Assembly (NCBI RefSeq): GCF_015775515.1
Contig: NZ_CP065383.1
Span: 186,001-250,000, forward strand
Origin: Atribacter laminatus
GTDB taxonomy: Bacteria; Atribacterota; Atribacteria; Atribacterales; Atribacteraceae
Reading direction: 5' to 3'
DNA length: 64,000 nt
Part shown: in pieces, positions 1 through 64,000 of the stretch
Position numbering within the stretch: position 1 is the first letter of the stretch
Layout: each line of letters opens with the position of its first letter
Position numbers and translations under genes: made by a program
The notes under the pieces: generated by a model
Databases searched by the model: none
What the model was told of the DNA's origin: nothing
What the model saw: only the letters and a program-made list of their open reading frames with translations

Positions 1-93
1 CATTCACGGGTCATGACAAGTTTTTTTCTGAGAAAATTTAAGTTGATGGTATAATAACAAAAAGAAATTTTAGTAAAAAAAGGAGGATGTGGT

Positions 94-1152
94 TTGAGAA
101 ATAACTTGATGACTGGGTTTTTTATCTTAACCCTTCTTCTGTTCTTCTGTTCAACCAGTTTTGCTTTAGGTGCTTTTGACCAAGCCCAAATCTATTTAGA
201 GAGAGGGGATGTCGACCGAGCGATCCATACTTTAAAACCATTAACCAGCTCTTCGAATGAAGATGAACTCTCTCAGGTAGTAGAGGTTTTATACACCTTA
301 TATAGTGAAAAAGGACAAACCCAGGATGCAATTGAGGTTCTCCAAATTTTTATCGAAAAATTCCCTCGAACCCAACTAGCCTACTTATATCGTTATTGGA
401 TTGCCAAAACTGAAGAAGAAAGCAAAAAATACCAAGAGTCTTTAAAATTATTACAAAAAATTGCCTCGGAATATCCATCAGATATCAGTGATCCTTATAA
501 TATCCGTCAACAAGCGATGGAAGACATAGCTCTCCATCAGGAATACTACTTTGGAAACTATCCAGCCGCCATTGAGAGTTATTTAATGATTTTAACCCAA
601 TACCCCGCTTATGAAGAGAAATCGAGAATTCTACTACAAGTTGCTAACTGTTATGAAAAAACAGATCAATTCGATAAAGCCATGGAATCTTATCAGAAAA
701 TTCGCTTTCAAGAAACCGATCCGTATTATCTTGATCTTGCTGAGTTGAGGATTGAGTATTTGCAGTCCGATCCAACCTGGGCAAGAAAAAATGCAGCTAT
801 TTTAATCAAAGAGCTTCGAGATGCTTTTGAAAAAAAAGATCTTAAAACTATCGAAAGTTTAGCTAAAAAAGGCGATTTTTGGACTGGACAAATGTTCAGC
901 GAATTTGATATTGTGAGTTTTTCTCAAATTGTTCAATATTTTTCAACCTATTTAACTCAATCTCCTCTCCAAGTTCACCCCGCTCAAAAAAGAGAAAATG
1001 AGTATATTCTTAAAATTACTTCATGGGGCGATCCTGACTTTTCAACTCTTTATCTCTATATTGTAAAGGGCATTTACGGATGGGAATGGAGTAAAATCGT
1101 CCTGTCCAATCCCGAAATCGAGTGTCAGGCAAACAATTTCGGTGACACATAA
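94..1152 (+). CDS. Exported TPR-repeat protein
   Basis: The TTG at 94 follows an AGGAGG at 81-86. About 25 N-terminal residues form a signal peptide (hydrophobic LTLLLFFCSTSFALG), so the mature protein should act outside the cytoplasm. Residues 25-235 contain helix pairs of tetratricopeptide type (YLERGDVDRAIHTLKPL, CYEKTDQFDKAMESYQ, AIESYLMILTQYP). Such repeats usually mediate protein-protein contacts. The last 110 residues look like a separate small domain that I do not recognise. A TATAAT-like sequence lies at 50-55. The gene ends 263 nt before hisB, which has its own apparent promoter, so it is probably not part of the his operon. The specific function is unknown. Confidence 0.8.
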   Translation: MRNNLMTGFFILTLLLFFCSTSFALGAFDQAQIYLERGDVDRAIHTLKPLTSSSNEDELSQVVEVLYTLYSEKGQTQDAIEVLQIFIEKFPRTQLAYLYRYWIAKTEEESKKYQESLKLLQKIASEYPSDISDPYNIRQQAMEDIALHQEYYFGNYPAAIESYLMILTQYPAYEEKSRILLQVANCYEKTDQFDKAMESYQKIRFQETDPYYLDLAELRIEYLQSDPTWARKNAAILIKELRDAFEKKDLKTIESLAKKGDFWTGQMFSEFDIVSFSQIVQYFSTYLTQSPLQVHPAQKRENEYILKITSWGDPDFSTLYLYIVKGIYGWEWSKIVLSNPEIECQANNFGDT

Positions 1153-1216
1153 TATGAAATAAATTTGATATTATTCATTTTTTTTGTAAAATAGAAGGAG
1201 TTACATAAAGTCAGCT

Positions 1217-1415
1217 TGTTATAATGGAATACATATCGATTCAATATTGATATATAAGCCCTCGTAACACCAAGCTGAATCCTCCTCAAGCTGGAGGAGT
1301 TGGATGAAACAATTCCTCTGGGGGGAGGTTTCATGCCACCTTCAGATTAAAAAAGGTTATTTAATATGAATATATTGTTCTATTCTACAATATATATAAT
1401 CAATGAGGTGATTTT
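1217..1415 (+). promoter_or_regulatory. Promoter and structured leader of the his operon
   Basis: An extended -10 (TG, one base, TATAAT) at 1217-1225 would start a transcript near 1232 with a leader of about 180 nt. The leader can form two hairpins. One uses TCCTCC 1280-1285 with GGAGGA 1293-1298. The other has outer arms TGAAAC 1305-1310 and GTTTCA 1328-1333 with partly paired purine/pyrimidine tracts inside. I see no T-box antiterminator, no run of His codons and no U-tract terminator. The structure is visible in the sequence; a regulatory role is inference. Confidence 0.45.
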
Positions 1416-2000
1416 GTGCAAAAACGAGAAGCCTTAAAAAAAAGGACAACTCTTGAAACCGATATTGAAATATATATTCATCTCGATGGTCATCAGCAAA
1501 TCAACTTTGACCTTCCAATTCCTTTTTTCCCTCATTTATTGAAAAGTATGGCATTTTTTGCGGATTGGGATCTCAATATAAAAGCTCGTGGAGATGTTGA
1601 AGTTGATTTTCACCATCTCGTTGAAGATATTGGTATTGTATTAGGAGAAGCTTTTCGAGCTGCCATTGGTGAAATAAAAAATATTCAGCGTTACAGTAAC
1701 CAGTTTATTCCCATGGATGAGGCTTTGAGCATGGTTTCTATTGATGTGGGTGGTCGACCCTTCCTCTATTACGATGTCCCAATTGGCTCTCAATTAGTTG
1801 GTGATTTTGAGGTTGCTTTGATTGAAGAATTTTTAAGAGCTTTTGCCAATCATTCACAAATTACTATACATAGCAAACTATGGTGGGGTAAAAACGGACA
1901 TCATATCTTAGAATCTCTTTTCAAGGCTTTAGGAAAAGCTTTAAAAGAAGCTGCAAAATTAAATGGTGAAACAATTCCCTCCACCAAAGGAATCATATAG
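1416..2000 (+). CDS. hisB: Imidazoleglycerol-phosphate dehydratase, divergent
   Basis: HisB dehydrates imidazole-glycerol phosphate to imidazole-acetol phosphate in histidine synthesis and is a di-manganese enzyme. The GTG at 1416 has GAGGTG just upstream. The 194 aa match a monofunctional HisB. Both metal-binding HHxxE motifs are present (HHLVE near residue 69, HHILE near 165), with PMDEAL and GRP in between. Compared with the E. coli domain as I remember it, FFDHML reads FFPHLL, the histidine of the following (A/T)HG is replaced in AFFAD, and D-x-SGRP reads DVGGRP. The protein is recognisable but unusual near the active site. It is the first gene of a hisB-H-A-F-IE operon. hisG, hisD and hisC are not in the window. 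Confidence 0.88.
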   Translation: MQKREALKKRTTLETDIEIYIHLDGHQQINFDLPIPFFPHLLKSMAFFADWDLNIKARGDVEVDFHHLVEDIGIVLGEAFRAAIGEIKNIQRYSNQFIPMDEALSMVSIDVGGRPFLYYDVPIGSQLVGDFEVALIEEFLRAFANHSQITIHSKLWWGKNGHHILESLFKALGKALKEAAKLNGETIPSTKGII

Positions 2001-2014
2001 GAGATTATTAAAAA

Positions 2015-2623
2015 ATGATTGTCATTGTTGATTACGGAATAGGTAATTTGCACAGCGTTTCAAAAGCTTTGGAAAAATTAGGATTCAAGAACCAAATCAG
2101 CCAAGACCCAGATTTGGTTGAAAAAGCTCATGCTCTTATCCTCCCTGGGGTTGGATCTTTTGGTGAAGCGATGGAACAAATGGAAAAAAATAATTTCATT
2201 GAGGCTATCTGCAACTCGGTTCAAAAAGGGAAACCAATTTTAGGTATTTGTTTAGGGCTACAACTTCTTTTTGAAAAAAGTCAAGAATCGACGAAGAAAA
2301 AGGGGCTATCACTCATCAAAGGAGAGGTGCGAAAACTTCCACCAACCAATAAAGTTCCTCACATGGGTTGGAATAAAATTCTTTTCACTAAAAAAAAGGC
2401 ACTCTCGGGATTGATACCCGATGGCCGTTTCTTTTATTTTGCCCATTCTTATTACGTAATACCGGAATCAAAAGAATGCATTGTCGGAATCAGCAATTAT
2501 AATGTGGTTATTCCGGTTATTATCAATCAGGATAATATCTGGGGAGTGCAATTTCATCCGGAAAAAAGCTCAAAATGGGGAATCCATTTTCTCGAAACCT
2601 GGGCAAAGAGAGTTATCCCATGA
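2015..2623 (+). CDS. hisH: Imidazole glycerol phosphate synthase, glutaminase subunit
   Basis: HisH hydrolyses glutamine and channels ammonia to HisF, which makes IGP and AICAR. The 202 aa form a class I amidotransferase. The nucleophile lies in GICLGLQLLF (Cys near residue 80). The oxyanion region is PGVGSFGEAM. The catalytic His and Glu lie in GVQFHPEKSSKWG near the C-terminus. The typical PHMGWN motif is also present. It starts 14 nt after hisB, and its TGA stop overlaps the hisA ATG (ATGA at 2620-2623), which suggests translational coupling. Confidence 0.95.
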   Translation: MIVIVDYGIGNLHSVSKALEKLGFKNQISQDPDLVEKAHALILPGVGSFGEAMEQMEKNNFIEAICNSVQKGKPILGICLGLQLLFEKSQESTKKKGLSLIKGEVRKLPPTNKVPHMGWNKILFTKKKALSGLIPDGRFFYFAHSYYVIPESKECIVGISNYNVVIPVIINQDNIWGVQFHPEKSSKWGIHFLETWAKRVIP

Positions 2624-3369
2624 TATTTCCCATTCCAGCTATTGATATCATCAACGGACATTGTGTTCGCTTAGAAAAAGGCGATTATTCACAAATGAGC
2701 ATATACAGTGATTCTCCATTGGAAATGGCATTGCATTGGGAAGAAAAAAAAGCTCCAATGCTTCACCTGATCGATTTAGACGGTGCAAAAATTGGTAAAC
2801 CAGTGAATCATCCTCTATTTCAGAAGATCATTCAATCGGTTCAAATTCCAGTAGAGGTGGGTGGCGGTATCCGAAGTCTTTCCACTTTTCTCTCTTATCT
2901 CGATGCCGGTGCTCAACGAATAATCTTTGGAAGTATCGCCATCAAAAATCCAAATCTCATCGAGGACTGCCTTAAAAGAAATCAAGAAAGTGTGGTGATA
3001 AGTATTGACTCCCGAGGCGGCATGGTAGCCCTTCAGGGTTGGACCGAAAAAACGACCGTTTCGGCCGTTGACCTCACCAACCAATTAAAAAACCTCGGCG
3101 TGATCAATTTTATATTTACCGATATCGAACGGGATGGTGCTCTTCAGGGAGTTGACGTAGATCGCATTCAAAATTTTCTTCAAAAAACCGAAGTTCCGAC
3201 TTTCATTGCCGGAGGAGTTACTACTCTCGAGGATGTGTTACAGCTCAAAAAATTGAATCCTTGGATAAAAGGTATTATTTTAGGAAAAGCACTCTATTCG
3301 GGTGCATTAAAATTTGAAGAAGTTCAGAAAATTCTTCAGGAGGAAGAAAAGTGCTCGTTAAGAGAATAA
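2620..3369 (+). CDS. hisA: ProFAR isomerase (phosphoribosylformimino-AICAR-P isomerase)
   Basis: HisA is the TIM-barrel isomerase converting ProFAR to PRFAR. I start it at the ATG at 2620 inside the ATGA overlap with hisH. An upstream in-frame ATG at 2575 would only add hisH-overlapping sequence before the canonical start [19 protein letters not shown]. Family marks are the N-terminal AIDI with VRL and [12 protein letters not shown], the phosphate-binding VGGGIRS, and GGV near residue 200. Length is 249 aa, normal for the family. The 3' end overlaps hisF by 19 nt. Confidence 0.95.
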
Positions 3370-4133
3370 TCCCTTGTTTAGATGTCAAAGAAGGAAAGGT
3401 TGTCAAAGGAATTCACTTCGAAAATCTGAAGGATGTCGGTGACCCGGTCGAGCTTGCCAAGCGCTATGAAGAAGAAGGCGCAGACGAATTAGTATTCTTG
3501 GACATCACCGCATCCTATGAAAAAAGAGAAACCATGGTGAATATTGCTGAAAAAGTTGCTGAGAATATCTACATGCCCTTTACCGTTGGAGGTGGAATCA
3601 GTACTCCTGAACACGTCAGCAATCTTCTCAAAGCAGGAGCCGACAAAGTATCCATCAATACTGCAGCGGTGCTCAATCCCGATTTGATTGCCCAATTGTC
3701 TGAAAAATTTGGAAACCAATGTGTCGTAGTTGCCATTGACGTCAAAAAAACCTGGGATCGTATCACCCGTCGTAGCTATTGGGAAGTCTACATCAATGGA
3801 GGAAGAACGCCAACCGGAAAAGACGCAATAGCCTGGGCGAGTCAAGTTGAAAACCTCGGAGCTGGTGAAATTCTTCTCACCAGCATGGATACCGACGGTA
3901 CACAAAATGGGTATGATTTATTCCTCACCAGGAAAATCGTTGACAGCGTAAATATTCCAGTAATCGCTTCTGGCGGAGCTGGAAAATTAGAGCATCTTCT
4001 GACAGTTTTTCGTGAAGGAGGAGCCGATGCTGCACTCGTCGCTTCAATTTTCCATTATAAAAACTTCACTATCCAAGATGCTAAAGCCTTTCTTAAAAAG
4101 CGCGGAATACCAGTAAGGATAGAAGAACCATGA
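3351..4133 (+). CDS. hisF: Imidazole glycerol phosphate synthase, cyclase subunit
   Basis: HisF takes ammonia from HisH and PRFAR to form IGP and AICAR. The GTG at 3351 lies inside the hisA 3' end behind AGGAGG near 3339. It gives the standard start [18 protein letters not shown], which contains the catalytic Asp (CLDV). VGGGIS near residue 82, a second catalytic Asp in SMDTDGT near 177, and IASGGAG complete the half-barrel phosphate sites. It has 260 aa. The stop overlaps the hisIE ATG (ATGA 4130-4133). Confidence 0.96.
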
Positions 4134-4789
4134 TGGAATCCATTCTTGAACATCTTCATTTCGATGAAAAAGGTTTAATTCCGGCAATCATCCAAGACGA
4201 AAAGAGTGGAAAGGTTTTAATGATGGCCTATATGAATTCTGATGCACTGGAAAAAACCATCAAAACTGGTAAAACCTGGTTTTATAGTAGAAAAAGAAAA
4301 ACTTTATGGAATAAGGGAGAAACCAGTGGTCATTACCAACTGGTAAAAGAGATGTATATCGATTGTGACCAGGATACTCTCCTGATTATAGTTGAACAAA
4401 AAGGAGTAGCCTGTCATACCGGATTCAACTCCTGTTTTCATCGCCAGGTTTCAGAAAATGGAATTGCTTCACCTCACCCAGAATTGCCACACTATGCCTT
4501 GGGATGCTTTGCTCAGGAACTTTTTGATGTGATTCAAGAACGAGCCAAGAATTCATCGCCACAGTCTTATACCAGCAAGCTTTTGCATTCCGGGGGGGAA
4601 AAAATCCTCCGCAAAATTTCCGAAGAAGCGACTGAGGTCATTCTGGCTTCATTAGAAAATGATGAACAAAAAAAAGAGCATTTACAATGGGAAGTTGCCG
4701 ATCTCCTTTACCACCTTTTGGTTCTCGTCCAGTACGAGCAATTAAACTGGTATGATATCATGAACGAGCTCAAAAAAAGGCGAAAGTAA
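4130..4789 (+). CDS. hisIE: Bifunctional phosphoribosyl-AMP cyclohydrolase / phosphoribosyl-ATP pyrophosphatase
   Basis: This is a fusion of the two enzymes acting just after HisG. The N-terminal HisI domain (residues 1-115) has [29 protein letters not shown] and the zinc-related cysteines in IDCDQDT and [12 protein letters not shown]. The C-terminal HisE domain (about 125-215) has [16 protein letters not shown] and the [12 protein letters not shown] helix, a MazG-like pyrophosphatase fold. The ATG at 4130 overlaps the hisF stop; a second ATG at 4133 is equally possible. It is the last gene of the operon. Confidence 0.95.
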
Positions 4790-4800
4790 TCAAGAAAGAA

Positions 4801-4925
4801 TTCTAATTTCCCTTCTCCCACTCGCTCTCGATTTTTTCTCCTGGTGGGAGAGCGCTTTATTTTTTTTCCTCTTCCCCTGGTTCACCCTCTCATCTTGTCC
4901 TTCTCCCATCAAGGGAGAAGGAACC
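4801..4925. repeat. HR3-type palindromic repeats after the his operon
   Basis: Degenerate copies of the dispersed HR3 hairpin lie here (CTTCTCCCA...CTGGTGGGAGAG and CTTCTCCCATCAAGGGAGAAG near 4900-4921). They may act as a transcript 3' end for the his operon, but no clean U-tract terminator follows. Confidence 0.55.
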
Positions 4926-5070
4926 GCCAAAACCGAGACTGAAGGAATTATAAAATTAAAAATCGAAGATTTAAATCATTCTATAACCTATTGAAGAGGT
5001 ATCTCCTATTTAAAGTTCGAAAATCTCTTGAATTGAAAAAAACGATATGATATTATGTATGCCGTCGCGT

Positions 5071-5145
5071 GGGTCCATAGCTCAGCGGTAGAGCAGTCGG
5101 CTCATAACCGATCGGTCCCTGGTTCGAATCCGGGTGGGCCCACCA
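5071..5145 (+). tRNA. tRNA with CAT anticodon (probably elongator Met)
   Basis: A complete 75-nt cloverleaf can be drawn. The acceptor stem is GGGTCCA with TGGGCCC. The D arm is GCTC-AGCGGTA-GAGC. The anticodon loop CTCATAA has CAT at 5103-5105. The T arm contains GGTTCGAATCC, and CCA is encoded at 5143-5145. A CAT anticodon can mean elongator Met, initiator or lysidine-modified Ile. The A-T closing pair argues against the initiator. The GTCGGCTCATAACCGAT arm resembles clostridial tRNA-Met from memory, so Met is favoured without excluding Ile2. Confidence 0.93.
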
Positions 5146-5171
5146 ATTTAAAAATCAATACCAATAACCCT

Positions 5172-6293
5172 ATGACAACTCTCCAACAATTACTTGATTT
5201 TTTTGAATATCTGTATCCATCCCACTTTGCCCTGCCTGACGACCGGACTGGTCTTCAAATCAAGGGTGAACGGAACCAAATTTCCCGAGTTCTCGTAGCG
5301 CTTGAACTCAACCAGGAAGTTTTTCATAAAGTCCTAAAGCACCAAATCGATTTTTTATACCTCCATCACCCGCCAATTTGGAATCCACTTTTTACACTTA
5401 ACAATGATGATCCCTGGTGCCGGATGATTACTCGACTTTTTCACGAGGGAATTAGTGTTCTTGCTCACCACACTAATCTTGACATCTATCCAGGGGGAAT
5501 TGCCGATCAGTGGATATCAATTCTTCAACTCAATGGGGAGGTTAAACCGATATCTCCAAGATCAAGCTCTGCATTTAAAATTATAACTTTTATTCCACCC
5601 GATTATTTAGAAACAGTCGCTCAATCTCTTTTTCAAAATGGCGCCGGAATTATCGGTCCATATCGATCGTGTAGTTTTCAAGTTGAAGGTATAGGTACTT
5701 TTCTTCCTCTTGAGGGAGCTCACCCTTTTATAGGTAAAGTTGGGAATGGGGAAAAAGTCAAAGAAATCCGGATTGAGGTTAACCTTTCTGATCCGAAACT
5801 CATCAATCAATTGGTTGACGCTATAAAAACAACTCATCCCTACCAAAATCCGGTAATCGATATCTACCCCTTGTACTTTAATGGTTCGACTTCTGATGGT
5901 TTAGGCCGTTTCATCGCTCTGAACCAACCCTTAAAATGGAAAACTTTAATCAAACATCTAAAATCGTTGTTAAAAAATGAATCCTCTCTTTTCAGTCAGA
6001 AAGATTATGGAAACTCACTCCTTCAAAAAATTGCTTTATGTCCTGGGAGCGGTGGAAGCCTTCTTGACAAAGTCATTTTGGAAAAATCTGATGTTTATAT
6101 AAGTGGTGATTTAAGCCACCATGAAATTGAAAAGTTAAAACTCTATCATATTGACTATATTCCAGTTCCTCATGGTGATGGAGAAAGAATCGGATTAAAG
6201 ATGATCTTTGCGAATATAAAAAAATCTGCTACCGAACTTTTGCCCGAGGTAGTGTTTCTTTTTGAGGACGAGCTGAATGGAGAAGGCTGCTAA
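5172..6293 (+). CDS. Nif3-like dinuclear metal center protein (YqfO type)
   Basis: This is a Nif3/YbgI/YqfO family protein (COG0327), a dinuclear-metal fold often annotated as GTP cyclohydrolase I type 2; its cellular role is unsettled. The ATG at 5172 is used because the longer open frame starting at 5055 runs through the tRNA gene. Metal-binding signatures are visible: LYLHHPPIW near residue 64, LAHHTNLD near 98, and SGDLSHHE with PHGDGE near the C-terminus. The 373 aa include the middle insertion typical of the longer YqfO form (about residues 130-240). The start lies only 26 nt after the tRNA CCA end. Confidence 0.9.
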   Translation: MTTLQQLLDFFEYLYPSHFALPDDRTGLQIKGERNQISRVLVALELNQEVFHKVLKHQIDFLYLHHPPIWNPLFTLNNDDPWCRMITRLFHEGISVLAHHTNLDIYPGGIADQWISILQLNGEVKPISPRSSSAFKIITFIPPDYLETVAQSLFQNGAGIIGPYRSCSFQVEGIGTFLPLEGAHPFIGKVGNGEKVKEIRIEVNLSDPKLINQLVDAIKTTHPYQNPVIDIYPLYFNGSTSDGLGRFIALNQPLKWKTLIKHLKSLLKNESSLFSQKDYGNSLLQKIALCPGSGGSLLDKVILEKSDVYISGDLSHHEIEKLKLYHIDYIPVPHGDGERIGLKMIFANIKKSATELLPEVVFLFEDELNGEGC

Positions 6294-6410
6294 ATCTCAG
6301 GTTAAATACGAATACTTAAGAAAAGTATCAGCAGTTTCTTGTAGATTTTATTGACAAAACCATAGATTACCTATCACAATAAGGAAAGATTTTTGCCAAG
6401 GAGGTTGCCT

Positions 6411-7109
6411 TTGCTCAATATCTTCGAAAACCTGACACATCTCCAGAATATCGATGGAATCATCCTTAGTCAAAAAAAGAAAATTGTCCAAAAAAACGAA
6501 GAAATTCGAAAAATTCAGCAAAATATCGAAAACAATAATTTAGAGTGGGAAAATTACCGAAAATTGTATGACAAAGAAAGAATTGAATTATCTCGCTTAG
6601 AACTGGAACTGAAAGATGTTGAGGAAAAATTAAATAAATCGCAAAATCAACTCTATAGTGGCAATGTTCAGTCTGGGAAGGAACTGAGCCAATGGAAATC
6701 TACCATGGAAAGCCATGAGAAAACTAAGTCGAATCTTGAAGATTACGTCATTAATCAAATTGATAAAATCGAAGGAATGAGAATTAAAGAAAAGGAAAAA
6801 GAACATCAGCTTCTTATTCAGCGATTTGAGAAAGATATTGACAGTCTAAAAAAAGATATTGAGAAAATGAAATCGGACCTTTCCAACAATATTCAGCTGA
6901 GAACCGATTCTATCCAGAATATTCCTGCTGACATCCTTTCTCTTTATGAAGAATTACGAAAAAAATTCTCCGATCCAGTTGTTGAAATGGACGGTGATAC
7001 TTGCCGAGGATGCCACCTGGCTCTTCCCTCTTCGATTGCTAAAAGAGTCCGAAAAAAAGAAGAAGTAATTCAATGTCCGAACTGCCAACGCTTCATTTTC
7101 TTTAAGTAG
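6411..7109 (+). CDS. Coiled-coil protein with C4-type zinc ribbon (COG1579 family)
   Basis: I choose the TTG at 6411, six bases after AAGGAGG (6398-6404); the longer frame from 6393 would read through that ribosome binding site. Residues 10-170 are a long charged coiled coil. The C-terminal 45 residues hold a zinc ribbon with CRGC and CPNC. This family commonly sits beside nif3 and near the RNase P RNA gene, as here, but its biochemical role is not established. A TTGACA at 6351-6356 suggests a promoter, with only a weak -10 behind it. Confidence 0.85.
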   Translation: MLNIFENLTHLQNIDGIILSQKKKIVQKNEEIRKIQQNIENNNLEWENYRKLYDKERIELSRLELELKDVEEKLNKSQNQLYSGNVQSGKELSQWKSTMESHEKTKSNLEDYVINQIDKIEGMRIKEKEKEHQLLIQRFEKDIDSLKKDIEKMKSDLSNNIQLRTDSIQNIPADILSLYEELRKKFSDPVVEMDGDTCRGCHLALPSSIAKRVRKKEEVIQCPNCQRFIFFK

Positions 7110-7273
7110 TTTTTAAATGGTCCATTTGGTTTCAAATCACCCTCAAGAAAACCATCTTACCTTCATTACCATTCATTTTATACAATACTTGTCTTGATTT
7201 TAAAGATAAACCCTCCCACCAATTGCTGGCATCAAATGAAGTTGAAAACATATGCTCAATAACCAATTTTCCC

Positions 7274-7610
7274 TTTTAGCAAAGGGGGTTAGGAGGATTT
7301 GATTTTTTTTACTGCTCCGTCATTGCGAGGAGCGTTTTGTGCGACGTGGCAATCTCTCATTTGTTAGAATCAGTGAGTCGTGAGAAGTGTGACGTGAGCC
7401 GGATAAAAGAAACAGCAAGTGATGATAAAAACGACAATCTGGTGTTTCTTTCCCTAAAGGCCTGAAGATGAGATCCTTAAAAATAATTTGGAAATAAAAA
7501 AAATTAAAGGATGAGATCCTCACGGATTCAAAAGACGAATCCTCAGGATGACGCTTGCGGCGTCAGATGAGATCCTCGTGCTTCCGAATACAAAGCCTCA
7601 GGATGACGGC
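7274..7610. repeat. Composite dispersed repeat (HR4-HR2-spacer-HR1-HR1)
   Basis: One of three related copies of a roughly 340-bp composite; the others are 46715-47057 and 48381-48715. Order: an HR4 remnant, HR2 at 7317-7355, a spacer containing AATCAGTGAGTCGTGAGAAG, HR1 with inner stem GGATTC 7524-7529 / GAATCC 7537-7542, then a decayed HR1 at 7566-7608. It fills the gap between the zinc-ribbon gene and rnpB and ends about 35 nt before the rnpB -10. I see no gene in it. Confidence 0.75.
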
Positions 7611-7643
7611 ATTATTAATCGTTCCGGTATTTTTAGAATAGTG

Positions 7644-7649
7644 TATAAT
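7644..7649 (+). promoter_or_regulatory. -10 box of the RNase P RNA promoter
   Basis: A perfect TATAAT ends six bases before the expected 5' end of the RNA. No good -35 stands at the usual spacing, which falls at the edge of the dispersed repeat. Confidence 0.6.
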
Positions 7650-7654
7650 ATCAG

Positions 7655-8002
7655 TGGGAAGATCTGGCAACCGCAGGTAAACAAACCTGAGGAAAGTCCG
7701 AACTCCACAGAGCAAGGTACTGGATAACATCCAGCGGGGGTAACCCCGGGAAAGTGCCACAGAAAAGCAAACCACCTTGGTTTTTTACCAAGGCAAGGGT
7801 GAAAAGGCGAGGTAAGAGCTCACCGATCACCGGGTGACCGGTGTTATCTGGAAAACCCTACCTGGAGCAAGGCCAAATAGGAAGGAATGAGGCTGCTCGC
7901 TGACCTTCGGGTTGGCCGCTTGAGGAACCGGGCAACCGGTTTCCCAGATAGATGGTTGTCGTTCTCTTTTGAGAATACAAAATTCGGCTTATCGATCTTC
8001 CT
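7655..8002 (+). ncRNA. rnpB: RNase P RNA, bacterial type A
   Basis: This is the catalytic RNA that cleaves tRNA 5' leaders. The conserved GAGGAAAGTCC lies at 7689-7699, with GTGAAAAGGCGAGGTAAGAG further on. The P12 hairpin CACCGGGTGACCGGTG follows, then the L15 region (GGTTGGCCGCTTGAGG) and the 3' GGCTTATCGATC. The ends pair (GGAAGATC 7657-7664 with GATCTTCC 7994-8001, helix P1). In P4, CCGAA 7698-7702 pairs with TTCGG 7983-7987. A -10 lies upstream and a strong terminator downstream. Ends are estimated to within a few bases. Confidence 0.95.
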
Positions 8003-8005
8003 AAA

Positions 8006-8053
8006 AAAGAAAGGTTAAGTTATCTTTCTGATAACTTAACCTTTCTTTTTTTT
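8006..8053. terminator. Strong, probably bidirectional terminator
   Basis: A perfect 18-bp stem (8006-8023 with 8031-8048), a 7-nt loop and an uninterrupted T run to 8053 on the plus strand; the opposite strand has a T run from the A tract at 8003-8008. It ends rnpB and probably also the ABC operon that converges from the minus strand and stops at 8070. Confidence 0.92.
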
Positions 8054-8069
8054 AAATTTCCAGCAAAAA

Positions 8070-9023
8070 TTATCTTTTACGCAAGATCGAATGCATAGCA
8101 ATAGATACGATGACAATTAAACCATATATAAGCTGGGTCCAGAATCCGGTCATACCAATTGCAATGATTCCCGCTTCTAAGCATCCTAATATAATTGCAC
8201 CGATAAAGGTGCCAAAAATGGTCCCCACTCCTCCATCAACCGGAGTCCCTCCTAAATATACTGCAGCAATTGTTTTCAAAAGATATCCTTGACCAAGAGT
8301 TGGCCAATAATAAGTTACCTCGAGGCTGGCAAGAACACCTGCAAAAGCAGAAAATAAACCCATTTGGGTAAAAACCATCATTTTTACCCAGTCAACATTA
8401 ACTCCCATTACTCGGGCACTCTCTGGATTGTCACCGGTAAAGTAAACATGGGCACCAAATCGATGACGATTTAAAAAAAACCAAATAAAGAAAGCTATGA
8501 TCACCGTCCAAATCATCTGCGCGGGAACCAAGCCTCCCAATCTTCCAACTAATAATTTATAGACAGCGCTGGTTTTAGCCGGAACCAGTGTTTTTCCTAA
8601 ACCACCGCTGACTACCGCCGTTGCTCCAGCCCAAAAAAACTGGGTACCAATGGTTGTTATCATGGATGGAAGTTTGAGTTTGACAATCAATAAGCCATTC
8701 ATCAACCCGGCACCTAATCCAAAAACCAAAGCCAATAGCAACGCCATACCCGGACTTCCGGTTCGATGGAAGATCACAGTAAATACCCACCCCGCAAAAC
8801 CCATGATCGAAGGAAATGAAAGATCCATCTCACCTGAAATAACGACCAAGGTCAAAGATAATGCCATGATGGCAAAGAAGGGGATGGTTGACATAAAAGA
8901 ATAATAAATATTATAGGATAAAAAGGTTTGAGGGCTTCCTATGGTAAAAAGGATAAAAATCCCAACCAAAACAATAATGACGCTGATTTGAGATTTACTT
9001 TCACTTAGTAGTGCCGAACTCAT
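8070..9023 (-). CDS. Sugar ABC transporter permease (RbsC/FrcC type)
   Basis: This is the membrane subunit of a carbohydrate importer of the BPD_transp_2 family. The 317 aa are almost entirely hydrophobic, with 8-10 membrane segments and the family pattern SGEMDLSFPSIMGFAG near residue 64 and YLGGTPVDGGVGTIFGTF near 256. The ATG at 9023 has GGAGGAG upstream. It is the third gene of a binding protein-ATPase-permease operon, 103 nt after the ATPase gene. The substrate cannot be deduced; ribose/fructose/inositol-type sugars are typical for the family. Confidence 0.9.
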   Translation of the reverse strand: MSSALLSESKSQISVIIVLVGIFILFTIGSPQTFLSYNIYYSFMSTIPFFAIMALSLTLVVISGEMDLSFPSIMGFAGWVFTVIFHRTGSPGMALLLALVFGLGAGLMNGLLIVKLKLPSMITTIGTQFFWAGATAVVSGGLGKTLVPAKTSAVYKLLVGRLGGLVPAQMIWTVIIAFFIWFFLNRHRFGAHVYFTGDNPESARVMGVNVDWVKMMVFTQMGLFSAFAGVLASLEVTYYWPTLGQGYLLKTIAAVYLGGTPVDGGVGTIFGTFIGAIILGCLEAGIIAIGMTGFWTQLIYGLIVIVSIAMHSILRKR

Positions 9024-9126
9024 AATCTCCTCCGTGCTTCCTCTTAAAATGATGCCATAAGACTATTCAAGTCCCAAACCAATTTAATTTTAAGAAAATA
9101 TTCACCTCTAATTTTTTCCGCTAATC

Positions 9127-9954
9127 TTACGGCATTTTGGATTGCATATCATCCTGGGGTTGATCACAAGCAACAGTTGAAGCCTCATTATCACTTAATT
9201 TTCCCGTTCGAGCTACCAGATAAAGTCGGTTAACTAATTCTTCCAAAGATACTTCATCTTTGCGAAATTGCCCAACAACACTACCTCGGTCCAGCACAAC
9301 AATGCGGTCGGCCACCGGATAGACATGATATATATTATGTGTGATAAAAATACATGACTTCCCCCTCATTTTGATATCATCAACAAAACCAAGTACTTTC
9401 TGAGTTTCAGATAAAGAAAGTCCAGTTGTTGGCTCATCAAGGATGATAAGATCGGCTTCGAAGTGAAGAGCTCGAGCTATGGCCACCCCTTGTTTTTCTC
9501 CACCTGACATTGTTCCAACCACTGCATCAGTCGTTAAAGCCGATGAGGTAAAACCCATGTATTCTCTCATAATCCTTTCGGTTTCTTCCTTTTCCCTTTT
9601 TACATCGATAAACCCCCAGCGGGAAGTTATTTCTCTTCCCATAAAAATATTTCTCCAAAGACTGTGCTCTTCACTTAAAGCACGTTCCTGGAAAACGGTT
9701 TCGATGCCAATATCACGGGCTTTCGCTACATTATAATTGACCAGTTTTTCTCCCTTCCAAAAGAGATCACCGGAGTCCGGTTGATGGACTCCGGTGATAA
9801 TCTTGATCAGGGTGGATTTCCCGGCACCATTATCACCCAATAAGCCAACCACTTCATTGGTGTTAATTTCCAGGTTAATCCCCTTCAAGACCTCAACATG
9901 GCCAAACGATTTCTTGATATTGCATAATTTGACCAAAGACTCTTGAGTAGCCAC
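9127..9954 (-). CDS. Sugar ABC transporter ATP-binding protein, single domain
   Basis: This ATPase energises the adjacent permease. It has one ABC domain: Walker A GDNGAGKSTL near residue 37, signature MSGGEKQG near 149, Walker B LIILDEPT near 169 and the switch His in FITHNIY near 200. At 275 aa it is half the size of RbsA-type tandem ATPases (compare the 507-aa protein at 36779), so two copies would be needed. The last 25 residues are a hydrophilic tail. It starts 3 nt after the binding-protein stop codon, so translation is probably coupled. Confidence 0.92.
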   Translation of the reverse strand: MATQESLVKLCNIKKSFGHVEVLKGINLEINTNEVVGLLGDNGAGKSTLIKIITGVHQPDSGDLFWKGEKLVNYNVAKARDIGIETVFQERALSEEHSLWRNIFMGREITSRWGFIDVKREKEETERIMREYMGFTSSALTTDAVVGTMSGGEKQGVAIARALHFEADLIILDEPTTGLSLSETQKVLGFVDDIKMRGKSCIFITHNIYHVYPVADRIVVLDRGSVVGQFRKDEVSLEELVNRLYLVARTGKLSDNEASTVACDQPQDDMQSKMP

Positions 9955-9957
9955 TAA

Positions 9958-10944
9958 TTATCGAATCCCTTCTTCAGCCAGCTTTGCAACAGCTTCGACA
10001 TTGTCAGCATCTATAAATCCGGAACCGGTATCGATATGCAGCCCGGAAAAACCATATTTTTTAGTTAAGCAAATCTGGAGTATTGGCAGATATCCTTGGA
10101 GATAAGGTTGCTGGTCAAGGATCAAATCGCAAAAACCATTTCGAATCGCCTCAACCGTAGCTGCGGTCAAGTCAAACCCAATCCCGATCACATCATCTGG
10201 ACCCTTGCCAGCTCCCTTTAAATAGGTTTCCAAAGTAGCGGTGAGTCCACCGTGATCAGTCACGATAATTTTGCAATCTGGATGAGAAGAGAGATAACCA
10301 CTAACTATTGGGGTTCCCAATGGAGCATCAGCGTTCACTTCAGGAGATATCTCGATATAGTCGACGACTAATTTGGCTTCTTCAAATGCATCGATTACGC
10401 CTTTGGTTCTAAGACCACGAGTTTCTTGGGAAAGTAATCCCCAAACCATGGCCCGATCCCCTTCCTTAAGTCCAAACTTTTCAATCGCTTTTTGACCTAA
10501 GGCAAGACCAGAAGCATAGAGTTCCTGACCAACATATCCAAAACCTCTATCTTTATATTTCCCCTCAGCTATTGGCAAAGCAGTGTTTTGCGAAGTAACG
10601 ATAATGCCTGCGGCGACTGCTTCATCAATAAGCGGATCCAGGGCATCATCTCCAGGGTGTCCCATGATTGCTATTCCATCGGGTTTGGCAGCAATTGCAT
10701 CTTTAAACTGTGCGACCATCCGGTCTGGTTGCCACTGGGAAAATACATATTCAACCGTGCAACCAAAGTCCTCTTCAGCCGCTTTAGCGCCTCGATATAC
10801 TACCGAAGCAAAGGGATCTCCTTCTGATCCACCTGGGAAAAAACGAATCCGTATTCCTTCAAAATGTTTCCCCTGAGCCGATGCTGCTCCAACCAGGGTT
10901 AAAACTAAAGACAAAACCAGCACAAGAACTAAAAATTTCTTCAT
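9958..10944 (-). CDS. Periplasmic sugar-binding protein of the ABC importer
   Basis: The N-terminus is a clear signal peptide (MKKFLVLVLVLSLVLTLVGA, cleavage probably after ASA). The 328 aa are a type I periplasmic-binding fold of the ribose-binding/LacI-like group: two alternating lobes with motifs such as KPDGIAIMGHPGDDAL and DDVIGIGFDLTAATVEAI. It captures the sugar for the ATPase and permease encoded downstream. The ATG at 10944 follows AGGAGG. It is the first gene of the operon, and a promoter is visible at 11052-11081. Confidence 0.92.
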   Translation of the reverse strand: MKKFLVLVLVLSLVLTLVGAASAQGKHFEGIRIRFFPGGSEGDPFASVVYRGAKAAEEDFGCTVEYVFSQWQPDRMVAQFKDAIAAKPDGIAIMGHPGDDALDPLIDEAVAAGIIVTSQNTALPIAEGKYKDRGFGYVGQELYASGLALGQKAIEKFGLKEGDRAMVWGLLSQETRGLRTKGVIDAFEEAKLVVDYIEISPEVNADAPLGTPIVSGYLSSHPDCKIIVTDHGGLTATLETYLKGAGKGPDDVIGIGFDLTAATVEAIRNGFCDLILDQQPYLQGYLPILQICLTKKYGFSGLHIDTGSGFIDADNVEAVAKLAEEGIR

Positions 10945-11051
10945 ACTTAAACCTCCTTAATTGTTTATGAAATATTCTTTCTATTCCCCTTCTTAAATAT
11001 TTTTTACCAACTTGACCTCCCCTCAAGTGTTATTTTTTCATTTATAAGTTT

Positions 11052-11081
11052 ATTCTACCCCAAAAAGTATCATTTTTTCAA
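11052..11081 (-). promoter_or_regulatory. Probable promoter of the ABC operon
   Basis: On the minus strand, TTGAAA (11076-11081), an 18-nt spacer and TAGAAT (11052-11057) lie about 110 nt before the binding-protein start. It is a reasonable sigma-70 match found by eye only. Confidence 0.5.
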
Positions 11082-11089
11082 CATATATC

Positions 11090-11368
11090 AGCAAAGAACT
11101 GGAAGTTTAACAAAGCCTTTCTGTACCTTGCGTTTCAATGGTTACTTGTTATTCGTCAGCTTTTTACGTGTATGACATCCGGGCTACTTGGTAGCATTGA
11201 ATGAGAATGATAATAGCTATGGCTGTTTAAAACCATCGCTGCGAGGGGTGTGGCGTCGTGGCTCTCTCATCCATCCGCTCTGTCTTTCTGATGAGTTCGG
11301 CATTATTAACCGGATGACGCCTTACTATAATTCCTTCTCCTTTAAGAGAAGAAGGCCGTACTCTCCCC
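11090..11368. other. Intergenic region with decayed repeat modules
   Basis: Between the ABC promoter and the URO-D gene I see a degenerate HR2-like stretch (GCTGCGAGGGGTGTGGCGTCGTGGC near 11240-11265, arms decayed) and an HR3-like hairpin (CCTTCTCCTTTAAGAGAAG near 11332-11351) just after the stop codon of the minus-strand URO-D gene. The hairpin could serve as its 3' end. No credible gene is present; a 64-codon open frame here reads through the repeats. Confidence 0.4.
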
Positions 11369-12463
11369 TCACTCCGTCTTAATCGGATAATTGCCGTGAG
11401 ATTGAACTGTTTCCAAAAAGGTTAAAAAGTTCTCAATCGGGGTATCCAGTTGAATATGATGAGTTGGAGATAGGATTAAACCTCCTCCTGGAGCGACGTT
11501 TTGAATCCGAGAAAGAGTTTCTTGGCGAACATCCTCGACTGATCCAAATGGAAGGGTATACTGTTCATCAATAGTTCCCCAAAATGATAAGTTTTTACCA
11601 TACCGCTTTTTGAGATAAACTGGATCCATTGCTGCGGGTTGAATTGGATTGAGAACATCAATCCCAATTTCGATTAATTCATCGATAATCGGATATATAT
11701 TCCCATCGCTATGGTAAGCAATCTTCAGGTTTGGATTAATAGCTTTCAGTTCTTGACAAAATGCAGCCATTCGAGGCTTGAGATACTTTCTCCACATCTC
11801 AGGGGATATCATCATCCCTTTCTGAGTTCCTACATCATCACCAATCCAAATACCATCTGCTCCCATCTTGGTTAAGTTACTGGCAGCAACAAGATGATAA
11901 TGAAAGGGAATGTCAAGGATGCAGTTGGCTTTTTCTTCATCATAAACCATATCCATTAATAAACGGTTTAAACCTCGAAGATACCATGCCCCCTCAAATA
12001 TTGTACAAACTGTTACTCCAAGGATGTAATAATCCTTCCCATACTGCTCAATAATTTTACTAAAAGGGGCATAAAGATCTTTCCGATTTGGATCTGGAGG
12101 CTGGTAATTGTTTAATCGATCTTCATCGGCAAGAGGATTCTCGGCTATTTCAGTATATCGACCAACCCCAAACCTGGTATCATACTCGGCTTGCTTCCAC
12201 TTAATACCCCAATCACAGGTATATTCATCTTCATTGGAAGCATAATAGGAATTGGCAATTCCAACTGAATACTGAATGATATCAAGATGAAAATGCTCTT
12301 CTAAATCATGGGTTTCTCCTCCATGGGGATTGACCAGATGCATAGGGAAATTCAGTTGTTTTCTCAATCGTTCAACAAATTCAGGGACAAAACTGGCAGT
12401 AACCGGAACTCGATCTGGTTCTTGATGTGATAATGCTGTTTTAACTCTTTCTTTGCTATTCAA
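11369..12463 (-). CDS. Uroporphyrinogen decarboxylase-family protein (non-heme paralog)
   Basis: The 364 aa fold as the URO-D TIM barrel, starting with the family-typical MNSKERVKTALSHQEPDRVP. Inner features include GIWIGDDVGTQKGMMISPEMW near residue 202 and YHSDGNIYPIIDELIEIGIDVLNPIQP near 251, which match the branch related to corrinoid methyltransferases (MtaA/CmuA-like) rather than heme synthesis. The window has no other heme gene. It lies upstream of, and on the same strand as, a sugar ABC operon, and a second URO-D-superfamily gene (43843) ends another sugar ABC operon. That suggests a role with imported metabolites. The substrate is unknown. Confidence 0.82.
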   Translation of the reverse strand: MNSKERVKTALSHQEPDRVPVTASFVPEFVERLRKQLNFPMHLVNPHGGETHDLEEHFHLDIIQYSVGIANSYYASNEDEYTCDWGIKWKQAEYDTRFGVGRYTEIAENPLADEDRLNNYQPPDPNRKDLYAPFSKIIEQYGKDYYILGVTVCTIFEGAWYLRGLNRLLMDMVYDEEKANCILDIPFHYHLVAASNLTKMGADGIWIGDDVGTQKGMMISPEMWRKYLKPRMAAFCQELKAINPNLKIAYHSDGNIYPIIDELIEIGIDVLNPIQPAAMDPVYLKKRYGKNLSFWGTIDEQYTLPFGSVEDVRQETLSRIQNVAPGGGLILSPTHHIQLDTPIENFLTFLETVQSHGNYPIKTE

Positions 12464-12583
12464 AAATGAACACCAACCCCTCTATATAAATTTTAGAAAG
12501 CTTATCTCTCAATAAATGCCTCTACTCATTTTAGAATATTCTCTCACAAATCCAGAAACATTCAAATATGAGTAAAGATTCCT

Positions 12584-12830
12584 GTCTATCCTGAAAATAC
12601 CATCTTATAAATTCCCCCATTGAGGGGGGATAAAGGGGGGTGTGCCTTTAATCGGTCATCCTGAGCCCTCGCTTTTTGAGGGCGTGAGGATCTCATCTTT
12701 TAATTTTTTTCTTCATAAATACTTTAAATGATGAGATTCTTACGTCGTCCGGCAAAAACACCGGACTCCTCAGAATGACTAAGTGGATGGTAGAGATTGC
12801 CACGTCGCACAAGACGCTCCTCGCAATGAC
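12584..12830. repeat. 247-bp dispersed repeat, copy A (HR1-HR1-HR2)
   Basis: Nearly identical to 59131-59377. It contains an HR4-like G/C tract (CCCCCATTGAGGGGGG), HR1 with inner stem GCCCTC 12665-12670 / GAGGGC 12678-12683, a second HR1 with GTCCGG 12747-12752 / CCGGAC 12761-12766, and an HR2 ending in CGCAATGAC. It lies between convergently and divergently placed genes and has no coding signal. Confidence 0.8.
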
Positions 12831-12839
12831 CGAGCAGGA

Positions 12840-13310
12840 AAAAAAACTCAAATCCCCCTAACCCCCTTTGCTAAAGGGGGAAACGATTCCTGGGAAGGCA
12901 TTTTCATCCTCATCTGGTGCTGCAAAGCAGCATGAAGGTCTATCCTAAAAATATAGGAATGAGTAAAAAGGAATCAAACAAAAAAGAAAAAGGCACACCC
13001 CCCTGAATCCCCCCTCAATGGGGGAATGAATTCAATAATTATAAAAGATGAGATTCTCACGTCATCCGGCAAAAACACCGGACTCCTCAGAATGACTGAG
13101 TGGGTGGATGAAATTGCCACGTCGTCCAACCAAAAATCGTTTGGACTCTTCGCAATGACGGTTTTATATAGGTATTTTCACCATCATCCTCACCTTCTCT
13201 AATCAAGGGAGAAGGAATTAAAAAAGCCGCCCTTTCGGCTTTTATCGCGCCCGATTAATAGAGCGACATGCCATGGCATGTCGAATCTTGGTTTTCGTCC
13301 TCATCTTACA
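12840..13310. repeat. Array of HR1-HR5 palindromic modules
   Basis: After copy A come HR4 (CCCCCTAACCCCCTTTGCTAAAGGGGG near 12854-12880), an inverted HR4-like tract near 12999-13025, HR1 with CCGG inner arms near 13047-13096, HR2 with inner stem GTCCAA 13124-13129 / TTGGAC 13141-13146, an HR3 remnant near 13190, and HR5 (GACATGCCATGGCATGTC, about 13265-13282). The rest of the gap to the next gene holds only weak promoter-like sequence. Confidence 0.7.
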
Positions 13311-13504
13311 TAGGGGAAAGGAATGGATAGGACTCTGATCGTACAAAATATTAATTTTTTACCCCTTTCACCGAGTTCAATTTTATGAAAAAAAAGGATA
13401 TACTACCGTTTGTATGCTTTTAACTGTCAACAAATAATACGCAAAATATTTTATAAAAGAAAATAAATAACTTAATCTTGAAGTGATATTCAAAGGAGAG
13501 TCTT

Positions 13505-14428
13505 TTGAAAGTAAATCGAGCACTGATAGCTGATCTTTCCTTGGCAGGAGTTTGCCTTGTCTGGGGAGGAACTTTTGTCATGATGAAAAACTTATTAGGC
13601 AGAGAAGCCCCGTTGAATGTTCTCTTTTGGCGATTTGCCATTGCCACTTTATTTTTGCTACTCATACTTCCAAAAAGAATACCAGATAAAAAAACCTTTA
13701 AATACGGCCTAATATTAGGAGTCGCTCTCTTTGGTGGTTATCTTTCTCAAACCTTTGGCTTAGTTTACACAACACCAGCCCGTTCAGCTTTTATCACCGG
13801 ATTATCGGTTATTTTAGTCCCCTTTTTTTCTTTCATATTCCTACGAACCAAGCTGAAAAAAGAAACTATGATTGGAGTGGCTATGGCTCTGGTTGGATTA
13901 GCTTTTCTGACCTATAATCCTACCGAATTTTTAAAAGGGCAAATTTTTGGAGATTTATTAACCTTGGTTGGTGCCGCAGCTTATGGATTGCAGATCGTAT
14001 TAGTTGAAAAGTTTTCCCAAAAAAGCCAAGCTCTTCCTTTAGTAATTATTGAAATGGGTACAGTGGCCTTTTTGAGCCTTTTATTAGCAATTCCTTTTCG
14101 ATCTCTCCATTTTCCGGCTCAATGGACCGATATCGGCCAGTTTGTTTTTTTAGGGATTGCCGCAACTGGTTTGGCTTTCGCCATCCAAAAAGTAGCGCAA
14201 AAACACACTACCGCTATACACGTGGGAATCATTTTTGTTTTAGAACCGGTTTTTGCTGCAGTAGTTTCTTACTTTCTTTGGCAAGAGAAATTTACACCCC
14301 GCACTATAGCGGGGTGCTTCTTTATCGTTGCCGGGATTCTTTTTGCTGAAATATCACCCCGGCTTTTTAATCATTCACCGGATTCTGAATCAACAATTTT
14401 TAAATCAAATTCCAAGCCTTCAACATAG
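13505..14428 (+). CDS. DMT-superfamily (EamA) membrane transporter
   Basis: The TTG at 13505 has AAAGGAGAG immediately upstream. The 307 aa contain about ten membrane segments arranged as two EamA repeats (about residues 8-140 and 150-285). Typical signatures are WGGTFVMMKNLLG, TTPARSAFITGLSVILVPF and FVLEPVFAAVVSYFLWQE. Family members export small metabolites or amino acids; the substrate here is unknown. The last 58 nt are overlapped on the opposite strand by a small gene at 14371-14520. Confidence 0.88.
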   Translation: MKVNRALIADLSLAGVCLVWGGTFVMMKNLLGREAPLNVLFWRFAIATLFLLLILPKRIPDKKTFKYGLILGVALFGGYLSQTFGLVYTTPARSAFITGLSVILVPFFSFIFLRTKLKKETMIGVAMALVGLAFLTYNPTEFLKGQIFGDLLTLVGAAAYGLQIVLVEKFSQKSQALPLVIIEMGTVAFLSLLLAIPFRSLHFPAQWTDIGQFVFLGIAATGLAFAIQKVAQKHTTAIHVGIIFVLEPVFAAVVSYFLWQEKFTPRTIAGCFFIVAGILFAEISPRLFNHSPDSESTIFKSNSKPST

Positions 14429-14520
14429 AGAAGATCAATAATTTTTTGAAGTAATCCCTGCTCTTCAGCTCGGCTCATAGGAGTCCCTTTTCTTCTAAAG
14501 TTAGTTAAAACAATTTTCAT
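14371..14520 (-). CDS. Small protein of 49 aa, unknown function
   Basis: This short frame has strong translation signals. Its ATG at 14520 is preceded by AGGAGG about 7 nt upstream, within the 36-nt gap after the aminotransferase stop on the same strand. The predicted peptide begins MKIVLTNFRRKGTPMSRAEE and ends DLKIVDSESGE. It is charged, has no membrane segment, and probably forms one or two helices with a short strand. It looks like the second gene of an aminotransferase operon and overlaps the transporter 3' end antisense by 58 nt. I do not recognise it. Confidence 0.55.
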   Translation of the reverse strand: MKIVLTNFRRKGTPMSRAEEQGLLQKIIDLLYVEGLEFDLKIVDSESGE

Positions 14521-14556
14521 TTTATCGTCCTCCTGTTCCGGTCATGAGATCCGGTT

Positions 14557-15768
14557 TTATGCTTTTAATCGCTTTAAGGCAAGTTCAACTCGATCCATGG
14601 CTTCAGAAATATTTTCCATTGAATTTGAGAAAGAAATTCTTAAATAACCTTCACCCTGTTCACCAAAACAAGTTCCGGGGAGAAGCGCAACCCCAGCTTC
14701 TTGCAAAAGATAGGCAGCCATCTCTCGGGATGTTAATCCAAAAGATTTAATGTTGGGAAAATAATAAAAAGCACCATTTGGTTTGACGATTTGAACCCCT
14801 TCAATTTTGCTCATCCGATCAAATAAAAAGTCTCTTCTTCGACGAAATTCGTTGGACATATTCTGAACCGAGTCTCTCTCGAATAAAAGAGCTTCAGCTC
14901 CTGCCATCTGAGTAAAAGTACAGGTACATGAGTTGGAGTTGGTTACTAATAAAGTTAAATATCCGGCTAATTCCCGAGGAAGAACTGCATAACCCAACCT
15001 CCAACCGGTCATGGCAAAGGTTTTAGAAAAAGCATCGAGCAATACTGTTCTCTCTTTCATGCCTGGATATTGGAGTATGCTTACATGATCTCCATCATAA
15101 ACTATTTCGCTATATACTTCATCAGTAAATACCATTAAGTCCTCTTCGATTGCAACTTGCGCTATTGCTTCTAAGTCTTCGGCCAATAATCTCGAACCAG
15201 TCGGATTATGAGGAGAATTTAAAACCAACATCTTGGTTTTCGAAGTTATCAAACTTTTTAGTTCATTGGTGTCCACCCGAAATCCATTCTCTTCTAAAAG
15301 AGGAAGTGGCACTGCTTTTGCTCCGGCAAAATCAATAATTGACCGATAAGCTGGAAACCCAGGATTAGGATATATCACCTCATCACCTGGCTGAAGAAGC
15401 ATAAGAAAAGTTAAAAATATGACTGGTTTGGCTCCTGGGGTGATAACAACTTCCTCCGAATCAACGTTTACTCCCCGGGTTCTTTTCATGTAAGTTGTAA
15501 CTGCTTCTTTTAAGTCGTTTAATCCAGAAGAAGGTACATAGTGGGTATGCCCAGTCTGGATAGCTTGAATTGCTTTATTTTTAACTCTTTCAGGAGTCTC
15601 AAAATCTGGTTCTCCGATTTCAAGATGAATAATATTTTTACCTAACTTCTCCAATTTTTGTGCTTGAGCTAAAACTTCAAAGGCACCTTCACCACTCAAG
15701 TGGTATACTCTGTCGGCAATAAAGTCATTCAGTTTGGCAAATTTTTTTACTTTCTCAATGGATTTCAT
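14557..15768 (-). CDS. Class I/II pyridoxal-phosphate aminotransferase (AspC-like)
   Basis: A fold-type I aminotransferase of about 403 aa, probably moving amino groups between aspartate or another amino acid and 2-oxoglutarate. I take the ATG at 15768, which has AGGTGAG upstream; an in-frame TTG at 15822 would add 18 residues. Visible motifs are IGEPDFETP, YVPSSGLNDLKEA, NSPHNPTGS, DEVYSEIVYDG, the PLP lysine in DAFSKTFAMTGWRLGY, and the C-terminal carboxylate-binding Arg in GEGYLRISFSNS. Substrate specificity (Asp, Ala or aromatic) cannot be decided. It is followed by the 49-aa gene. Confidence 0.9.
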   Translation of the reverse strand: MKSIEKVKKFAKLNDFIADRVYHLSGEGAFEVLAQAQKLEKLGKNIIHLEIGEPDFETPERVKNKAIQAIQTGHTHYVPSSGLNDLKEAVTTYMKRTRGVNVDSEEVVITPGAKPVIFLTFLMLLQPGDEVIYPNPGFPAYRSIIDFAGAKAVPLPLLEENGFRVDTNELKSLITSKTKMLVLNSPHNPTGSRLLAEDLEAIAQVAIEEDLMVFTDEVYSEIVYDGDHVSILQYPGMKERTVLLDAFSKTFAMTGWRLGYAVLPRELAGYLTLLVTNSNSCTCTFTQMAGAEALLFERDSVQNMSNEFRRRRDFLFDRMSKIEGVQIVKPNGAFYYFPNIKSFGLTSREMAAYLLQEAGVALLPGTCFGEQGEGYLRISFSNSMENISEAMDRVELALKRLKA

Positions 15769-16055
15769 GGTCTCACCTACCTTATTTGGTAATACTCTAA
15801 CCACCGAACCGTCTTTTTGCAATACCTCAGTATTGAAATAAATAATAAACGGAATTACTCATTATATCATGAGAGCTCATTTTGCTAATATTACCCTCTC
15901 ATTTCTTGAAGCTGATTTTGATGGGTAAATCCTTATGCCGTTTGGTAATAAACAGATAAGGATAAAATACAAATTTAGAAACGAATCGAATCCCGCATCC
16001 CCCCCCAGGAGAGAGGAAAGAAAAAAGCGAGAACTCTCTCGCCTGGAGAAAAAAA

Positions 16056-17426
16056 TTAACTTGAAGGTTCGATCAGTGCTACCGCTTCGTAATGAGGTGT
16101 TTGAGGAAAAAGATCGATCCAGGTTATTTTTTTCAACATGAAATTATCTTCAGCAAATACCGCTAAATCACGAGCTAACGATGTGGTATTGCAAGAAACA
16201 TAAACAATTTTTTCGGGATGAGCTGCGACTAAAGTTTTGATAACTTTTGGCGTCAAACCAGCTCGAGGAGGATCAACTATTCCTTTCTTAAGAGAACTTC
16301 CAATAACATCCAACAAAACCTTTTCAACTCTCCCACAAATAGCTTTATAAGAAGAAATCGAGTTTAGCGTCGCATTGAATCGAGCATCTTCAACAGCCTG
16401 GGGATTTTCTTCAATTCCAGTAATCCTGTTCCCCTGGCGTGACAGATACAATCCAATACTCCCATTCCCTGAATAAAGATCAAAAAGAGACTCTCCTGGT
16501 TGAAGATCAGTATAATTCTCAATAATTGGAAAAAGCAGCTCGCCGACATGAATATTAACCTGAAAAAAACTATCAATGGAGACTTTATACTGGGTTGAGC
16601 CAATGGTCTCGATATAGTATTCTGAGCCATATAATAGAATTTTCTCTTCAAATAGGAGGGCATTGGCTGGAGAATCATTAACAATATGTACCAAACCGGA
16701 GACACTGGGAAAATTATGGACCAAATCCTGAACCAGCCTATCCTCCTCGGGAAGTTTCCCACTTACTGTTGAAAGACCGATTAAATATTGGTCAAGGCTG
16801 CGGTTATAACGTATTAACAGATTTCTTAAAAAACCATCTTTGCGAACCGGATCATACCCTTTTAAGTTATTACGGTTCCCATAAGATCGAAAAAAATCTA
16901 ATAACCCAGCAATCACCTTTTCATTCATCAAATAACAGGTTTGTAAATCAATAAGATCCCAGTATTTTCCCTTGGGTCTCAACCCGCAAATCAGTTTCCC
17001 ATCTTGGGTACCAAAGTTAAATTCCATTTTGTTTCGATAGCCAAGGTGTTGAACTGATGGAATAAACCCTTCATAGTCTACTAGTGAAAGATTGACTTTC
17101 CCAATTCGTTCGATGGCATTGAGGGCATTTTTCTCTTTTATTGATACTTGCTCAGCATAATCCGCAAATTGAAGACTACAGCCACCACAACCCATTTGAA
17201 AATGAGGACAAACTGGCTCGATTCGCATCGGGGATTTTTCAATGAATTCACTGAGTTCTCCTTGCAGAAAATTTCTTTTGACTTTTCGAACTCCAACTCG
17301 ACATTTTTCTCCAGGAAGAACCCCAGGTACAAATACCACCCAGTTTTGATGACGCATCACTCCAGTACAATCGGGAAGAGCAAAGGTCTCAACCGTTCCT
17401 TCGATAACATCACCTTTCTTCAGCAT
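16056..17426 (-). CDS. rlmD: 23S rRNA (uracil-5-)-methyltransferase, RumA/RlmD type
   Basis: This enzyme makes m5U in 23S rRNA using SAM and a catalytic cysteine; which uridine is modified cannot be told here. Domains: an N-terminal TRAM (residues 1-60), an iron-sulfur cluster site CPHFQMGCGGC (Cys 73, 80, 83; the fourth probably in LQTCYL), and a C-terminal Rossmann methyltransferase with LFDLYSGNGSIGLYL, IVDPPRAGL and the catalytic Cys in VYVSCNTTSLARDL. It has 456 aa. The start lies inside the end of rlmB (7-nt overlap), so the two rRNA methyltransferases form an operon. Confidence 0.92.
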   Translation of the reverse strand: MLKKGDVIEGTVETFALPDCTGVMRHQNWVVFVPGVLPGEKCRVGVRKVKRNFLQGELSEFIEKSPMRIEPVCPHFQMGCGGCSLQFADYAEQVSIKEKNALNAIERIGKVNLSLVDYEGFIPSVQHLGYRNKMEFNFGTQDGKLICGLRPKGKYWDLIDLQTCYLMNEKVIAGLLDFFRSYGNRNNLKGYDPVRKDGFLRNLLIRYNRSLDQYLIGLSTVSGKLPEEDRLVQDLVHNFPSVSGLVHIVNDSPANALLFEEKILLYGSEYYIETIGSTQYKVSIDSFFQVNIHVGELLFPIIENYTDLQPGESLFDLYSGNGSIGLYLSRQGNRITGIEENPQAVEDARFNATLNSISSYKAICGRVEKVLLDVIGSSLKKGIVDPPRAGLTPKVIKTLVAAHPEKIVYVSCNTTSLARDLAVFAEDNFMLKKITWIDLFPQTPHYEAVALIEPSS

Positions 17427-18172
17427 GAATGACTCCCCCGTTTTTGACGAATCACCTCATAAAGTCCTATACCAAAGGCAACCGATACGTTCAAAGAACT
17501 CACTAAATTTTCCATGGGAATAGAAACGACGTAATCGCAGAGTGAACGAATAATCTTTCGAACTCCTCGATCTTCCCCTCCTACTATAATTCCCCAAGAA
17601 CCACGAGTAAAATCCATTTTCCATAAAGACAATTCAGCAGCAGCTTCAAAGGATACCATCCAGAAATTATTCTCGCGAAATTGCTTAACAATTCCAGTAA
17701 AATTATTTTCCTGAACAATATCGATTTTTTCCATTTCTCCCGCTGAAGCTTTTATTACTTCTGAATTTATCGGAGCGGTATGAGCCTTACTGGTTATAAC
17801 TCCATCAACACCAAAAGCTGAAGCCGTCCTGAGTATTGCACCTAAATTACGCGGATCTTCAACGCTATCAATAAAAACCACCAAAGAATCCCTTTTGGAT
17901 TTTGCTTTGATTAAAATGTCTTTCCAGGTTGGATTTCCCAATGGTTCATAAACCAAAAGAACTCCCTGGTGACGAGCTTGATAACCGGCAATTTTTTGCA
18001 AAGCAAACTTATCCAACCTAACAAGGGGTAAATTTAAACGATTGGCTAAATCGACAATTTTACTAATTACTTCACCTTGAATATCCTTTTGAAGATAAAG
18101 TTTTAATGGTTTTTTTCTTGGTGATTCCAACGCTCCTATTACTGGATTTCGTCCGTAAATTATATTTTGCAT
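17420..18172 (-). CDS. rlmB: 23S rRNA 2'-O-ribose methyltransferase RlmB (SPOUT)
   Basis: RlmB methylates the ribose of a P-loop guanosine of 23S rRNA (G2251 in E. coli). The 250 aa have the N-terminal L30e-like substrate-binding domain (IYGRNPVIGALES) and a C-terminal SPOUT knot with the three family motifs: DSVEDPRNLGAILRTA, VVGGEDRGVRKI and IPMENLVSSLNVSVAFGI. It is in a cluster that in Firmicutes usually also holds cysS, ispD, ispF and the clpC operon, as in this window. Confidence 0.94.
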   Translation of the reverse strand: MQNIIYGRNPVIGALESPRKKPLKLYLQKDIQGEVISKIVDLANRLNLPLVRLDKFALQKIAGYQARHQGVLLVYEPLGNPTWKDILIKAKSKRDSLVVFIDSVEDPRNLGAILRTASAFGVDGVITSKAHTAPINSEVIKASAGEMEKIDIVQENNFTGIVKQFRENNFWMVSFEAAAELSLWKMDFTRGSWGIIVGGEDRGVRKIIRSLCDYVVSIPMENLVSSLNVSVAFGIGLYEVIRQKRGSHSC

Positions 18173-18269
18173 TGCTTTCCTCTTCTACAAACTTATTTAA
18201 ATTCACTCTCAAATTTGATAAATCAAGCTTCTGCAAAAGATTTTATTATAGGGACGCAATTTACAGCAT

Positions 18270-18735
18270 CCGATTAACGTAGCGACATGCCATGGCATGT
18301 CGAATCCAGGTTTTCATCCTCATCCTCACCTTCTCTCATTTTTCTTTTTTTCCTCTCCCCTGGTGGGAGAACCATTTCTCTATTTTTTCCTCTCCCCTGG
18401 TGGGAGAGGATTAAGGTGAGGGGGAACTTAAATCTCTTATCGAGTTTTAAATTCAAAAAACCATACTTGGGTTATAATCCAGCCTTTCACCCTCATCCTC
18501 ACCTTCTCCCATCAAGGGAGAAGGAACTATAGTCTTACGTCTTAAGGATTGTGATTTCTCAGATGAGGATCTCATCTTTTAATTTTTTTTAAAAAAAATA
18601 CTAAATGAGATTGCCACGTCGCTGCGCTCCTCGCAACGACGGAACAGAAAAAAAATTCAAATCCCCCTAACCCCCTTTGCTAAAGGGGGAAAATGATCGG
18701 CAGATAAATATTTTCATCCTCATCTGGTGCTGCTA
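18270..18735. repeat. HR5, HR3, HR2 and HR4 modules between rlmB and cysS
   Basis: HR5 lies near 18285-18303. A long HR3 unit follows at about 18345-18540, matching 35443-35660 and including the same doubled CCTCTCCCCTGGTGGGAG hairpin and the tail ending in ACTATAGTCTTAC. A decayed HR1 lies near 18541-18585, HR2 near 18603-18641 and HR4 near 18662-18690. The remainder to 18908 shows nothing recognisable. Confidence 0.75.
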
Positions 18736-18908
18736 TGCAACATGAACACCTATTCACAAAAAGAGAACGTATCAATTCAATAAATTTTTCACTATTTTTT
18801 GGAATGGATTTTCAACAACGATCAATCATTGAAGTAATTATTTTGCTTGACTCATTAGATGGGGGAATTATGAATAACCTTCCCTAGCTTAATTGATCTT
18901 GAGCTTAG

Positions 18909-20330
18909 TTAATCTTCATCTCGATAATAACGAGGCCCCAGAGGTGTATCTTCGATGGTATAGCCGGACTTCAAGATGGTATCTCGTAGCAGGTCTGCCT
19001 GGGAAAAAACTCGATTTTTTCTGGCTATTTCCCTATCTTGAATCAGTTTTAAAACTTCTCGATCTTCTTCTTCCATTTCCTGAAGCGGTATCACGCCTAA
19101 AATTTGGTTCACTTGATTGAGAAAACCTAAAATACTTTTTAGGGTATTGAGATTCCATTTTTTTCTTTTGGGTTGAAGATAGGTATTCATTTCTTTAATA
19201 AAATCACTCAAAACCGCCAAGGCTTGAGGAGTATTAAAATCATCAGCAAGTGAAGCAATAAACTTTTCATACATTGACTGGATTTTATCTATTAAACTTT
19301 CATCGCTATCCAGCCATTTCGAATCTGACTGGATTTGGTTATAGATGAAAAAGAAATTCCGAACAAAATTTTTAATCCGATTTAAATAACTCCCAGCAGC
19401 GTCCAAAATCGTATCATCGATATTAATAGGATTGCGGTAATGAGTAAAAAGAATAACTAATCGCAAGACACGAGGATCACGATTGGTATAAAGTTCTCGA
19501 ACGGTCAAGATATTTCCTAAAGACTTGGACATCTTTTCATTTTGAATATTTACATAGCCATTATGAAGCCAATATTTAACGAAGGTTTTCCCGGTAGCTG
19601 CTTCACTTTGGGCAATTTCATTCTCATGATGAGGAAATATTAAATCAATTCCTCCGGCATGGATATCAAGGGTCTCGCCTAAATATTTCATCGACATCGC
19701 CGAACACTCAATATGCCATCCCGGCCTCCCCTTTCCCCAAGGACTTTCCCAATAAGGCTCTCCTGGTTTGGCACTTTTCCAAAGAACAAAATCGGCGGGA
19801 TTTCTTTTTTGGTAACGAGCTTCAACTCTCGCACCTTCCATCTGGTCTTCTAAAGGTTTTCGAGATAATTTGCCATAATCAGAAAAACGCGAAACATCAA
19901 ACAAAATATCACCTTCGAGAGCATAAGTGTAACCTCGATCTTCAAGCTGTTTGATGAGTCCGATAATATCATCGATATGCTCAGTCGCTCGGGGAGAAAC
20001 GGTTGGTTGTTCTATACCCAATCGATCGGCATCGATTAAATATTGTTCAATATAGTAAGAGGCAATTTCTTCTGGTTGAAGCCCTTTTTCCCTAGCTCGG
20101 TTGATTATTTTATCATCTACATCAGTAAAATTTTGTACAAAGGTAACTTCATAACCCAATTGTTTAAAAAAACGTCGTAAACAATCAAATACTACAAATA
20201 CCCTGGCATTTCCAATATGGATTAAGTCATAAACGGTTGGCCCACAGGTATATAAACCTATTTTCTCTTTATTCTGAGGAACAAACAATTCTTTCTTTTG
20301 GGTTAGCGTATTGTAAAGGTAGATTTCCAA
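18909..20330 (-). CDS. cysS: Cysteinyl-tRNA synthetase
   Basis: A class I synthetase charging tRNA-Cys. The 473 aa show the Zn-binding Cys in LYTCGPTVYD (near residue 29), the HIGH-type signature HIGNARV, WHIECSAM and FPHHENE for cysteine/zinc binding, and KMSKSLGN near 270. The C-terminal part is the DALR-type helical anticodon region ending in GYTIEDTPLGPRY. No domain is missing. It belongs to the conserved ispD-ispF-cysS-rlmB neighbourhood but is separated from both sides by repeat-filled gaps. Confidence 0.97.
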   Translation of the reverse strand: MEIYLYNTLTQKKELFVPQNKEKIGLYTCGPTVYDLIHIGNARVFVVFDCLRRFFKQLGYEVTFVQNFTDVDDKIINRAREKGLQPEEIASYYIEQYLIDADRLGIEQPTVSPRATEHIDDIIGLIKQLEDRGYTYALEGDILFDVSRFSDYGKLSRKPLEDQMEGARVEARYQKRNPADFVLWKSAKPGEPYWESPWGKGRPGWHIECSAMSMKYLGETLDIHAGGIDLIFPHHENEIAQSEAATGKTFVKYWLHNGYVNIQNEKMSKSLGNILTVRELYTNRDPRVLRLVILFTHYRNPINIDDTILDAAGSYLNRIKNFVRNFFFIYNQIQSDSKWLDSDESLIDKIQSMYEKFIASLADDFNTPQALAVLSDFIKEMNTYLQPKRKKWNLNTLKSILGFLNQVNQILGVIPLQEMEEEDREVLKLIQDREIARKNRVFSQADLLRDTILKSGYTIEDTPLGPRYYRDED

Positions 20331-20808
20331 TTTCGTTCCCTTTCCTGTTTTTCATTATGAATGAAAACATTAAACCAGTTTTGCCACAAGAAATATAATT
20401 ATTTGGCCTTTTTCGTTATAGATAATTATGTCACGTGGTGGCCTCTGATAATGATAAAAAACTGGATTGAGCTCATGAGATTGCCACGTCACTTCGTTCC
20501 TCGCAATGACGAGCAGAAGTTCCTTCTCCCTTGATGGGAGAAGGTGAGGATGAGGGTGATTATTTTGAAACCCACCACACTCACCACTCGCTTCTCACTA
20601 TATTTTCAGGATAGACCCTCATAATATGTTGCGACACTATTTAAGGATGAAAATCCAAGATTCGACATACCGTGGCAGGTCGCTACATTAATGAAAGAAT
20701 GGGCACAATACATTGTGCCCCTCCAATTTTAATTCTTTTGTGAGAGCATGATACATCATGCCCTTCGGTTATTGAATGAAGTCAAATTTACTTTTTACCG
20801 AGTAAAGT
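20331..20808. repeat. Repeat-filled gap between cysS and the RlpA-like gene
   Basis: Contains HR2 (about 20479-20515), an intact HR3 followed by GTGAGGATGAGGGTGA (about 20520-20557; this is the empty version of the IS insertion site at 45255), an HR5 variant near 20654-20676, and a hairpin GGGCACAAT-AC-ATTGTGCCC at 20701-20720, followed by a related ATGATACATCAT palindrome near 20748-20760. No gene seen. Confidence 0.7.
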
Positions 20809-21528
20809 CTAATCAATAACCTCAATAGTCACATTATCGACGCCATTTTGATGGATCCCAATGGTTTTTGCCGCTGCGAGCGATAGGTCGATTTCCCGAT
20901 TTTTGCTTCTCGGTCCCCGATCATTTACTCTTACAACAACTCTTTTACCATTATCTGGATTCGAAATCAGTAGAATCGAGCCAATCGGGAGGGTTCGATG
21001 AGCAGCCGTAAAAGCATACGGATTAAATGTCTCTTCACAGGCCGTTGCCCTTCCGGAGAATCTTGGTCCATACCATGAAGCTAAACCAATAATTTTATTG
21101 ACTACTCGTCCTTCGTATCCATCATATAAACGATAAAATTCCATTTGGATCTGATTTAACCAGAGAAGAGCAAGGTCTAACATTTCGGAGTTATTTAAAG
21201 AGGCATCGCTTGGGTAAACTGAAAATAGAAGTTTTTGGTTACAATAAGCATTTACTTGTTTTGATTCAGGTGAAACATAGAAATTAATGGTACCCGATGG
21301 TGGATGAATGAACAAATCCGACAATCGCTTATAAATTTTCTCAGCTCTTTCATCAATAGAAGAATAATCACCGGAATGACGAACCCGCATTATTCTCCTT
21401 CCGTTAATATGAATCGTTCCTGAATTTCGTGTCACCATTCGACCTGGTATCGATTTGTTTGCCAAAACTGAATTAGAAAAAATAAAAACTGCTAGGGATA
21501 AAATAAGGGTTATCGATATCCCTTTCAT
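20809..21528 (-). CDS. RlpA-like exported protein with double-psi beta-barrel domain
   Basis: RlpA-family proteins act on peptidoglycan, some as lytic transglycosylases. I start at the ATG at 21528, where ATGA overlaps the ispF stop and a classic signal peptide begins (MKGISITLILSLAVFIF...). An in-frame ATG at 21561 would add 11 polar residues. The C-terminal 85 residues are the RlpA domain: GLASWYGPRFSGRATACEE, AAHRTLPIGS, VVVRVNDRGP and REIDLSLAAA, which include the conserved Asp of the fold. The middle region (about 30-145) is not recognised. The link to ispF by overlapping codons is unusual. Confidence 0.88.
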   Translation of the reverse strand: MKGISITLILSLAVFIFSNSVLANKSIPGRMVTRNSGTIHINGRRIMRVRHSGDYSSIDERAEKIYKRLSDLFIHPPSGTINFYVSPESKQVNAYCNQKLLFSVYPSDASLNNSEMLDLALLWLNQIQMEFYRLYDGYEGRVVNKIIGLASWYGPRFSGRATACEETFNPYAFTAAHRTLPIGSILLISNPDNGKRVVVRVNDRGPRSKNREIDLSLAAAKTIGIHQNGVDNVTIEVID

Positions 21529-22022
21529 GAATTTCTCAAAATAAGACATACGGATAGGCATGCTATGCCTTCCCCCTTTCCTAAACTTCCTAGTCTTTCA
21601 TTGGTCGTCGCTTTAAGGCCGATCGATTGAATACTTACCCCGGTTGCTCGGGACAAGTTTTGTTTCATTTCTAGAGAAAAAGGTGTGATTTGGGGAAACT
21701 CGGCAATGAGGGTGCAATCAAAATTAACGATATCCCACCCATCTCCCCGTATTTTTTGTGTTATTTCTTCCAATAATAAAAGACTGTAAGCACCAAGGAA
21801 ACGTTCATCTTGATCGGGAAACCAATGCCCGATATCCGGGAGCGATGCCGCTCCCAACAAGGAATCCATTAATGCATGGCATATCACATCACCATCGGAA
21901 TGCCCGGATAAACCAAGATGATAAGGTATGGTAACGCCACCTAAAACTAACTTCTTTCCTTCAACAAAAGGATGAATATCATATCCCAAGCCCACCCTTA
22001 TGCCGTTCAGGATTTTATCCAT
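21525..22022 (-). CDS. ispF: 2-C-methyl-D-erythritol 2,4-cyclodiphosphate synthase
   Basis: IspF makes the cyclic diphosphate in the MEP isoprenoid pathway. The 165 aa contain the metal ligands in GLGYDIHPF (Asp/His) and the His of LSGHSDGDV, then DIGHWFPD and the C-terminal IGLKATTNERLGSLGKGEGIAC. It overlaps ispD by 16 nt and the RlpA-like gene by 4 nt, so all three are probably cotranslated from one mRNA. Confidence 0.96.
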   Translation of the reverse strand: MDKILNGIRVGLGYDIHPFVEGKKLVLGGVTIPYHLGLSGHSDGDVICHALMDSLLGAASLPDIGHWFPDQDERFLGAYSLLLLEEITQKIRGDGWDIVNFDCTLIAEFPQITPFSLEMKQNLSRATGVSIQSIGLKATTNERLGSLGKGEGIACLSVCLILRNS

Positions 22023-22699
22023 CGTAAATTCTCCTCGGCTCGGATAAAGTCCTGGGGTGTGGTTATTTTATAATTTTCTTCAGAACCGATTACCAAGTAA
22101 ACTGGAATTCCCAACCGCTCAACCATGGCTGAATCATCAGTCGCACAAAAACCGTCAGCTTTGGCTTTTTGGATGGCTTCCCAAATAATTGAAATCTTAA
22201 ATGATTGAGGGGTCTGGGCTCTCCAAACCATTGATCGATCTAAAGTTGATTCAATACAGTTATTATTTTTACTCACCTTTAAGGTGTCAACCGATGGTAT
22301 AGCACAGCACACCGCTCCATATTTTACGACATCCTCTACTGAGCGTTTGAGTATTTCATCACTTACCAAGGGTCGAACTCCATCATGAATTAAGACATAA
22401 TCGTTAGGACGGTTAAAAATTAATTCCAATCCGGCGTAGACTGAGTCCTGTCTGGTGTTTCCACCAAAAACAAAACGTAATGCTTTTTTGGCGTGTATAT
22501 TGGTTAGAACTTGATCCCGGAACTGCTTTTCATGATTTTTGTTAATAACAACAATTATTTCATCAATTAAGGGTGACTTTTCAAACACATCAATAGTATG
22601 TGCTAACAGCGGTTTTCCTAAAACCGGTAAAAATTGTTTGGGAATAATTGTGTTCATTCTTTCTCCAGTCCCGGCAGCAACGATCAACGCTATGAACAA
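22007..22699 (-). CDS. ispD: 2-C-methyl-D-erythritol 4-phosphate cytidylyltransferase
   Basis: IspD couples MEP to CTP. The 230 aa begin with the nucleotidyltransferase loop LIVAAGTGERM, followed by KQFLPVLGKPLLAHTI. They continue with DYVLIHDGVRPLVS and the late motif ATDDSAMVERLG. The family Thr/Arg/Lys set is visible in these motifs. Gene order PIN-TRAM protein, ispD, ispF matches the Bacillus yacL-ispD-ispF block. Confidence 0.96.
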   Translation of the reverse strand: MFIALIVAAGTGERMNTIIPKQFLPVLGKPLLAHTIDVFEKSPLIDEIIVVINKNHEKQFRDQVLTNIHAKKALRFVFGGNTRQDSVYAGLELIFNRPNDYVLIHDGVRPLVSDEILKRSVEDVVKYGAVCCAIPSVDTLKVSKNNNCIESTLDRSMVWRAQTPQSFKISIIWEAIQKAKADGFCATDDSAMVERLGIPVYLVIGSEENYKITTPQDFIRAEENLRWIKS

Positions 22700-22740
22700 A
22701 CAATATCACCTCATGTTTCAGGATAATGAGTTTCTCTATT

Positions 22741-23793
22741 TTACATTTTTCCTCTCGGTTTGGCAAAAATCATCCTTCCCGCCGGAGTCTGTAGAACGCT
22801 GGTTACAACGGTATCTATTACAACATTGATGTATTTTTTTCCTCCCTCAACCACCACCATGGTTCCATCGTCCAAATACCCTACTCCTTGATCGGATTCT
22901 TTCCCTTCTCGAATGATTTGCACTCTCAGTTCTTCTCCTGGCAATACATAGGGCTTTAACGAGTTAGCGAGTTCGTTGATATTAAGAACTTCAACTCCTT
23001 CTAACTCAGCAATTTTGTTCAAATTATAATCATTGGTAATTACTTTTGCCCCCATTACTTTTGCCATCTTGATCAACTTGGCATCGACATCCCGTATCTC
23101 GATAAAATCTCTCTCAACGATGCGGATATTAACCTTTTTTTCCTTTCTCATTTTATTTAAAATATCCAAGCCTCGCCGCCCTCGACTTCTCTTCAAGGGA
23201 TCTTGGGAATCGGCAACTTGCTGTAATTCTTTTAGAACAAATCGAGGTATTATCATGTCACCTTCAACAAAACCGGTTTTGCAAATATCTGCTATTCGTC
23301 CATCTACGATTGAACTCGTATCAAGTATTTTAGCTATATTGTTTTGCCCCCGTAAAAGTTTCATTTTCGGGATTCCGGTAAAAATCATAATAATATCTTC
23401 TTTGCGAATTATTGCCAATGCCAAACCAATAATGCCACAAGCCAAAGTCACTAACAGTGGTAGAGTAGTAATCTTACTAAAAAGGAAGGAAAGAGGGTAG
23501 GTTAAAAGGGCTCCAATCACCAGGCCTACAATCAATCCCCCTAAAGCAACTAAAATATCAATAGCAGACAGCCGATTAACTGCGAGGGAGATTTTATTCC
23601 ATTTCTCCAGGAAAAAAAATCCGGTATATTTCTGGCTTAAATAGGCAATAAAACTATAAATACCGGTAATGAGAATAATTCCAAGCCATGAATACAGATT
23701 TAGTGAAGTTTGTAGGGATCGGTAAATTAAAGTACTCAGAATAAAGACAATAATAATCGAAACGATATACCCCCACTTACCACCACTCGTCAT
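22741..23793 (-). CDS. Membrane PIN-TRAM domain protein (YacL-like)
   Basis: I use the ATG at 23793, seven bases after AGGAGGAG; the in-frame ATG at 23832 has no such signal. Residues 5-130 carry four membrane segments. Residues 160-275 are a PIN nuclease domain with the acidic set [25 protein letters not shown] and [13 protein letters not shown]. Residues 285-345 are a TRAM RNA-binding domain ([25 protein letters not shown]). Members are thought to be RNases, but the target is unknown. It lies between radA and ispD; disA, normal in Bacillus at this place, is absent. Confidence 0.9.
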
Positions 23794-23901
23794 ATCATAT
23801 CTCCTCCTAACTGAATGGATAATAAGCTTCATTATCTCAATTGCTTATGTATTGGAGTAAGTCCCTCCTCTCTATTAGAAGTTTAAAGAAAAAAATATCT
23901 T

Positions 23902-23930
23902 GCGGTTTTAACCTTCTTTTTTTAAACCGC
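23902..23930 (-). terminator. Possible terminator after radA
   Basis: GCGGTTT (23902-23908) pairs with AAACCGC (23924-23930). On the minus strand the hairpin is followed, after AAGA, by a run of T. It lies about 140 nt beyond the radA stop. The stem is short, so confidence is limited. Confidence 0.4.
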
Positions 23931-23968
23931 TTTTCCATATGGATAAGTTGAGATTATAATTCCCATAT

Positions 23969-24000
23969 TTGAGTGTTATAAAAATAATTATAACACTCAA
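23969..24000. repeat. Perfect 13-bp inverted repeat between radA and the PIN-TRAM gene
   Basis: TTGAGTGTTATAA (23969-23981) and TTATAACACTCAA (23988-24000) are separated by AAATAA. No T run follows on either strand, so it may be an operator, an mRNA 3' stabiliser or a weak terminator. It is not one of the HR families and occurs once in this window as far as I can see. Confidence 0.6.
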
Positions 24001-24070
24001 CCAATACTATCCAAAATACTATTTATCTTTCATTCAGTTCCTGGTGGGCTAAATTCAAAAACCTTTCATT

Positions 24071-25450
24071 TTATGGTACTAAATTTTCTTTTTGTGCTGC
24101 TTCATAAAGGGTTTGATATCCAATAATTTTCAATCCCTTTAGCTTTTTCTTGGCGCTATTATGGAGATGATATTGCGATGTGACCACCCGACTAATTCCC
24201 ATTCTAGCCGCTTCTTGAATCCTCCCTTCAAAAAAGTGGACTGGACGAATTTCTCCTCCTAACCCAACCTCTCCTAAATATATGGTGTTTTTATTGAGAC
24301 TCTTTTCTAAACGTGAAGAAATGAGACTAAAACAGATGGCTAAATCAGGAGTAGTCTCGGTGACCTTCATTCCTCCAGCCATATTCAAATAAATATCTTG
24401 CTGACCGAAACGAATACGCACTCGTTTTTCAATTACTGCAACCAAAAGATGGAGGCGATTGACATCAAAACCAACACTCACTCTCCGTGGGTAATCAAGG
24501 TAAGATTGATTGGCTAAAGTTTGAACTTCAAGAAGTAACGCTCTTCTTCCCTCGGCAAGAACCGTGCGTGCGGTACTGCTATTGTCAATATCTTTTTCCA
24601 CCAAGAAAAATTTTGAAGGATCAATCAATTCGACCAATCCTTCTTCTTTCATTTCCAATAATCCAACTTCTTGAGTTGAACCAAATCGGTTTTTTACACT
24701 TCGTAAAACCCGAAGTTGATGATGGGCTTCGCCGTCTAAATAAAGAACTACATCAACTAAATGTTCCAAAGTCCTCGGTCCGGCAACGATGCCTTCCTTG
24801 GTTACGTGGCCAACTAAAAAAATGGCAATATTTTTCTTTTTTGAAATATCCATAAACCGAGAACTCAAATCGCGGATGAGAGAGATGTTCCCAGGCATGA
24901 CATCTAGTTCATCCAAAGATAAATTTTGTATTGAATCGATAATAATTAGAGACGGAGTGATATTCTCTATGCTTAGCTCTATATCGTTATAACTATCAGT
25001 TGAATGAAGCCATAAATTGGGGTTTGGTTTAAAACCAAAACGTTGTAACCTGATAAAAAGCTGATGGAGTGATTCTTCAGTACTAATATAGAGCACTTTT
25101 TTTCCTTGACGGGCAATTCCAGCGGCTATTGCTAAAAGCAAAGTGGACTTCCCAATTCCTGGGTCTCCACTCAAAAGGGAAAGAGATCCTTCAACAATAC
25201 CACCGCCTAAGACACGATCAACTTCGACCAAACTCGTACCAAACCGCCGATCAATTTCGTAATTTTGATTAAATAGGTCTGGAAAAGAGATTGGTTGAGT
25301 ATTGGACTTAGACCCATTTTTTTTTGCGGATTTTGGGGGCAAAGAAACAATTTCTTTAAAAGTATTCCACCCCCCGCACTGGGGACATTTCCCCAGCCAG
25401 CTGGGGGTGGAATATTCACAAGTCTGACAAACAAACTCCGATTTTTTCAC
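24071..25450 (-). CDS. radA: DNA repair protein RadA (Sms)
   Basis: RadA is a RecA-like helicase for branch migration. Order in the 459 aa: an N-terminal zinc finger CQTC...CPQC (residues 8-27), Walker A GDPGIGKSTLLLA near 95, Walker B LIIIDSIQNL near 168, the RadA-specific KNRFGS near 252, and a C-terminal Lon-like domain with GEVGLGGEIRPV. The GTG at 25450 begins one base after the clpC stop. It is the last gene of the ctsR operon. Confidence 0.96.
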   Translation of the reverse strand: MKKSEFVCQTCEYSTPSWLGKCPQCGGWNTFKEIVSLPPKSAKKNGSKSNTQPISFPDLFNQNYEIDRRFGTSLVEVDRVLGGGIVEGSLSLLSGDPGIGKSTLLLAIAAGIARQGKKVLYISTEESLHQLFIRLQRFGFKPNPNLWLHSTDSYNDIELSIENITPSLIIIDSIQNLSLDELDVMPGNISLIRDLSSRFMDISKKKNIAIFLVGHVTKEGIVAGPRTLEHLVDVVLYLDGEAHHQLRVLRSVKNRFGSTQEVGLLEMKEEGLVELIDPSKFFLVEKDIDNSSTARTVLAEGRRALLLEVQTLANQSYLDYPRRVSVGFDVNRLHLLVAVIEKRVRIRFGQQDIYLNMAGGMKVTETTPDLAICFSLISSRLEKSLNKNTIYLGEVGLGGEIRPVHFFEGRIQEAARMGISRVVTSQYHLHNSAKKKLKGLKIIGYQTLYEAAQKENLVP

Positions 25451-25451
25451 A

Positions 25452-27914
25452 CTAATCCTTTAACGATAGCTCAAGAGGCAACATTTTATCAAAGCGAAGG
25501 GATTCTTCTTCTAGTCCGATCAAAATCCGGTCTCCTTCTTTAAATGTTCCTTTTAAAATGAGATCCGAGATTGGATCCTCCACCATTCGTTGGATCGCTC
25601 TTCTTAGTGGTCGAGCACCAAAGTTTGGATCATACCCTTCTTTAGCAATTTTTGTACGTGCCTCCGGCGTTAATTCAACGGTTATTGATTGTTCAGCAAG
25701 ACGTTTGATCGTCTCTTTCATCATTAAATCAACAATTTTCTCAATTTCTTCCTGCTTTAAGGGTTTAAATACTATTAATTCATCAATTCTATTAAGGAAC
25801 TCAGGAACAAATACTCGCTTTACCTCTTCCATGACTTTATGCTTGATGTCTTCATAAGTACAACCTTCATCGGTCGTATTTCCAAAACCAATGGAAACAT
25901 TAGATGAGATCATCCGAGCACCTAAATTGGATGTCATGATAATAACGGTATTTTTAAAGTCTACGGGTCTTCCCTGAGCATCGGTCAAACGTCCTTCTTC
26001 AAGAATTTGAAGAAGAATGTTAAAAATTTCCGGACTGGCTTTTTCAATTTCATCAAATAAAATGACCGAGTAAGGATGTCGTCGAACTTTTTCTGTCAAC
26101 TGTCCACCTTCATCGTAACCAACATATCCAGGAGGAGAACCAATTAACCGGGATATGGTATGCTTTTCCATATATTCTGACATGTCAAGAGTGATGAGTG
26201 AATCCTCTTTCCCAAAAAGGAATTCCGCTAATGCTTTCCCTAATTCAGTTTTTCCTACTCCAGATGGACCCAAAAAGATAAATGAACCGATTGGTCGACG
26301 GGGGTCTTTAAGACCTGCTCGAGACCTTCTTATCGCTCGAGATACTGCTTTCACTGCTTCATCCTGTCCGATTAAACGTTTATGAATTTCTTCGTCCATA
26401 TTGACCAGACGTTGCTTTTCTTCGAGTGCCAACCGGGAAACCGGTATTCCAGTCCAGTTGGCTACCACTGCTGCGATGTCTTCTTCCGTTACCAACGGAC
26501 GCATGGTATCGATCTGTTGCAACCATTCGTCTTTATTTTTCCGGTATTTTCTCTTTAATTGATCTTCGAGATCTCTCAGGGTTGCAGCTTCTTCAAAATC
26601 CTGCTGTTTTACCGATGTTTCCTTTTTGACACGGGTTTCCTCAATCTCTTTTTCCAATTGCTTTAAATCATCCGGTAAAACTGTTGCTCGGAGACGAACC
26701 CGGCTGCTTGCCTCGTCCATTACGTCGATAGCCTTATCTGGAAGGTAACGATCGCTAATGTATCGTTGTGAAAGATGAACCGATGCTTTGAGAGCTTCGT
26801 CGACTATTTCAACCCGATGGTGTTCCTCATAACGTTCTTTGATTCCTCTCAAAATTTCAATACTACTTTTTACTGACGGCTCGTCGACGTACACCGGCTG
26901 GAAACGTCTTTCCAATGCCGAATCTTTTTCAATATATTTTCGATATTCGGTAATCGTTGTTGCCCCAATGGCTTGCAATTCCCCGCGGGCTAAAGCCGGT
27001 TTTAGTATGTTGGCAGCATCAATGGCTCCCTCCGCAGCACCAGCACCAACCAAGGTATGAACTTCATCAATAAACAGAATGATTTCCCTGGTTTGAACTA
27101 TTTCAGAAATAATTTTCTTAAGCCTTTTTTCGAATTCACCTCGATATTTGGTTCCAGCGACAATTGCTGCTAGGTCAAGACTAACCACTCTTTTATTTTT
27201 TAGTATTTCATGAACTTCACCTTTAATAATTTTTTGACCTAATCCTTCAACAATAGCGGTTTTTCCAACCCCCGGTTCACCAATCAAAACCGGATTATTC
27301 TTCGTTCTTCGGCTCAAGATTTGAATAACTCTTTCTATTTCTCTCTCTCGACCAATAACTGGATCTAATTTTCCTTCTTTGGCAAGCTGAGTTAGGTCTC
27401 GGCTGAATTCATCCAAAATCGGTGTTTTACTCTCTCTTTTAGCTTGACTAGCCGGTGCAAAGGGATCTTGCTGTTGGGAATTTTCATTTAATATTTGATT
27501 CAATCTCATTCGGACGGTTTCAATATCAAGCCCGAGCCTCCTGAGGATCTGGGCACCTACTCCATCTCCTTCTCGAAAAACACCAAGCAGAATATGTTCG
27601 GTCCCGACATATTTATGCGATAAACGACGTGTCTCGTCTAAAGCTAGTTCCAATACTCTCTTGGCACGTGGTGTAAAAGCTACCTCAGTTGCGCCTTGAT
27701 ATTCAGTCCGGTCAACAAAATTTTCTAATTCATTTCGAACCGCTTCGACACTAATATCAAGACTTTCGAGAATTTTAGCCGCAATTCCTTCTCTTTCTCT
27801 TAATAAACCTAAAAGAAGATGTTCAGTCCCTATATAATTGTGCTTGAGGCGCACGGCTTCGTCTTGAGCCAATATAATTACCTTTCTGGCTCTTTCGGTA
27901 TATCGCTCAAACAT
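25452..27914 (-). CDS. clpC: ATP-dependent Clp protease ATPase subunit ClpC
   Basis: ClpC unfolds proteins for ClpP and in Firmicutes acts on arginine-phosphorylated substrates. The 820 aa include the Clp N domain repeats (1-145), AAA-1 with Walker [10 protein letters not shown] near 216 and LFIDEVHTL, a coiled middle region with UVR-like residues (near 430-460), and AAA-2 with [13 protein letters not shown] near 550 and the C-terminal D2 domain. The ClpP-contact loop should lie in AAA-2 but was not assigned. Its ATG lies inside the end of mcsB (8-nt overlap). Regulation by CtsR is expected from the operator at 29994-30010. Confidence 0.96.
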
Positions 27915-28935
27915 CGTAAAGTTCCTCCCCAGAGATAACTCTGAAAAAACGCAAAATATTCAAACATTCTTGTTTTAAACTGGTATCGTTTCCCCAGATT
28001 TTTTGCAATATCTGTCTTACTTCTAATAATTTTAAACCTTTACGCGGTGAAAATATTCCACATTGCCAGGCTAATGCCCAAACTGAAAGAAAATCAAAAA
28101 TATCTTTTAACGAAAAATGACTACTACGATACAGTTGTCTTCCTTTTATCATAACCGTTTCTTCAAGTTCCCGACTTCGGGGTGGATTATTCTTTAAAGC
28201 TTCACGAACTTGTTTTTCCCACTTTGACAACGTACATCCGAACTTCTTTAAATCACTTATAATCTGCCACTCAGAAACCCCTAAAGAATGAATATTGGAA
28301 AAATGATAAATATGACCAATAACACCATCTTCTCCGCGGAAATTCTTAACCAGTAAATTTTTATCTGTCATCCATTGGATAAAACGGTTCTCACCGTAAA
28401 GCAAAGATAAAGCCGGAAGATGAATGGTTACTGATAGATCCATCCCTGTTCCGACTTTATTTACATGCGAAGTAAGAAACCCCCATTCTTCAGAAAAGGC
28501 ATAATCAATGTTTTTTTCAATGATATTATCTAATTTATTGACATCTTGGTAAATTCGATTCAAATCTAAGCCTGTAGTAACTGAAAAAATTTGGAGATGA
28601 TCCAGATAATTTATTAATATCCCCTTATAATTCGAATAAATCAAATACCGATTCGATGGATCTTCCAGTACCTCTCTGGGGATTAAGTTTTGATAATAAA
28701 ACCTCTGAAGCACATTGTTTGGCACCGTATCAAGTTGCACCCATTGATATTTTTTGGGAGCAAAAAATTTTTGATAGAGATTTCTAATTCTTTGTTTGAG
28801 ATCTTCAATCCAGATTGACGTTGCTCGGTTGGGAAATGGAATACCTTCTATATTACGAGATAAAGATATTCGAGAAATAACCTTTGACAATTCGCCTGGT
28901 TTTTGAGAAAAAAACTTGGGAAAGAATATTGTCAT
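27907..28935 (-). CDS. mcsB: McsB-like protein, protein-arginine kinase homolog with altered active site
   Basis: The 342 aa align along their length with McsB, which phosphorylates arginine for ClpCP degradation. Matches include SRNIEGIPFP near the N-terminus, NIDYAFSEEWGFLTS, KVGTGMDLSVTIHLPAL and FRGEDG...IYHFSNIHSLGVSE. Key positions differ from B. subtilis McsB as I remember it. IRLARN reads ISLSRN. The catalytic LNEEDH reads INYLDH. SCPTN reads SHVNK, losing the Cys. GTGLR reads GTGMD. The acidic part of GEGSEAVG is lost. It probably cannot transfer phosphate and may act as a ClpC adaptor or McsA partner. It overlaps mcsA by 4 nt (ATGA). Confidence 0.85.
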   Translation of the reverse strand: MTIFFPKFFSQKPGELSKVISRISLSRNIEGIPFPNRATSIWIEDLKQRIRNLYQKFFAPKKYQWVQLDTVPNNVLQRFYYQNLIPREVLEDPSNRYLIYSNYKGILINYLDHLQIFSVTTGLDLNRIYQDVNKLDNIIEKNIDYAFSEEWGFLTSHVNKVGTGMDLSVTIHLPALSLLYGENRFIQWMTDKNLLVKNFRGEDGVIGHIYHFSNIHSLGVSEWQIISDLKKFGCTLSKWEKQVREALKNNPPRSRELEETVMIKGRQLYRSSHFSLKDIFDFLSVWALAWQCGIFSPRKGLKLLEVRQILQKIWGNDTSLKQECLNILRFFRVISGEELYDV

Positions 28936-29438
28936 CTTAGATAGGACTCAAACTTCTTGAGTCTTCGGACTACACCACTAGCTTGTTCATAATTTTCTTC
29001 TTCAAGACATCTTTGATATATTTGCTTCATTTGATCGATATCTCTTTTTATTTTTTTTCTCCGAAATAACCGAACAGGGACTTTCCCACGATGAATGAGT
29101 TCTGGTTGCTTATCAATAATAAAATCCCGTATTAGTTCCTGAAAAGTACCATAACAATGAGCACACCCCAACAAACCACTTTCTAAAAAATCTTTTGCAG
29201 ATGTGAGACAATAGCTGCAAGACAAACGAGATGTGTTCTTATCAGTTTCTTTTGGCAGGGAAAATTTCTTTAGGTGTAGTGGTTTTTGATTCTGGTTGGT
29301 TACCAAGCATGATACTGGAACCGTATTGGCACAAAATTCACACAAATAAAGTTTTTTTTCAATATTCTCTTCCTTATCTAAGACAAAAAAAACTATACTG
29401 GCAATCTTATCATTACACAGTTCACATTTCATAATCAT
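28932..29438 (-). CDS. mcsA: McsA-like zinc-finger/UVR protein
   Basis: McsA is the activator of McsB and a ClpC co-regulator. The protein has four CxxC pairs (CELC, CEFC, CSYC, CAHC) that bind zinc, and a C-terminal UVR motif, YQRCLEEENYEQASGVVRRL (about residues 140-162), for contact with ClpC. I start at the ATG at 29438 behind AAGG; a second ATG at 29432 and a TTG at 29444 are possible. The start overlaps the end of ctsR and the stop overlaps mcsB. All McsA zinc ligands seem present although its partner McsB is altered. Confidence 0.9.
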   Translation of the reverse strand: MIMKCELCNDKIASIVFFVLDKEENIEKKLYLCEFCANTVPVSCLVTNQNQKPLHLKKFSLPKETDKNTSRLSCSYCLTSAKDFLESGLLGCAHCYGTFQELIRDFIIDKQPELIHRGKVPVRLFRRKKIKRDIDQMKQIYQRCLEEENYEQASGVVRRLKKFESYLR

Positions 29439-29916
29439 ACCCAACCTTTAAAACTTGAAGAAGCATTTCTCGAAGGATGTTGGACCGCAATATGTTCACA
29501 TCCCGAACCGAAAGGAGTGAATCAAAGTTAAGTTTATTAAAAGTATCTATAATCGCCGCTTTCATCAAGGAACCTTCTCTTGAGGTAATAAATCCCTCTC
29601 TCTCTAACCATAATAATAAACTTTCTACTTCACTTTCTTTGATATCTTTTTCGGATATTTCAAGAAAATTAACTACTGGTTCCAACCGATCCATTTGTAT
29701 TTGTTGTATTTTGACATACCCGCTTCCTCCCCTTCGGCTTTCGACAATAAAGCCCTTAAAAACATTAAAACGGGTCATCAATACATAATTGATTTGAGAA
29801 GGCGCACAATCAAACTCCTCAGCCACCCTGCCCCTTTGGATAGTAACAGTGTTGTTAGGTGATTTTTTAATGAGTCGAATTAAATATTTTTCAATAGAGT
29901 CGCAAAGGGAGTACAC
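29422..29916 (-). CDS. ctsR: Transcriptional repressor CtsR
   Basis: CtsR represses clp genes until heat or protein stress. I place the start at the GTG at 29916 (GGGAGGT about 8 nt upstream), giving a 164-aa protein whose start (DSIEKYLIRLIKK) matches the family. A longer frame from the TTG at 30045 would place the -35, -10 and CtsR operator inside the coding region. The winged-helix part shows VAEEFDCAPSQINYVLMTRF and the glycine-rich wing ESRRGGSGYVKI. The C-terminal helical domain is complete. It is the first gene of ctsR-mcsA-mcsB-clpC-radA. Confidence 0.94.
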   Translation of the reverse strand: MYSLCDSIEKYLIRLIKKSPNNTVTIQRGRVAEEFDCAPSQINYVLMTRFNVFKGFIVESRRGGSGYVKIQQIQMDRLEPVVNFLEISEKDIKESEVESLLLWLEREGFITSREGSLMKAAIIDTFNKLNFDSLLSVRDVNILRSNILREMLLQVLKVGYDYEM

Positions 29917-29993
29917 CTCTACCGACCTCCCATTTTCGGTCGTTCTGGCAATTCCAACCAGCAACAATACTGCCTCAAACTGCAATATTCTTT

Positions 29994-30045
29994 TTTGACC
30001 ATTATTGACATTTACTATTATAGGAATAATCTTCCCGATTGTCAA
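29994..30045 (-). promoter_or_regulatory. ctsR operon promoter with CtsR heptad operator
   Basis: On the minus strand there is a consensus TTGACA (30040-30045), a 17-nt spacer and TATAAT (30017-30022). It is followed at 29994-30010 by TGTCAAT-AAT-GGTCAAA, a near match to the tandem CtsR heptad (A/G)GTCAAA-NAN-(A/G)GTCAAA known from Firmicutes. The operator covers the expected transcription start, so CtsR binding would block initiation. The -35 overlaps the lysS stop codon, showing that ctsR is transcribed separately from lysS. Confidence 0.85.
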
Positions 30046-31526
30046 TCAACTTTCGGTCGGAGAATAGGAAAGAAAATAACTTCCCGAATCGAAGGCGAGT
30101 TGGTTAAAAGCATAACCAGTCGATCAATGCCAATTCCCATTCCACCAGTAGGTGGCATCCCATATTCAAGAGCTTCTATATAATCTTGATCAATAAGATG
30201 GGCTTCGACGTCACCCCTGTCTCTTTTTTGAACTTGATCTAAAAATCTCTTCTTTTGTTCGATAGGATCGTTCAGCTCGCTATAGGCATTTCCTAATTCT
30301 TCCTTACCAATAAAAAGCTCAAATCGTTCCGCAACCAAGGGATCATTTTTTTTCGCTTTGGCTAATGGTGATATTTCAACCGGATATTCTAAAACAAAAG
30401 TTGGATTAACCAGGTGCGGTTGAACAAAAATATCTAAAAATTCATTAACGTATTTTCCCCGATCCCAAGTTTGGTCACAGTTTAAGCCGGCTTTTTTCCC
30501 TCGTTGATATAGAGTTTCAACACTATCATTAAAAATATCTATTCCGCCTTCTTTTTGGATAACTTCTCGAAGGTTTAATCTTCGCCATGGAGGGGTAAAA
30601 TCAATAGTCATATCTTGGAAATTTACTTCATAAGTCCCCAAAATTGAAAATACAATCGATGACAACATTTGTTCACATAAATTCATCATCGTCTCATAGT
30701 TTCCATAAGCCTGGTAGAGCTCTAACATGGTAAATTCCGGATTATGACGAACCGATATCCCCTCATTGCGAAAATTTCGGTTTATTTCATATACCTTTTC
30801 CATGCCACCCACAATAAGACGTTTGAGATAAAGTTCTGGAGCAATCCTGAGGTATAAATCTAAACCAAGAGCATTGTGAAAAGTTACAAAGGGACGAGCC
30901 AATGCCCCTCCAGGTATGAGTTGCATCATCGGAGTTTCAACTTCCAAAAAATCTCTTTCATCTAAATATTTTCGGAGCTCACTTAACACTTGGGAACGTA
31001 TTTGAAACACTTCTCTGACATCAGGATTCATAATTAAATCGAGATAGCGCTTTCGATATCTCACTTCAACTTCTCTTAATCCGTGCCATTTCTCTGGAAG
31101 TGGATGTAAACATTTGCTAAGAAGACTAAAATTTTCAACAACAATAGTCAGCTCACCACTGTGGGTTTTAAGTAATTTTCCTTCTAATCCAATAACATCT
31201 CCCACATCCAAACTTTTAAATATCCCAAAAGAATCATCACCAACAGTATCTTTCTTAACGTAGATTTGGATCCTTCCCAAACGATCTTGTACATCAGCGA
31301 ATATGGCTTTTCCGTGACGGCGAATAGCCATTATTCTACCGGCAATTCGCAAGAGAACATCTTGGTCCAGATATTTATCTGGATGAGATCGAATGCCTTG
31401 AATGGAATTTTTCTCGGGAAAGGGTACTCCGTAGGGATCAATACCTAAATCTCTTAATTCATGTAATTTTTTAGTTTGTTCTTCAACATTTATTTGGTCG
31501 AACTGCTCCTGCGCTTCTTCATTCAT
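30042..31526 (-). CDS. lysS: Lysyl-tRNA synthetase, class II
   Basis: It charges tRNA-Lys. The 494 aa have an N-terminal OB anticodon domain (VLLRIAGRIMAIRRHGKAIFADVQD), motif 2 FRNEGISVRHNPEFTMLELY near 255-275 and motif 3 GMGIGIDRLVMLL near 468. It starts inside greA (8-nt overlap) and ends at the ctsR promoter. It probably shares the greA promoter at 32077-32105. Confidence 0.97.
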   Translation of the reverse strand: MNEEAQEQFDQINVEEQTKKLHELRDLGIDPYGVPFPEKNSIQGIRSHPDKYLDQDVLLRIAGRIMAIRRHGKAIFADVQDRLGRIQIYVKKDTVGDDSFGIFKSLDVGDVIGLEGKLLKTHSGELTIVVENFSLLSKCLHPLPEKWHGLREVEVRYRKRYLDLIMNPDVREVFQIRSQVLSELRKYLDERDFLEVETPMMQLIPGGALARPFVTFHNALGLDLYLRIAPELYLKRLIVGGMEKVYEINRNFRNEGISVRHNPEFTMLELYQAYGNYETMMNLCEQMLSSIVFSILGTYEVNFQDMTIDFTPPWRRLNLREVIQKEGGIDIFNDSVETLYQRGKKAGLNCDQTWDRGKYVNEFLDIFVQPHLVNPTFVLEYPVEISPLAKAKKNDPLVAERFELFIGKEELGNAYSELNDPIEQKKRFLDQVQKRDRGDVEAHLIDQDYIEALEYGMPPTGGMGIGIDRLVMLLTNSPSIREVIFFPILRPKVD

Positions 31527-32037
31527 GATTAAACGGATTTACCTCCTTTTTCTTTATATCTATCACTCGATATTTTACCATTCCAGCAGGTACCTTTAAT
31601 TCAATCTCATCTCCCTTGGTCTTTCCAATCAGAGCTTGAGCCAAAGGTGACTCAAAGGAAATCTTTTGGAGAGAAGGATTAGCTCCCACTGAGTCAACTA
31701 TTGAGTACTCAATCTGTTTTCCACTGTTGAGATTTTCGAGCATCACTCGCACCCCTAAATGGATTTTTTCTGAATTTCCCCCAGTTTGTTCTTCGACGAT
31801 TGTCGCTTTCATTAGCTTTTCTTCCAAAACCAAAATACGTCCTTCAATAAAGGCTTGCTCATTTTTAGCTTCTTCATATTCAGCATTTTCGCTTAAATCA
31901 CCGAATGCTAAAGCTTGGTTAATCTTTTCTGCAACTTCTTTTCGCTTCACCGTTTTGAGATGCTTTAACTCTTTTTCCAAAATCTCATATCCCTCTTTAG
32001 TTAGCATAATCTTTTCGTCCAATTTTTTCTTCTCCAT
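31519..32037 (-). CDS. greA: Transcript cleavage factor GreA
   Basis: GreA rescues backtracked RNA polymerase. The 172 aa contain the N-terminal coiled coil with the acidic tip GDLSENAEYEEAKNEQ (about residues 45-62) and the C-terminal FKBP-like domain with SPLAQALIGKTKGDEIELKVP. The ATG at 32037 is nine bases after AGGAGG; a TTG at 32040 is also possible. It is the first gene of a greA-lysS operon. Confidence 0.95.
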   Translation of the reverse strand: MEKKKLDEKIMLTKEGYEILEKELKHLKTVKRKEVAEKINQALAFGDLSENAEYEEAKNEQAFIEGRILVLEEKLMKATIVEEQTGGNSEKIHLGVRVMLENLNSGKQIEYSIVDSVGANPSLQKISFESPLAQALIGKTKGDEIELKVPAGMVKYRVIDIKKKEVNPFNHE

Positions 32038-32076
32038 CAATTAAAACCTCCTGAAAAGCTTTTCCGCTATCGAAAT

Positions 32077-32105
32077 ACCATATAAAATGCTTACTGGGTT
32101 GTCAA
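32077..32105 (-). promoter_or_regulatory. Promoter of greA-lysS
   Basis: Minus strand TTGACA (32100-32105), a 17-nt spacer and TATGGT (32077-32082), about 40 nt before greA. Good sigma-70 spacing and -35; the -10 is imperfect. Confidence 0.65.
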
Positions 32106-32300
32106 GTTATCCCCAAGGAGATAATCTCGCTTTGGAAGGTTCATTGCTGCTGTTTTTTCTCGCGGAAGGATATCATTGTTATTGAAATATGAATTATACT
32201 TTTTTCTTAACTATGATTCAAGTCATTTTTTATTTTTCTACTGACAACATTGAAAAATGAATATTCTTAATGATCAATTCTTTTACCGATAATTTTCCCC

Positions 32301-32852
32301 CTATTTATAATTTTTGTTCGGCGAAGTCGAGGAATTTTTTACATAATGAATGGCAAGAGATGAAATATAACCGGTGAATAAACCGGTTAGAATAGCAAAG
32401 GGAAGTAGCAATAGTAAATACCAAAAAATATGAGTACTTTGTATATACAAATAAGCAACAATAATCTGGCCGATATTATGAAAAAGGGCTCCAAACATGC
32501 TGATGATGAGAACTGATTCGGTGGCCTTACTCGTCATTTTCATTCCCAACCAGGCAAATAATCCTCCACTCAATGAAAGAAAGAACCCAATATTGAGAAA
32601 GTTTCCGGAAATTAGTCCTCCTAAAAAAACCCTTAATAAAGCAACCAATAAAGCCTCGTTTTGGCCTAACAATACCAAAGCTATCAAGGTGACAATATTA
32701 GCAAAGCCTAATTTCGCTCCGGGAATAAATAAATTAGGAAGCGGGATCAAGCTTTCCAATCCATGCAAAACACTTCCCATTGCCACCAAAATGGCAACAT
32801 ATATTAATCGATTAATTCTGTTTGATTTAATAACCAACCGATTATTTTCCAT
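32301..32852 (-). CDS. Gx-transporter / heptaprenyl diphosphate synthase component I-like membrane protein
   Basis: The 183 aa have five to six membrane segments and the family pattern LIPLPNLFIPGAKLGFANIVTLIAL near residue 35, followed by LRVFLGGLISG. The family resembles ECF-type S components. Its older name (heptaprenyl diphosphate synthase component I) is from Bacillus, and the transported molecule is unknown. In other genomes it often neighbours FAD:protein FMN transferase or NusG-like genes, none of which is here. It is a single gene on the minus strand, divergent from the MFS gene. Confidence 0.8.
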   Translation of the reverse strand: MENNRLVIKSNRINRLIYVAILVAMGSVLHGLESLIPLPNLFIPGAKLGFANIVTLIALVLLGQNEALLVALLRVFLGGLISGNFLNIGFFLSLSGGLFAWLGMKMTSKATESVLIISMFGALFHNIGQIIVAYLYIQSTHIFWYLLLLLPFAILTGLFTGYISSLAIHYVKNSSTSPNKNYK

Positions 32853-33032
32853 TTTTTATCTCATATCCAAATATACTATAATTTTTTTATTTCCTGGTTT
32901 CTTTGGGAATGACAGCTGTCATATTTGGTTTAAAATATGAATGGACAAGTTCAATAAAGCTGTTATTTCAACTCCTTTATTAAAAAGAGCTTTTTAAATT
33001 TAAAGATATTATAAACCAATGGTGATGTTGAA

Positions 33033-34223
33033 ATGGACAAAAAAAATAAAAGAAAAAACATTCTCATTACCGGTTTAACTTCACTCCTGACTGATATCAG
33101 CTCGGAAATGATCTACCCAATCATTGCTCTTTATTTAAAAGCCCTGGGAGGCAGCCCGGCTATTTTAGGAGTCATTGAAGGTGTTGCCGAGTCAACGGCG
33201 TCGATTCTCAAAGTGTTTTCCGGAGCTTTTGCTGACCGAATCGGCAAAAGAAAGCCTTTAGCAATTGCTGGCTACTCCTTTTCTGTTATAGGAAAAGTTC
33301 TGTTCTATTTAGCCAATGGTTGGAGTTTTATATTTGCCGGACGATTTTCTGATCGTTTTGGAAAAGGTGTGCGCACTGCACCCCGTGATGCCATGATTTC
33401 AGAATCAGTCGAAGGGAATAATCAGGGAAAGGCTTTTGGTCTCCATCGTACCATGGATTCAATGGGTGCCGTGATCGGAACACTCATTACTTTTTTCTTC
33501 CTCTTTCGTATTCAAGAAGCTGCCCAACAATCAGGTCATTCGGCTTTTTATGTTCCTACCTTTCGTCTTATTATTCTTCTCAGCCTTATTCCAGCAGCGA
33601 TTGGGGTAGTTGTTCTCTTTTTGACCATTGAAACCGGCAGCGGTAAAAAAAGTACTCATGCTCTGCTTTCTTGGAACTCATTTCTCAACCTGGATCACAA
33701 GCTGAAGATTTTCCTGCTCGCCACCTTTTTATTTACTTTGGGAAATTCCTCCGACCAGTTTATCTTATTAAGAGCAACTGAACCTGATTTAGGATATAGC
33801 GCTGCTCAAGTCATACTTCTCTATCTGCTCTTTAATATTGTATATATGGTGGTTTCTTATCCGGCAGGATGGCTTTCTGATAAAATTGGTCGCAAGTGGA
33901 TATTAGCTGGAGGGTTTCTCCTTTACAGCATCACTTATTATGTAATTGGTTTTACTCCCGGCTTTATTATCCCGGCCATGATCCTCTATGGTTTCTATAT
34001 CGGTATGACCGAAGGGGTTGCTAAAGCATTGGTTTCAGAACTTTCACCTGCTTCAAGGAGAGCTACTTTAATCGGTCTTCACGCAACCATACTGGGAATT
34101 GGCCTCTTTCCGGCTTCTTTAATCGGGGGATTGCTTTGGAGCGCTTTTGGCCCTTCGGCAACTTTTCTATTCGGAGGATCAATGACATTTATCTCGGCTT
34201 TGATTCTTATTTTATTTCTATAA
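33033..34223 (+). CDS. Major facilitator superfamily transporter
   Basis: The 396 aa form 12 membrane segments. The MFS loop 2-3 motif appears as GAFADRIGKRKPLAIAG (near residue 63), its repeat in the second half as AGWLSDKIGRKWILAGG (near 278), and FSDRFGKGVRTAPRDAMI (near 108) is typical of a common bacterial MFS subgroup. It starts at ATG 33033 with only a weak ribosome site. Substrate unknown. Confidence 0.88.
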   Translation: MDKKNKRKNILITGLTSLLTDISSEMIYPIIALYLKALGGSPAILGVIEGVAESTASILKVFSGAFADRIGKRKPLAIAGYSFSVIGKVLFYLANGWSFIFAGRFSDRFGKGVRTAPRDAMISESVEGNNQGKAFGLHRTMDSMGAVIGTLITFFFLFRIQEAAQQSGHSAFYVPTFRLIILLSLIPAAIGVVVLFLTIETGSGKKSTHALLSWNSFLNLDHKLKIFLLATFLFTLGNSSDQFILLRATEPDLGYSAAQVILLYLLFNIVYMVVSYPAGWLSDKIGRKWILAGGFLLYSITYYVIGFTPGFIIPAMILYGFYIGMTEGVAKALVSELSPASRRATLIGLHATILGIGLFPASLIGGLLWSAFGPSATFLFGGSMTFISALILILFL

Positions 34224-34445
34224 ACATCAGCAACTATTTTGCAGCCAGGTCTTTTTTCCCTTTGATCCAACTGCTCTTTCTCACCATATCCAAAGGAAGA
34301 GGTGTGTTTTATGATTTTCACGCTTTCAAAGCCTCAAATTTTAAATTATTATTCTACTCTCCACTCACTTCTCACTAATTTACTAGATAATATATAATAA
34401 TCATACCAACTCTTCTAAAAATGATTGGAATTATGGAGGCTAAAG

Positions 34446-35276
34446 ATGCGTTTCATCGCCTTTTTAACCGATTGGGGAATGGCCAGTTATTATGTAGGAA
34501 TTGCAAAATCAGTTATGAAGCAGATCAACCCAGGTGTTGAAATCATTGACATCAGTCACGATATTCAACCTTTCAATATCCGTGAAGCCATGTATATTCT
34601 TCATCGTACTTTTCCTGATTTTCCTCCCGAAACAATCTTTTGCTCAGTAGTCGATTACGGAGTAGGCACTGAACGTTTTCCAGTTGCCGTCGAGCTTACT
34701 AATGGTTCGTTTTTAGTTGGACCGGATAATGGAACCTTTACCCTCCTTATCGAACAGTACTCTATAAAAAAGGCAGTCATTCTCCAGAATCCTTCCTACT
34801 TTTTTCGGCTAAATCCCAGTAGTACCTTCCATGGACGAGATATTTTTGCTCCAGTAAGCGCACGCCTTTCAATGGGTGTTCCCTTAGAGCATTTTGGACC
34901 GACCGTGGATTCCCTCCGAACTCTTTCGGTCAACCGACCTAAATTTCATAACCACACCATAACCGGTGAAGTCGCTTTTTGTGACCGTTTTGGCAATATA
35001 GAAACCAATATCCCAGGACAATTGTTGAATAATTTTGAACTACAACCAGGAGATCCTTTGGATATTATGATTAATGAGTGCTCTTTTAATGCGGTTTTTT
35101 TCGAGGCATACGGATTGTCTAAAAAAGGACAAATTTTAGTTCATACTGACAGCTCAGATTTTGTCGAGATAGCTGTGAACCAAGGAAATGCTAGGGAAGT
35201 TCTACTTGATAATAAAGATATTAACCAAATATCAATCATTAACAAGAAAAAAATATTCATAAATAAAAAAACCTAA
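34446..35276 (+). CDS. SAM hydroxide adenosyltransferase (DUF62 family)
   Basis: The family splits S-adenosylmethionine with water or hydroxide to adenosine and methionine and is related to fluorinases and chlorinases. The ATG at 34446 stands six bases after GGAGG; the in-frame TTG at 34425 would include that site in the protein. Features: N-terminal FLTDWGMASYYVGIAKSVM (family TDFG-x-DxYVG), DISHDIQPFNIREA, GPDNGTFT near residue 95, FHGRDIFAPVSA near 135 and CDRFGNIETNI near 180, the last resembling the C-terminal domain. A canonical TDFG reads TDWG here. It is a single gene. Confidence 0.88.
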   Translation: MRFIAFLTDWGMASYYVGIAKSVMKQINPGVEIIDISHDIQPFNIREAMYILHRTFPDFPPETIFCSVVDYGVGTERFPVAVELTNGSFLVGPDNGTFTLLIEQYSIKKAVILQNPSYFFRLNPSSTFHGRDIFAPVSARLSMGVPLEHFGPTVDSLRTLSVNRPKFHNHTITGEVAFCDRFGNIETNIPGQLLNNFELQPGDPLDIMINECSFNAVFFEAYGLSKKGQILVHTDSSDFVEIAVNQGNAREVLLDNKDINQISIINKKKIFINKKT

Positions 35277-35304
35277 CGCGAAAAAACACCGGCATGATAA
35301 ACCA

Positions 35305-35770
35305 AGCCTTTCACCCTCATCCTTACCTTCTCCTATTTTTCTTCTTTTTTCCTCTCCCCTGGTGGGAGAGGATTAAGGTGAGGGGGAAATTAAACTCTTA
35401 TCGAGCCTTTAATTCAAAAAACCATACTTGGGTTATAATCCAGCCTTTCACCCTCATCCTCACCTTCTCCTATTTTTCTTCTTTTTTCCTCTCCCCTGGT
35501 GGGAGAACCATTTCTCTATTTTTTCCTCTCCCCTGGTGGGAGAGGATTAAGGTGAGGGGGAAATTAAACTCTTATCGAGCCTTTAATTCAAAAAACCATA
35601 CTTGGGTTATAATCCAGCCTTTCACCCTCATCCTCACCTTCTCCCATCAAGGGAGAAGGAACTATAGTCTTACATCATCCTGAGCGGTGCTTTTTCCGCG
35701 TGAGGATCTCATCTTTTAATTTTTCTTTTATTCTTTAATTTTTTTCATTCTCCTCTTCGCCTAATGGCTC
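35305..35770. repeat. Tandem HR3 units and an HR1 module
   Basis: Two HR3 units in tandem begin with GCCTTTCACCCTC at 35306 (137 bp) and 35443 (175 bp), with a third beginning at 35618. The second carries an extra CCTCTCCCCTGGTGGGAG hairpin, just like the copy at 18345. After CTTCTCCCATCAAGGGAGAAG and ACTATAGTCTTAC comes an HR1 with inner arms GCGGTGC/GCGTG at about 35666-35711. No coding signal; open frames here only read the repeats. Confidence 0.8.
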
Positions 35771-35814
35771 TTTATTGATCCTCATTAGGTGTTCCCATAA
35801 AGTAACATGAAGTT

Positions 35815-36774
35815 CTATCCTGTCTTTCTTCCTTTTAAATACTGGTCAAAGAAAACGGCGAGGATAATAATCGCACCAATAATGATCTGCATAATAAATG
35901 GATCAACACCTAATAGGTTACCACCATTTCTCAAGGTTTGGATGATAAGGGCACCCAGCGCAGTACCAAATATTGATCCCACTCCCCCACTAAGGCTCGC
36001 CCCACCGATAACCACTGAAGCGATCGCATCAAGTTCATAACCCTGTCCACCGGTTGGCACGCCAGCCGCCATCCTGGTCCCAAGCATTAAACCGGCTATA
36101 CCACTAAAAAGACCGGCAGTAACATAAAAATTATATAAATTAGAACCAATATTTATCCCTGATAACCTGGCAGCTTCAATATTACTACCTATAGCATAAA
36201 GATTTCTCCCGTACATAGTGTATTTTAAAACAAAAGCCATAAAAATAGCTAAAAAAATCCAGGTCCAGGCAAGGGCTGGAATACCCAGCATGGTTGCAAC
36301 TGAAAATTCTCTAAATTCCATCGGGAGACCGGAAATCATCCTACCGCTGGATGAATACATGACAATCCCTCTCACCAAAGTCATCATTCCCAAGGTGGCA
36401 ATAAAAGGTGGTACTTTACCGTTATGCACTGCTACCCCGTTCGCTAACCCGATTAACGCTGAAACTCCCAGAGCAAGTATAATTGCCAGGGATGAAGCCA
36501 TCTGAATATCGCCCCGGTTAGAAGTTAAAAGCGCATAAACCATTCCGGATAAACCAACAATAGAACCGACTGAAAGGTCAATGCCCCCAGTAATAATGAT
36601 AAGGGTCATCCCTATAGCAACCACTCCATTGATCGATGATTGTCGAATCAAATTGGTAATATTATCCCACGAGGAAAAATTACCTTTGGTTGCTATGGTA
36701 AGATAAACTGCCATAACAGCTAATATTATCAAAAGGTTTCTTTCGGCGAAGGCCTTACGTTGATTGCTTTTCAT
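35815..36774 (-). CDS. Ribose-type ABC transporter permease (RbsC-like)
   Basis: BPD_transp_2 family permease, 319 aa from the ATG at 36774, which lies 4 nt after the ATPase stop with GGGAGG upstream. A start at 36813 would overlap the ATPase end. Signatures: IITGGIDLSVGSIVGLSGM near residue 58, NRRVFAIGSN-like YAIGSNIEAARLSGIN near 195, and VVIGGASLSGGVGSIFGT near 255. About ten membrane segments. It is the last gene of the binding protein-ATPase-permease operon. Confidence 0.93.
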   Translation of the reverse strand: MKSNQRKAFAERNLLIILAVMAVYLTIATKGNFSSWDNITNLIRQSSINGVVAIGMTLIIITGGIDLSVGSIVGLSGMVYALLTSNRGDIQMASSLAIILALGVSALIGLANGVAVHNGKVPPFIATLGMMTLVRGIVMYSSSGRMISGLPMEFREFSVATMLGIPALAWTWIFLAIFMAFVLKYTMYGRNLYAIGSNIEAARLSGINIGSNLYNFYVTAGLFSGIAGLMLGTRMAAGVPTGGQGYELDAIASVVIGGASLSGGVGSIFGTALGALIIQTLRNGGNLLGVDPFIMQIIIGAIIILAVFFDQYLKGRKTG

Positions 36775-36778
36775 CACC

Positions 36779-38302
36779 TTATACTGCCTCCCTGATTTTT
36801 TCTTTTGAAACAATATTTTTCATCGCCAAGGTTAGAAGATATTCCTCCGAGAAATCCTTCCTTTCCACTTCACCAGCGACCATACCATTAGAAATCACCA
36901 GAATCCGGTCCGATAATCCTATCAATTCCGGCAGATACGATGATATTAAAATAATTCCTTTCTCTTGATTGAGAATTTCATTGAAAAGCCTATAAATTTC
37001 CGCCTTGGTACCCACATCAATTCCAGCTGTTGGTTCGTCAAAAATAAGAACATCAGGGTTTCTACATAACCACCTGGCTATAACAACTTTTTGTTGGTTC
37101 CCCCCGCTTAAATCAGATACCTTTTGATATACGCTCCCAATCTTGATAGAGAGCTTATCAACGTATTCTTTGGTTTGTTCGTAAGCCTTTTTGTAATTCA
37201 ATATTCCAGCTTTCATAACTTTATCCAGGTTTATAGCATTAACATTAAATTCGATATCTTGCTGCGCAAAAGTTCCCTGATTTCTTCGGTCTTCAGGAAG
37301 ATAACCAACTCCACTTTTTAACGAATCTTTTGGTTTTCTTATAGATATTTCCTTTCCGTTGGCTATTATCTTTCCTTTATCAAATTTATCAGCACCAAAG
37401 ATTGCTCTGGCGATATCAGTTCTTCCCGCTCCAACTAAACCAAATATGCCCAAAATCTCTCCAGCTTTAACATTGATAGTAATATTCTTAAATTTGCTTC
37501 CCGAAAGGTTTTCAACCCGAAGGAGCTCCTGACCAATTGCAACTTCTTTTTTATAATACATTTCTTCAATGGCTCTACCCACCATCAAAGGAATAAGCTT
37601 TTCTACGCTTCCTAATTCTTCAGTAGTATAGGTTCCTACCACTGCCCCATCTTTGAGCACGGTTACGGTATCACAGGTATCAAAAACTTCTTCAAGGTTA
37701 TGGGAAATATAAATAATGGCCGAGCCTTTTTCCCTTAAATTTTTAATAATTCGAAACAAAATTTTGGTTTCATTTCGAGTGAGCACCGCAGTCGGTTCAT
37801 CAAATATGACCAGTTTTGGGTTTTGCCAAAGGGCTTTAGCAATGGTAATCATTTTCCCCTCAGCAGCACTTAACTCTTTTATGCTTCTTTTTACATCTAT
37901 ATCGACTTCTATCTCTTCAAGGAATTTCTTGGATTCCCTATGCATTTTTCCCCAGTCAATAAATGGCCCTCTTTTTGGTTGATTTCCCAGAAAAAAATTC
38001 TCAGCTACACTCAGATCTTGAGCAACCATTACATCCTGGTAAACTGCGTATATTCCTAATTCTTTTGAAATAATTGGTGAATTCCTTGAGACTTCTTTAT
38101 CTTCAAATATCATCTTTCCTGAGTCTTTGATATAAGCCCCAGTAACCACCTTAATGAGGGTTGATTTCCCCGCACCATTTTCTCCAACCAGCCCTCGGAC
38201 CTCACCCGCTCTCACTGAAAGGTTCACCTGATCCAAAGCTTTCACTGCGGGAAAAGATTTGCAAATATTGTCGAGCCTTAAGATCTCTTTTCCGAAGGAC
38301 AT
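36779..38302 (-). CDS. Ribose-type ABC transporter tandem ATPase (RbsA-like)
   Basis: The 507 aa hold two ABC domains. The first has Walker A GENGAGKSTL near 41, a modified signature (LSAAEGK) and LVIFDEPTA. The second has a degenerate Walker A GLVGAGRTDIA near 293 but a normal LSGGNQQKVVIARWL near 404 and VLIFDEPTAGIDVG. That asymmetry is usual for the RbsA/MglA family, in which only one site hydrolyses ATP efficiently. The gene is 279 nt after the binding-protein gene, with a hairpin in that gap. Confidence 0.94.
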   Translation of the reverse strand: MSFGKEILRLDNICKSFPAVKALDQVNLSVRAGEVRGLVGENGAGKSTLIKVVTGAYIKDSGKMIFEDKEVSRNSPIISKELGIYAVYQDVMVAQDLSVAENFFLGNQPKRGPFIDWGKMHRESKKFLEEIEVDIDVKRSIKELSAAEGKMITIAKALWQNPKLVIFDEPTAVLTRNETKILFRIIKNLREKGSAIIYISHNLEEVFDTCDTVTVLKDGAVVGTYTTEELGSVEKLIPLMVGRAIEEMYYKKEVAIGQELLRVENLSGSKFKNITINVKAGEILGIFGLVGAGRTDIARAIFGADKFDKGKIIANGKEISIRKPKDSLKSGVGYLPEDRRNQGTFAQQDIEFNVNAINLDKVMKAGILNYKKAYEQTKEYVDKLSIKIGSVYQKVSDLSGGNQQKVVIARWLCRNPDVLIFDEPTAGIDVGTKAEIYRLFNEILNQEKGIILISSYLPELIGLSDRILVISNGMVAGEVERKDFSEEYLLTLAMKNIVSKEKIREAV

Positions 38303-38536
38303 AAGACCTCTCCTTTAGTTTGAAAATGATCACTGCGGATTTTTTTTCAAATAGTCTGTTTTAAAAAGATTAAGAAGTTTAAATTCCTTCTTTTTTAATC
38401 CAAGTCAAAACCGTATTATTTAATTATCATTTCAATCCCAACAAAATAAAGCCATATTGCAAAAAAGCAGTACGCTTATTTGAACCTAAGAAAATACTCT
38501 TAAAGTGCTTCTCTTCTTTGATAATTAAATAGAAAT

Positions 38537-38571
38537 GAAATAGCGAGTGGATTATAACCACCCGCTATTTC
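38537..38571 (-). terminator. Intercistronic hairpin after the binding-protein gene
   Basis: A 14-bp stem with one G-T pair (38537-38550 with 38558-38571) and a 7-nt loop begins 10 nt after the binding-protein stop. The following bases are only partly U-rich, so it is likely a leaky terminator or an mRNA stabiliser that keeps the binding protein in excess over the membrane parts. Confidence 0.65.
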
Positions 38572-38581
38572 ATTCAATCTA

Positions 38582-39562
38582 TTAGTATTTTTTTCTGGAG
38601 AAAGGATCAAGAATCCATATTGAATCATCAAGGTTTTCCTTGGTAACTACGTATACTCCAGTGTCATAATACTGTGGTAGTGGTTCGCCATTAATTGCCA
38701 TAAAAGCAAACATGACACCTTTGTAACCCATACCATGTGGATCTTGAAGAATAAGGGCTTTCAATGCTCCACTTCGCAAGGCATCAATTTCCTGGGGATC
38801 GGAGTCATAGGCGACTGCAATAATTTTATCTTGTAGACTCCGTTCCTCGATCACCCTCGAAACACCATCGCCAGTATGGTTGTTATCGGCAAAGAAGCCT
38901 ATTAAATCAGGATTTGCAGTTAAAAGATCCTCGGTTGCATTAGCAGCGACAGCAATATCGTTATCCACATATCGGGTAGAAAGAACTTCAAGATCTGGAG
39001 CTAACTCTTTAAGTTTGTCTCTGAACCCATCGTCTCTCTCAATAAGAACCGGAACTCCAGCCATGGCGCTAATGAGGCCAATTTTCCCTTGCAGAGGTTT
39101 TCCAGCCGCTTCGAGAGATTCGACTAGTTTTTCAGCAGCAAGGGACCCTCCTACTTTGTTGTTCGTTGCCAAGAAGGAATTATATTCTGTGTCATAAACA
39201 AAATTGTCAATCAAGATGACTTTTATGCCCTGTTTGTAAGCACCATCAAGGACCAAAGAGGTAGCTTCCGCACTGGTTGATGCAATAACAATGGCATCAG
39301 GTTTGGTACTAACAACATTCTCCAAGATAGCCACTTGCTCATCAATATCAGATTCAGAAGGTGGACCATAAACGGTTACTTTGACCAAGCCTTTAAGATC
39401 TAACTCAGCATTTTTTGCACCAACAATAGTGTATTGCCAGAAATCTGAGTCAGTTGCCTTAATAATAAATGCTACATCATAGGGTTCAACATCGGCAGCA
39501 TAACAAAAAGCAGTTCCCAAGAGGAAAAACACCATAATCAATGTTAACATAATTTTACGCAT
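38582..39562 (-). CDS. Periplasmic sugar-binding protein (ribose/autoinducer type)
   Basis: The signal peptide is MRKIMLTLIMVFFLLGTAFC; a Cys near residue 20 in FCYAAD could suggest a lipoprotein, but ALA-type signal peptidase I cleavage after YAA fits as well. The 326 aa are a type I binding fold (AFIIKATDSDFWQYTIVGA, KPDAIVIASTSAEATSL, NNHTGDGVSRVI, YDSDPQEIDALRSGA). AGGAGGG precedes the ATG at 39562. It is the first gene of the operon; the substrate is not deducible. Confidence 0.92.
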   Translation of the reverse strand: MRKIMLTLIMVFFLLGTAFCYAADVEPYDVAFIIKATDSDFWQYTIVGAKNAELDLKGLVKVTVYGPPSESDIDEQVAILENVVSTKPDAIVIASTSAEATSLVLDGAYKQGIKVILIDNFVYDTEYNSFLATNNKVGGSLAAEKLVESLEAAGKPLQGKIGLISAMAGVPVLIERDDGFRDKLKELAPDLEVLSTRYVDNDIAVAANATEDLLTANPDLIGFFADNNHTGDGVSRVIEERSLQDKIIAVAYDSDPQEIDALRSGALKALILQDPHGMGYKGVMFAFMAINGEPLPQYYDTGVYVVTKENLDDSIWILDPFSRKKY

Positions 39563-39739
39563 TTTAGGACCCTCCTCATATTGTGTTTAGTATTAACTTT
39601 TTTTAAGTACTAACTCCCTCCTTTCATCATTAATCGATAGATACCACCTCCTTTTATTGGTTTGCAAAATAATTCTACCCAATTATATTTTCAAAATTAT
39701 TATACAATTTTACATTTATAGAGTCCAATAATTAATATT

Positions 39740-40420
39740 AAATCATCGTGATTAGGACAAACCCCCCTTTAAAGGTTTATTTTTCTAATTTTTTAAATTC
39801 TCCTTTATGACCTTTGCTAAAGGGGGAATTTGATACCTAAGTAGGTATTTTCCATTTTCGTTTAAATAAAAATAAGTGGCATAGGGTTTATCCTAGAATC
39901 CCGCGGGCATGATAAATCAAGTCCCTACCAAAGATTATAAAATTGTAAGGGTACAATGCATTTGCCCATTCTTTAATTAATGTAGCGACATGCCATGGCA
40001 TGTCGAATCCAGGTCCCTTCCTCACCTTCTTCCGTTTTTCTCTTTTTTTCCTCTCCCCTGGTGGGAGAGGATTAAGGTGAGGGGGAACTTAAATCTCTTA
40101 TCGAGTTTTAAATTCAAAAAACCATACTTGGGTTATAATCCAGCCTTTCATCCTCATCCTCACCTTCTCCCATCAAGGGAGAAGGAACTATAGTCTTGTG
40201 TCATCCCGAACCCTCGCTTTTCGAGGGCGTGAGGATCTCATCGACCCAATCTGGCATTGCGAGACCTCGTTTTTTGAGGTCGTTGGCAATTTCATGAGTC
40301 ATCTTTTATTATTTGTAGGATTGAGAAATTGTGGAATAGGTGAATATGAAAGGATGGGATTCTCACGTCGCACAATACGTTCTTCATAATGACGGAGCGG
40401 GTGGATAAGATCTTCAATTC
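39740..40420. repeat. HR4, HR5, HR3, HR1 and HR2 modules between divergent ABC operons
   Basis: From left: HR4-like tracts near 39760 and 39815, a GGGCATGATAAATCAAGTCCC palindrome near 39905-39926, HR5 near 39985-40005, an HR3 unit about 40045-40195, HR1 with inner stem CCCTCG 40211-40216 / CGAGGG 40222-40227, and HR2 with GACCTC 40263-40268 / GAGGTC 40276-40281 and arms ATTGC/GCAAT. No gene; 39563-39740 is AT-rich upstream sequence of the minus-strand operon. Confidence 0.75.
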
Positions 40421-40512
40421 ACTCTGTTTATTGAATTGACGACTTTAAATATAAGTAACTTTCATTTTCATCTAATGCCAAAACCTGACTTTAGTGTCAA
40501 TTGTTGAAATCG

Positions 40513-40541
40513 TTGAAAATAAGAAGGGATAAATATATACT
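40513..40541 (+). promoter_or_regulatory. Promoter of the MalE-type ABC operon
   Basis: TTGAAA (40513-40518), a 17-nt spacer and TATACT (40536-40541), 30 nt before the binding-protein ATG, which has GGGAGGG as ribosome site. Confidence 0.65.
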
Positions 40542-40570
40542 ATGATTATTAAAGCAAAGGGAGGGAAAAA

Positions 40571-41875
40571 ATGAAAAAATTTTTTTGGTTTACTTTACTG
40601 ATTGTTATAGTTACTCTTTCATTTGGAGCAAGCCTACTCTTGGCTGCTGAACCAGACTTTAGTAAAGTTCCAACTGCACCAAAACCAGAGAAATTAACGA
40701 TTGTACTGTTTGAACCCGTAGAACAAAAAGCCGCCATAGAGGTGAGTAAGCTTTTTGAGGAGAAATTCGGTATAAAAGTTGAAATCAATGCGATTCCCTG
40801 GTCAAATCTACATGAAAAAATTATCGCCGATCTTACCGCCAGAACTGGAACCTATGACATCATTTTTATCCCGGGCTTATGGTCACTTGAGTTTATCTAT
40901 GCTGACTACATTGAACCACTTAACCAATTTTGGGATAACCCCAACTTACCGAAGTTTGATATCGAAGATTATCCTGCCAGCGTCGTGAATCTGGTTTCTC
41001 AGGATGGGAATATTTACTGGATCCCTCATCATGGAACCACCCAAATCCTTTTCTATCGAAAAGACCTTTTTGAAGCCGAAGGATTGAAACCCCCGGAAAC
41101 CTATGATGAGTTGTTTGAAATCGCCGCAAAGTTTACCAATAATCCCAAATATCCTGATGTTTGGGGTTTTGCAACTACTCCTGCACAGGGTGAATTCGCT
41201 TCCAGCACCTGGAGTACCTGGCTCTGGTCATGGGGTGGAGACTACTTCGATGAAAATTGGAATCCAATTTTTAATAATGAAATTGGTGTTGCATCTTTAG
41301 AAGCCTATGCCGAAGCAGTTAAGAAATTTTCACCTCCAGACTCACTCAACTGGGGCAATGACGATAGTGGTGCTGCCTTCCAACAAGGTAGATTGGCAAT
41401 GCTTCAAATGTGGCCATATTTAGGAGCAGCCATGGAAGATCCCAGCCAATCCAAAGTGGTGGGAAAAGTTGGATATGCTCCACTTCCGAAAAAGGAACTT
41501 CTTTTCCCAAGGTTAGGATCGTGGGGTGGAACCATTTCAAAATTCTCCAAGAACAAAGAATGGGCTTATATGTGGTTAGCTTTTTATAATAGCAAAGAAA
41601 ATACTGATAATATTTTAGTTCCCTCTGGTGTCGCTGTAGACCGGTTATCAACTGTTGAAGAATTAAAAGACAAAATACTCTGGCAAGAAGCTGTCAACTT
41701 AAGCTTTGAACACACCAAGGAAAGACCGGGTATCCCTGAAATTACTCCAATCATCGACGTCTGGGGTCTAGCAGTTTCGAAAGTGGTTACCGGACAAGCT
41801 GATGCTAAATCGGCTCTGGATGAGGCTGCGGTAAAAGTTCGTAAAATCTTAGAAGATGCTGGATATTACGATTAA
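40571..41875 (+). CDS. Family 1 extracellular solute-binding protein (MalE/UgpB type)
   Basis: A 434-aa exported protein with signal peptide MKKFFWFTLLIVIVTLSFGA and cleavage probably near LAA. The body shows the family 1 binding-protein pattern: LTIVLFEPVEQKAAIEV, GTYDIIFIPGLWSLEFI, YWIPHHGTTQILFYRKDLFEAEGLKPPETYDEL (split over residues 150-185), and FQQGRLAMLQMWPYLG. It binds a sugar or sugar derivative for the two permeases downstream. Confidence 0.92.
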   Translation: MKKFFWFTLLIVIVTLSFGASLLLAAEPDFSKVPTAPKPEKLTIVLFEPVEQKAAIEVSKLFEEKFGIKVEINAIPWSNLHEKIIADLTARTGTYDIIFIPGLWSLEFIYADYIEPLNQFWDNPNLPKFDIEDYPASVVNLVSQDGNIYWIPHHGTTQILFYRKDLFEAEGLKPPETYDELFEIAAKFTNNPKYPDVWGFATTPAQGEFASSTWSTWLWSWGGDYFDENWNPIFNNEIGVASLEAYAEAVKKFSPPDSLNWGNDDSGAAFQQGRLAMLQMWPYLGAAMEDPSQSKVVGKVGYAPLPKKELLFPRLGSWGGTISKFSKNKEWAYMWLAFYNSKENTDNILVPSGVAVDRLSTVEELKDKILWQEAVNLSFEHTKERPGIPEITPIIDVWGLAVSKVVTGQADAKSALDEAAVKVRKILEDAGYYD

Positions 41876-41887
41876 GAATATCGACTA

Positions 41888-41916
41888 GAGATGGAGGGGT
41901 TAAAACCTCCCATCTC
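41888..41916 (+). terminator. Intercistronic hairpin after the binding-protein gene
   Basis: GAGATGG-AGG (41888-41897) pairs with CCT-C-CCATCTC (41906-41916, one bulged C), followed by ACTTTT. Its position matches the hairpin at 38537-38571 in the other operon and suggests the same down-tuning of the permease genes. Confidence 0.55.
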
Positions 41917-41982
41917 ACTTTTAGATTCTTAATGGCTCTTTTTAAGGAACAACCTTAAAACACCGAAAGGACAAGTCAGATT

Positions 41983-42927
41983 ATGCGATCTCCAGCTTAT
42001 AATCCGATACCCTCCCAGTTAAAGAAGTCGAGAAATGGCAGTTTCCATTACAGCGAAAAATCCACCCCTTTTTGCATGCTTGCACCGGTTTTAGCAGGTT
42101 TGGCGGTTCTAGTTTATTTTCCTTTGTGTAATACAATTGGTCTTTCTTTTCTTCGCTACTTCTGGAACAAACCCCAGCAACCGATACGTTGGGTTGGCTT
42201 AAAAAACTATATCGATGTTTTTACCGACTCCTTATTCTGGCAATCGCTGAACAATACCATTGTTTTCACGGTGGTTTCAACCGGCCTAACCTTATTAATC
42301 GGACTGGGAATCGCTCTCCTGATCAGCCGGGATTTTCCTGGAAAAAACATTTTTATCTCCCTCATCCTCCTTCCGATGATGATTTCCCCGGTCGCCGCTG
42401 CACTCTCCTGGAAGTTCTTATATAATGGAGAATGGGGAGCGGTCAATTATTTTGTTGGACTGCTGGGTATTTCCAAACAAGCTTGGTTGGCTGATCCCAA
42501 ATTAGCCCTTCCGGCTATCATCGTAACCGATATCTGGTTAAATGCACCTTTCGTTTTTTTGGTGATATACACTAGTTTGCAAGCTCTGCCTCAAGAACCA
42601 ATCGAAGCAGCTCGAATTGATGGAGGAACGGGCTGGCAAATACTTTCCAAAGTTATCCTTCCCCTTCTGGCACCGAATTTTCTGCTCATTCTGGTTATTC
42701 GCCTAATGGATACCTTCCGGGTTTTCGATTTCATCTATGTTATGACCAGCGGAGGGCCAGGCGGCAAGACAGAAACCATTGGCTTTTTGAGTTATGAAAG
42801 AACTTTTCGTCATTTCAACATGGGTCAGGGCTCAGTCATTGCTATTTTTCTTCTTATAGCCGTCCTTTCCCTCTCGTGGTATTTCATCAAAACTCTTCGA
42901 CTCCAGTTGCAAGAACAGGCTAAATAA
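41983..42927 (+). CDS. Sugar ABC transporter permease, MalF/UgpA type
   Basis: The 314 aa have six membrane segments and the EAA loop with the ATPase contact site, QEPIEAARIDGGTGWQILSKVILPLL near residue 205 (EAA-x3-G). It forms the channel with the next gene product. Start ATG 41983 has no strong ribosome site. No ATPase gene is in this operon, so a shared MsmK/UgpC-type ATPase encoded elsewhere must drive it. Confidence 0.92.
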   Translation: MRSPAYNPIPSQLKKSRNGSFHYSEKSTPFCMLAPVLAGLAVLVYFPLCNTIGLSFLRYFWNKPQQPIRWVGLKNYIDVFTDSLFWQSLNNTIVFTVVSTGLTLLIGLGIALLISRDFPGKNIFISLILLPMMISPVAAALSWKFLYNGEWGAVNYFVGLLGISKQAWLADPKLALPAIIVTDIWLNAPFVFLVIYTSLQALPQEPIEAARIDGGTGWQILSKVILPLLAPNFLLILVIRLMDTFRVFDFIYVMTSGGPGGKTETIGFLSYERTFRHFNMGQGSVIAIFLLIAVLSLSWYFIKTLRLQLQEQAK

Positions 42928-42974
42928 AAGGGAACTGTGTATTGAGAATTAAACTCAAAGATTGAAAGGTAGCT

Positions 42975-43820
42975 TTGATTATGAAAAAACCGGTAACCTA
43001 TAAAAAAATTTTCTTCTGGATACTTTTTTATTTTGTCCATATTTGTGTCGTCCTTTTTTTTATCTTTCCAATTTTTTGGATTGCGACAACCTCTCTTAAG
43101 CAAAGAGTTGATGTCTATACTGAAAAACCGGTCCTTATCTTTCGAGCGACTTGGGAAAATTATCAGCGTGTCTTTCAACTCCAAGACTTTAGCCGTTATC
43201 TGCTGAATAGTCTTATTGTCGCCGGTAGCGTTACTCTCATTATTATGTATTTAGGAGCTCTGGCTGCTTATGCTCTCACCCGCTGGCGGTTTGTCGGTTA
43301 TAATTGGATATCGTTAGCAATCATCTCAGCTCGGATGTTTCCACCTATTGCTCTCCTTCCTTCGTTCTTTTTATTCGCCTCCCGTCTGGGTTTGGTCGAC
43401 ACTCGTCAGGTTTTGGTATTTGCTCATGCTACCTATGGATTACCTTTTATCGTTTTTATGCTGGCCGGTTTTTTCCGCCAAATCCCCAGAGATTTAGATG
43501 ACGCCGCCTTAATTGATGGCTGCAGCCGCTGGCAGCTTTTTAACCGAATTATGCTTCCCAGCGTAGCACCCGGTCTGGCAGCAGCTGCGATTCTCTCTTT
43601 TGTATGGTCCTGGAATGAATTTCTTTTTGCCTTAGTTCTCACCCGGGCTTCCACCAAAACCTTACCGGTGGTGATTTCAGAATTCATTGGGTTTGTTCAA
43701 GTCGACTGGCAAGGTTTAACTGCAATGGCTACCATTTTAATGATTCCATCCATCATCATTACTTTTGCTACCCAAAGATACCTGGTTCGGGGGTTAACCG
43801 CTGGAGCGGTAAAATATTAG
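42975..43820 (+). CDS. Sugar ABC transporter permease, MalG/UgpE type
   Basis: The 281 aa have six membrane segments. The EAA loop reads IPRDLDDAALIDGCSRWQLFNRI near residue 172, the usual MalG form with DDAA in place of EAA, and the C-terminus ends in TQRYLVRGLTAGAVKY, typical for the family. It lies 47 nt after the MalF-type gene. Confidence 0.93.
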   Translation: MIMKKPVTYKKIFFWILFYFVHICVVLFFIFPIFWIATTSLKQRVDVYTEKPVLIFRATWENYQRVFQLQDFSRYLLNSLIVAGSVTLIIMYLGALAAYALTRWRFVGYNWISLAIISARMFPPIALLPSFFLFASRLGLVDTRQVLVFAHATYGLPFIVFMLAGFFRQIPRDLDDAALIDGCSRWQLFNRIMLPSVAPGLAAAAILSFVWSWNEFLFALVLTRASTKTLPVVISEFIGFVQVDWQGLTAMATILMIPSIIITFATQRYLVRGLTAGAVKY

Positions 43821-43842
43821 CTAACCAAGGAGGATATAGATA

Positions 43843-44991
43843 ATGAAACAAGAATTGTGGGAAACCGTTAAAAAATATTATCTCAACTGGTGGAACAACG
43901 ATTTCATTGGACGAATCCCCTTTTGGGTATCAGCCCCCAAGGACAATCCTCGATCACAAGAAACTCTCTTTGGAAAACATTTATGGATCCATGAAAAAGA
44001 AAAGTTTAATACCGAGAAGATCATTAAAAATGCCAGGGAGATACTCCGAGCCACTTTTTACGGAGGTTTAGCCTTTCCCTGTTTTTTCCCCAATTTTGGA
44101 ACCGATGTTTTTTCCGCCTATTTGGGAGCAGATATGGAATTTTCCGATCTTTTCCCACCGGTTGCCACTGGACCTTCCTTTATTAAAGAAGATGTTATTT
44201 CAGTTTCCTGGGCAAAATGGGGCAACCCGGTTTTAACTGATTACTCCAATCTTTCCCAATTGCTAATCAATGAAGACAATCCCTACTGGCAAAAAACCCG
44301 TGAATTTATCCGCTATGCTGCCCAGCTTTCTCAAGGAGAATTTTTCGTAGGGGCAACCGATATTCACCCCAGCATGGATTCTCTGGCAGTTCTCCGCGGC
44401 AGCCCCCAGAATCTCTGTCTTGATTTGGTGGAAAATCCCCAAGGCGTCAAAGAAGCCATGGAATTGCTTTGGAAAGTTTGGGTTCGGGTTTACGAAGAAA
44501 CCTATTACAACCTGATTAAAGATCAACAAGAGGGAACGACTGCTTGGATAAATCTCTGGGCACCAGGGAAGTTTTATCCGGTGGAAAATGATCTTTCTCT
44601 GATGATTTCGACCGATATGTACCAGGAGTTCTTTCTTGAAGAATTGGAAAACGAAATCAATTATTTAGACTACTCCATCTACCATTTAGATGGGAAAGAC
44701 GCTCTTCACCATTTGGATATGATTTTAGATATCCCTAAATTAAAAGCTATTCAGTGGGTTGCCGGTGCCAGTGAGAGCGTAGCGGGAGTAGCCAAATGGA
44801 TTCCTCTCTATAAAAAAATTCAAGCCAAAGGAAAAGCCATTATCGTTTATTGTAATCCTGACGAGGTAACCCTGGTTATCGACTCGTTAAAACCCGAAGG
44901 CCTCCTGATTTCGGTTAATTGCGAAACTGAAAAAGAAGCCCATGAACTCCTCAAAAATTATGGTTGGGAAGGGTTTTATTGGTGGGAGTAA
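43843..44991 (+). CDS. URO-D/MetE-superfamily TIM-barrel protein linked to sugar transport
   Basis: The 382 aa belong to the uroporphyrinogen decarboxylase superfamily by overall pattern: TDIHPSMDSLAVLRGSPQNLCLDLVENP near residue 172, YSIYHLDGKDALHHLDMIL near 275, and PEGLLISVNCETEKEAHELL near the end. Heme-pathway URO-D motifs at the N-terminus are absent. AAGGAGG precedes the ATG at 43843, only 22 nt after the permease gene, so it is cotranscribed with the transporter. A catabolic or methyl-transfer role on an imported compound is inference. Tryptophan-rich ends (NWWNND, FYWWE) are notable. Confidence 0.72.
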   Translation: MKQELWETVKKYYLNWWNNDFIGRIPFWVSAPKDNPRSQETLFGKHLWIHEKEKFNTEKIIKNAREILRATFYGGLAFPCFFPNFGTDVFSAYLGADMEFSDLFPPVATGPSFIKEDVISVSWAKWGNPVLTDYSNLSQLLINEDNPYWQKTREFIRYAAQLSQGEFFVGATDIHPSMDSLAVLRGSPQNLCLDLVENPQGVKEAMELLWKVWVRVYEETYYNLIKDQQEGTTAWINLWAPGKFYPVENDLSLMISTDMYQEFFLEELENEINYLDYSIYHLDGKDALHHLDMILDIPKLKAIQWVAGASESVAGVAKWIPLYKKIQAKGKAIIVYCNPDEVTLVIDSLKPEGLLISVNCETEKEAHELLKNYGWEGFYWWE

Positions 44992-45255
44992 ATATCATTG
45001 CCTGTCACCCCAACATTTTTCATCTTCTTTGGTAGGGGCTTGATTTATCATGCCCGCATATAGGTTTTTTAGGATAGCCCCCTCATGTTGCTTTCGCAGC
45101 ACCAGATGACAATTAAAACCAAGGATTCGAAATGCCATGTTATGTCACAAGATGATGATGAAAATAGGTATCCCCCTCACCCTGACCCTCTCTGTACGAA
45201 GGAGCGAGGAAAAAAAGAAAAATAAAATTCGTGGTTCCTTCTCCCTTGATGGGAG
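44992..45255. repeat. Repeat modules left of the IS element
   Basis: A GGGCTTGATTTATCATGCCC palindrome lies near 45036-45055, a decayed HR5 near 45128-45148 and part of an HR3 ending in CTCCCTTGATGGGAG at 45255, where the IS begins. No gene. Confidence 0.6.
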
Positions 45256-46561
45256 TGTACGAACGGGGACATAGGTTACACTTTAGTCTAAGGACATAGG
45301 TAACACTTTTTAATCATCTTGAATCTCCGTTGATTCAAAAGTAAGGGTCTTTTTATCAATTATACCAATATCATAGGTAGAGAAACTAACTAACCAGGAA
45401 TGAGTATAGTCTTTGAATCCGAGAAGTTCACCAGCAAAGACTTTACTGATTCTGATCAGACGGTTGCCATAAAGAGAAATCCGTCCTGAGGAATCGACTT
45501 TACGAGTGAGCGTATGATGAGGATATTCACAATCACTTAAGGTTTTTGGATAGGGCCGGTCACTTTTGTGGTACCAGGAAGCTGGGGTTTCTTGGTTGAT
45601 TGCTTCATGGGGTCGTACGGTGTTATAGATGGTTTTAAAGGTTTCAAAGCGGTCTTGTTGGGTGAAAAGATTGGTGGCTGGTTTTTGACAGGCCTCTTCT
45701 TTTAAGGTGCGGTGCATCCGTTCATGACGGCTATTTTGTTCTGGATGTCCCGGATCAATGCGCTCTAAGATGATGCCGAGTTTCACTAACCACACCGAGA
45801 GTTGAGTGAGTCCAAAGGGAGAGTGAAGAGAAGCAAAGGGACTCCCGTTATCACTGCGGATCACCTGGGGAAGACCATATGTGGAAAAGCACTCTTTGAA
45901 GACCGGAAGGGATTCTTGAATGCTGGGAGAGGAAAGAGCTTCACAGGCAAGGAGATACCGGCTATAGTGATCGGTGATGGTTAAAGGATAACAGTATTTC
46001 CGATCTTGGGTTCGAAATTGTCCTTTAAAGTCGACACACCAGATCTCATTGGGTTCATGGCTGGTTCGAAGTTGACTGGTTGGCACACTTCTTCTCAATC
46101 GACGAGGGTGTGATCTCACCAGTCCATGGCGAGATAAGATGGCACTGATGGTACTGATTGCTGGAAAGACAATATCGGGATACTGTCTTTCCAAGGCGGG
46201 CTTGAGCTTTTTAGCTCCCCAACTGGGATGCTTGAATTTGGTATCCAGAATCATTTGCTCGGTCAGGGCATCAGTTTGACCCGCCAGGTGATGAGGACGT
46301 CGGGATTGATCTTTAAGTCCATCCAAACCAAAGGCTTGAAAACGATGAATAAACTTATAGGCGGTTTTTCGAGAGATTCCATATTCTCGACACAAATCTG
46401 TCACCTTTTCCTTGTTGAGATAACGATAAATCAATTCTTGTCTGAGATCCACTTTGTGTACCTCCGTCCATGGCATAAGGCATTCCTCCTTATGCCAGTA
46501 GTATACAAAGTGTTACCTATGTGTCAGGAACTTTCTGTTACCTATGTGTCCGGATCATACC
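45256..46561. mobile_element. IS481-family insertion sequence, complete
   Basis: The element is about 1306 bp and contains one transposase gene on the minus strand. The ends are imperfect inverted repeats beginning TGTACGAACGGGG on the left and GGTATGATCCGGA (reverse complement of the right end). Each end carries two copies of a subterminal motif, GGACATAGGTAACA: left 45267-45284 and 45292-45309, right 46507-46525 and 46535-46551. It interrupts an HR3 hairpin: left flank CTTGATGGGAG, right flank GAGAAGGTGAGGATGAG, giving a probable 3-bp target duplication GAG (45253-45255 and 46562-46564) by comparison with the intact site at 20520-20557. Confidence 0.88.
45310..46476 (-). CDS. IS481-family DDE transposase
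   Basis: The 388 aa have an N-terminal helix-turn-helix (KVTDLCREYGISRKTAYKFIHRF, about residues 20-42) and an rve integrase core: first Asp in EIWCVDFKGQF near 147, second in VIRSDNGSPFAS near 209, and Glu in PEQNSRHERMHRTLKEE near 245. The C-terminal domain (about 300-385) is complete. The ATG at 46476 follows AGGAGG, and the stop codon abuts the left inverted repeat. It appears intact and so may be active. Confidence 0.93.
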   Translation of the reverse strand: MPWTEVHKVDLRQELIYRYLNKEKVTDLCREYGISRKTAYKFIHRFQAFGLDGLKDQSRRPHHLAGQTDALTEQMILDTKFKHPSWGAKKLKPALERQYPDIVFPAISTISAILSRHGLVRSHPRRLRRSVPTSQLRTSHEPNEIWCVDFKGQFRTQDRKYCYPLTITDHYSRYLLACEALSSPSIQESLPVFKECFSTYGLPQVIRSDNGSPFASLHSPFGLTQLSVWLVKLGIILERIDPGHPEQNSRHERMHRTLKEEACQKPATNLFTQQDRFETFKTIYNTVRPHEAINQETPASWYHKSDRPYPKTLSDCEYPHHTLTRKVDSSGRISLYGNRLIRISKVFAGELLGFKDYTHSWLVSFSTYDIGIIDKKTLTFESTEIQDD

Positions 46562-46714
46562 GAGAAGGTGAGGATGAGGGTGAAAGCCCAGAATGAGATC
46601 CTGGTTAGTTGCTTAATATGAGTTACCAATTAAAAATCATTCCGTTATTTTCAAAATAGACCTTCATGTTTTATAGTAACACCAAATAACACTGAAAATA
46701 TTTATTTGGCAATC
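46562..46714. other. Right flank of the IS: rest of the split HR3
   Basis: GAGAAGGTGAGGATGAGGGTGA (46562 onward) is the second half of the HR3 whose first half ends at 45255. The rest is AT-rich with no recognised element. Confidence 0.6.
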
Positions 46715-47110
46715 AATCCCCACCTTCAGAAAAGGGGGATGAAGGGGGATTTGAATTTTTTACTGTTCCGTCATTGCGAGGAACGAAGTGACGTGGCAAT
46801 CTCTTATTTAATAGAATCAGTGAGTCGTGAGAAGTGAGACGTGAGCGAAATAAAAAGAATCAACAAGTGATGACAAAAACGACAAATCTGGTGTTTCATT
46901 TCCTAAAGGCCTGAAGATTACATCCTTATAAATATTTTTGAAGAAAAAAAAACTAAAAAGATGAGATCCTCACGCGGGAAAGCACCGCTCAGGATGACGG
47001 GTGTGGTGTCAGATGAGATCCTCACGGCTTCGAAAACGAAGCCTCAGGATGACGCCGGTGGTGTCAGATGGTATCCTCACACACACCCTCAAAAAGTGAG
47101 AGCTCAGGAT
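46715..47110. repeat. Composite dispersed repeat, left of the MNT/HEPN pair
   Basis: HR4 (CCTTCAGAAAAGGGGGATGAAGGGGG), HR2 at 46768-46804, the spacer with AATCAGTGAGTCGTGAGAAG, HR1 with GCGG/CCGC inner arms near 46962-47002, HR1 with GGCTTCG 47027-47033 / CGAAGCC 47038-47044, and a third HR1 near 47068-47110. It is nearly identical over about 300 bp to 48381-48715 in the same orientation. Confidence 0.8.
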
Positions 47111-47178
47111 TATTTAGAAAAATAACTCAATGGATTTATCAGATAGACGATTCATCGCGCTTCAACATAAGAAATTCA

Positions 47179-47652
47179 TCAAGAGTCTAAACTACTTAAA
47201 TATTGACAAAATTCGCCTAATTGCCTTTCACAATCTTTAAAAACCATCGAAATATTTTCAATAAGATGTTTTATTCGTTCTGGCTTAAAATGATGTGCAT
47301 AAACGTTTCTTACCAGAAGACGGAATGATCGATATTCGTCTAACTTTTCTGATAGCTCATGAGTGATAACTACTGGTCTTATCCCTTTTAATGCGAATGT
47401 CATTTGCCTAAGGAGTTCTTGATGCCAACGGTTTCCGGAGAGCTTAATTCCATCAATATTTTCTGCAATGAATTCGAACAATCTTTCCAAGCCATTATAA
47501 AAATCATGGAGGTTCAATGCCACGCTATCAATATACAAATCATCTGAAGTTTTTTGAGCCTTTTCCCAGCCAAGTTGTATTCTCTCAGTAATTTTTTTAA
47601 TTTCCTCAAATTCGTACTGAATCCTACTCGCCACAACCAAATATGGATTCAT
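47179..47652 (-). CDS. HEPN-domain toxin (HepT-like)
   Basis: The 157 aa are helical with the HEPN RNase motif R-x4-H in LLVRNVYAHHF near residue 115. In MNT/HEPN systems the toxin cleaves RNA, and its cognate nucleotidyltransferase adds AMP to a tyrosine just after the motif (Rx4HxY, as in Shewanella). Here that position is Phe (HHF), so the usual target is missing, although a Tyr lies within the motif itself. The gene overlaps the nucleotidyltransferase gene by 4 nt (ATGA) and is second in the operon. Confidence 0.82.
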   Translation of the reverse strand: MNPYLVVASRIQYEFEEIKKITERIQLGWEKAQKTSDDLYIDSVALNLHDFYNGLERLFEFIAENIDGIKLSGNRWHQELLRQMTFALKGIRPVVITHELSEKLDEYRSFRLLVRNVYAHHFKPERIKHLIENISMVFKDCERQLGEFCQYLSSLDS

Positions 47653-48035
47653 TTAATTTCTACACCTTCCTTTTGGATAATTTCTCGAAGTAAAGGTGAA
47701 CAATCATAAGGATTAATAAGGTCAATTTTAAAATGAGGATGAAAATCAATCATTGCTCCGTAAGCTCGTAAATAAATATCATCCGGTATTCCCCATACCG
47801 CAAGGTCGATATCCGACCAAAGATGAAATCGGGATCGATCAAGGAGAGATCCAAAGACTTGAACTTTGGTTGCTTGATAATTTTTATAAAGAACTTGGGC
47901 TGCTTCCTGTGCAACTCTCCAGGCTTCATCAAATCTCTTTTTTAAATTCAAGTCTTGTTGAATTATTCTTTGTCGATAACTTTCTTTAAATTTCTTTAAT
48001 TCTTCTTGGGTTAAATCCTTGGCAGTTTTAGTCAC
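47649..48035 (-). CDS. Minimal nucleotidyltransferase (MNT) antitoxin
   Basis: The 128 aa have the polymerase-beta motif GSLLDRSRFHLWSDIDLAVWG near residue 60: G-S, then the D-x-D metal site, with eleven residues between S and D rather than the usual ten. The N-terminus is a helical lead of about 50 residues. The third carboxylate is probably the Asp in FKIDLINP. It should neutralise the HEPN toxin by AMP transfer. The ATG at 48035 has weak upstream signals. Confidence 0.83.
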   Translation of the reverse strand: MTKTAKDLTQEELKKFKESYRQRIIQQDLNLKKRFDEAWRVAQEAAQVLYKNYQATKVQVFGSLLDRSRFHLWSDIDLAVWGIPDDIYLRAYGAMIDFHPHFKIDLINPYDCSPLLREIIQKEGVEIK

Positions 48036-48380
48036 AAATAAATATCCTCATTATTAAAATTTAATAAAACAAAACCATTGTTTTCATAGCTGAAGATTTT
48101 TCTGCCTCCATTCTAATAAAACTACAAGCTTTTTACCATACAACTCCCCGATTAAAAAATCATCCTTTAATTGTATGCACTCATTGCACTTCTTTATTTT
48201 ATAATATATTTTAAAAGGTTTGACTTATCAATCCAAGGGTGGATTGATAAAATGAAACACCTAACTTCCATTATCTTAAAATTCTCCCTGTTCACCTTTT
48301 ACTGGTCACTGTATTTAGTGTATAGATTTTCCTACTGCTTTTGAGCTACCAGATGAAGATGAAAAACTATTCAGAAGTCA
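48036..48380. other. AT-rich gap with a possible gene remnant
   Basis: On the minus strand an open frame without a start codon (about 48084-48226) reads KIYYKIKKCNECIQLKDDF and GELYGKKLVVLLEWRQKNL before a TGA. It looks coding in character but has no ATG or ribosome site and may be a fragment. A palindrome TTATCAATCCAAGGGTGGATTGATAA lies near 48227-48252. Nothing else is recognised. Confidence 0.3.
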
Positions 48381-48715
48381 AATCCCCCTTCAGAAAAGGG
48401 GGATGAAGGGGGATTTGAATTTTTTACTGTTCCGTCATTGCGAGGAACGAAGTGACGTGGCAATCTCTTATTTAATAGAATCAGTGAGTCGTGAGAAGTG
48501 AGACGTGAGCGAAATAAAAAGAAACAACAAGTGATGACAAAAACGACAAATCTGGTGTTTCATTTCCTAAAGGCCTGAAGAATACATCCTTTAAAATATT
48601 TTTGAATTAAAAAAGAAAAAGATGAGATCCTCACGCGGGAAAGCACCGCTCAGGATGACGGGTGTGGTGTCAGATGAGATCCTCACGGCTTCGAATTGCG
48701 AGGGATCAGGATGAC
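48381..48715. repeat. Composite dispersed repeat, right of the MNT/HEPN pair
   Basis: Direct copy of 46715-47057: HR4, HR2 at about 48432-48468, the same spacer, HR1 with GCGG/CCGC near 48621-48660 and a decayed HR1 near 48673-48715. With the left copy it brackets the toxin-antitoxin pair. Confidence 0.8.
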
Positions 48716-48839
48716 AGATGAAAGAATTCATTAAATGGTATTTATGGAATAGAAATTTTAAAGGATAAATAAAAAACTTAGTCCTCTTTTTCCCCAACCA
48801 ATTTCAAATTCCGACTAATTAAATTAACTATATCATTAT

Positions 48840-48869
48840 TTGTTGTAATAACTTAACATAAATGATAAT
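48840..48869 (+). promoter_or_regulatory. Probable promoter of the AbiE pair, leaderless
   Basis: TTGTTG (48840-48845), an 18-nt spacer and GATAAT (48864-48869). The ATG is at 48878, so transcription would start at or within a few bases of the start codon. No ribosome binding site precedes it. Confidence 0.45.
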
Positions 48870-48877
48870 ATATTGAT

Positions 48878-49516
48878 ATGAAATGGGAAGAATTTTTAAA
48901 ACAAGTTAATCATTTACCGGTGATTGAATCAGAAATGCTTCTTACCAGTGCGGCTGATCCTGCCGCCTTATCAGTGCAGTTAGTTCGGTGGGTAAAGGCG
49001 GGAAAAATCATTCAGGTGAAAAGAGGAGTCTACCTTCTCAGCGAGATTTACCGAAAAATTGACGTCTATGAACCTCATCTGGCATCGATTCTTATCAAAC
49101 CATCATACATCAGCCTTGAAAAGGCATTAGAATTTCATGGACTTATTCCGGAGGGGGTGCCAGTTTATACTTCGGTAACCACCAAACGATCCGGACGGTT
49201 TATCACTCCGGTTGGAGTATTCGATTATCGTCATTTACAGCCCTCCATTTTTTGGGGATACAAGTCCATTATTCTCCGTCAACAAACCGCCTTTATTGCT
49301 CAACCTGAAAAAGCTCTCCTTGACTATTTTTATCTCAAAAAAATCAAAATCTCTCACGACTTCCTGGAAGAAATGCGTCTTCAAAATTGTGAAATCATAA
49401 GCAATCAGACTCTCATCGCCTATGCTCAACGTTTCCAAAAACCCGGTATTATTACAGCTGCCAAAACCCTCCAGCAGTATCTGATTAACCAAAAGGGTAT
49501 TGTAAAACTCCTATGA
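48878..49516 (+). CDS. AbiEi-family antitoxin / transcriptional regulator
   Basis: The 212 aa have an N-terminal winged helix (residues 15-60, LSVQLVRWVKAGKIIQVKRGVYLLS) and the AbiEi C-terminal domain with SYISLEKALEFHGLIPE, YTSVTTKRSGRF and AQPEKALLDYFYL. In AbiE the antitoxin represses the operon and counters the toxin without a stable complex (type IV). It overlaps the toxin gene by 4 nt (ATGA 49513-49516). Confidence 0.88.
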   Translation: MKWEEFLKQVNHLPVIESEMLLTSAADPAALSVQLVRWVKAGKIIQVKRGVYLLSEIYRKIDVYEPHLASILIKPSYISLEKALEFHGLIPEGVPVYTSVTTKRSGRFITPVGVFDYRHLQPSIFWGYKSIILRQQTAFIAQPEKALLDYFYLKKIKISHDFLEEMRLQNCEIISNQTLIAYAQRFQKPGIITAAKTLQQYLINQKGIVKLL

Positions 49517-50322
49517 AAGACTACTTATTAGAACTGGCATCTCAGCAAACCAACTCATACAATAAGCTGAATGTGATGCGGGAATATCTTCAAGCCTATA
49601 CAATTCGTGTTCTCTTCGAAGAAGGTGCTTTCCGCACTCTTGCATTTATTGGTGGCACAGCCTTAAGATTTGTTTATCACCTCCCCCGTTATTCCGAAGA
49701 TTTGGATTTTTCTATTTTAAAATCTTCACACAGATATTCATTCCTCACCTTATTAAACCGGCTAAAAAAAGAATTTATTCTTGCCGGTTATGAAATAGTC
49801 ATTTCCTATAACGATCAAAAAACGGTGCAATCTGCTTTCCTCAAGTTCCCCAAGCTTCAATTTGAAGCGGGAATTTCATCATTTCCAGACCAAAATATCT
49901 CAATTAAGATTGAAATTGATACCAATCCCCCATCGAGTGCTCAAATTCAATCCCATATAATCAATAAATATTTTCCACTTTCTTTCACCAGCTATGATGT
50001 TCCTTCCCTTTTTGCCGGAAAAATCCATGCTCTTTTAACCAGAAATTATACCAAAGGTCGTGATTTCTTTGATCTGGGATGGTATCTTTCCCGGTGGAAA
50101 GAAATTGCCCCCAATTTTACTTTACTTATGAATGCTTTGAAACAAACTCATTATTCTGGAAACCACCCTACTCCTGAAAATTGGCGTCAAATTCTAATAA
50201 GCACCATTCAAAAAACCAATTGGAAAACCGTTACTGATGATTTCCAAAACTTCCTTGAAAATCCTTCTGACCTTACTATCTTTACCAAGGATAATCTCCT
50301 CAAACTTCTTAAAAAACCTTAA
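49513..50322 (+). CDS. AbiEii-family nucleotidyltransferase toxin
   Basis: The 269 aa match the AbiEii/AbiGii toxin fold: FIGGTALRFVYHLPRYSEDLDFSIL near residues 48-73 has the GG-x-AL loop and the D-x-D metal site. KIEIDTNPP near 135 and FAGKIHALLTRNYTKGRDFFDLGWYLS near 170-198 follow. The toxin is a bacteriostatic nucleotidyltransferase that can abort phage infection. It is the second gene of the AbiE operon next to an IS and another toxin-antitoxin pair. Confidence 0.9.
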   Translation: MKDYLLELASQQTNSYNKLNVMREYLQAYTIRVLFEEGAFRTLAFIGGTALRFVYHLPRYSEDLDFSILKSSHRYSFLTLLNRLKKEFILAGYEIVISYNDQKTVQSAFLKFPKLQFEAGISSFPDQNISIKIEIDTNPPSSAQIQSHIINKYFPLSFTSYDVPSLFAGKIHALLTRNYTKGRDFFDLGWYLSRWKEIAPNFTLLMNALKQTHYSGNHPTPENWRQILISTIQKTNWKTVTDDFQNFLENPSDLTIFTKDNLLKLLKKP

Positions 50323-50545
50323 TTTTATATCTTTCCCGATAATATTGAGGTATAGTTTAACAACTCAACTTTGCTTTTCAAACTGCTTCGAACTTATGTA
50401 TACCAAGGTAGAATAAATTCTCATTCGATCATAGAATCCTAATAAAGTCCATAAAATTGTGTAAAAAGGGAAAGTCGATTTTAAAACCCTTGATTAAAAT
50501 GAAGTATGAGATACACAACCCAAATTGGAGAGATTTTAAAATGTC
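50323..50545. other. AT-rich gap after the AbiE pair
   Basis: No repeat module, terminator or open frame that I can support. It separates the AbiE genes from a small open frame and the pseudopilin operon. Confidence 0.3.
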
Positions 50546-50701
50546 ATGATATCAAATTACCGAAATTTTCAAGCTTTTGTACCACCTTTATTTGAAAAAA
50601 ACCAAGGATTCTGGGATTGTGATACTTATGGAATCAATCTTGAACCAAATCCACCAAGAAATAACTTAATAACTTTGGTGACAGGCATCATGACACTTTA
50701 G
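50546..50701 (+). CDS. Small open frame of 51 aa, possibly a gene remnant
   Basis: An ATG at 50546 opens a 51-codon frame containing FQAFVPPLFEKNQGFWDCDT and GINLEPNPPRNNLITLVTG. Its amino acid mix (Pro, Trp, Asn, balanced hydrophobics) looks like folded-protein sequence rather than noise. The nearest GGAG is about 15 nt upstream, too far for a good start, so it could be the fragment of a larger lost gene. I do not recognise the family. Confidence 0.3.
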   Translation: MISNYRNFQAFVPPLFEKNQGFWDCDTYGINLEPNPPRNNLITLVTGIMTL

Positions 50702-50954
50702 AGCTTTTTTTTGTTTTTTCCTTCTCCCCTTTCCCCTTCGTCTCCTAAGTCTTTTCTGATGGGAGAAGGTTAAAGTGAAGATGGTCTATTTTCTTCTCGC
50801 GACTCTAAGTCCACCACCTTTTCTGGGTTGATTAAATGTTTTTCAAAAAATGCCGATATAAAGTAAGAATAGTGTTATTCATTTTAAAATGTTTATTACG
50901 ATAACAAAAATTTAAAGAAATGAAAATCCTTTAACTTAATTGGAGGTTGGAAAA
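50702..50954. repeat. HR3 remnant before the pseudopilin operon
   Basis: CCTTCTCCCC...TGATGGGAGAAGG (about 50720-50769) is a stretched HR3 hairpin followed by a partly decayed tail (TTAAAGTGAAGATGG). The rest up to 50954 is AT-rich and should carry the promoter of the next gene; I see no confident boxes. Confidence 0.5.
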
Positions 50955-51296
50955 ATGAAAAAGTCTATTAATTTCTTTCTAATTATCATGTCTTTGATTT
51001 TAATTCTCGGTAGTGTAAGTTTTGCAGAAACAGTAGTTTTAGAAGAAATTTTAAAAGGTGACCAGACTATAGCTGTTGATACTCAATTATTAAGTATTAT
51101 TCAGGGGAACGTCACTGTCGAACCAGGAATAACTTTTTATGTTGATGGTATTATTACTGGGAACTTAACACTTCAAGAAGGATCAATACTGGAATTAAAT
51201 GGAATTATTGAGGGAAACGTATACAACAATAGCGGAAATAGTATTAATGAAGAAAGTATAAATGGAATAGTAAAAGGGGAAATCGTTGAGAATTAA
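50955..51296 (+). CDS. Small exported bactofilin-like protein
   Basis: The ATG at 50955 follows TTGGAGG; the in-frame TTG at 50940 lies before that site and is rejected. The 113 aa start with a signal peptide (MKKSINFFLIIMSLILILGS, cleavage near SFA). The mature part consists of short turns of a beta-solenoid: IIQGNVTVEPGITFYVDGII, GNLTLQEGSILELNG and IIEGNVYNNSG. This pattern is like bactofilin/polymer-forming domains, but here it is exported. It lies just before three pilin-like genes and shares its repeat style with the last of them. Confidence 0.6.
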   Translation: MKKSINFFLIIMSLILILGSVSFAETVVLEEILKGDQTIAVDTQLLSIIQGNVTVEPGITFYVDGIITGNLTLQEGSILELNGIIEGNVYNNSGNSINEESINGIVKGEIVEN

Positions 51297-51341
51297 ATAG
51301 ATTTTTTCTATAAATTTTCACTCTGAGAGGGTATTCTGTAA

Positions 51342-51887
51342 ATGAGATTCTTTAAAAAAACACTTAATACCATATTAAAATATGATGAAAAAGGCTTTTC
51401 AATGATTGAAGTTATTGTTGTTATAGCATTGGCAGGATTTGCACTATTTGCCCTCTCTTCTCTTTTTTTAGGAACCAACCTTACCAAAAACGCCAACGAA
51501 AATTTATTATTAGCCAGCAATTTAGCCTCAGATGTCATGGAACATTTAAAAAAAACTAGTATTAATTACTACAATCGATTTGAAGATTTACTTGAAAGCT
51601 TGAATACCAAAACCATTGATTTCGATGACATTTTTAGCGTTGGTGCTTCATATGCTAATTTATATGATGATACTATTCCAAATTCATTCAATACATTACC
51701 AGATTCATTAAACCAATCATATATTTATTTTGAAGCATTAGATAGAGATCATAATAATAAAGCAACTAAGATTTTAATAAAAGTAGTTGTTAAATGGAAA
51801 GAGTTCTCAAGAGAGCAAAACAACGAACAGGAATATTCTGTAGCTACTTTCATTATTAAAAATGGTTTAGGATATTTTTTAAAATAA
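51342..51887 (+). CDS. Type IV pilin-like protein (PilV/GspI-like minor pseudopilin)
   Basis: The 181 aa carry the class III signal: a short basic leader, then G|FSMIEVIVVIALAGFALFAL, with Glu at position 5 of the mature protein, so a prepilin peptidase should process it at residue 24-25. The rest has the helical spine followed by a polar region with no recognised domain. The operon contains no peptidase or ATPase; these must be elsewhere. The sequence is clearly richer in A+T than the housekeeping genes of the window. Confidence 0.78.
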   Translation: MRFFKKTLNTILKYDEKGFSMIEVIVVIALAGFALFALSSLFLGTNLTKNANENLLLASNLASDVMEHLKKTSINYYNRFEDLLESLNTKTIDFDDIFSVGASYANLYDDTIPNSFNTLPDSLNQSYIYFEALDRDHNNKATKILIKVVVKWKEFSREQNNEQEYSVATFIIKNGLGYFLK

Positions 51888-51967
51888 TTCCAAACACTTA
51901 GCTCTGAATTATTAAAACAATATACTTTTCTACCAATGATTTGATTGAGGGAGGCTCTTGAGTATTA

Positions 51968-52504
51968 TTGTTGATGAATAATCTTTTTACACAAAAAAAA
52001 GAAATTAATAAAAAAGAAAGAGCCCATGAAGATGGGTTTATGCTTCTTGAAGTGGTTATAGTTATAGTCATTACGGTAATGCTTATGACTACTTTATATC
52101 AATTTTTTGGTTTTATGAACAAAAAAAGCAGGTCACAAATAACTGATCAAGTGCTGTCAGATAGCATAAACGTTTTTTTAAGTTCAATTTCAAGAGATAT
52201 TCGAACCGCAAATTATATCAAATTCAATAATTCTAATGAAATATACATAGAAAATGAATTAGGGCTTAATAATTACGTATCTAATACTTACAATTTCTTA
52301 TCTGATAGTATTGAAAAAAACAATCTTAAAATAATTAGTGGAATGACTAATTCGAGCATAAATTACCAAAAATCAACATTTTATGATAATTCAAAGGATG
52401 TTTATTATAACTATTATTCAAAAATTACTATAACATTATCCACACCTCATGATAATTACTCAACTTTAGTTGTTAGAAGAAACCCACCATCAGTTGATGA
52501 ATGA
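51968..52504 (+). CDS. Type IV pilin-like protein (PilW/GspJ-like minor pseudopilin)
   Basis: The 178 aa have a long basic leader (about 23 residues) and the processing site DG|FMLLEVVIVIVITVMLM, with Glu at mature position 5. The start codon is uncertain: GAGGGAGG lies at 51947-51954, but the usable TTG is at 51968 and an ATG at 51974, further away than normal. The body, with SQITDQVLSDSINVFLSSISRDIR, resembles PilW/PulJ proteins that sit at a pseudopilus tip. Confidence 0.72.
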   Translation: MLMNNLFTQKKEINKKERAHEDGFMLLEVVIVIVITVMLMTTLYQFFGFMNKKSRSQITDQVLSDSINVFLSSISRDIRTANYIKFNNSNEIYIENELGLNNYVSNTYNFLSDSIEKNNLKIISGMTNSSINYQKSTFYDNSKDVYYNYYSKITITLSTPHDNYSTLVVRRNPPSVDE

Positions 52505-52534
52505 ATGCTCCAAATAAAAAACTCGAGGTGAGTT

Positions 52535-54106
52535 ATGAATATTTTTAAAGAAAATAAAGGTTCAATTTTAATAACAGTAATATCCCTTATTGCTATTATT
52601 ACTGTCTTAATAGGTGTTGGTTCCACTCTGGTAATTTCAGGCAATAAAAAAGTTCATAGTACATCGAACAAAACCCAAGCTCATTATGTTGCCGAAGCAG
52701 GAATTGAAGAGGTAATATCAAATCCTTTTTTAATCAATAAAGTTTTAAAATCCTTCAATATTTTCTATAATCCAAGCAATCCAACAACTCCAGCTCCATC
52801 ACCACCCTGGATATCACTAATTGAAAAACCTTTCCCATTAAACTTCGAAAACAACAAAACTGGAACTTATTCTGTAGAGGGTAAAGTCGATCCTGATTCT
52901 ATAATTTTTGCTAATGGTGTTCCCCAAGAAGTAAAAATTAAGATTACATCAGAAGGAACAATAATAAATTCAAAAAATGATATTATCTCCATTAAGGAAA
53001 TAAATTGTAGGATTAAAGTTGATTTAGTAACTTTTTATAATATTGGGCTTAAAAATGCAATTGCTACGAGCAATAGTTTAAACTCTGGCAAGGTATATAT
53101 TGAATTAGATTCTGGAGTTACCAGTCCAGCAAATGTTTATAGTAATGCAAATATAACGAATATTGCTGGCACTATACCGGGTTCAATTTACGCAAGAGGA
53201 GGAGAAGTGATTATTGACAATAATACCATAGTAAATGGTGATGTAGTCGCAAGTGGTCGTGTTCAATTAAATAATAATGCACAAGTTGATGGGAAGGTGG
53301 TATCTTCAACCAGTTATGTGGATGTTAATAATAATGCAACAGTTGCAGGTGATACAGTCGGTTACGGTGTCGACAAAAAAGGGAATTCAGTTAATTTAGT
53401 TAACTCATCAGTCCATAACGTTTACACAAATAATGGAGAAAGTAGCTTCAATAGTAAAAACTCAAATTATAATTCAATTCAAATATTACCAGCGGAACCA
53501 AATTATCCGGCAGATTACCCAATTCCAGATGAAAATCTACCAATTATAACTGACGAAATAAGAGATTTATGGATAAAACAAGCACAAAGTGAAGGAAATA
53601 TAATTAATGGTGATTTTAATCTGACTACTGATCAGGCAGAATCTATTTCAACAAATACCTTTATTGACGGTAACCTAATACTTGAAAATAATGCAATTTT
53701 AAACATTGAAAAAGATGCACTAATTTTTATTACTGGATACATACAAATTGAAAATAACGCAGTTATTAATGGAACGGGTTCTCTTGTTACCGATGATTAC
53801 TTTATAATTAAAAACAATTCAATTCCAACTTCAATATCACTTATTGCGTTGGGGAGTACAACAGATTCTCAACTCACTAATAATTCAGCGACCACTGGTG
53901 CAATATTAGTTCCCAATGGCAATTTGGTCATTAATAATCAGGCAAATATTCATGGTGGTGTTTTCGCAAAATCCATTCCTAGTATTGGAAATAACGCAAA
54001 AATTGTTTTTAACCCCAAACTAAACCAAAATCTTCCCCCAACCCAAAATACCACTGAAGTTTTAACATTAGAATCTTGGACTGAAGATATAAATAGCTTG
54101 TTTTAA
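52535..54106 (+). CDS. PilX-like protein with a C-terminal beta-solenoid (polymer-forming) domain
   Basis: The 523 aa begin with a PilX-type N-terminus: KGSILITVISLIAIITVLIG, then HYVAEAGIEEV near residue 50; PilX proteins lack the Glu at position 5. Residues 190-300 and 360-500 are stacked short repeats rich in Asn, Gly and Val (IDNNTIVNGDVVASGRVQLN, VDGKVVSSTSYVDVNNNA, ILENNAILNIEKDALIFITG), like bactofilins or passenger beta-helices. A Pro-rich linker (PAEPNYPADYPIPDENLP) separates the two solenoids. Together with the first gene it suggests a pilus-tip scaffold that displays a solenoid. Confidence 0.7.
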   Translation: MNIFKENKGSILITVISLIAIITVLIGVGSTLVISGNKKVHSTSNKTQAHYVAEAGIEEVISNPFLINKVLKSFNIFYNPSNPTTPAPSPPWISLIEKPFPLNFENNKTGTYSVEGKVDPDSIIFANGVPQEVKIKITSEGTIINSKNDIISIKEINCRIKVDLVTFYNIGLKNAIATSNSLNSGKVYIELDSGVTSPANVYSNANITNIAGTIPGSIYARGGEVIIDNNTIVNGDVVASGRVQLNNNAQVDGKVVSSTSYVDVNNNATVAGDTVGYGVDKKGNSVNLVNSSVHNVYTNNGESSFNSKNSNYNSIQILPAEPNYPADYPIPDENLPIITDEIRDLWIKQAQSEGNIINGDFNLTTDQAESISTNTFIDGNLILENNAILNIEKDALIFITGYIQIENNAVINGTGSLVTDDYFIIKNNSIPTSISLIALGSTTDSQLTNNSATTGAILVPNGNLVINNQANIHGGVFAKSIPSIGNNAKIVFNPKLNQNLPPTQNTTEVLTLESWTEDINSLF

Positions 54107-54202
54107 TAAAAAAATCCTTTTCCATTTTTATTTTACTAATTTCCATAAATAATTTTCTTTTGCTTATTAAGTAAAATTACATTTCTTTCTTCCAAAATTT
54201 TC

Positions 54203-54538
54203 CTATATCGGCCCATTTCCTTCCTTTCCATCACCTATATATCGAAAGCGATAGATATCTAAATAGCGAGAAAATAAATAGCAAATTTTTCCTAATAGGG
54301 TTGAGTTTTTCGAAGTCACTTTTTCTGTAATCAGGTTTATGCCCACATCACTTAATGCATTAGTTTTTCCAGTTGCAAAAAAACCAATAAGTCGGGCTTC
54401 TTTATTTTTAAATTCTTAAAGGACAAAAACGGTGGTTCTCTGCATTAGAGCAAATGACCTTCTGTATCGAGATAAATAACTCTCACAAAGTGATCCCCTG
54501 CATCTGTAACTTCCTCGGCAATAATAAAAATTAAGCTT
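54203..54538 (-). pseudogene. Probable degraded gene, family unknown
   Basis: Two coding-like stretches lie in different minus-strand frames. From about 54538: SLIFIIAEEVTDAGDHF, then VRVIYLDTEGHLL before a TAA. Then, after a shift and another TAA: NKEARLIGFFATGKTNALSD, then VGINLITEKVTSKNSTLLG, running to a TAG at 54203. Both segments look like folded-protein sequence but no single frame joins them. It is probably one gene broken by a frameshift and a stop. I could not name the family. Confidence 0.4.
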
Positions 54539-54709
54539 TTTCAATCCTCTCGATACTAGCCCTTTTATTAGTTGGTGGTATGAGGATTTATCCTAAGGAT
54601 TATATTTTCTCCATCGATGAGTTTGACAAGAATTTCCAATTAAGCGTAAAATACCTTTTTAAAAGAATTGACTCATCCAGTTTTATAATAAAGGAGCTTT
54701 CTTGATAAT

Positions 54710-55810
54710 TTGAAAAAAACCCATCTTGCTCTAAGGCAATCGATCAGCCCTTTTGTCCAATATGGAGCCACTATTGCTGCTCACCTATTCAAACATCCTC
54801 GTTATTTAACAGCTTTTCCTCGACTTTTCTTTCATTTTCAACAATGCAAAAAGCTCCGCCAGAATGAACTCCACAAAGGAGTTACTGTCCCCCTTTTTTT
54901 AATCCTTAGCCTCACCAAACGGTGTAATTTGAAGTGTGCAGGATGTTATGCCCATCCTCGAGAAACGTCTTCTCCATCAATCTCATTTGATAGCTGGAAA
55001 AAAATTATAAAAGAAGCCAATGACTTGGGGATTTTCGGATTTGTTTTAGCCGGAGGGGAGCCTTTCCTTTTCCCTAATTTAATTGAGCTCCCACAGCTTT
55101 TTCCTAACAATCTTTTTGTTTTATTTACCAACGGAACTCTTTGTTCGGAGAAAGACCTCAATCACATGTCACGTACTGCCAATTTAGCGGTTTTTGTCAG
55201 TATAGAAGGAGACGAACATCACACCAATAATCGGCGAGGTACAAGTGTTCATCAACATGCCATGCAAACTTTAACCCATGTCATTCAACGGGGAATTCCC
55301 TGTGGGATTTCGGTAACGATCACCAAAAATAATTATGACTATTGGATAAAGTCAGAAACTCTTACCGAGTTTATGAAGATGGGCATCCATCTAGGATTTT
55401 TCCTTGAATACATACCATCAAGCCAGCTCGACTGTCAGCTACAAATAACTGTCGAAGAACGAGAACGCCTTCATCGTTATATTGAATGGACTCGTGATCA
55501 TCGTCAGATTTTTTTGGTCCATTCTCCCGGAGATGAAGTGCTTTTTGGAGGCTGTCTCTCGGCCGGTCGTGGCTTTGCTCACGTTACACCGAATGGCGAC
55601 CTTACACCCTGCCCGGTATCCCAACTGGCTACCCATAATTTAAAAAACTCTAATTTGCGAGAAGGTTTGATGAGCCCATTATTTACCCGAATCAGACAAG
55701 ATCGCCATCTTTTGGAAACTGAAGGATCTCCTTGTGCTCTTTCGGTTCATACTGAAGAGTTAGCAAAATTAGCAAAAGAAGTTGGTGCGTACCAGAATTC
55801 CTGCTGGTAG
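54710..55810 (+). CDS. Radical SAM protein with SPASM-like C-terminal cysteines
   Basis: The 366 aa include the radical-SAM cluster motif LTKRCNLKCAGCY (CxxxCxxC near residue 68), LAGGEPFLFPNL (the SAM-binding GGE) and a barrel to about residue 270. The C-terminal part has further cysteines (GGCLSAGRGFAHVTPNGDLTPCPVS, GSPCALS, SCW) arranged like a SPASM or twitch domain for auxiliary clusters. Such proteins modify peptides or carry out cofactor reactions; the substrate is unknown. The TTG at 54710 has AAGGAG somewhat far upstream. No precursor peptide is evident nearby. Confidence 0.82.
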   Translation: MKKTHLALRQSISPFVQYGATIAAHLFKHPRYLTAFPRLFFHFQQCKKLRQNELHKGVTVPLFLILSLTKRCNLKCAGCYAHPRETSSPSISFDSWKKIIKEANDLGIFGFVLAGGEPFLFPNLIELPQLFPNNLFVLFTNGTLCSEKDLNHMSRTANLAVFVSIEGDEHHTNNRRGTSVHQHAMQTLTHVIQRGIPCGISVTITKNNYDYWIKSETLTEFMKMGIHLGFFLEYIPSSQLDCQLQITVEERERLHRYIEWTRDHRQIFLVHSPGDEVLFGGCLSAGRGFAHVTPNGDLTPCPVSQLATHNLKNSNLREGLMSPLFTRIRQDRHLLETEGSPCALSVHTEELAKLAKEVGAYQNSCW

Positions 55811-55811
55811 A

Positions 55812-56010
55812 TGATCCGTCTGGTGTCTTTTACCGGATGACGTGAGAATCCCATCCTTTAAAGTATTTTTAAAAACCAAAGAAATATAAAAGATGAGATC
55901 CTCACGGCTTCAAAAAACGAAGCCTCAGGATGACGTCGGCGGCGTCAGATGAGATCCTCACGGCTTCAAAAAACGAAGCCTCAGGATGACCGATTAAAGA
56001 ATTCATTTGA
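55812..56010. repeat. Two tandem HR1 modules
   Basis: A degenerate HR1 (GTCTTTTACCGGATGACGTGAGAATC near 55832) is followed by two nearly identical HR1 copies: inner stems GGCTTC 55906-55911 / GAAGCC 55919-55924 and GGCTTC 55962-55967 / GAAGCC 55975-55980, each flanked by GATGAGATCCTCAC and CTCAGGATGAC. Confidence 0.8.
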
Positions 56011-56044
56011 TTGTTTTTTTAGGATAGACATATCATCAATGAAA

Positions 56045-56076
56045 TGATATCATTAAATTCAAGAGGTGATATCATT
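56045..56076 (+). promoter_or_regulatory. Putative operator of the VapBC pair
   Basis: TGATATCATT occurs at 56045-56054 and again at 56067-56076, 22 bp apart (two helical turns). Each contains the palindrome TGATATCA, and the second covers the start codon. This is the arrangement expected for autorepression by a ribbon-helix-helix antitoxin. Confidence 0.55.
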
Positions 56077-56335
56077 GAGTAATATCATTCTTAGAGGAAT
56101 TGACCCAAAAATTCATTTACAATTAAAAAAAGAGGCAAAAAGGAGAAAAATTAGTCTCAATGCTCTTCTTTTAGAATATGTTCTCGATGGTGCCGGATTA
56201 ACAGACAAGAAAACAAATAAGACTATTTATCATGACCTTGATCCTTTAGCTGGTACCTGGGATAAAAAAGAAGTCAATGAATTTCTTTCATCAATAAAAG
56301 ATTTTGAAAAAATTGAAAAAGAGCTTTGGGAATGA
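56075..56335 (+). CDS. FitA/VapB-type ribbon-helix-helix antitoxin
   Basis: The TTG at 56075 stands six bases after AGAGGTG; the GTG at 56066 is part of that site. The 86 aa start with the RHH strand-helix-helix (SNIILRGIDPKIHLQLKKEA, RRKISLNALLLEYV) and end in an acidic tail, DKKEVNEFLSSIKDFEKIEK, that should cover the toxin. Its stop overlaps the toxin ATG (ATGA 56332-56335). Confidence 0.85.
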   Translation: MSNIILRGIDPKIHLQLKKEAKRRKISLNALLLEYVLDGAGLTDKKTNKTIYHDLDPLAGTWDKKEVNEFLSSIKDFEKIEKELWE

Positions 56336-56736
56336 ATATTCTCATTGATACAAATGCCTACGCTTCTTTTAAATACGGTGAGGAAACTACAGTTGCAATT
56401 CTTCAGAAAGCTGAGCTTATCGGATTGAGTGTGATTGTCATTGGCGAGCTTTTATCTGGGTTTCGTCTGGGAAAGTATGAAAAACAGAATTGTAAAGAGT
56501 TGAATGATTTTATTGCATCTACACGAGTGAGAATTTTATTCATTGATGAAAATACCACATATTATTATTCTATGATTTACCACCAACTCAAAGAAAAAGG
56601 GAAACCTATCCCTACCAATGATTTGTGGATAGCGGCAACAGCTTTCCAAAATGGTCTTCCAATATTTACTTATGATCGTCATTTTTCAGAAATTGACGGT
56701 TTATTAGTGATCAATTCACCAGAATTATTAATTTAA
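56332..56736 (+). CDS. VapC-type PIN-domain ribonuclease toxin
   Basis: The 134 aa form a PIN domain with the acidic set ILIDTNAY (Asp near 5), VIGELLSGF (Glu near 40), PTNDLWIAATA (Asp near 96) and FTYDRHF (Asp near 115). VapC toxins cut tRNA or rRNA; the target here is unknown. It is translationally coupled to the upstream antitoxin. Confidence 0.9.
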   Translation: MNILIDTNAYASFKYGEETTVAILQKAELIGLSVIVIGELLSGFRLGKYEKQNCKELNDFIASTRVRILFIDENTTYYYSMIYHQLKEKGKPIPTNDLWIAATAFQNGLPIFTYDRHFSEIDGLLVINSPELLI

Positions 56737-57056
56737 TATAACTTATTGCCAATTAGTTGGAAAAAATAGAATCCCTTTCATTCTCCCTATAGCCAAAGGG
56801 AGAGGTTGATAAATAGGGAATTTATTTGCAACTGTATTCACAGGATAGATGTTCATGCTATTTTTGTGGCACCAGATGATGAGAAACCAAGACTCGACAT
56901 GCCATGGCATGCCGCTACATTAAATTAAAAACCGGGTACAATAAATTTTCGCCAATGCGATATTTAAATTCTTTTGTAGAGAATTGATTTATCAAGTCCA
57001 TGGATTTACAAATTAGATTTTCCATCAGAGCAAAAGGAGGATTTCTCATTAAAAAA
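56737..57056. repeat. Repeat modules before the diguanylate cyclase
   Basis: An HR4/HR3-like tract lies near 56780-56806 (CATTCTCCCTATAGCCAAAGGGAGAGG), HR5 near 56896-56915 (one mismatch) followed by GCTACATTA as in other copies, and a decayed GGGTACAATAAATT palindrome near 56933. No gene. Confidence 0.6.
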
Positions 57057-57086
57057 TTGAGAGTTTAAAATCTTATAGTATATAAT
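57057..57086 (+). promoter_or_regulatory. Probable promoter of the diguanylate cyclase gene
   Basis: TTGAGA (57057-57062), an 18-nt spacer and TATAAT (57081-57086), 92 nt before the ATG. Confidence 0.55.
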
Positions 57087-57177
57087 CATTATGTATATTA
57101 GGAATGAAATGTAAAAAATCCTTGGCTTAATAAATAAACTTTACGGGTACAAACCAAACAATAAACTGGGGATATAC

Positions 57178-59103
57178 ATGGAGATTGATATCCGAACTCT
57201 CTCTTTAGTAAATAGCATCACTGCGGTTATTCAAGTCATTGCTTTAACCCTTCAATATATTCTGGTAAAAACCTACCGAGGGATTGGTTGGTGGCTAATA
57301 GGATTTTTAATGTTCGCTTTAGGATTCCTATTCGCTCCCCTTCGCGATATCAGTCAAATCAGTCAAATCAGTCAAATCTCAATTTTTTTTCATAATTTAA
57401 CTCTTATATTAGGAATCGTTTTTTTATATATTGGTTTACTTCGTTTCTTGAATTTAAAAGAAAATAAAAAAATTATCATCTTTATTTTGGTTTCTTATAT
57501 TTTTCTTTTTACCTTTTTTCTTTATATCCAAGATGACATAACAGCGCGAACGGTTATTTTTTCATCTTTTTCTGCTTTACTCATGTTTTCTATTTCTTTT
57601 CGTCTATTAAAAAACCTGGATAAATCCTTAAAAACTTCACAGCTTTTCGTTATGACAATTTTCTTTATACAAGGATGTTTTCTTCTCTTTCGAACCTTTG
57701 CCGTTATAACTATTTCACCAGTTTCTGATTTTTTTGCTCCAACCCTTACCCAATCATTAACCTTCCTTTCTTATATCATCATTGGTAATCTCTTCACTTT
57801 TGGTTTTATCATAATGGTAAACCAGCGGTTAAACATTGATATGAAAGAAGCCAAAGAACATTTTGAACTTATTTTTAATACCAGTCCTGATGCGGCAATT
57901 ATTTCCCGTATCGATAATGGAAAAATAGTTAGTGTAAACAACGGCTTCACTAATCTTACCGATTATAATCGCGAGGAAATTATAGGAAAATCAATTCATA
58001 AACTTAACATCTGGAAAAACCTAGCTGATCGTCGAAAATTAATTGATGAGGTCTTGAAAAATGGTTTTTGCAATAATTTTGAGTCTGAGTTTTTGAAAAA
58101 AGATGGTACTCAAATATTTGGTATCGTATCAGCCAAAACTATGATCCTTCATAGTATCCCCCACATTTTGAGTGTTACTCGTGATATTACCATTCGAAAA
58201 AATGCTTTAGAAGCTTTGAAAAAAAGCGAAGAACGTTACCATTCTCTCTTTGAAAATATGATTGATGGATATGCTTATTGTGAAATGGTATATGGCAAAC
58301 AGAATCAACCAGTTGATTTTATCTATCTCGAAGTAAATAAAGCATTTGAACGCTTAACCGGTCTTCAAAACGTTGCAGGTAAACCGGTTAGTGAAGTAAT
58401 TCCAGGAATCTTGGATATGAATCCTGAATTATTAGATACTTATAGTCGAGTCGCTCTAAGTGGAGAATCAGAAAGTTTTGAGGTTTTCTTTAAACCTTTG
58501 AATATTTGGTTGGACATATCGGTTTACAGCCCTTCAAAAAATTATTTTGTTGCAGTCTTCGAAAATATCACCGATCGGAAAAAAGCCGAGGAAGAATTGC
58601 AATATCTTGCTTCAATTGACGGATTAACCGGTATTTATAACCGCCTCTTTTTTATTAAAGCTTGTGAAAACGAATTAATCCGGTTTCATCGTTACGGAAA
58701 AACCTTTACGTTTTTAATGATGGACATCGATAACTTTAAATCTATCAACGATCAATATGGCCATCTCTCTGGAGACCAGGTTTTACAATCCTTCGTTAAA
58801 ACCATCGGAAAAGAAATCCGCAATGTTGACACATTGGGAAGATTGGGTGGAGAAGAATTTGGAATATTATTCATAGAAACTACGGTTAAAGAAGGCTTAA
58901 AAACCGCCAAAAGAATCCAGAATGCTTTAGAAAATACCGAAATACAACTTAACTCCGATCAAAGTATAACCACCAAAGTCAGTATGGGTCTTACTGAGGT
59001 TAATTCTGAAGACACCAATTTTGATTCGATTATTTCCCGGGCAGATCAAGCTCTTTATAAAGCAAAAAAATTAGGGAAAAACCGTATTGAGGTTTCTGAA
59101 TGA
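57178..59103 (+). CDS. Membrane PAS-PAS-GGDEF diguanylate cyclase
   Basis: The protein makes cyclic di-GMP. Residues 1-220 hold about seven membrane segments of a sensor module. Two PAS domains follow (about 225-345 and 350-465), then a GGDEF domain (470-640). The catalytic site is intact as LGRLGGEEFGILF, and an allosteric inhibition site RNVD stands five residues before it. Within the sensor region a 9-bp unit is repeated three times (57349-57375), giving ISQISQISQIS in a loop. The 641 aa start at ATG 57178 with a weak ribosome site. The signal sensed is unknown. Confidence 0.9.
   Translation: MEIDIRTLSLVNSITAVIQVIALTLQYILVKTYRGIGWWLIGFLMFALGFLFAPLRDISQISQISQISIFFHNLTLILGIVFLYIGLLRFLNLKENKKIIIFILVSYIFLFTFFLYIQDDITARTVIFSSFSALLMFSISFRLLKNLDKSLKTSQLFVMTIFFIQGCFLLFRTFAVITISPVSDFFAPTLTQSLTFLSYIIIGNLFTFGFIIMVNQRLNIDMKEAKEHFELIFNTSPDAAIISRIDNGKIVSVNNGFTNLTDYNREEIIGKSIHKLNIWKNLADRRKLIDEVLKNGFCNNFESEFLKKDGTQIFGIVSAKTMILHSIPHILSVTRDITIRKNALEALKKSEERYHSLFENMIDGYAYCEMVYGKQNQPVDFIYLEVNKAFERLTGLQNVAGKPVSEVIPGILDMNPELLDTYSRVALSGESESFEVFFKPLNIWLDISVYSPSKNYFVAVFENITDRKKAEEELQYLASIDGLTGIYNRLFFIKACENELIRFHRYGKTFTFLMMDIDNFKSINDQYGHLSGDQVLQSFVKTIGKEIRNVDTLGRLGGEEFGILFIETTVKEGLKTAKRIQNALENTEIQLNSDQSITTKVSMGLTEVNSEDTNFDSIISRADQALYKAKKLGKNRIEVSE
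57349..57375 (+). repeat. In-frame 9-bp tandem repeat (three copies)
   Basis: ATCAGTCAA is repeated exactly three times inside the diguanylate cyclase gene and followed by a partial fourth (ATC). A change in copy number would add or remove three residues (ISQ) without breaking the frame. Confidence 0.8.
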
Positions 59104-59130
59104 ATTTTGTGCTGAAAAGCTGAATGGGAT

Positions 59131-59377
59131 GTCTATCCTGAAAATACCATCTTATAAATTCCCCCATTGAGGGGGGATAAAGGGGGGTGTGCCTTTAATC
59201 GGTCATCCTGAGCCCTCGCTTTTTGAGGGCGTGAGGATCTCATCTTTTAAGTTTTTTCTTCATAAATACTTTAAATGATGAGATTCTTACGTCGTCCGGC
59301 AAAAACACCGGACTCCTCAGAATGACTAAGTGGATGGTAGAGATTGCCACGTCGCACAAGACGCTCCTCGCAATGAC
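59131..59377. repeat. 247-bp dispersed repeat, copy B
   Basis: Same length and almost the same sequence as 12584-12830, including both HR1 inner stems (GCCCTC/GAGGGC and GTCCGG/CCGGAC) and the terminal HR2. The differences I see are single bases (for example in the T-rich spacer after CATCTTTTAA). Confidence 0.85.
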
Positions 59378-59758
59378 GGATTTAGATAGGTATTTTCATC
59401 CTCATCTGGTGCTGCGAAAGCAGCATGAAGGTCTATCCTGAAAATACCATCAAATGAATTCTTTAATCCGTCATCCTGAGGATTCGCTTTGCGAATCCGT
59501 GAGGATCTCATCCTTTAATTATTTTTTAAAAAAATTTTCTCAATGAGATTGCCACGTCGCTGTGCTCTTCGCAATGACCGAGCAGGAATAAATTCAAATC
59601 CCCCTAACCCCCTTTGCTAAAGGGGGAAACGATTCCTGGGTAAGTATTTTCATCATCAATTGGTGCTTCGAAAGCAGCATGAAAGTCTATTCTGCTGTTC
59701 AACAGTCCAGGAGGAAACCCCTCCTTAAAGTTTAACTCCTTTTTATTTAATATTTTCC
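59378..59758. repeat. HR1, HR2 and HR4 modules after copy B
   Basis: HR1 with the longest inner stem seen, GGATTCGC 59480-59487 / GCGAATCC 59491-59498; HR2 near 59544-59580; HR4 near 59597-59625. A TCATCTGGTGCTGCGAAAGCAGCATGAAGG segment appears on both sides. No gene. Confidence 0.75.
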
Positions 59759-60514
59759 TTAGGAAAAACCAACCATTAACATGTCAACGATATTTTTAAT
59801 CTTTGGATTTTCATATTCTTCAATCTTTCCAGCGTCGCAATACTCTGAAAGAACGGGATCAATTGGAAGTTCACCCAAAAATGGAATCTGCAGCTGAGTG
59901 CTGATATCCTTGCCTTTGGGTTGTCCAAAAGGATAAATAATTTCCTGACATTTTGGACATTGAATGAAACTCATATTTTCCACCAATCCTAACACCGGCT
60001 TTTGGAGTTGTTGAACCATATGAATGGCTTTTTTTACAATCATAAAAGCTAAATCTTGAGGCGAAGAAACAATCACAGCTCCATCCAACGGCATACTCTG
60101 CAGAACAGTGAGTGGAACATCACCAGTTCCCGGGGGCATATCAAGGATAAGAAAATCCAAATCAGACCAAAGAACCTCATTCCAAAAGTCCTGGATGGCT
60201 TTGCTTAAGAGTGGGCCACGCCAAATCACTGGTTGATCTGGTCTCTCCAGCAGAAGGTTGATAGAGATAACTTGTATTTTATATTTTTCAGTTTCTACTG
60301 GAAATATTCCGGCTTCATTTATAGTTGGCCGTATATTAACGATCCCAAACATAGTTGGAACACTAGGTCCGGTTATATCGGCATCCATGATTCCAACCTT
60401 AAGCCCTCTTCGGGCCATTTCTACTGTTAACAACGCCGAAACTGAGCTTTTCCCGACTCCTCCCTTACCGCTCATAACGGCTATCGTTCGATTAATATTT
60501 GGATTCAGTTCCAT
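59759..60514 (-). CDS. Mrp/NBP35-family iron-sulfur carrier ATPase
   Basis: The 251 aa are a deviant Walker P-loop ATPase of the Mrp/ApbC group that carries Fe-S clusters to apo-proteins. AVMSGKGGVGKSSVSALL near residue 13 is the P-loop, DADITGPSVP near 43 the switch, LDMPPGTGDV near 123 the Walker B, and CPKC near 188 the cluster-binding pair. It lacks the N-terminal DUF59 domain of longer Mrp proteins. It is separated by repeats from the genes at 61-64 kb, which end in a MinD-like ATPase, a combination common in anaerobes. Confidence 0.92.
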   Translation of the reverse strand: MELNPNINRTIAVMSGKGGVGKSSVSALLTVEMARRGLKVGIMDADITGPSVPTMFGIVNIRPTINEAGIFPVETEKYKIQVISINLLLERPDQPVIWRGPLLSKAIQDFWNEVLWSDLDFLILDMPPGTGDVPLTVLQSMPLDGAVIVSSPQDLAFMIVKKAIHMVQQLQKPVLGLVENMSFIQCPKCQEIIYPFGQPKGKDISTQLQIPFLGELPIDPVLSEYCDAGKIEEYENPKIKNIVDMLMVGFS

Positions 60515-60975
60515 AGTTTAGGTCTCCTCATTTTTTAGTTTTAAAAATTAAAAATTCTATCCTGAAAATACACTAACACTAAAAATACCATTATCCCGAG
60601 TGGTGCTTTCCCGCGTGAGGTCTCATCAACCCAATCCGTCATTGCGAGACCTCGTTTTTTGAGGTCGTGGCAATCTCTTGAGTCATCTTTATTATTTGTA
60701 GGATTGAGAAATTATGGAATTGTGGAATCGGAATGAATAAGATTCTTATAATGTCCGGTAAAAAACACTGGACTCCTCAGAATGAAAGAACGGCTAAATG
60801 AGATTGCCACGTCACTTCGTTCCTCGCAATGACGGAGCAGTAAAAACTCAAATCCCCCTTACCCCCTTTGCTAAAGGGGGAACTAGTTTTTCCCTCGCCC
60901 CTTCGTGGGAGAGGGTCAGGGTGAGGGGGCAACTCGTTTTCATCTTCATCTGGTGCTGCTAGGCAGCATGAGAGT
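60515..60975. repeat. HR1, HR2, HR4 and HR3 modules
   Basis: HR1 with GGTGC/GCGTG inner arms near 60592-60628; HR2 with GACCTC 60648-60653 / GAGGTC 60661-60666, repeating the inner stem found at 40263; a degenerate HR1 near 60745-60783; HR2 near 60800-60836; HR4 near 60852-60880; an HR3-like CCCTCGCCCCTTCGTGGGAGAGGG near 60894-60917. The stop of the next minus-strand gene follows directly. No gene. Confidence 0.75.
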
Positions 60976-61845
60976 CTATCCGGTAAATTTTTTTAAAAAA
61001 TCAATGCTTTGCATGACCCCATCCCGATCAAGCTCTGGCTCCAAAGAAACATATTTTGAGTATTGATCATTTTTCATATGTTGAAATATTTCTTGATAAG
61101 GAATATCTCCGTTCCCTAAAACTGAAAGATTATACATGCCATTTTTATGTTCGAAATCCTTGATATGCAAACTAAAAAGATGGGACTTAATAATTTCATA
61201 TTCGTCGACTAAAGGAGCATCGGAGTATTCTTTTACCCAATCAAACTCCATGGAACGATAACTATTCCCCACATCCCAAAGTAATCTCAAGTAATTGTTT
61301 TTCATAACGCTGGTTAAATGAAAAGTCATAGTACCGCGAGGCAAATAAGAGAAGGGACAATTTTCTATAACCAACGGTATTTGATTGTTTTCCGCAATTT
61401 GCACCGGTTTGGAGAGCTTATCTGCAATGTCAGATATAAGCTCCATCGCTCGGGAAGGTACTCCTTCCTTTTCGATTCGGAAAGGAAAGATGCGAATGCA
61501 ATCGGCACTAATTCTTTTTCCAATATCTATACACCATTCTAATTTATTGAGATGATTTTCAAAGGTATTATCATAGGTAAGAAAGCTGTCGCTAAATTTT
61601 TCGAGACTTGACACATCATGGTAAAGAGGACACATCAAAAATAAAGTGCTGGATAAGCAAGAAACCCGAAGGTGATATTTATTTATAGTCTGTGCCATTC
61701 GGTCTACTTCATCATGAGTGAGGTCTTCTATGGTTTTTCCCCATAGTGAGTGGATTTCAAGATATTGAAAACCCCACTTATATGCCTGAAATACCGCTTT
61801 ATCAAAATCCATATCGATCTGATCAGTAATAATGGCTTTTTTCAT
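60976..61845 (-). CDS. Sugar phosphate isomerase/epimerase-like TIM-barrel protein
   Basis: The 289 aa belong to the xylose isomerase-like (AP endonuclease 2) family: EIHSLWGKTIEDLT near residue 33, CIRIFPFRIEKEG near 119, IPLVIENCPFSY near 160, LRLLWDVGNSYRS near 190, SLHIKDFEHKNG near 230 and VSLEPELDRDG near 270. The metal ligands are probably the Glu, Asp, His and Glu in these motifs. It likely interconverts a keto- and aldo- or epimeric sugar; the substrate is unknown. It lies 36 nt upstream, on the minus strand, of no obvious partner. Confidence 0.78.
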   Translation of the reverse strand: MKKAIITDQIDMDFDKAVFQAYKWGFQYLEIHSLWGKTIEDLTHDEVDRMAQTINKYHLRVSCLSSTLFLMCPLYHDVSSLEKFSDSFLTYDNTFENHLNKLEWCIDIGKRISADCIRIFPFRIEKEGVPSRAMELISDIADKLSKPVQIAENNQIPLVIENCPFSYLPRGTMTFHLTSVMKNNYLRLLWDVGNSYRSMEFDWVKEYSDAPLVDEYEIIKSHLFSLHIKDFEHKNGMYNLSVLGNGDIPYQEIFQHMKNDQYSKYVSLEPELDRDGVMQSIDFLKKFTG

Positions 61846-61881
61846 TATGCTATCTCCTTTAAAAAATTAAAAAGTGTCACC

Positions 61882-62835
61882 TCATTCTTCTCTATTCACG
61901 TTCTTACGCATAAAATATTGATAACTTTGGTAACTCAAGCGCTTTATTTTTTCATTCGCTAAAAGATCATCAATAAACTCCCAGTTTAAATGTGCTTTTC
62001 TTAAAAAATCACGAACGGCATCTTCACGCATGGGATGTACTGAAATAATAGCCAAAAAATCTTCTTCGACTTTTTCCCCTATAGTAAAATCATTCCCCTC
62101 ATAATTGATGAGAAGCTCGACTTTTGGAATTTTATCATTCCGGGTATAGATTTGATAAGCATTTAAAAAAACCTTTTCTTCCGGAAGGGTAACCCAGTTT
62201 TTAACCGGCGGTCGAATGGGAGCTGAAATAAATGCGGTTGTTACCCTAAGTTCACCAATGAACTGAGCAATTAATTCTATATTCTCCTCTGAATCATTCA
62301 ATCCCTTCACTAACATCGATTCAGTAATAATCTGACCGGTAAAATTTTTAGCAAAAGCTTTCAAACCAAAGATAAATTCCTCCCAATTTAACTCATCAAC
62401 AGGTTGGTTAACCTGTTTCCAAACAGCCGGGGATCCACTGTCAATTTTAAGAGAAACTAAGTCACAGTTCGATAAAGAATTTCGTATTCGTTCATTTCTC
62501 AGCAAAGTGCCATTGGTGATCACGGCAATTTTTATCTTGAGGTCTCGAAGCAAATCGATGGTTTCACCAAGATTTTTATCTAAGGTTGGTTCGCCATCGG
62601 CAACAAAAGTCAGATAATCAATTTTTTCATTTTTTTCCAATAATCTTTGCAGCTTCTCCTGAACTGATTGAAATATTTGATTTGGCGAATAATAGTCAGC
62701 AGCTTTTAAATGCTGATACCGTGTTTCTCCTAATTGGCAATATACACAGTTATAAGGACAGTGTTTAAAAGGGATATTGTTTATGCCCAGGCTTCTTCCT
62801 AACCGTCGTGATGGAACTGGTCCAAAAACTATCAT
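61882..62835 (-). CDS. Radical SAM protein (COG0731-like Fe-S oxidoreductase)
   Basis: The 317 aa begin with FGPVPSRRLGRSLGINNIPF and the cluster motif KHCPYNCVYCQLGET (CxxxCxxC near residue 26). They continue with FVADGEPTLDKNL and VITNGTLLRN. The C-terminal 80 residues (from about 235) are a small extra domain that may be winged helix. The family is widespread in anaerobes and usually of unknown function; it is related to but distinct from the wyosine enzyme TYW1. It is 53 nt from the metallo-hydrolase gene on the same strand, and the two are likely cotranscribed. Confidence 0.85.
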   Translation of the reverse strand: MIVFGPVPSRRLGRSLGINNIPFKHCPYNCVYCQLGETRYQHLKAADYYSPNQIFQSVQEKLQRLLEKNEKIDYLTFVADGEPTLDKNLGETIDLLRDLKIKIAVITNGTLLRNERIRNSLSNCDLVSLKIDSGSPAVWKQVNQPVDELNWEEFIFGLKAFAKNFTGQIITESMLVKGLNDSEENIELIAQFIGELRVTTAFISAPIRPPVKNWVTLPEEKVFLNAYQIYTRNDKIPKVELLINYEGNDFTIGEKVEEDFLAIISVHPMREDAVRDFLRKAHLNWEFIDDLLANEKIKRLSYQSYQYFMRKNVNREE

Positions 62836-62888
62836 ATTGGTTTGCTCTTTCTTTTATTTTTAGAATAAAAACAACTCACATTAAAATT

Positions 62889-63614
62889 TTAAAACCATTC
62901 AACTATAGTCCCAACTCCCGCATGAATACAATTGGTTCCATAGATCTCATGAGCAAGGTCAATACCAGCAAAACCAGTACAATGACAAGGAGCAATCTTT
63001 TCTACTCCCATTTTTTTCAAGTTTTGAAAAATTGATTGTATCTCATCATCATCGCTATGGCAAAGATGAAATCCGCCCAAAGCCGCACCAATGGTTTGAC
63101 CTGTAACATCTATTGCAGTTGATATCATTTTTTCCAATCCCGGATGACAACATCCTCCGATAAAAAGAGCCTTCTCCCTACCTCGAGCAGCTAACCCTTG
63201 CTCAGGAATAATACCTTTGATTTCACCAGTAGAAAAAAGCCCGGGAAGAATCTCCATTCCTTTGGTTACCTCTTTTAATAATAACCTCGGAGCAGGAAAA
63301 TTTTCTCGAAAAGCTGTGGTAAAAGAAGGAAGGATTAAAATCTCCAAATCATTTCGAAAAGATACCATTGTCTTCGCTCCACCAACATGGTCATAATGTT
63401 CATGAGAAAGAATTACCTTTTCAATGGTTGATGGATCTATATTTAACTGTTTCATGTTTTGAAGCAAGAGAGGACCACTTTCTCCGGTATCAAAAAGTAC
63501 TCTTCTCCCTTCATGATTTTCAACTAGGCAAGAAAAGCCGTGGGAAGAAAGGAGGTCGTCTCGGGTTGTTTGATTGTCATATAAAATTGTCATAGTAAAG
63601 AATGGATGTTGCAT
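62889..63614 (-). CDS. Metallo-beta-lactamase-fold hydrolase
   Basis: I choose the ATG at 63614 behind GGAGTG; the longer frame from 63671 would add a polar extension that overlaps the upstream gene's end. The 241 aa contain LFDTGESGPLLLQN, the metal motif LSHEHYDHVGG (HxHxDH, here H-E-H-Y-D-H), the later ligands in IGGCCHPGLEK and the final His in APCHCTGF. It belongs to the MBL subgroup often annotated as dihydropterin-linked beta-RFA-P synthase-like or flavoprotein-linked. In anaerobes it commonly accompanies MinD-like ATPases and NifX/NifB-like proteins, as here. The substrate is unknown. Confidence 0.85.
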   Translation of the reverse strand: MQHPFFTMTILYDNQTTRDDLLSSHGFSCLVENHEGRRVLFDTGESGPLLLQNMKQLNIDPSTIEKVILSHEHYDHVGGAKTMVSFRNDLEILILPSFTTAFRENFPAPRLLLKEVTKGMEILPGLFSTGEIKGIIPEQGLAARGREKALFIGGCCHPGLEKMISTAIDVTGQTIGAALGGFHLCHSDDDEIQSIFQNLKKMGVEKIAPCHCTGFAGIDLAHEIYGTNCIHAGVGTIVEWF

Positions 63615-63619
63615 TTTAT

Positions 63620-64000
63620 TCACTCCGTTCGGGAATTGACTGTCTGGAAAAAATTTACTAACTGATTCCATATGTTCAATATCTGCTGAGAAAAAATACT
63701 ATTTGGATTATATTCATAAGTAGATAAACCAATAGTCATTGACTTTACAACATCATCACTAAAGGGGATTTCAGCTACTAAAGGAAGGTTATTATCCTGG
63801 CAAAATTTCTTAATTTTATTGGTATTTTCTAAGCTTAAATCAGATTTATTCACCACTACCCATGCTTCTATCTGGAAATGTTTAGCTAATGCCCATATTC
63901 TTCCCAAATCATGAATTCCGCTTAAAGTGGGTTCGGTCACTAAAAGAGCTAAATCACAACCGGTGATGCTAGCAATGACTGGACATCCAATGCCGGGTGC
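63620..64000 (-). CDS. MinD-like P-loop ATPase with ferredoxin-type context, partial (C-terminal part)
   Basis: The frame is open to the window edge; 127 codons are visible. APGIGCPVIASITGCDLALL at the edge, followed by VTEPTLSGIHDLGRIWALA, then VNKSDLS, matches the C-terminal part of the MinD-superfamily ATPases (COG1149) that carry a ferredoxin insert. The P-loop and ferredoxin parts must lie beyond 64000. The stop at 63620 is 6 nt before the chosen MBL start, so the two are probably cotranscribed. Confidence 0.8.
   Translation of the reverse strand, partial: APGIGCPVIASITGCDLALLVTEPTLSGIHDLGRIWALAKHFQIEAWVVVNKSDLSLENTNKIKKFCQDNNLPLVAEIPFSDDVVKSMTIGLSTYEYNPNSIFSQQILNIWNQLVNFFQTVNSRTE

Follow-up and report, generated by a model that had tools for sequence, protein, structure and literature searches.

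Type IV pili are retractable surface fibers, and earlier work has described both tip pilins that bear a solenoid and clusters of accessory minor pilins. In Thermus thermophilus, the sheet of the pilin ComZ (6qvi) is interrupted ahead of its final strand by a beta-solenoid; the authors of that study argue for a place at the pilus tip and propose that ComZ binds DNA there (PMC6561018). Three minor-pilin/PilY1 clusters of Myxococcus xanthus serve one machine and are thought to give tips of differing properties (PMC7541494). PilBac1-5 of Shewanella oneidensis (SO_0854-SO_0850; PMC4376143) are encoded in a row of pilin genes that includes a pilin-adhesin with a bactofilin motif, and Streptococcus sanguinis PilB is a pilin carrier onto which a vWA module is grafted (PMC8179133).

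We analyzed a four-gene cassette in a 64,000-nucleotide stretch of the Atribacter laminatus genome (here called the window). Like ComZ (with PilA2), its PilX-like protein combines a pilin/GspK-like domain with a large, predicted beta-solenoid (the head) and is encoded beside other minor pilins. Unlike ComZ, a competence protein to which it is 11% identical in the structural alignment, it comes with an exported bactofilin-like partner (BacE) and shows head swapping. The row of pilin genes recalls PilBac1-5 as described, but the bactofilin motif is reported there in the pilin-adhesin, whereas the cassette adds a separate exported single-domain protein. As with M. xanthus clusters 1 to 3, the set is accessory to the minor pilins that the one pilus machine has of its own; the tip adhesin there is PilY1, whereas a search for PilY1 (PF05567) found no match in this genome, but none in the control genomes either. 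As in S. sanguinis PilB, a functional module sits on a pilin carrier, in this case a beta-solenoid instead of vWA. We consider the operon likely to encode an accessory, exchangeable tip complex (adhesin or receptor) that serves the one type IV pilus machine of the cell and has a matched exported partner.

The source genome is one contig of 3.10 Mb. The four open reading frames lie on the plus strand at 50955-54106 of the window, separated by 45, 80, and 30 bp, and are flanked on each side by about 600 bp of noncoding DNA (Table 1). This compact spacing agrees with the four-gene operon proposed in a first-pass annotation of this DNA. A search of Rfam returned no RNA element, a terminator scan did no better than shuffles, and a promoter scan scored only slightly above shuffles. 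Directly upstream of the cassette is an AbiEi/AbiEii-like pair (window 48878-50322), which was present at the same site in the congener G001 and not seen there in G002, another member of the genus. A HEPN/MNT-type gene pair (window 47179-48035) is upstream of the cassette in G002 too (91 to 92% identity). An IS-type integrase/transposase reading frame (window 45310-46476) lies about 4.5 kb upstream, and a VapB/VapC-like pair (window 56066-56736) lies downstream.

Table 1. Genes of the cassette (positions in the window)
Gene product	Position	Strand	Basis
BacE, exported single-domain bactofilin-like beta-helix protein, 113 aa	50955..51296	+	ORF with SD
PilV/GspI-like minor pilin, 181 aa	51342..51887	+	N_methyl, TIGR02523 PilV
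PilW/GspJ-like minor pilin, 178 aa	51968..52504	+	DG/FMLLE leader; N_methyl, NF007848
PilX/GspK-like modular pilin with beta-solenoid head, 523 aa	52535..54106	+	AF2, Foldseek

The PilV-like protein has the prepilin leader KG/FSMIE with Glu5; its N_methyl match is above the cutoff (E 3.6e-5; 23.6 bits), and that to TIGR02523 is subthreshold (E 1e-4). The PilW-like leader also has Glu5, and its matches to N_methyl (E 0.03) and NF007848 (E 5e-7) are both below the cutoffs. The start of this gene is uncertain (TTG at 51968 or 51971 or ATG at 51974). The leader of the PilX-like protein (KG/SILIT), without Glu5 and with the motif AHYVAEAGIE, is of the PilX/GspK type. Tip subunits of the GspK type are without Glu5, and the residue is absent from all PilX homologues whose leader could be read. 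Class III leader features (G-1, a hydrophobic stretch, and Glu5 except in the GspK/PilX type) could thus be read in the sequences. The three genes are consecutive and in GspI-J-K order, and the genome encodes an assembly machine. Leaders, family matches, and gene order together uphold the pseudopilin identities given in the first-pass annotation.

That annotation had seen neither an ATPase nor a peptidase or major pilin in the vicinity and placed the pilus machine elsewhere, and a search of the genome for pilB and pilD bears out both statements: the only PilB/PilT and PilD are at 2.84 Mb, in a complete locus. This single type IV pilus locus (L010; 2.835-2.849 Mb), far from the cassette, has the order pilB, an inserted transposase, pilT, pilC, the major pilin, pilD, a fimT/gspH-like gene, small PilV-, PilW-, and PilX-like genes, and pilM, N, O, P, and Q. 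The transposase-like reading frame between pilB and pilT (L010:11766-12830; 2.846 Mb) is in the opposite orientation. PilB and PilT are the only T2SSE-family ATPases above the cutoff in the genome, and PilD is its one Peptidase_A24. A major-pilin operon, which was to have shown the cassette pilins to be ordinary minor pilins, therefore exists, but it has a separate core set (fimT-pilV-pilW-pilX), and we rejected that reading. Since the sole possible machine already has minor pilins of its own, the cassette is accessory. A separate type II secretion system was likewise rejected, as there is no second assembly ATPase. The GspI/J/K-like set and the exported partner in one operon would also suit a secretion pseudopilus of that type, with PilV, PilW, and PilX pushing out BacE or other exoproteins; we regard this as improbable, because the genome has no separate GspE-type ATPase, its one machine has the type IV components PilT and PilM to PilQ, and a piston needs no large head.

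The AlphaFold2 (AF2) model of the PilX-like protein, built with five homologues, had a mean pLDDT of 82 and a pTM of 0.78, with low confidence in the first 41 residues. It predicts a pilin domain and a large beta-solenoid in one chain: leader and helix at about residues 1 to 73, pilin sheet at about 93 to 167, solenoid at about 176 to 492, and a last strand, after the solenoid and with a conserved Trp, at 510 to 517. The solenoid fusion foreseen in the first-pass annotation is thus reproduced by structure prediction, and the residues concerned (176 to 495) hold Asn-rich repeats (15.6% Asn). Of the two solenoid domains joined by a proline linker that it described, the two stretches of solenoid strands (about 176 to 298 and 355 to 492) and the Pro-rich linker (about 318 to 339, followed by a helix at 340 to 351) are there in the model. 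They may nevertheless be one interrupted solenoid, because the parts of the ComZ solenoid are also joined by a long loop and a short helix.

The top Foldseek match among solved structures was ComZ (E 5.4e-7; probability 1.00); the global TM-score was low (about 0.2), and the arrangement of the domains relative to ComZ is unproven. Further matches were to an ice-binding protein and, at subthreshold E values, to the beta-helix C domains of Caldicellulosiruptor tapirins (4wa0, 6n2b, and 6n2c; for 4wa0, probability 0.92 and E 0.037). A weak N-terminal match to tapirin NF051896 (E 2.6e-4) was far below the cutoff (19.4 versus 600 bits), and that to DUF7305 (PF23981) was just below it (26.3 versus 27 bits). 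Sequence searches of solved structures with the PilX-like protein and BacE gave no usable match. Because ComZ is the nearest structure and the genome encodes a ComEC-type channel protein, DNA uptake is the main rival explanation: the solenoid tip would bind DNA, and retraction of the pilus, for which PilT is present, would pull it in for natural transformation. We consider this unlikely. ComEC is widespread in bacteria, the head is acidic (pI 4.3; 14 K+R versus 29 D+E), although ComZ also has no positive patches (PMC6561018), and the head swapping and fast divergence described below better suit a variable ligand.

BacE has a signal-peptide-like N terminus ending in SFA/ET, and a start of this kind was read by eye in all BacE homologues, which argues against a cytoplasmic location. 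The protein therefore appears, from its sequence, to be exported, unlike cytoskeletal bactofilins. Its match to Bactofilin (PF04519) is below the cutoff of 27.9 (15.8 bits; E 0.017), as is that of the PilX-like protein (22.3 bits; E 1.6e-4), whereas two other loci of the genome exceed it; the best BacE relative reached an E of 7.6e-5. The AF2 model of BacE (mean pLDDT, 82) is small, with beta strands throughout, and its Foldseek matches were to ice-binding proteins and bactofilins, none of them significant (2n3d, E 2.3, TMt 0.50; 6ria, E 3.4, TMt 0.51). The description of the first gene as exported and bactofilin-like thus stands as a likeness and falls short of family membership. A search of the literature on exported bactofilins and on tapirins with pili found nothing usable.

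The weak bactofilin-type matches in both proteins, and the coinheritance of BacE with the head, could also mean that the two form a polymerizing extracellular beta-helical fiber at the pilus tip. A polymerizing fiber was one function first suggested for the locus, and we abandoned it as quite improbable: BacE is below the bactofilin cutoff, its structural matches to bactofilins are not significant, nothing shows polymerization, and the PilX-like protein is without Glu5 and matches ComZ, which has been argued to be located at the tip.

The proposal that the same gene set be sought in relatives proved productive, with complete four-gene sets in G002, G013, G019, and G021 (35 to 77% identity). 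In G016 the set is split over two contigs whose ends, read by eye, seem to meet within the end of PilW. Scanning GTDB contigs with a single sequence gave no relatives, and scanning with an alignment gave four relatives of the PilX-like protein, all in metagenome-assembled genomes labeled "Candidatus Atribacteria." Of 50 genomes of the phylum, 15 contain DUF7305-domain relatives, and all 15 belong to one order; the relatives in G010, G013, G019, G021, and G024 pass the cutoff, and those of G013, G019, and G021 are full length. G019 has the cassette between pilD and pilM and G021 has it beside pilC, and PilV-PilW-PilX genes directly follow pilD in G020. These locations in pilus loci link the cassette with the machine; none of the three sites has core minor pilins, although the genomes are fragmented. 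The G020 bin is small, and three of its contigs (C37, C86, and C158) each bear pilM, as would be seen with several pilus loci or mixed strains.

Third-position GC content (GC3) was 0.20 to 0.22 in the four cassette genes and 0.29 to 0.39 in most neighbors and most core pil genes. The stretch is thus AT-richer than its neighbors, as first noted, at third codon positions; low values were also found for the VapB-like gene at 56066 (0.20) and for the core PilX-like gene (0.24). This composition, together with the transposase, the AbiE-like pair, and the toxin-antitoxin-like genes nearby, would fit a functionless, decaying passenger of a genomic island. Such a passenger is highly improbable, since all four frames are intact and kept in five genomes of several genera, with invariant residues spread along the proteins.

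We divided the cassettes into type A, with a double-solenoid PilX (G000, which is the source genome, G002, G013, G016, G019, and G021), and type B, with a short, approximately 390-aa DUF7305 PilX (G010, G011, G014, G017, G023, and G024). BacE was upstream of the head gene in 6/6 type A cassettes, and a secreted YncE-like beta-propeller (L039:4445-5383, with equivalents in L040-L044) was downstream of it in 6/6 of type B; the sample is small and phylogenetically nonindependent, and several of the genomes are fragmented. As exceptions, G001 and G006 have BacE together with heads of other types, and solenoid PilX proteins occur without BacE in G020 and G010. The propeller is a possible PilY1-like tip partner. 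In two groups of congeners, the types differ. G013 (type A) and G011 and G014 (type B) share the same kind of xylulokinase- and SAM-hydroxide-transferase-like neighbors, and the site that holds type B in G017 holds type A in G016, flanked by genes for a nitroreductase-like (77% identity) and a carboxypeptidase-like (70%) protein, names that are our reading of these flanks, made without a family search.

To compare carriers and heads, we built one tree from PilV, PilW, and the PilX N terminus and another from the C-terminal heads; the rows were few, and the groupings evaluated were picked after the data had been seen. In the carrier tree, G016 fell within a clade with G010, G011, G014, and G017 (100/100), and a grouping with the other type A cassettes was rejected (p-AU = 4.6e-5). 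In the head tree, its place was within the clade of double-solenoid heads (100/100), and a grouping with its carriers' kin was rejected (p-AU of 3e-60 or lower). From this strong disagreement, we conclude that heads have been swapped. Every bootstrap tree of the heads had types A and B each to one side of a branch, whereas the BacE and YncE labels need three changes each on the carrier tree. The accessory protein therefore tracks the head and not the carrier, the main reason for proposing a joint function of BacE and the head, although BacE could instead act elsewhere in the envelope.

Whole cassettes also differ between close relatives. G001 has the same flanking genes as the source genome (AbiEi-like, 94% identity; AbiEii, 95%; radical SAM, 93%; GGDEF, 89%), whereas its cassette proteins are 28 to 41% identical, BacE is at the opposite end, and the locus is on two contigs. 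Its grouping with the source genome and G002 in the carrier tree was rejected (p-AU = 0.004), a result made less firm by long branches; the homologues of G001 and G006 are too divergent for firm placement. Identity between the source genome and G002 is 91 to 92% for the flanking HEPN/MNT-like proteins but 62 to 75% for those of the cassette. Part of this divergence is ordinary fast pilin evolution, since core minor pilins also outpace their operon (60 to 83% versus 82 to 92% between the source genome and G001).

For the tip complex that we favor, we infer that the cassette uses the single machine: the one PilD would process the three pilins, and the one PilB/PilC would assemble them. The PilV-, PilW-, and PilX-like proteins would prime and cap the pilus in the manner of GspI/J/K and PilV/W/X, with the PilX-like subunit at the very tip and its predicted solenoid head contacting the target as an adhesin or receptor. 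BacE would be exported separately and dock on the head as a cap or coreceptor, a place that the secreted beta-propeller would fill in type B cassettes. Swapping of heads with their partners between pilin carriers, and divergence or replacement of whole cassettes at fixed sites, would then alter what the pilus binds.

In a literature search limited to open papers, we found no description of such pairing of head type with exported partner or of head swapping between carriers. More tentatively, the pili of Atribacterota might in general have interchangeable tip heads with matched exported partners, swapped by recombination and working without PilY1, with a bactofilin-like protein turned into an extracellular binding or capping module. 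Pilus tips set what a bacterium adheres to. If matched modules are exchanged on a conserved carrier, they would offer a direct test of how tip specificity evolves and of which surface gene truly partners a tip pilin, and they would give DUF7305 and exported bactofilin-like proteins a testable role in a phylum with few cultured members.
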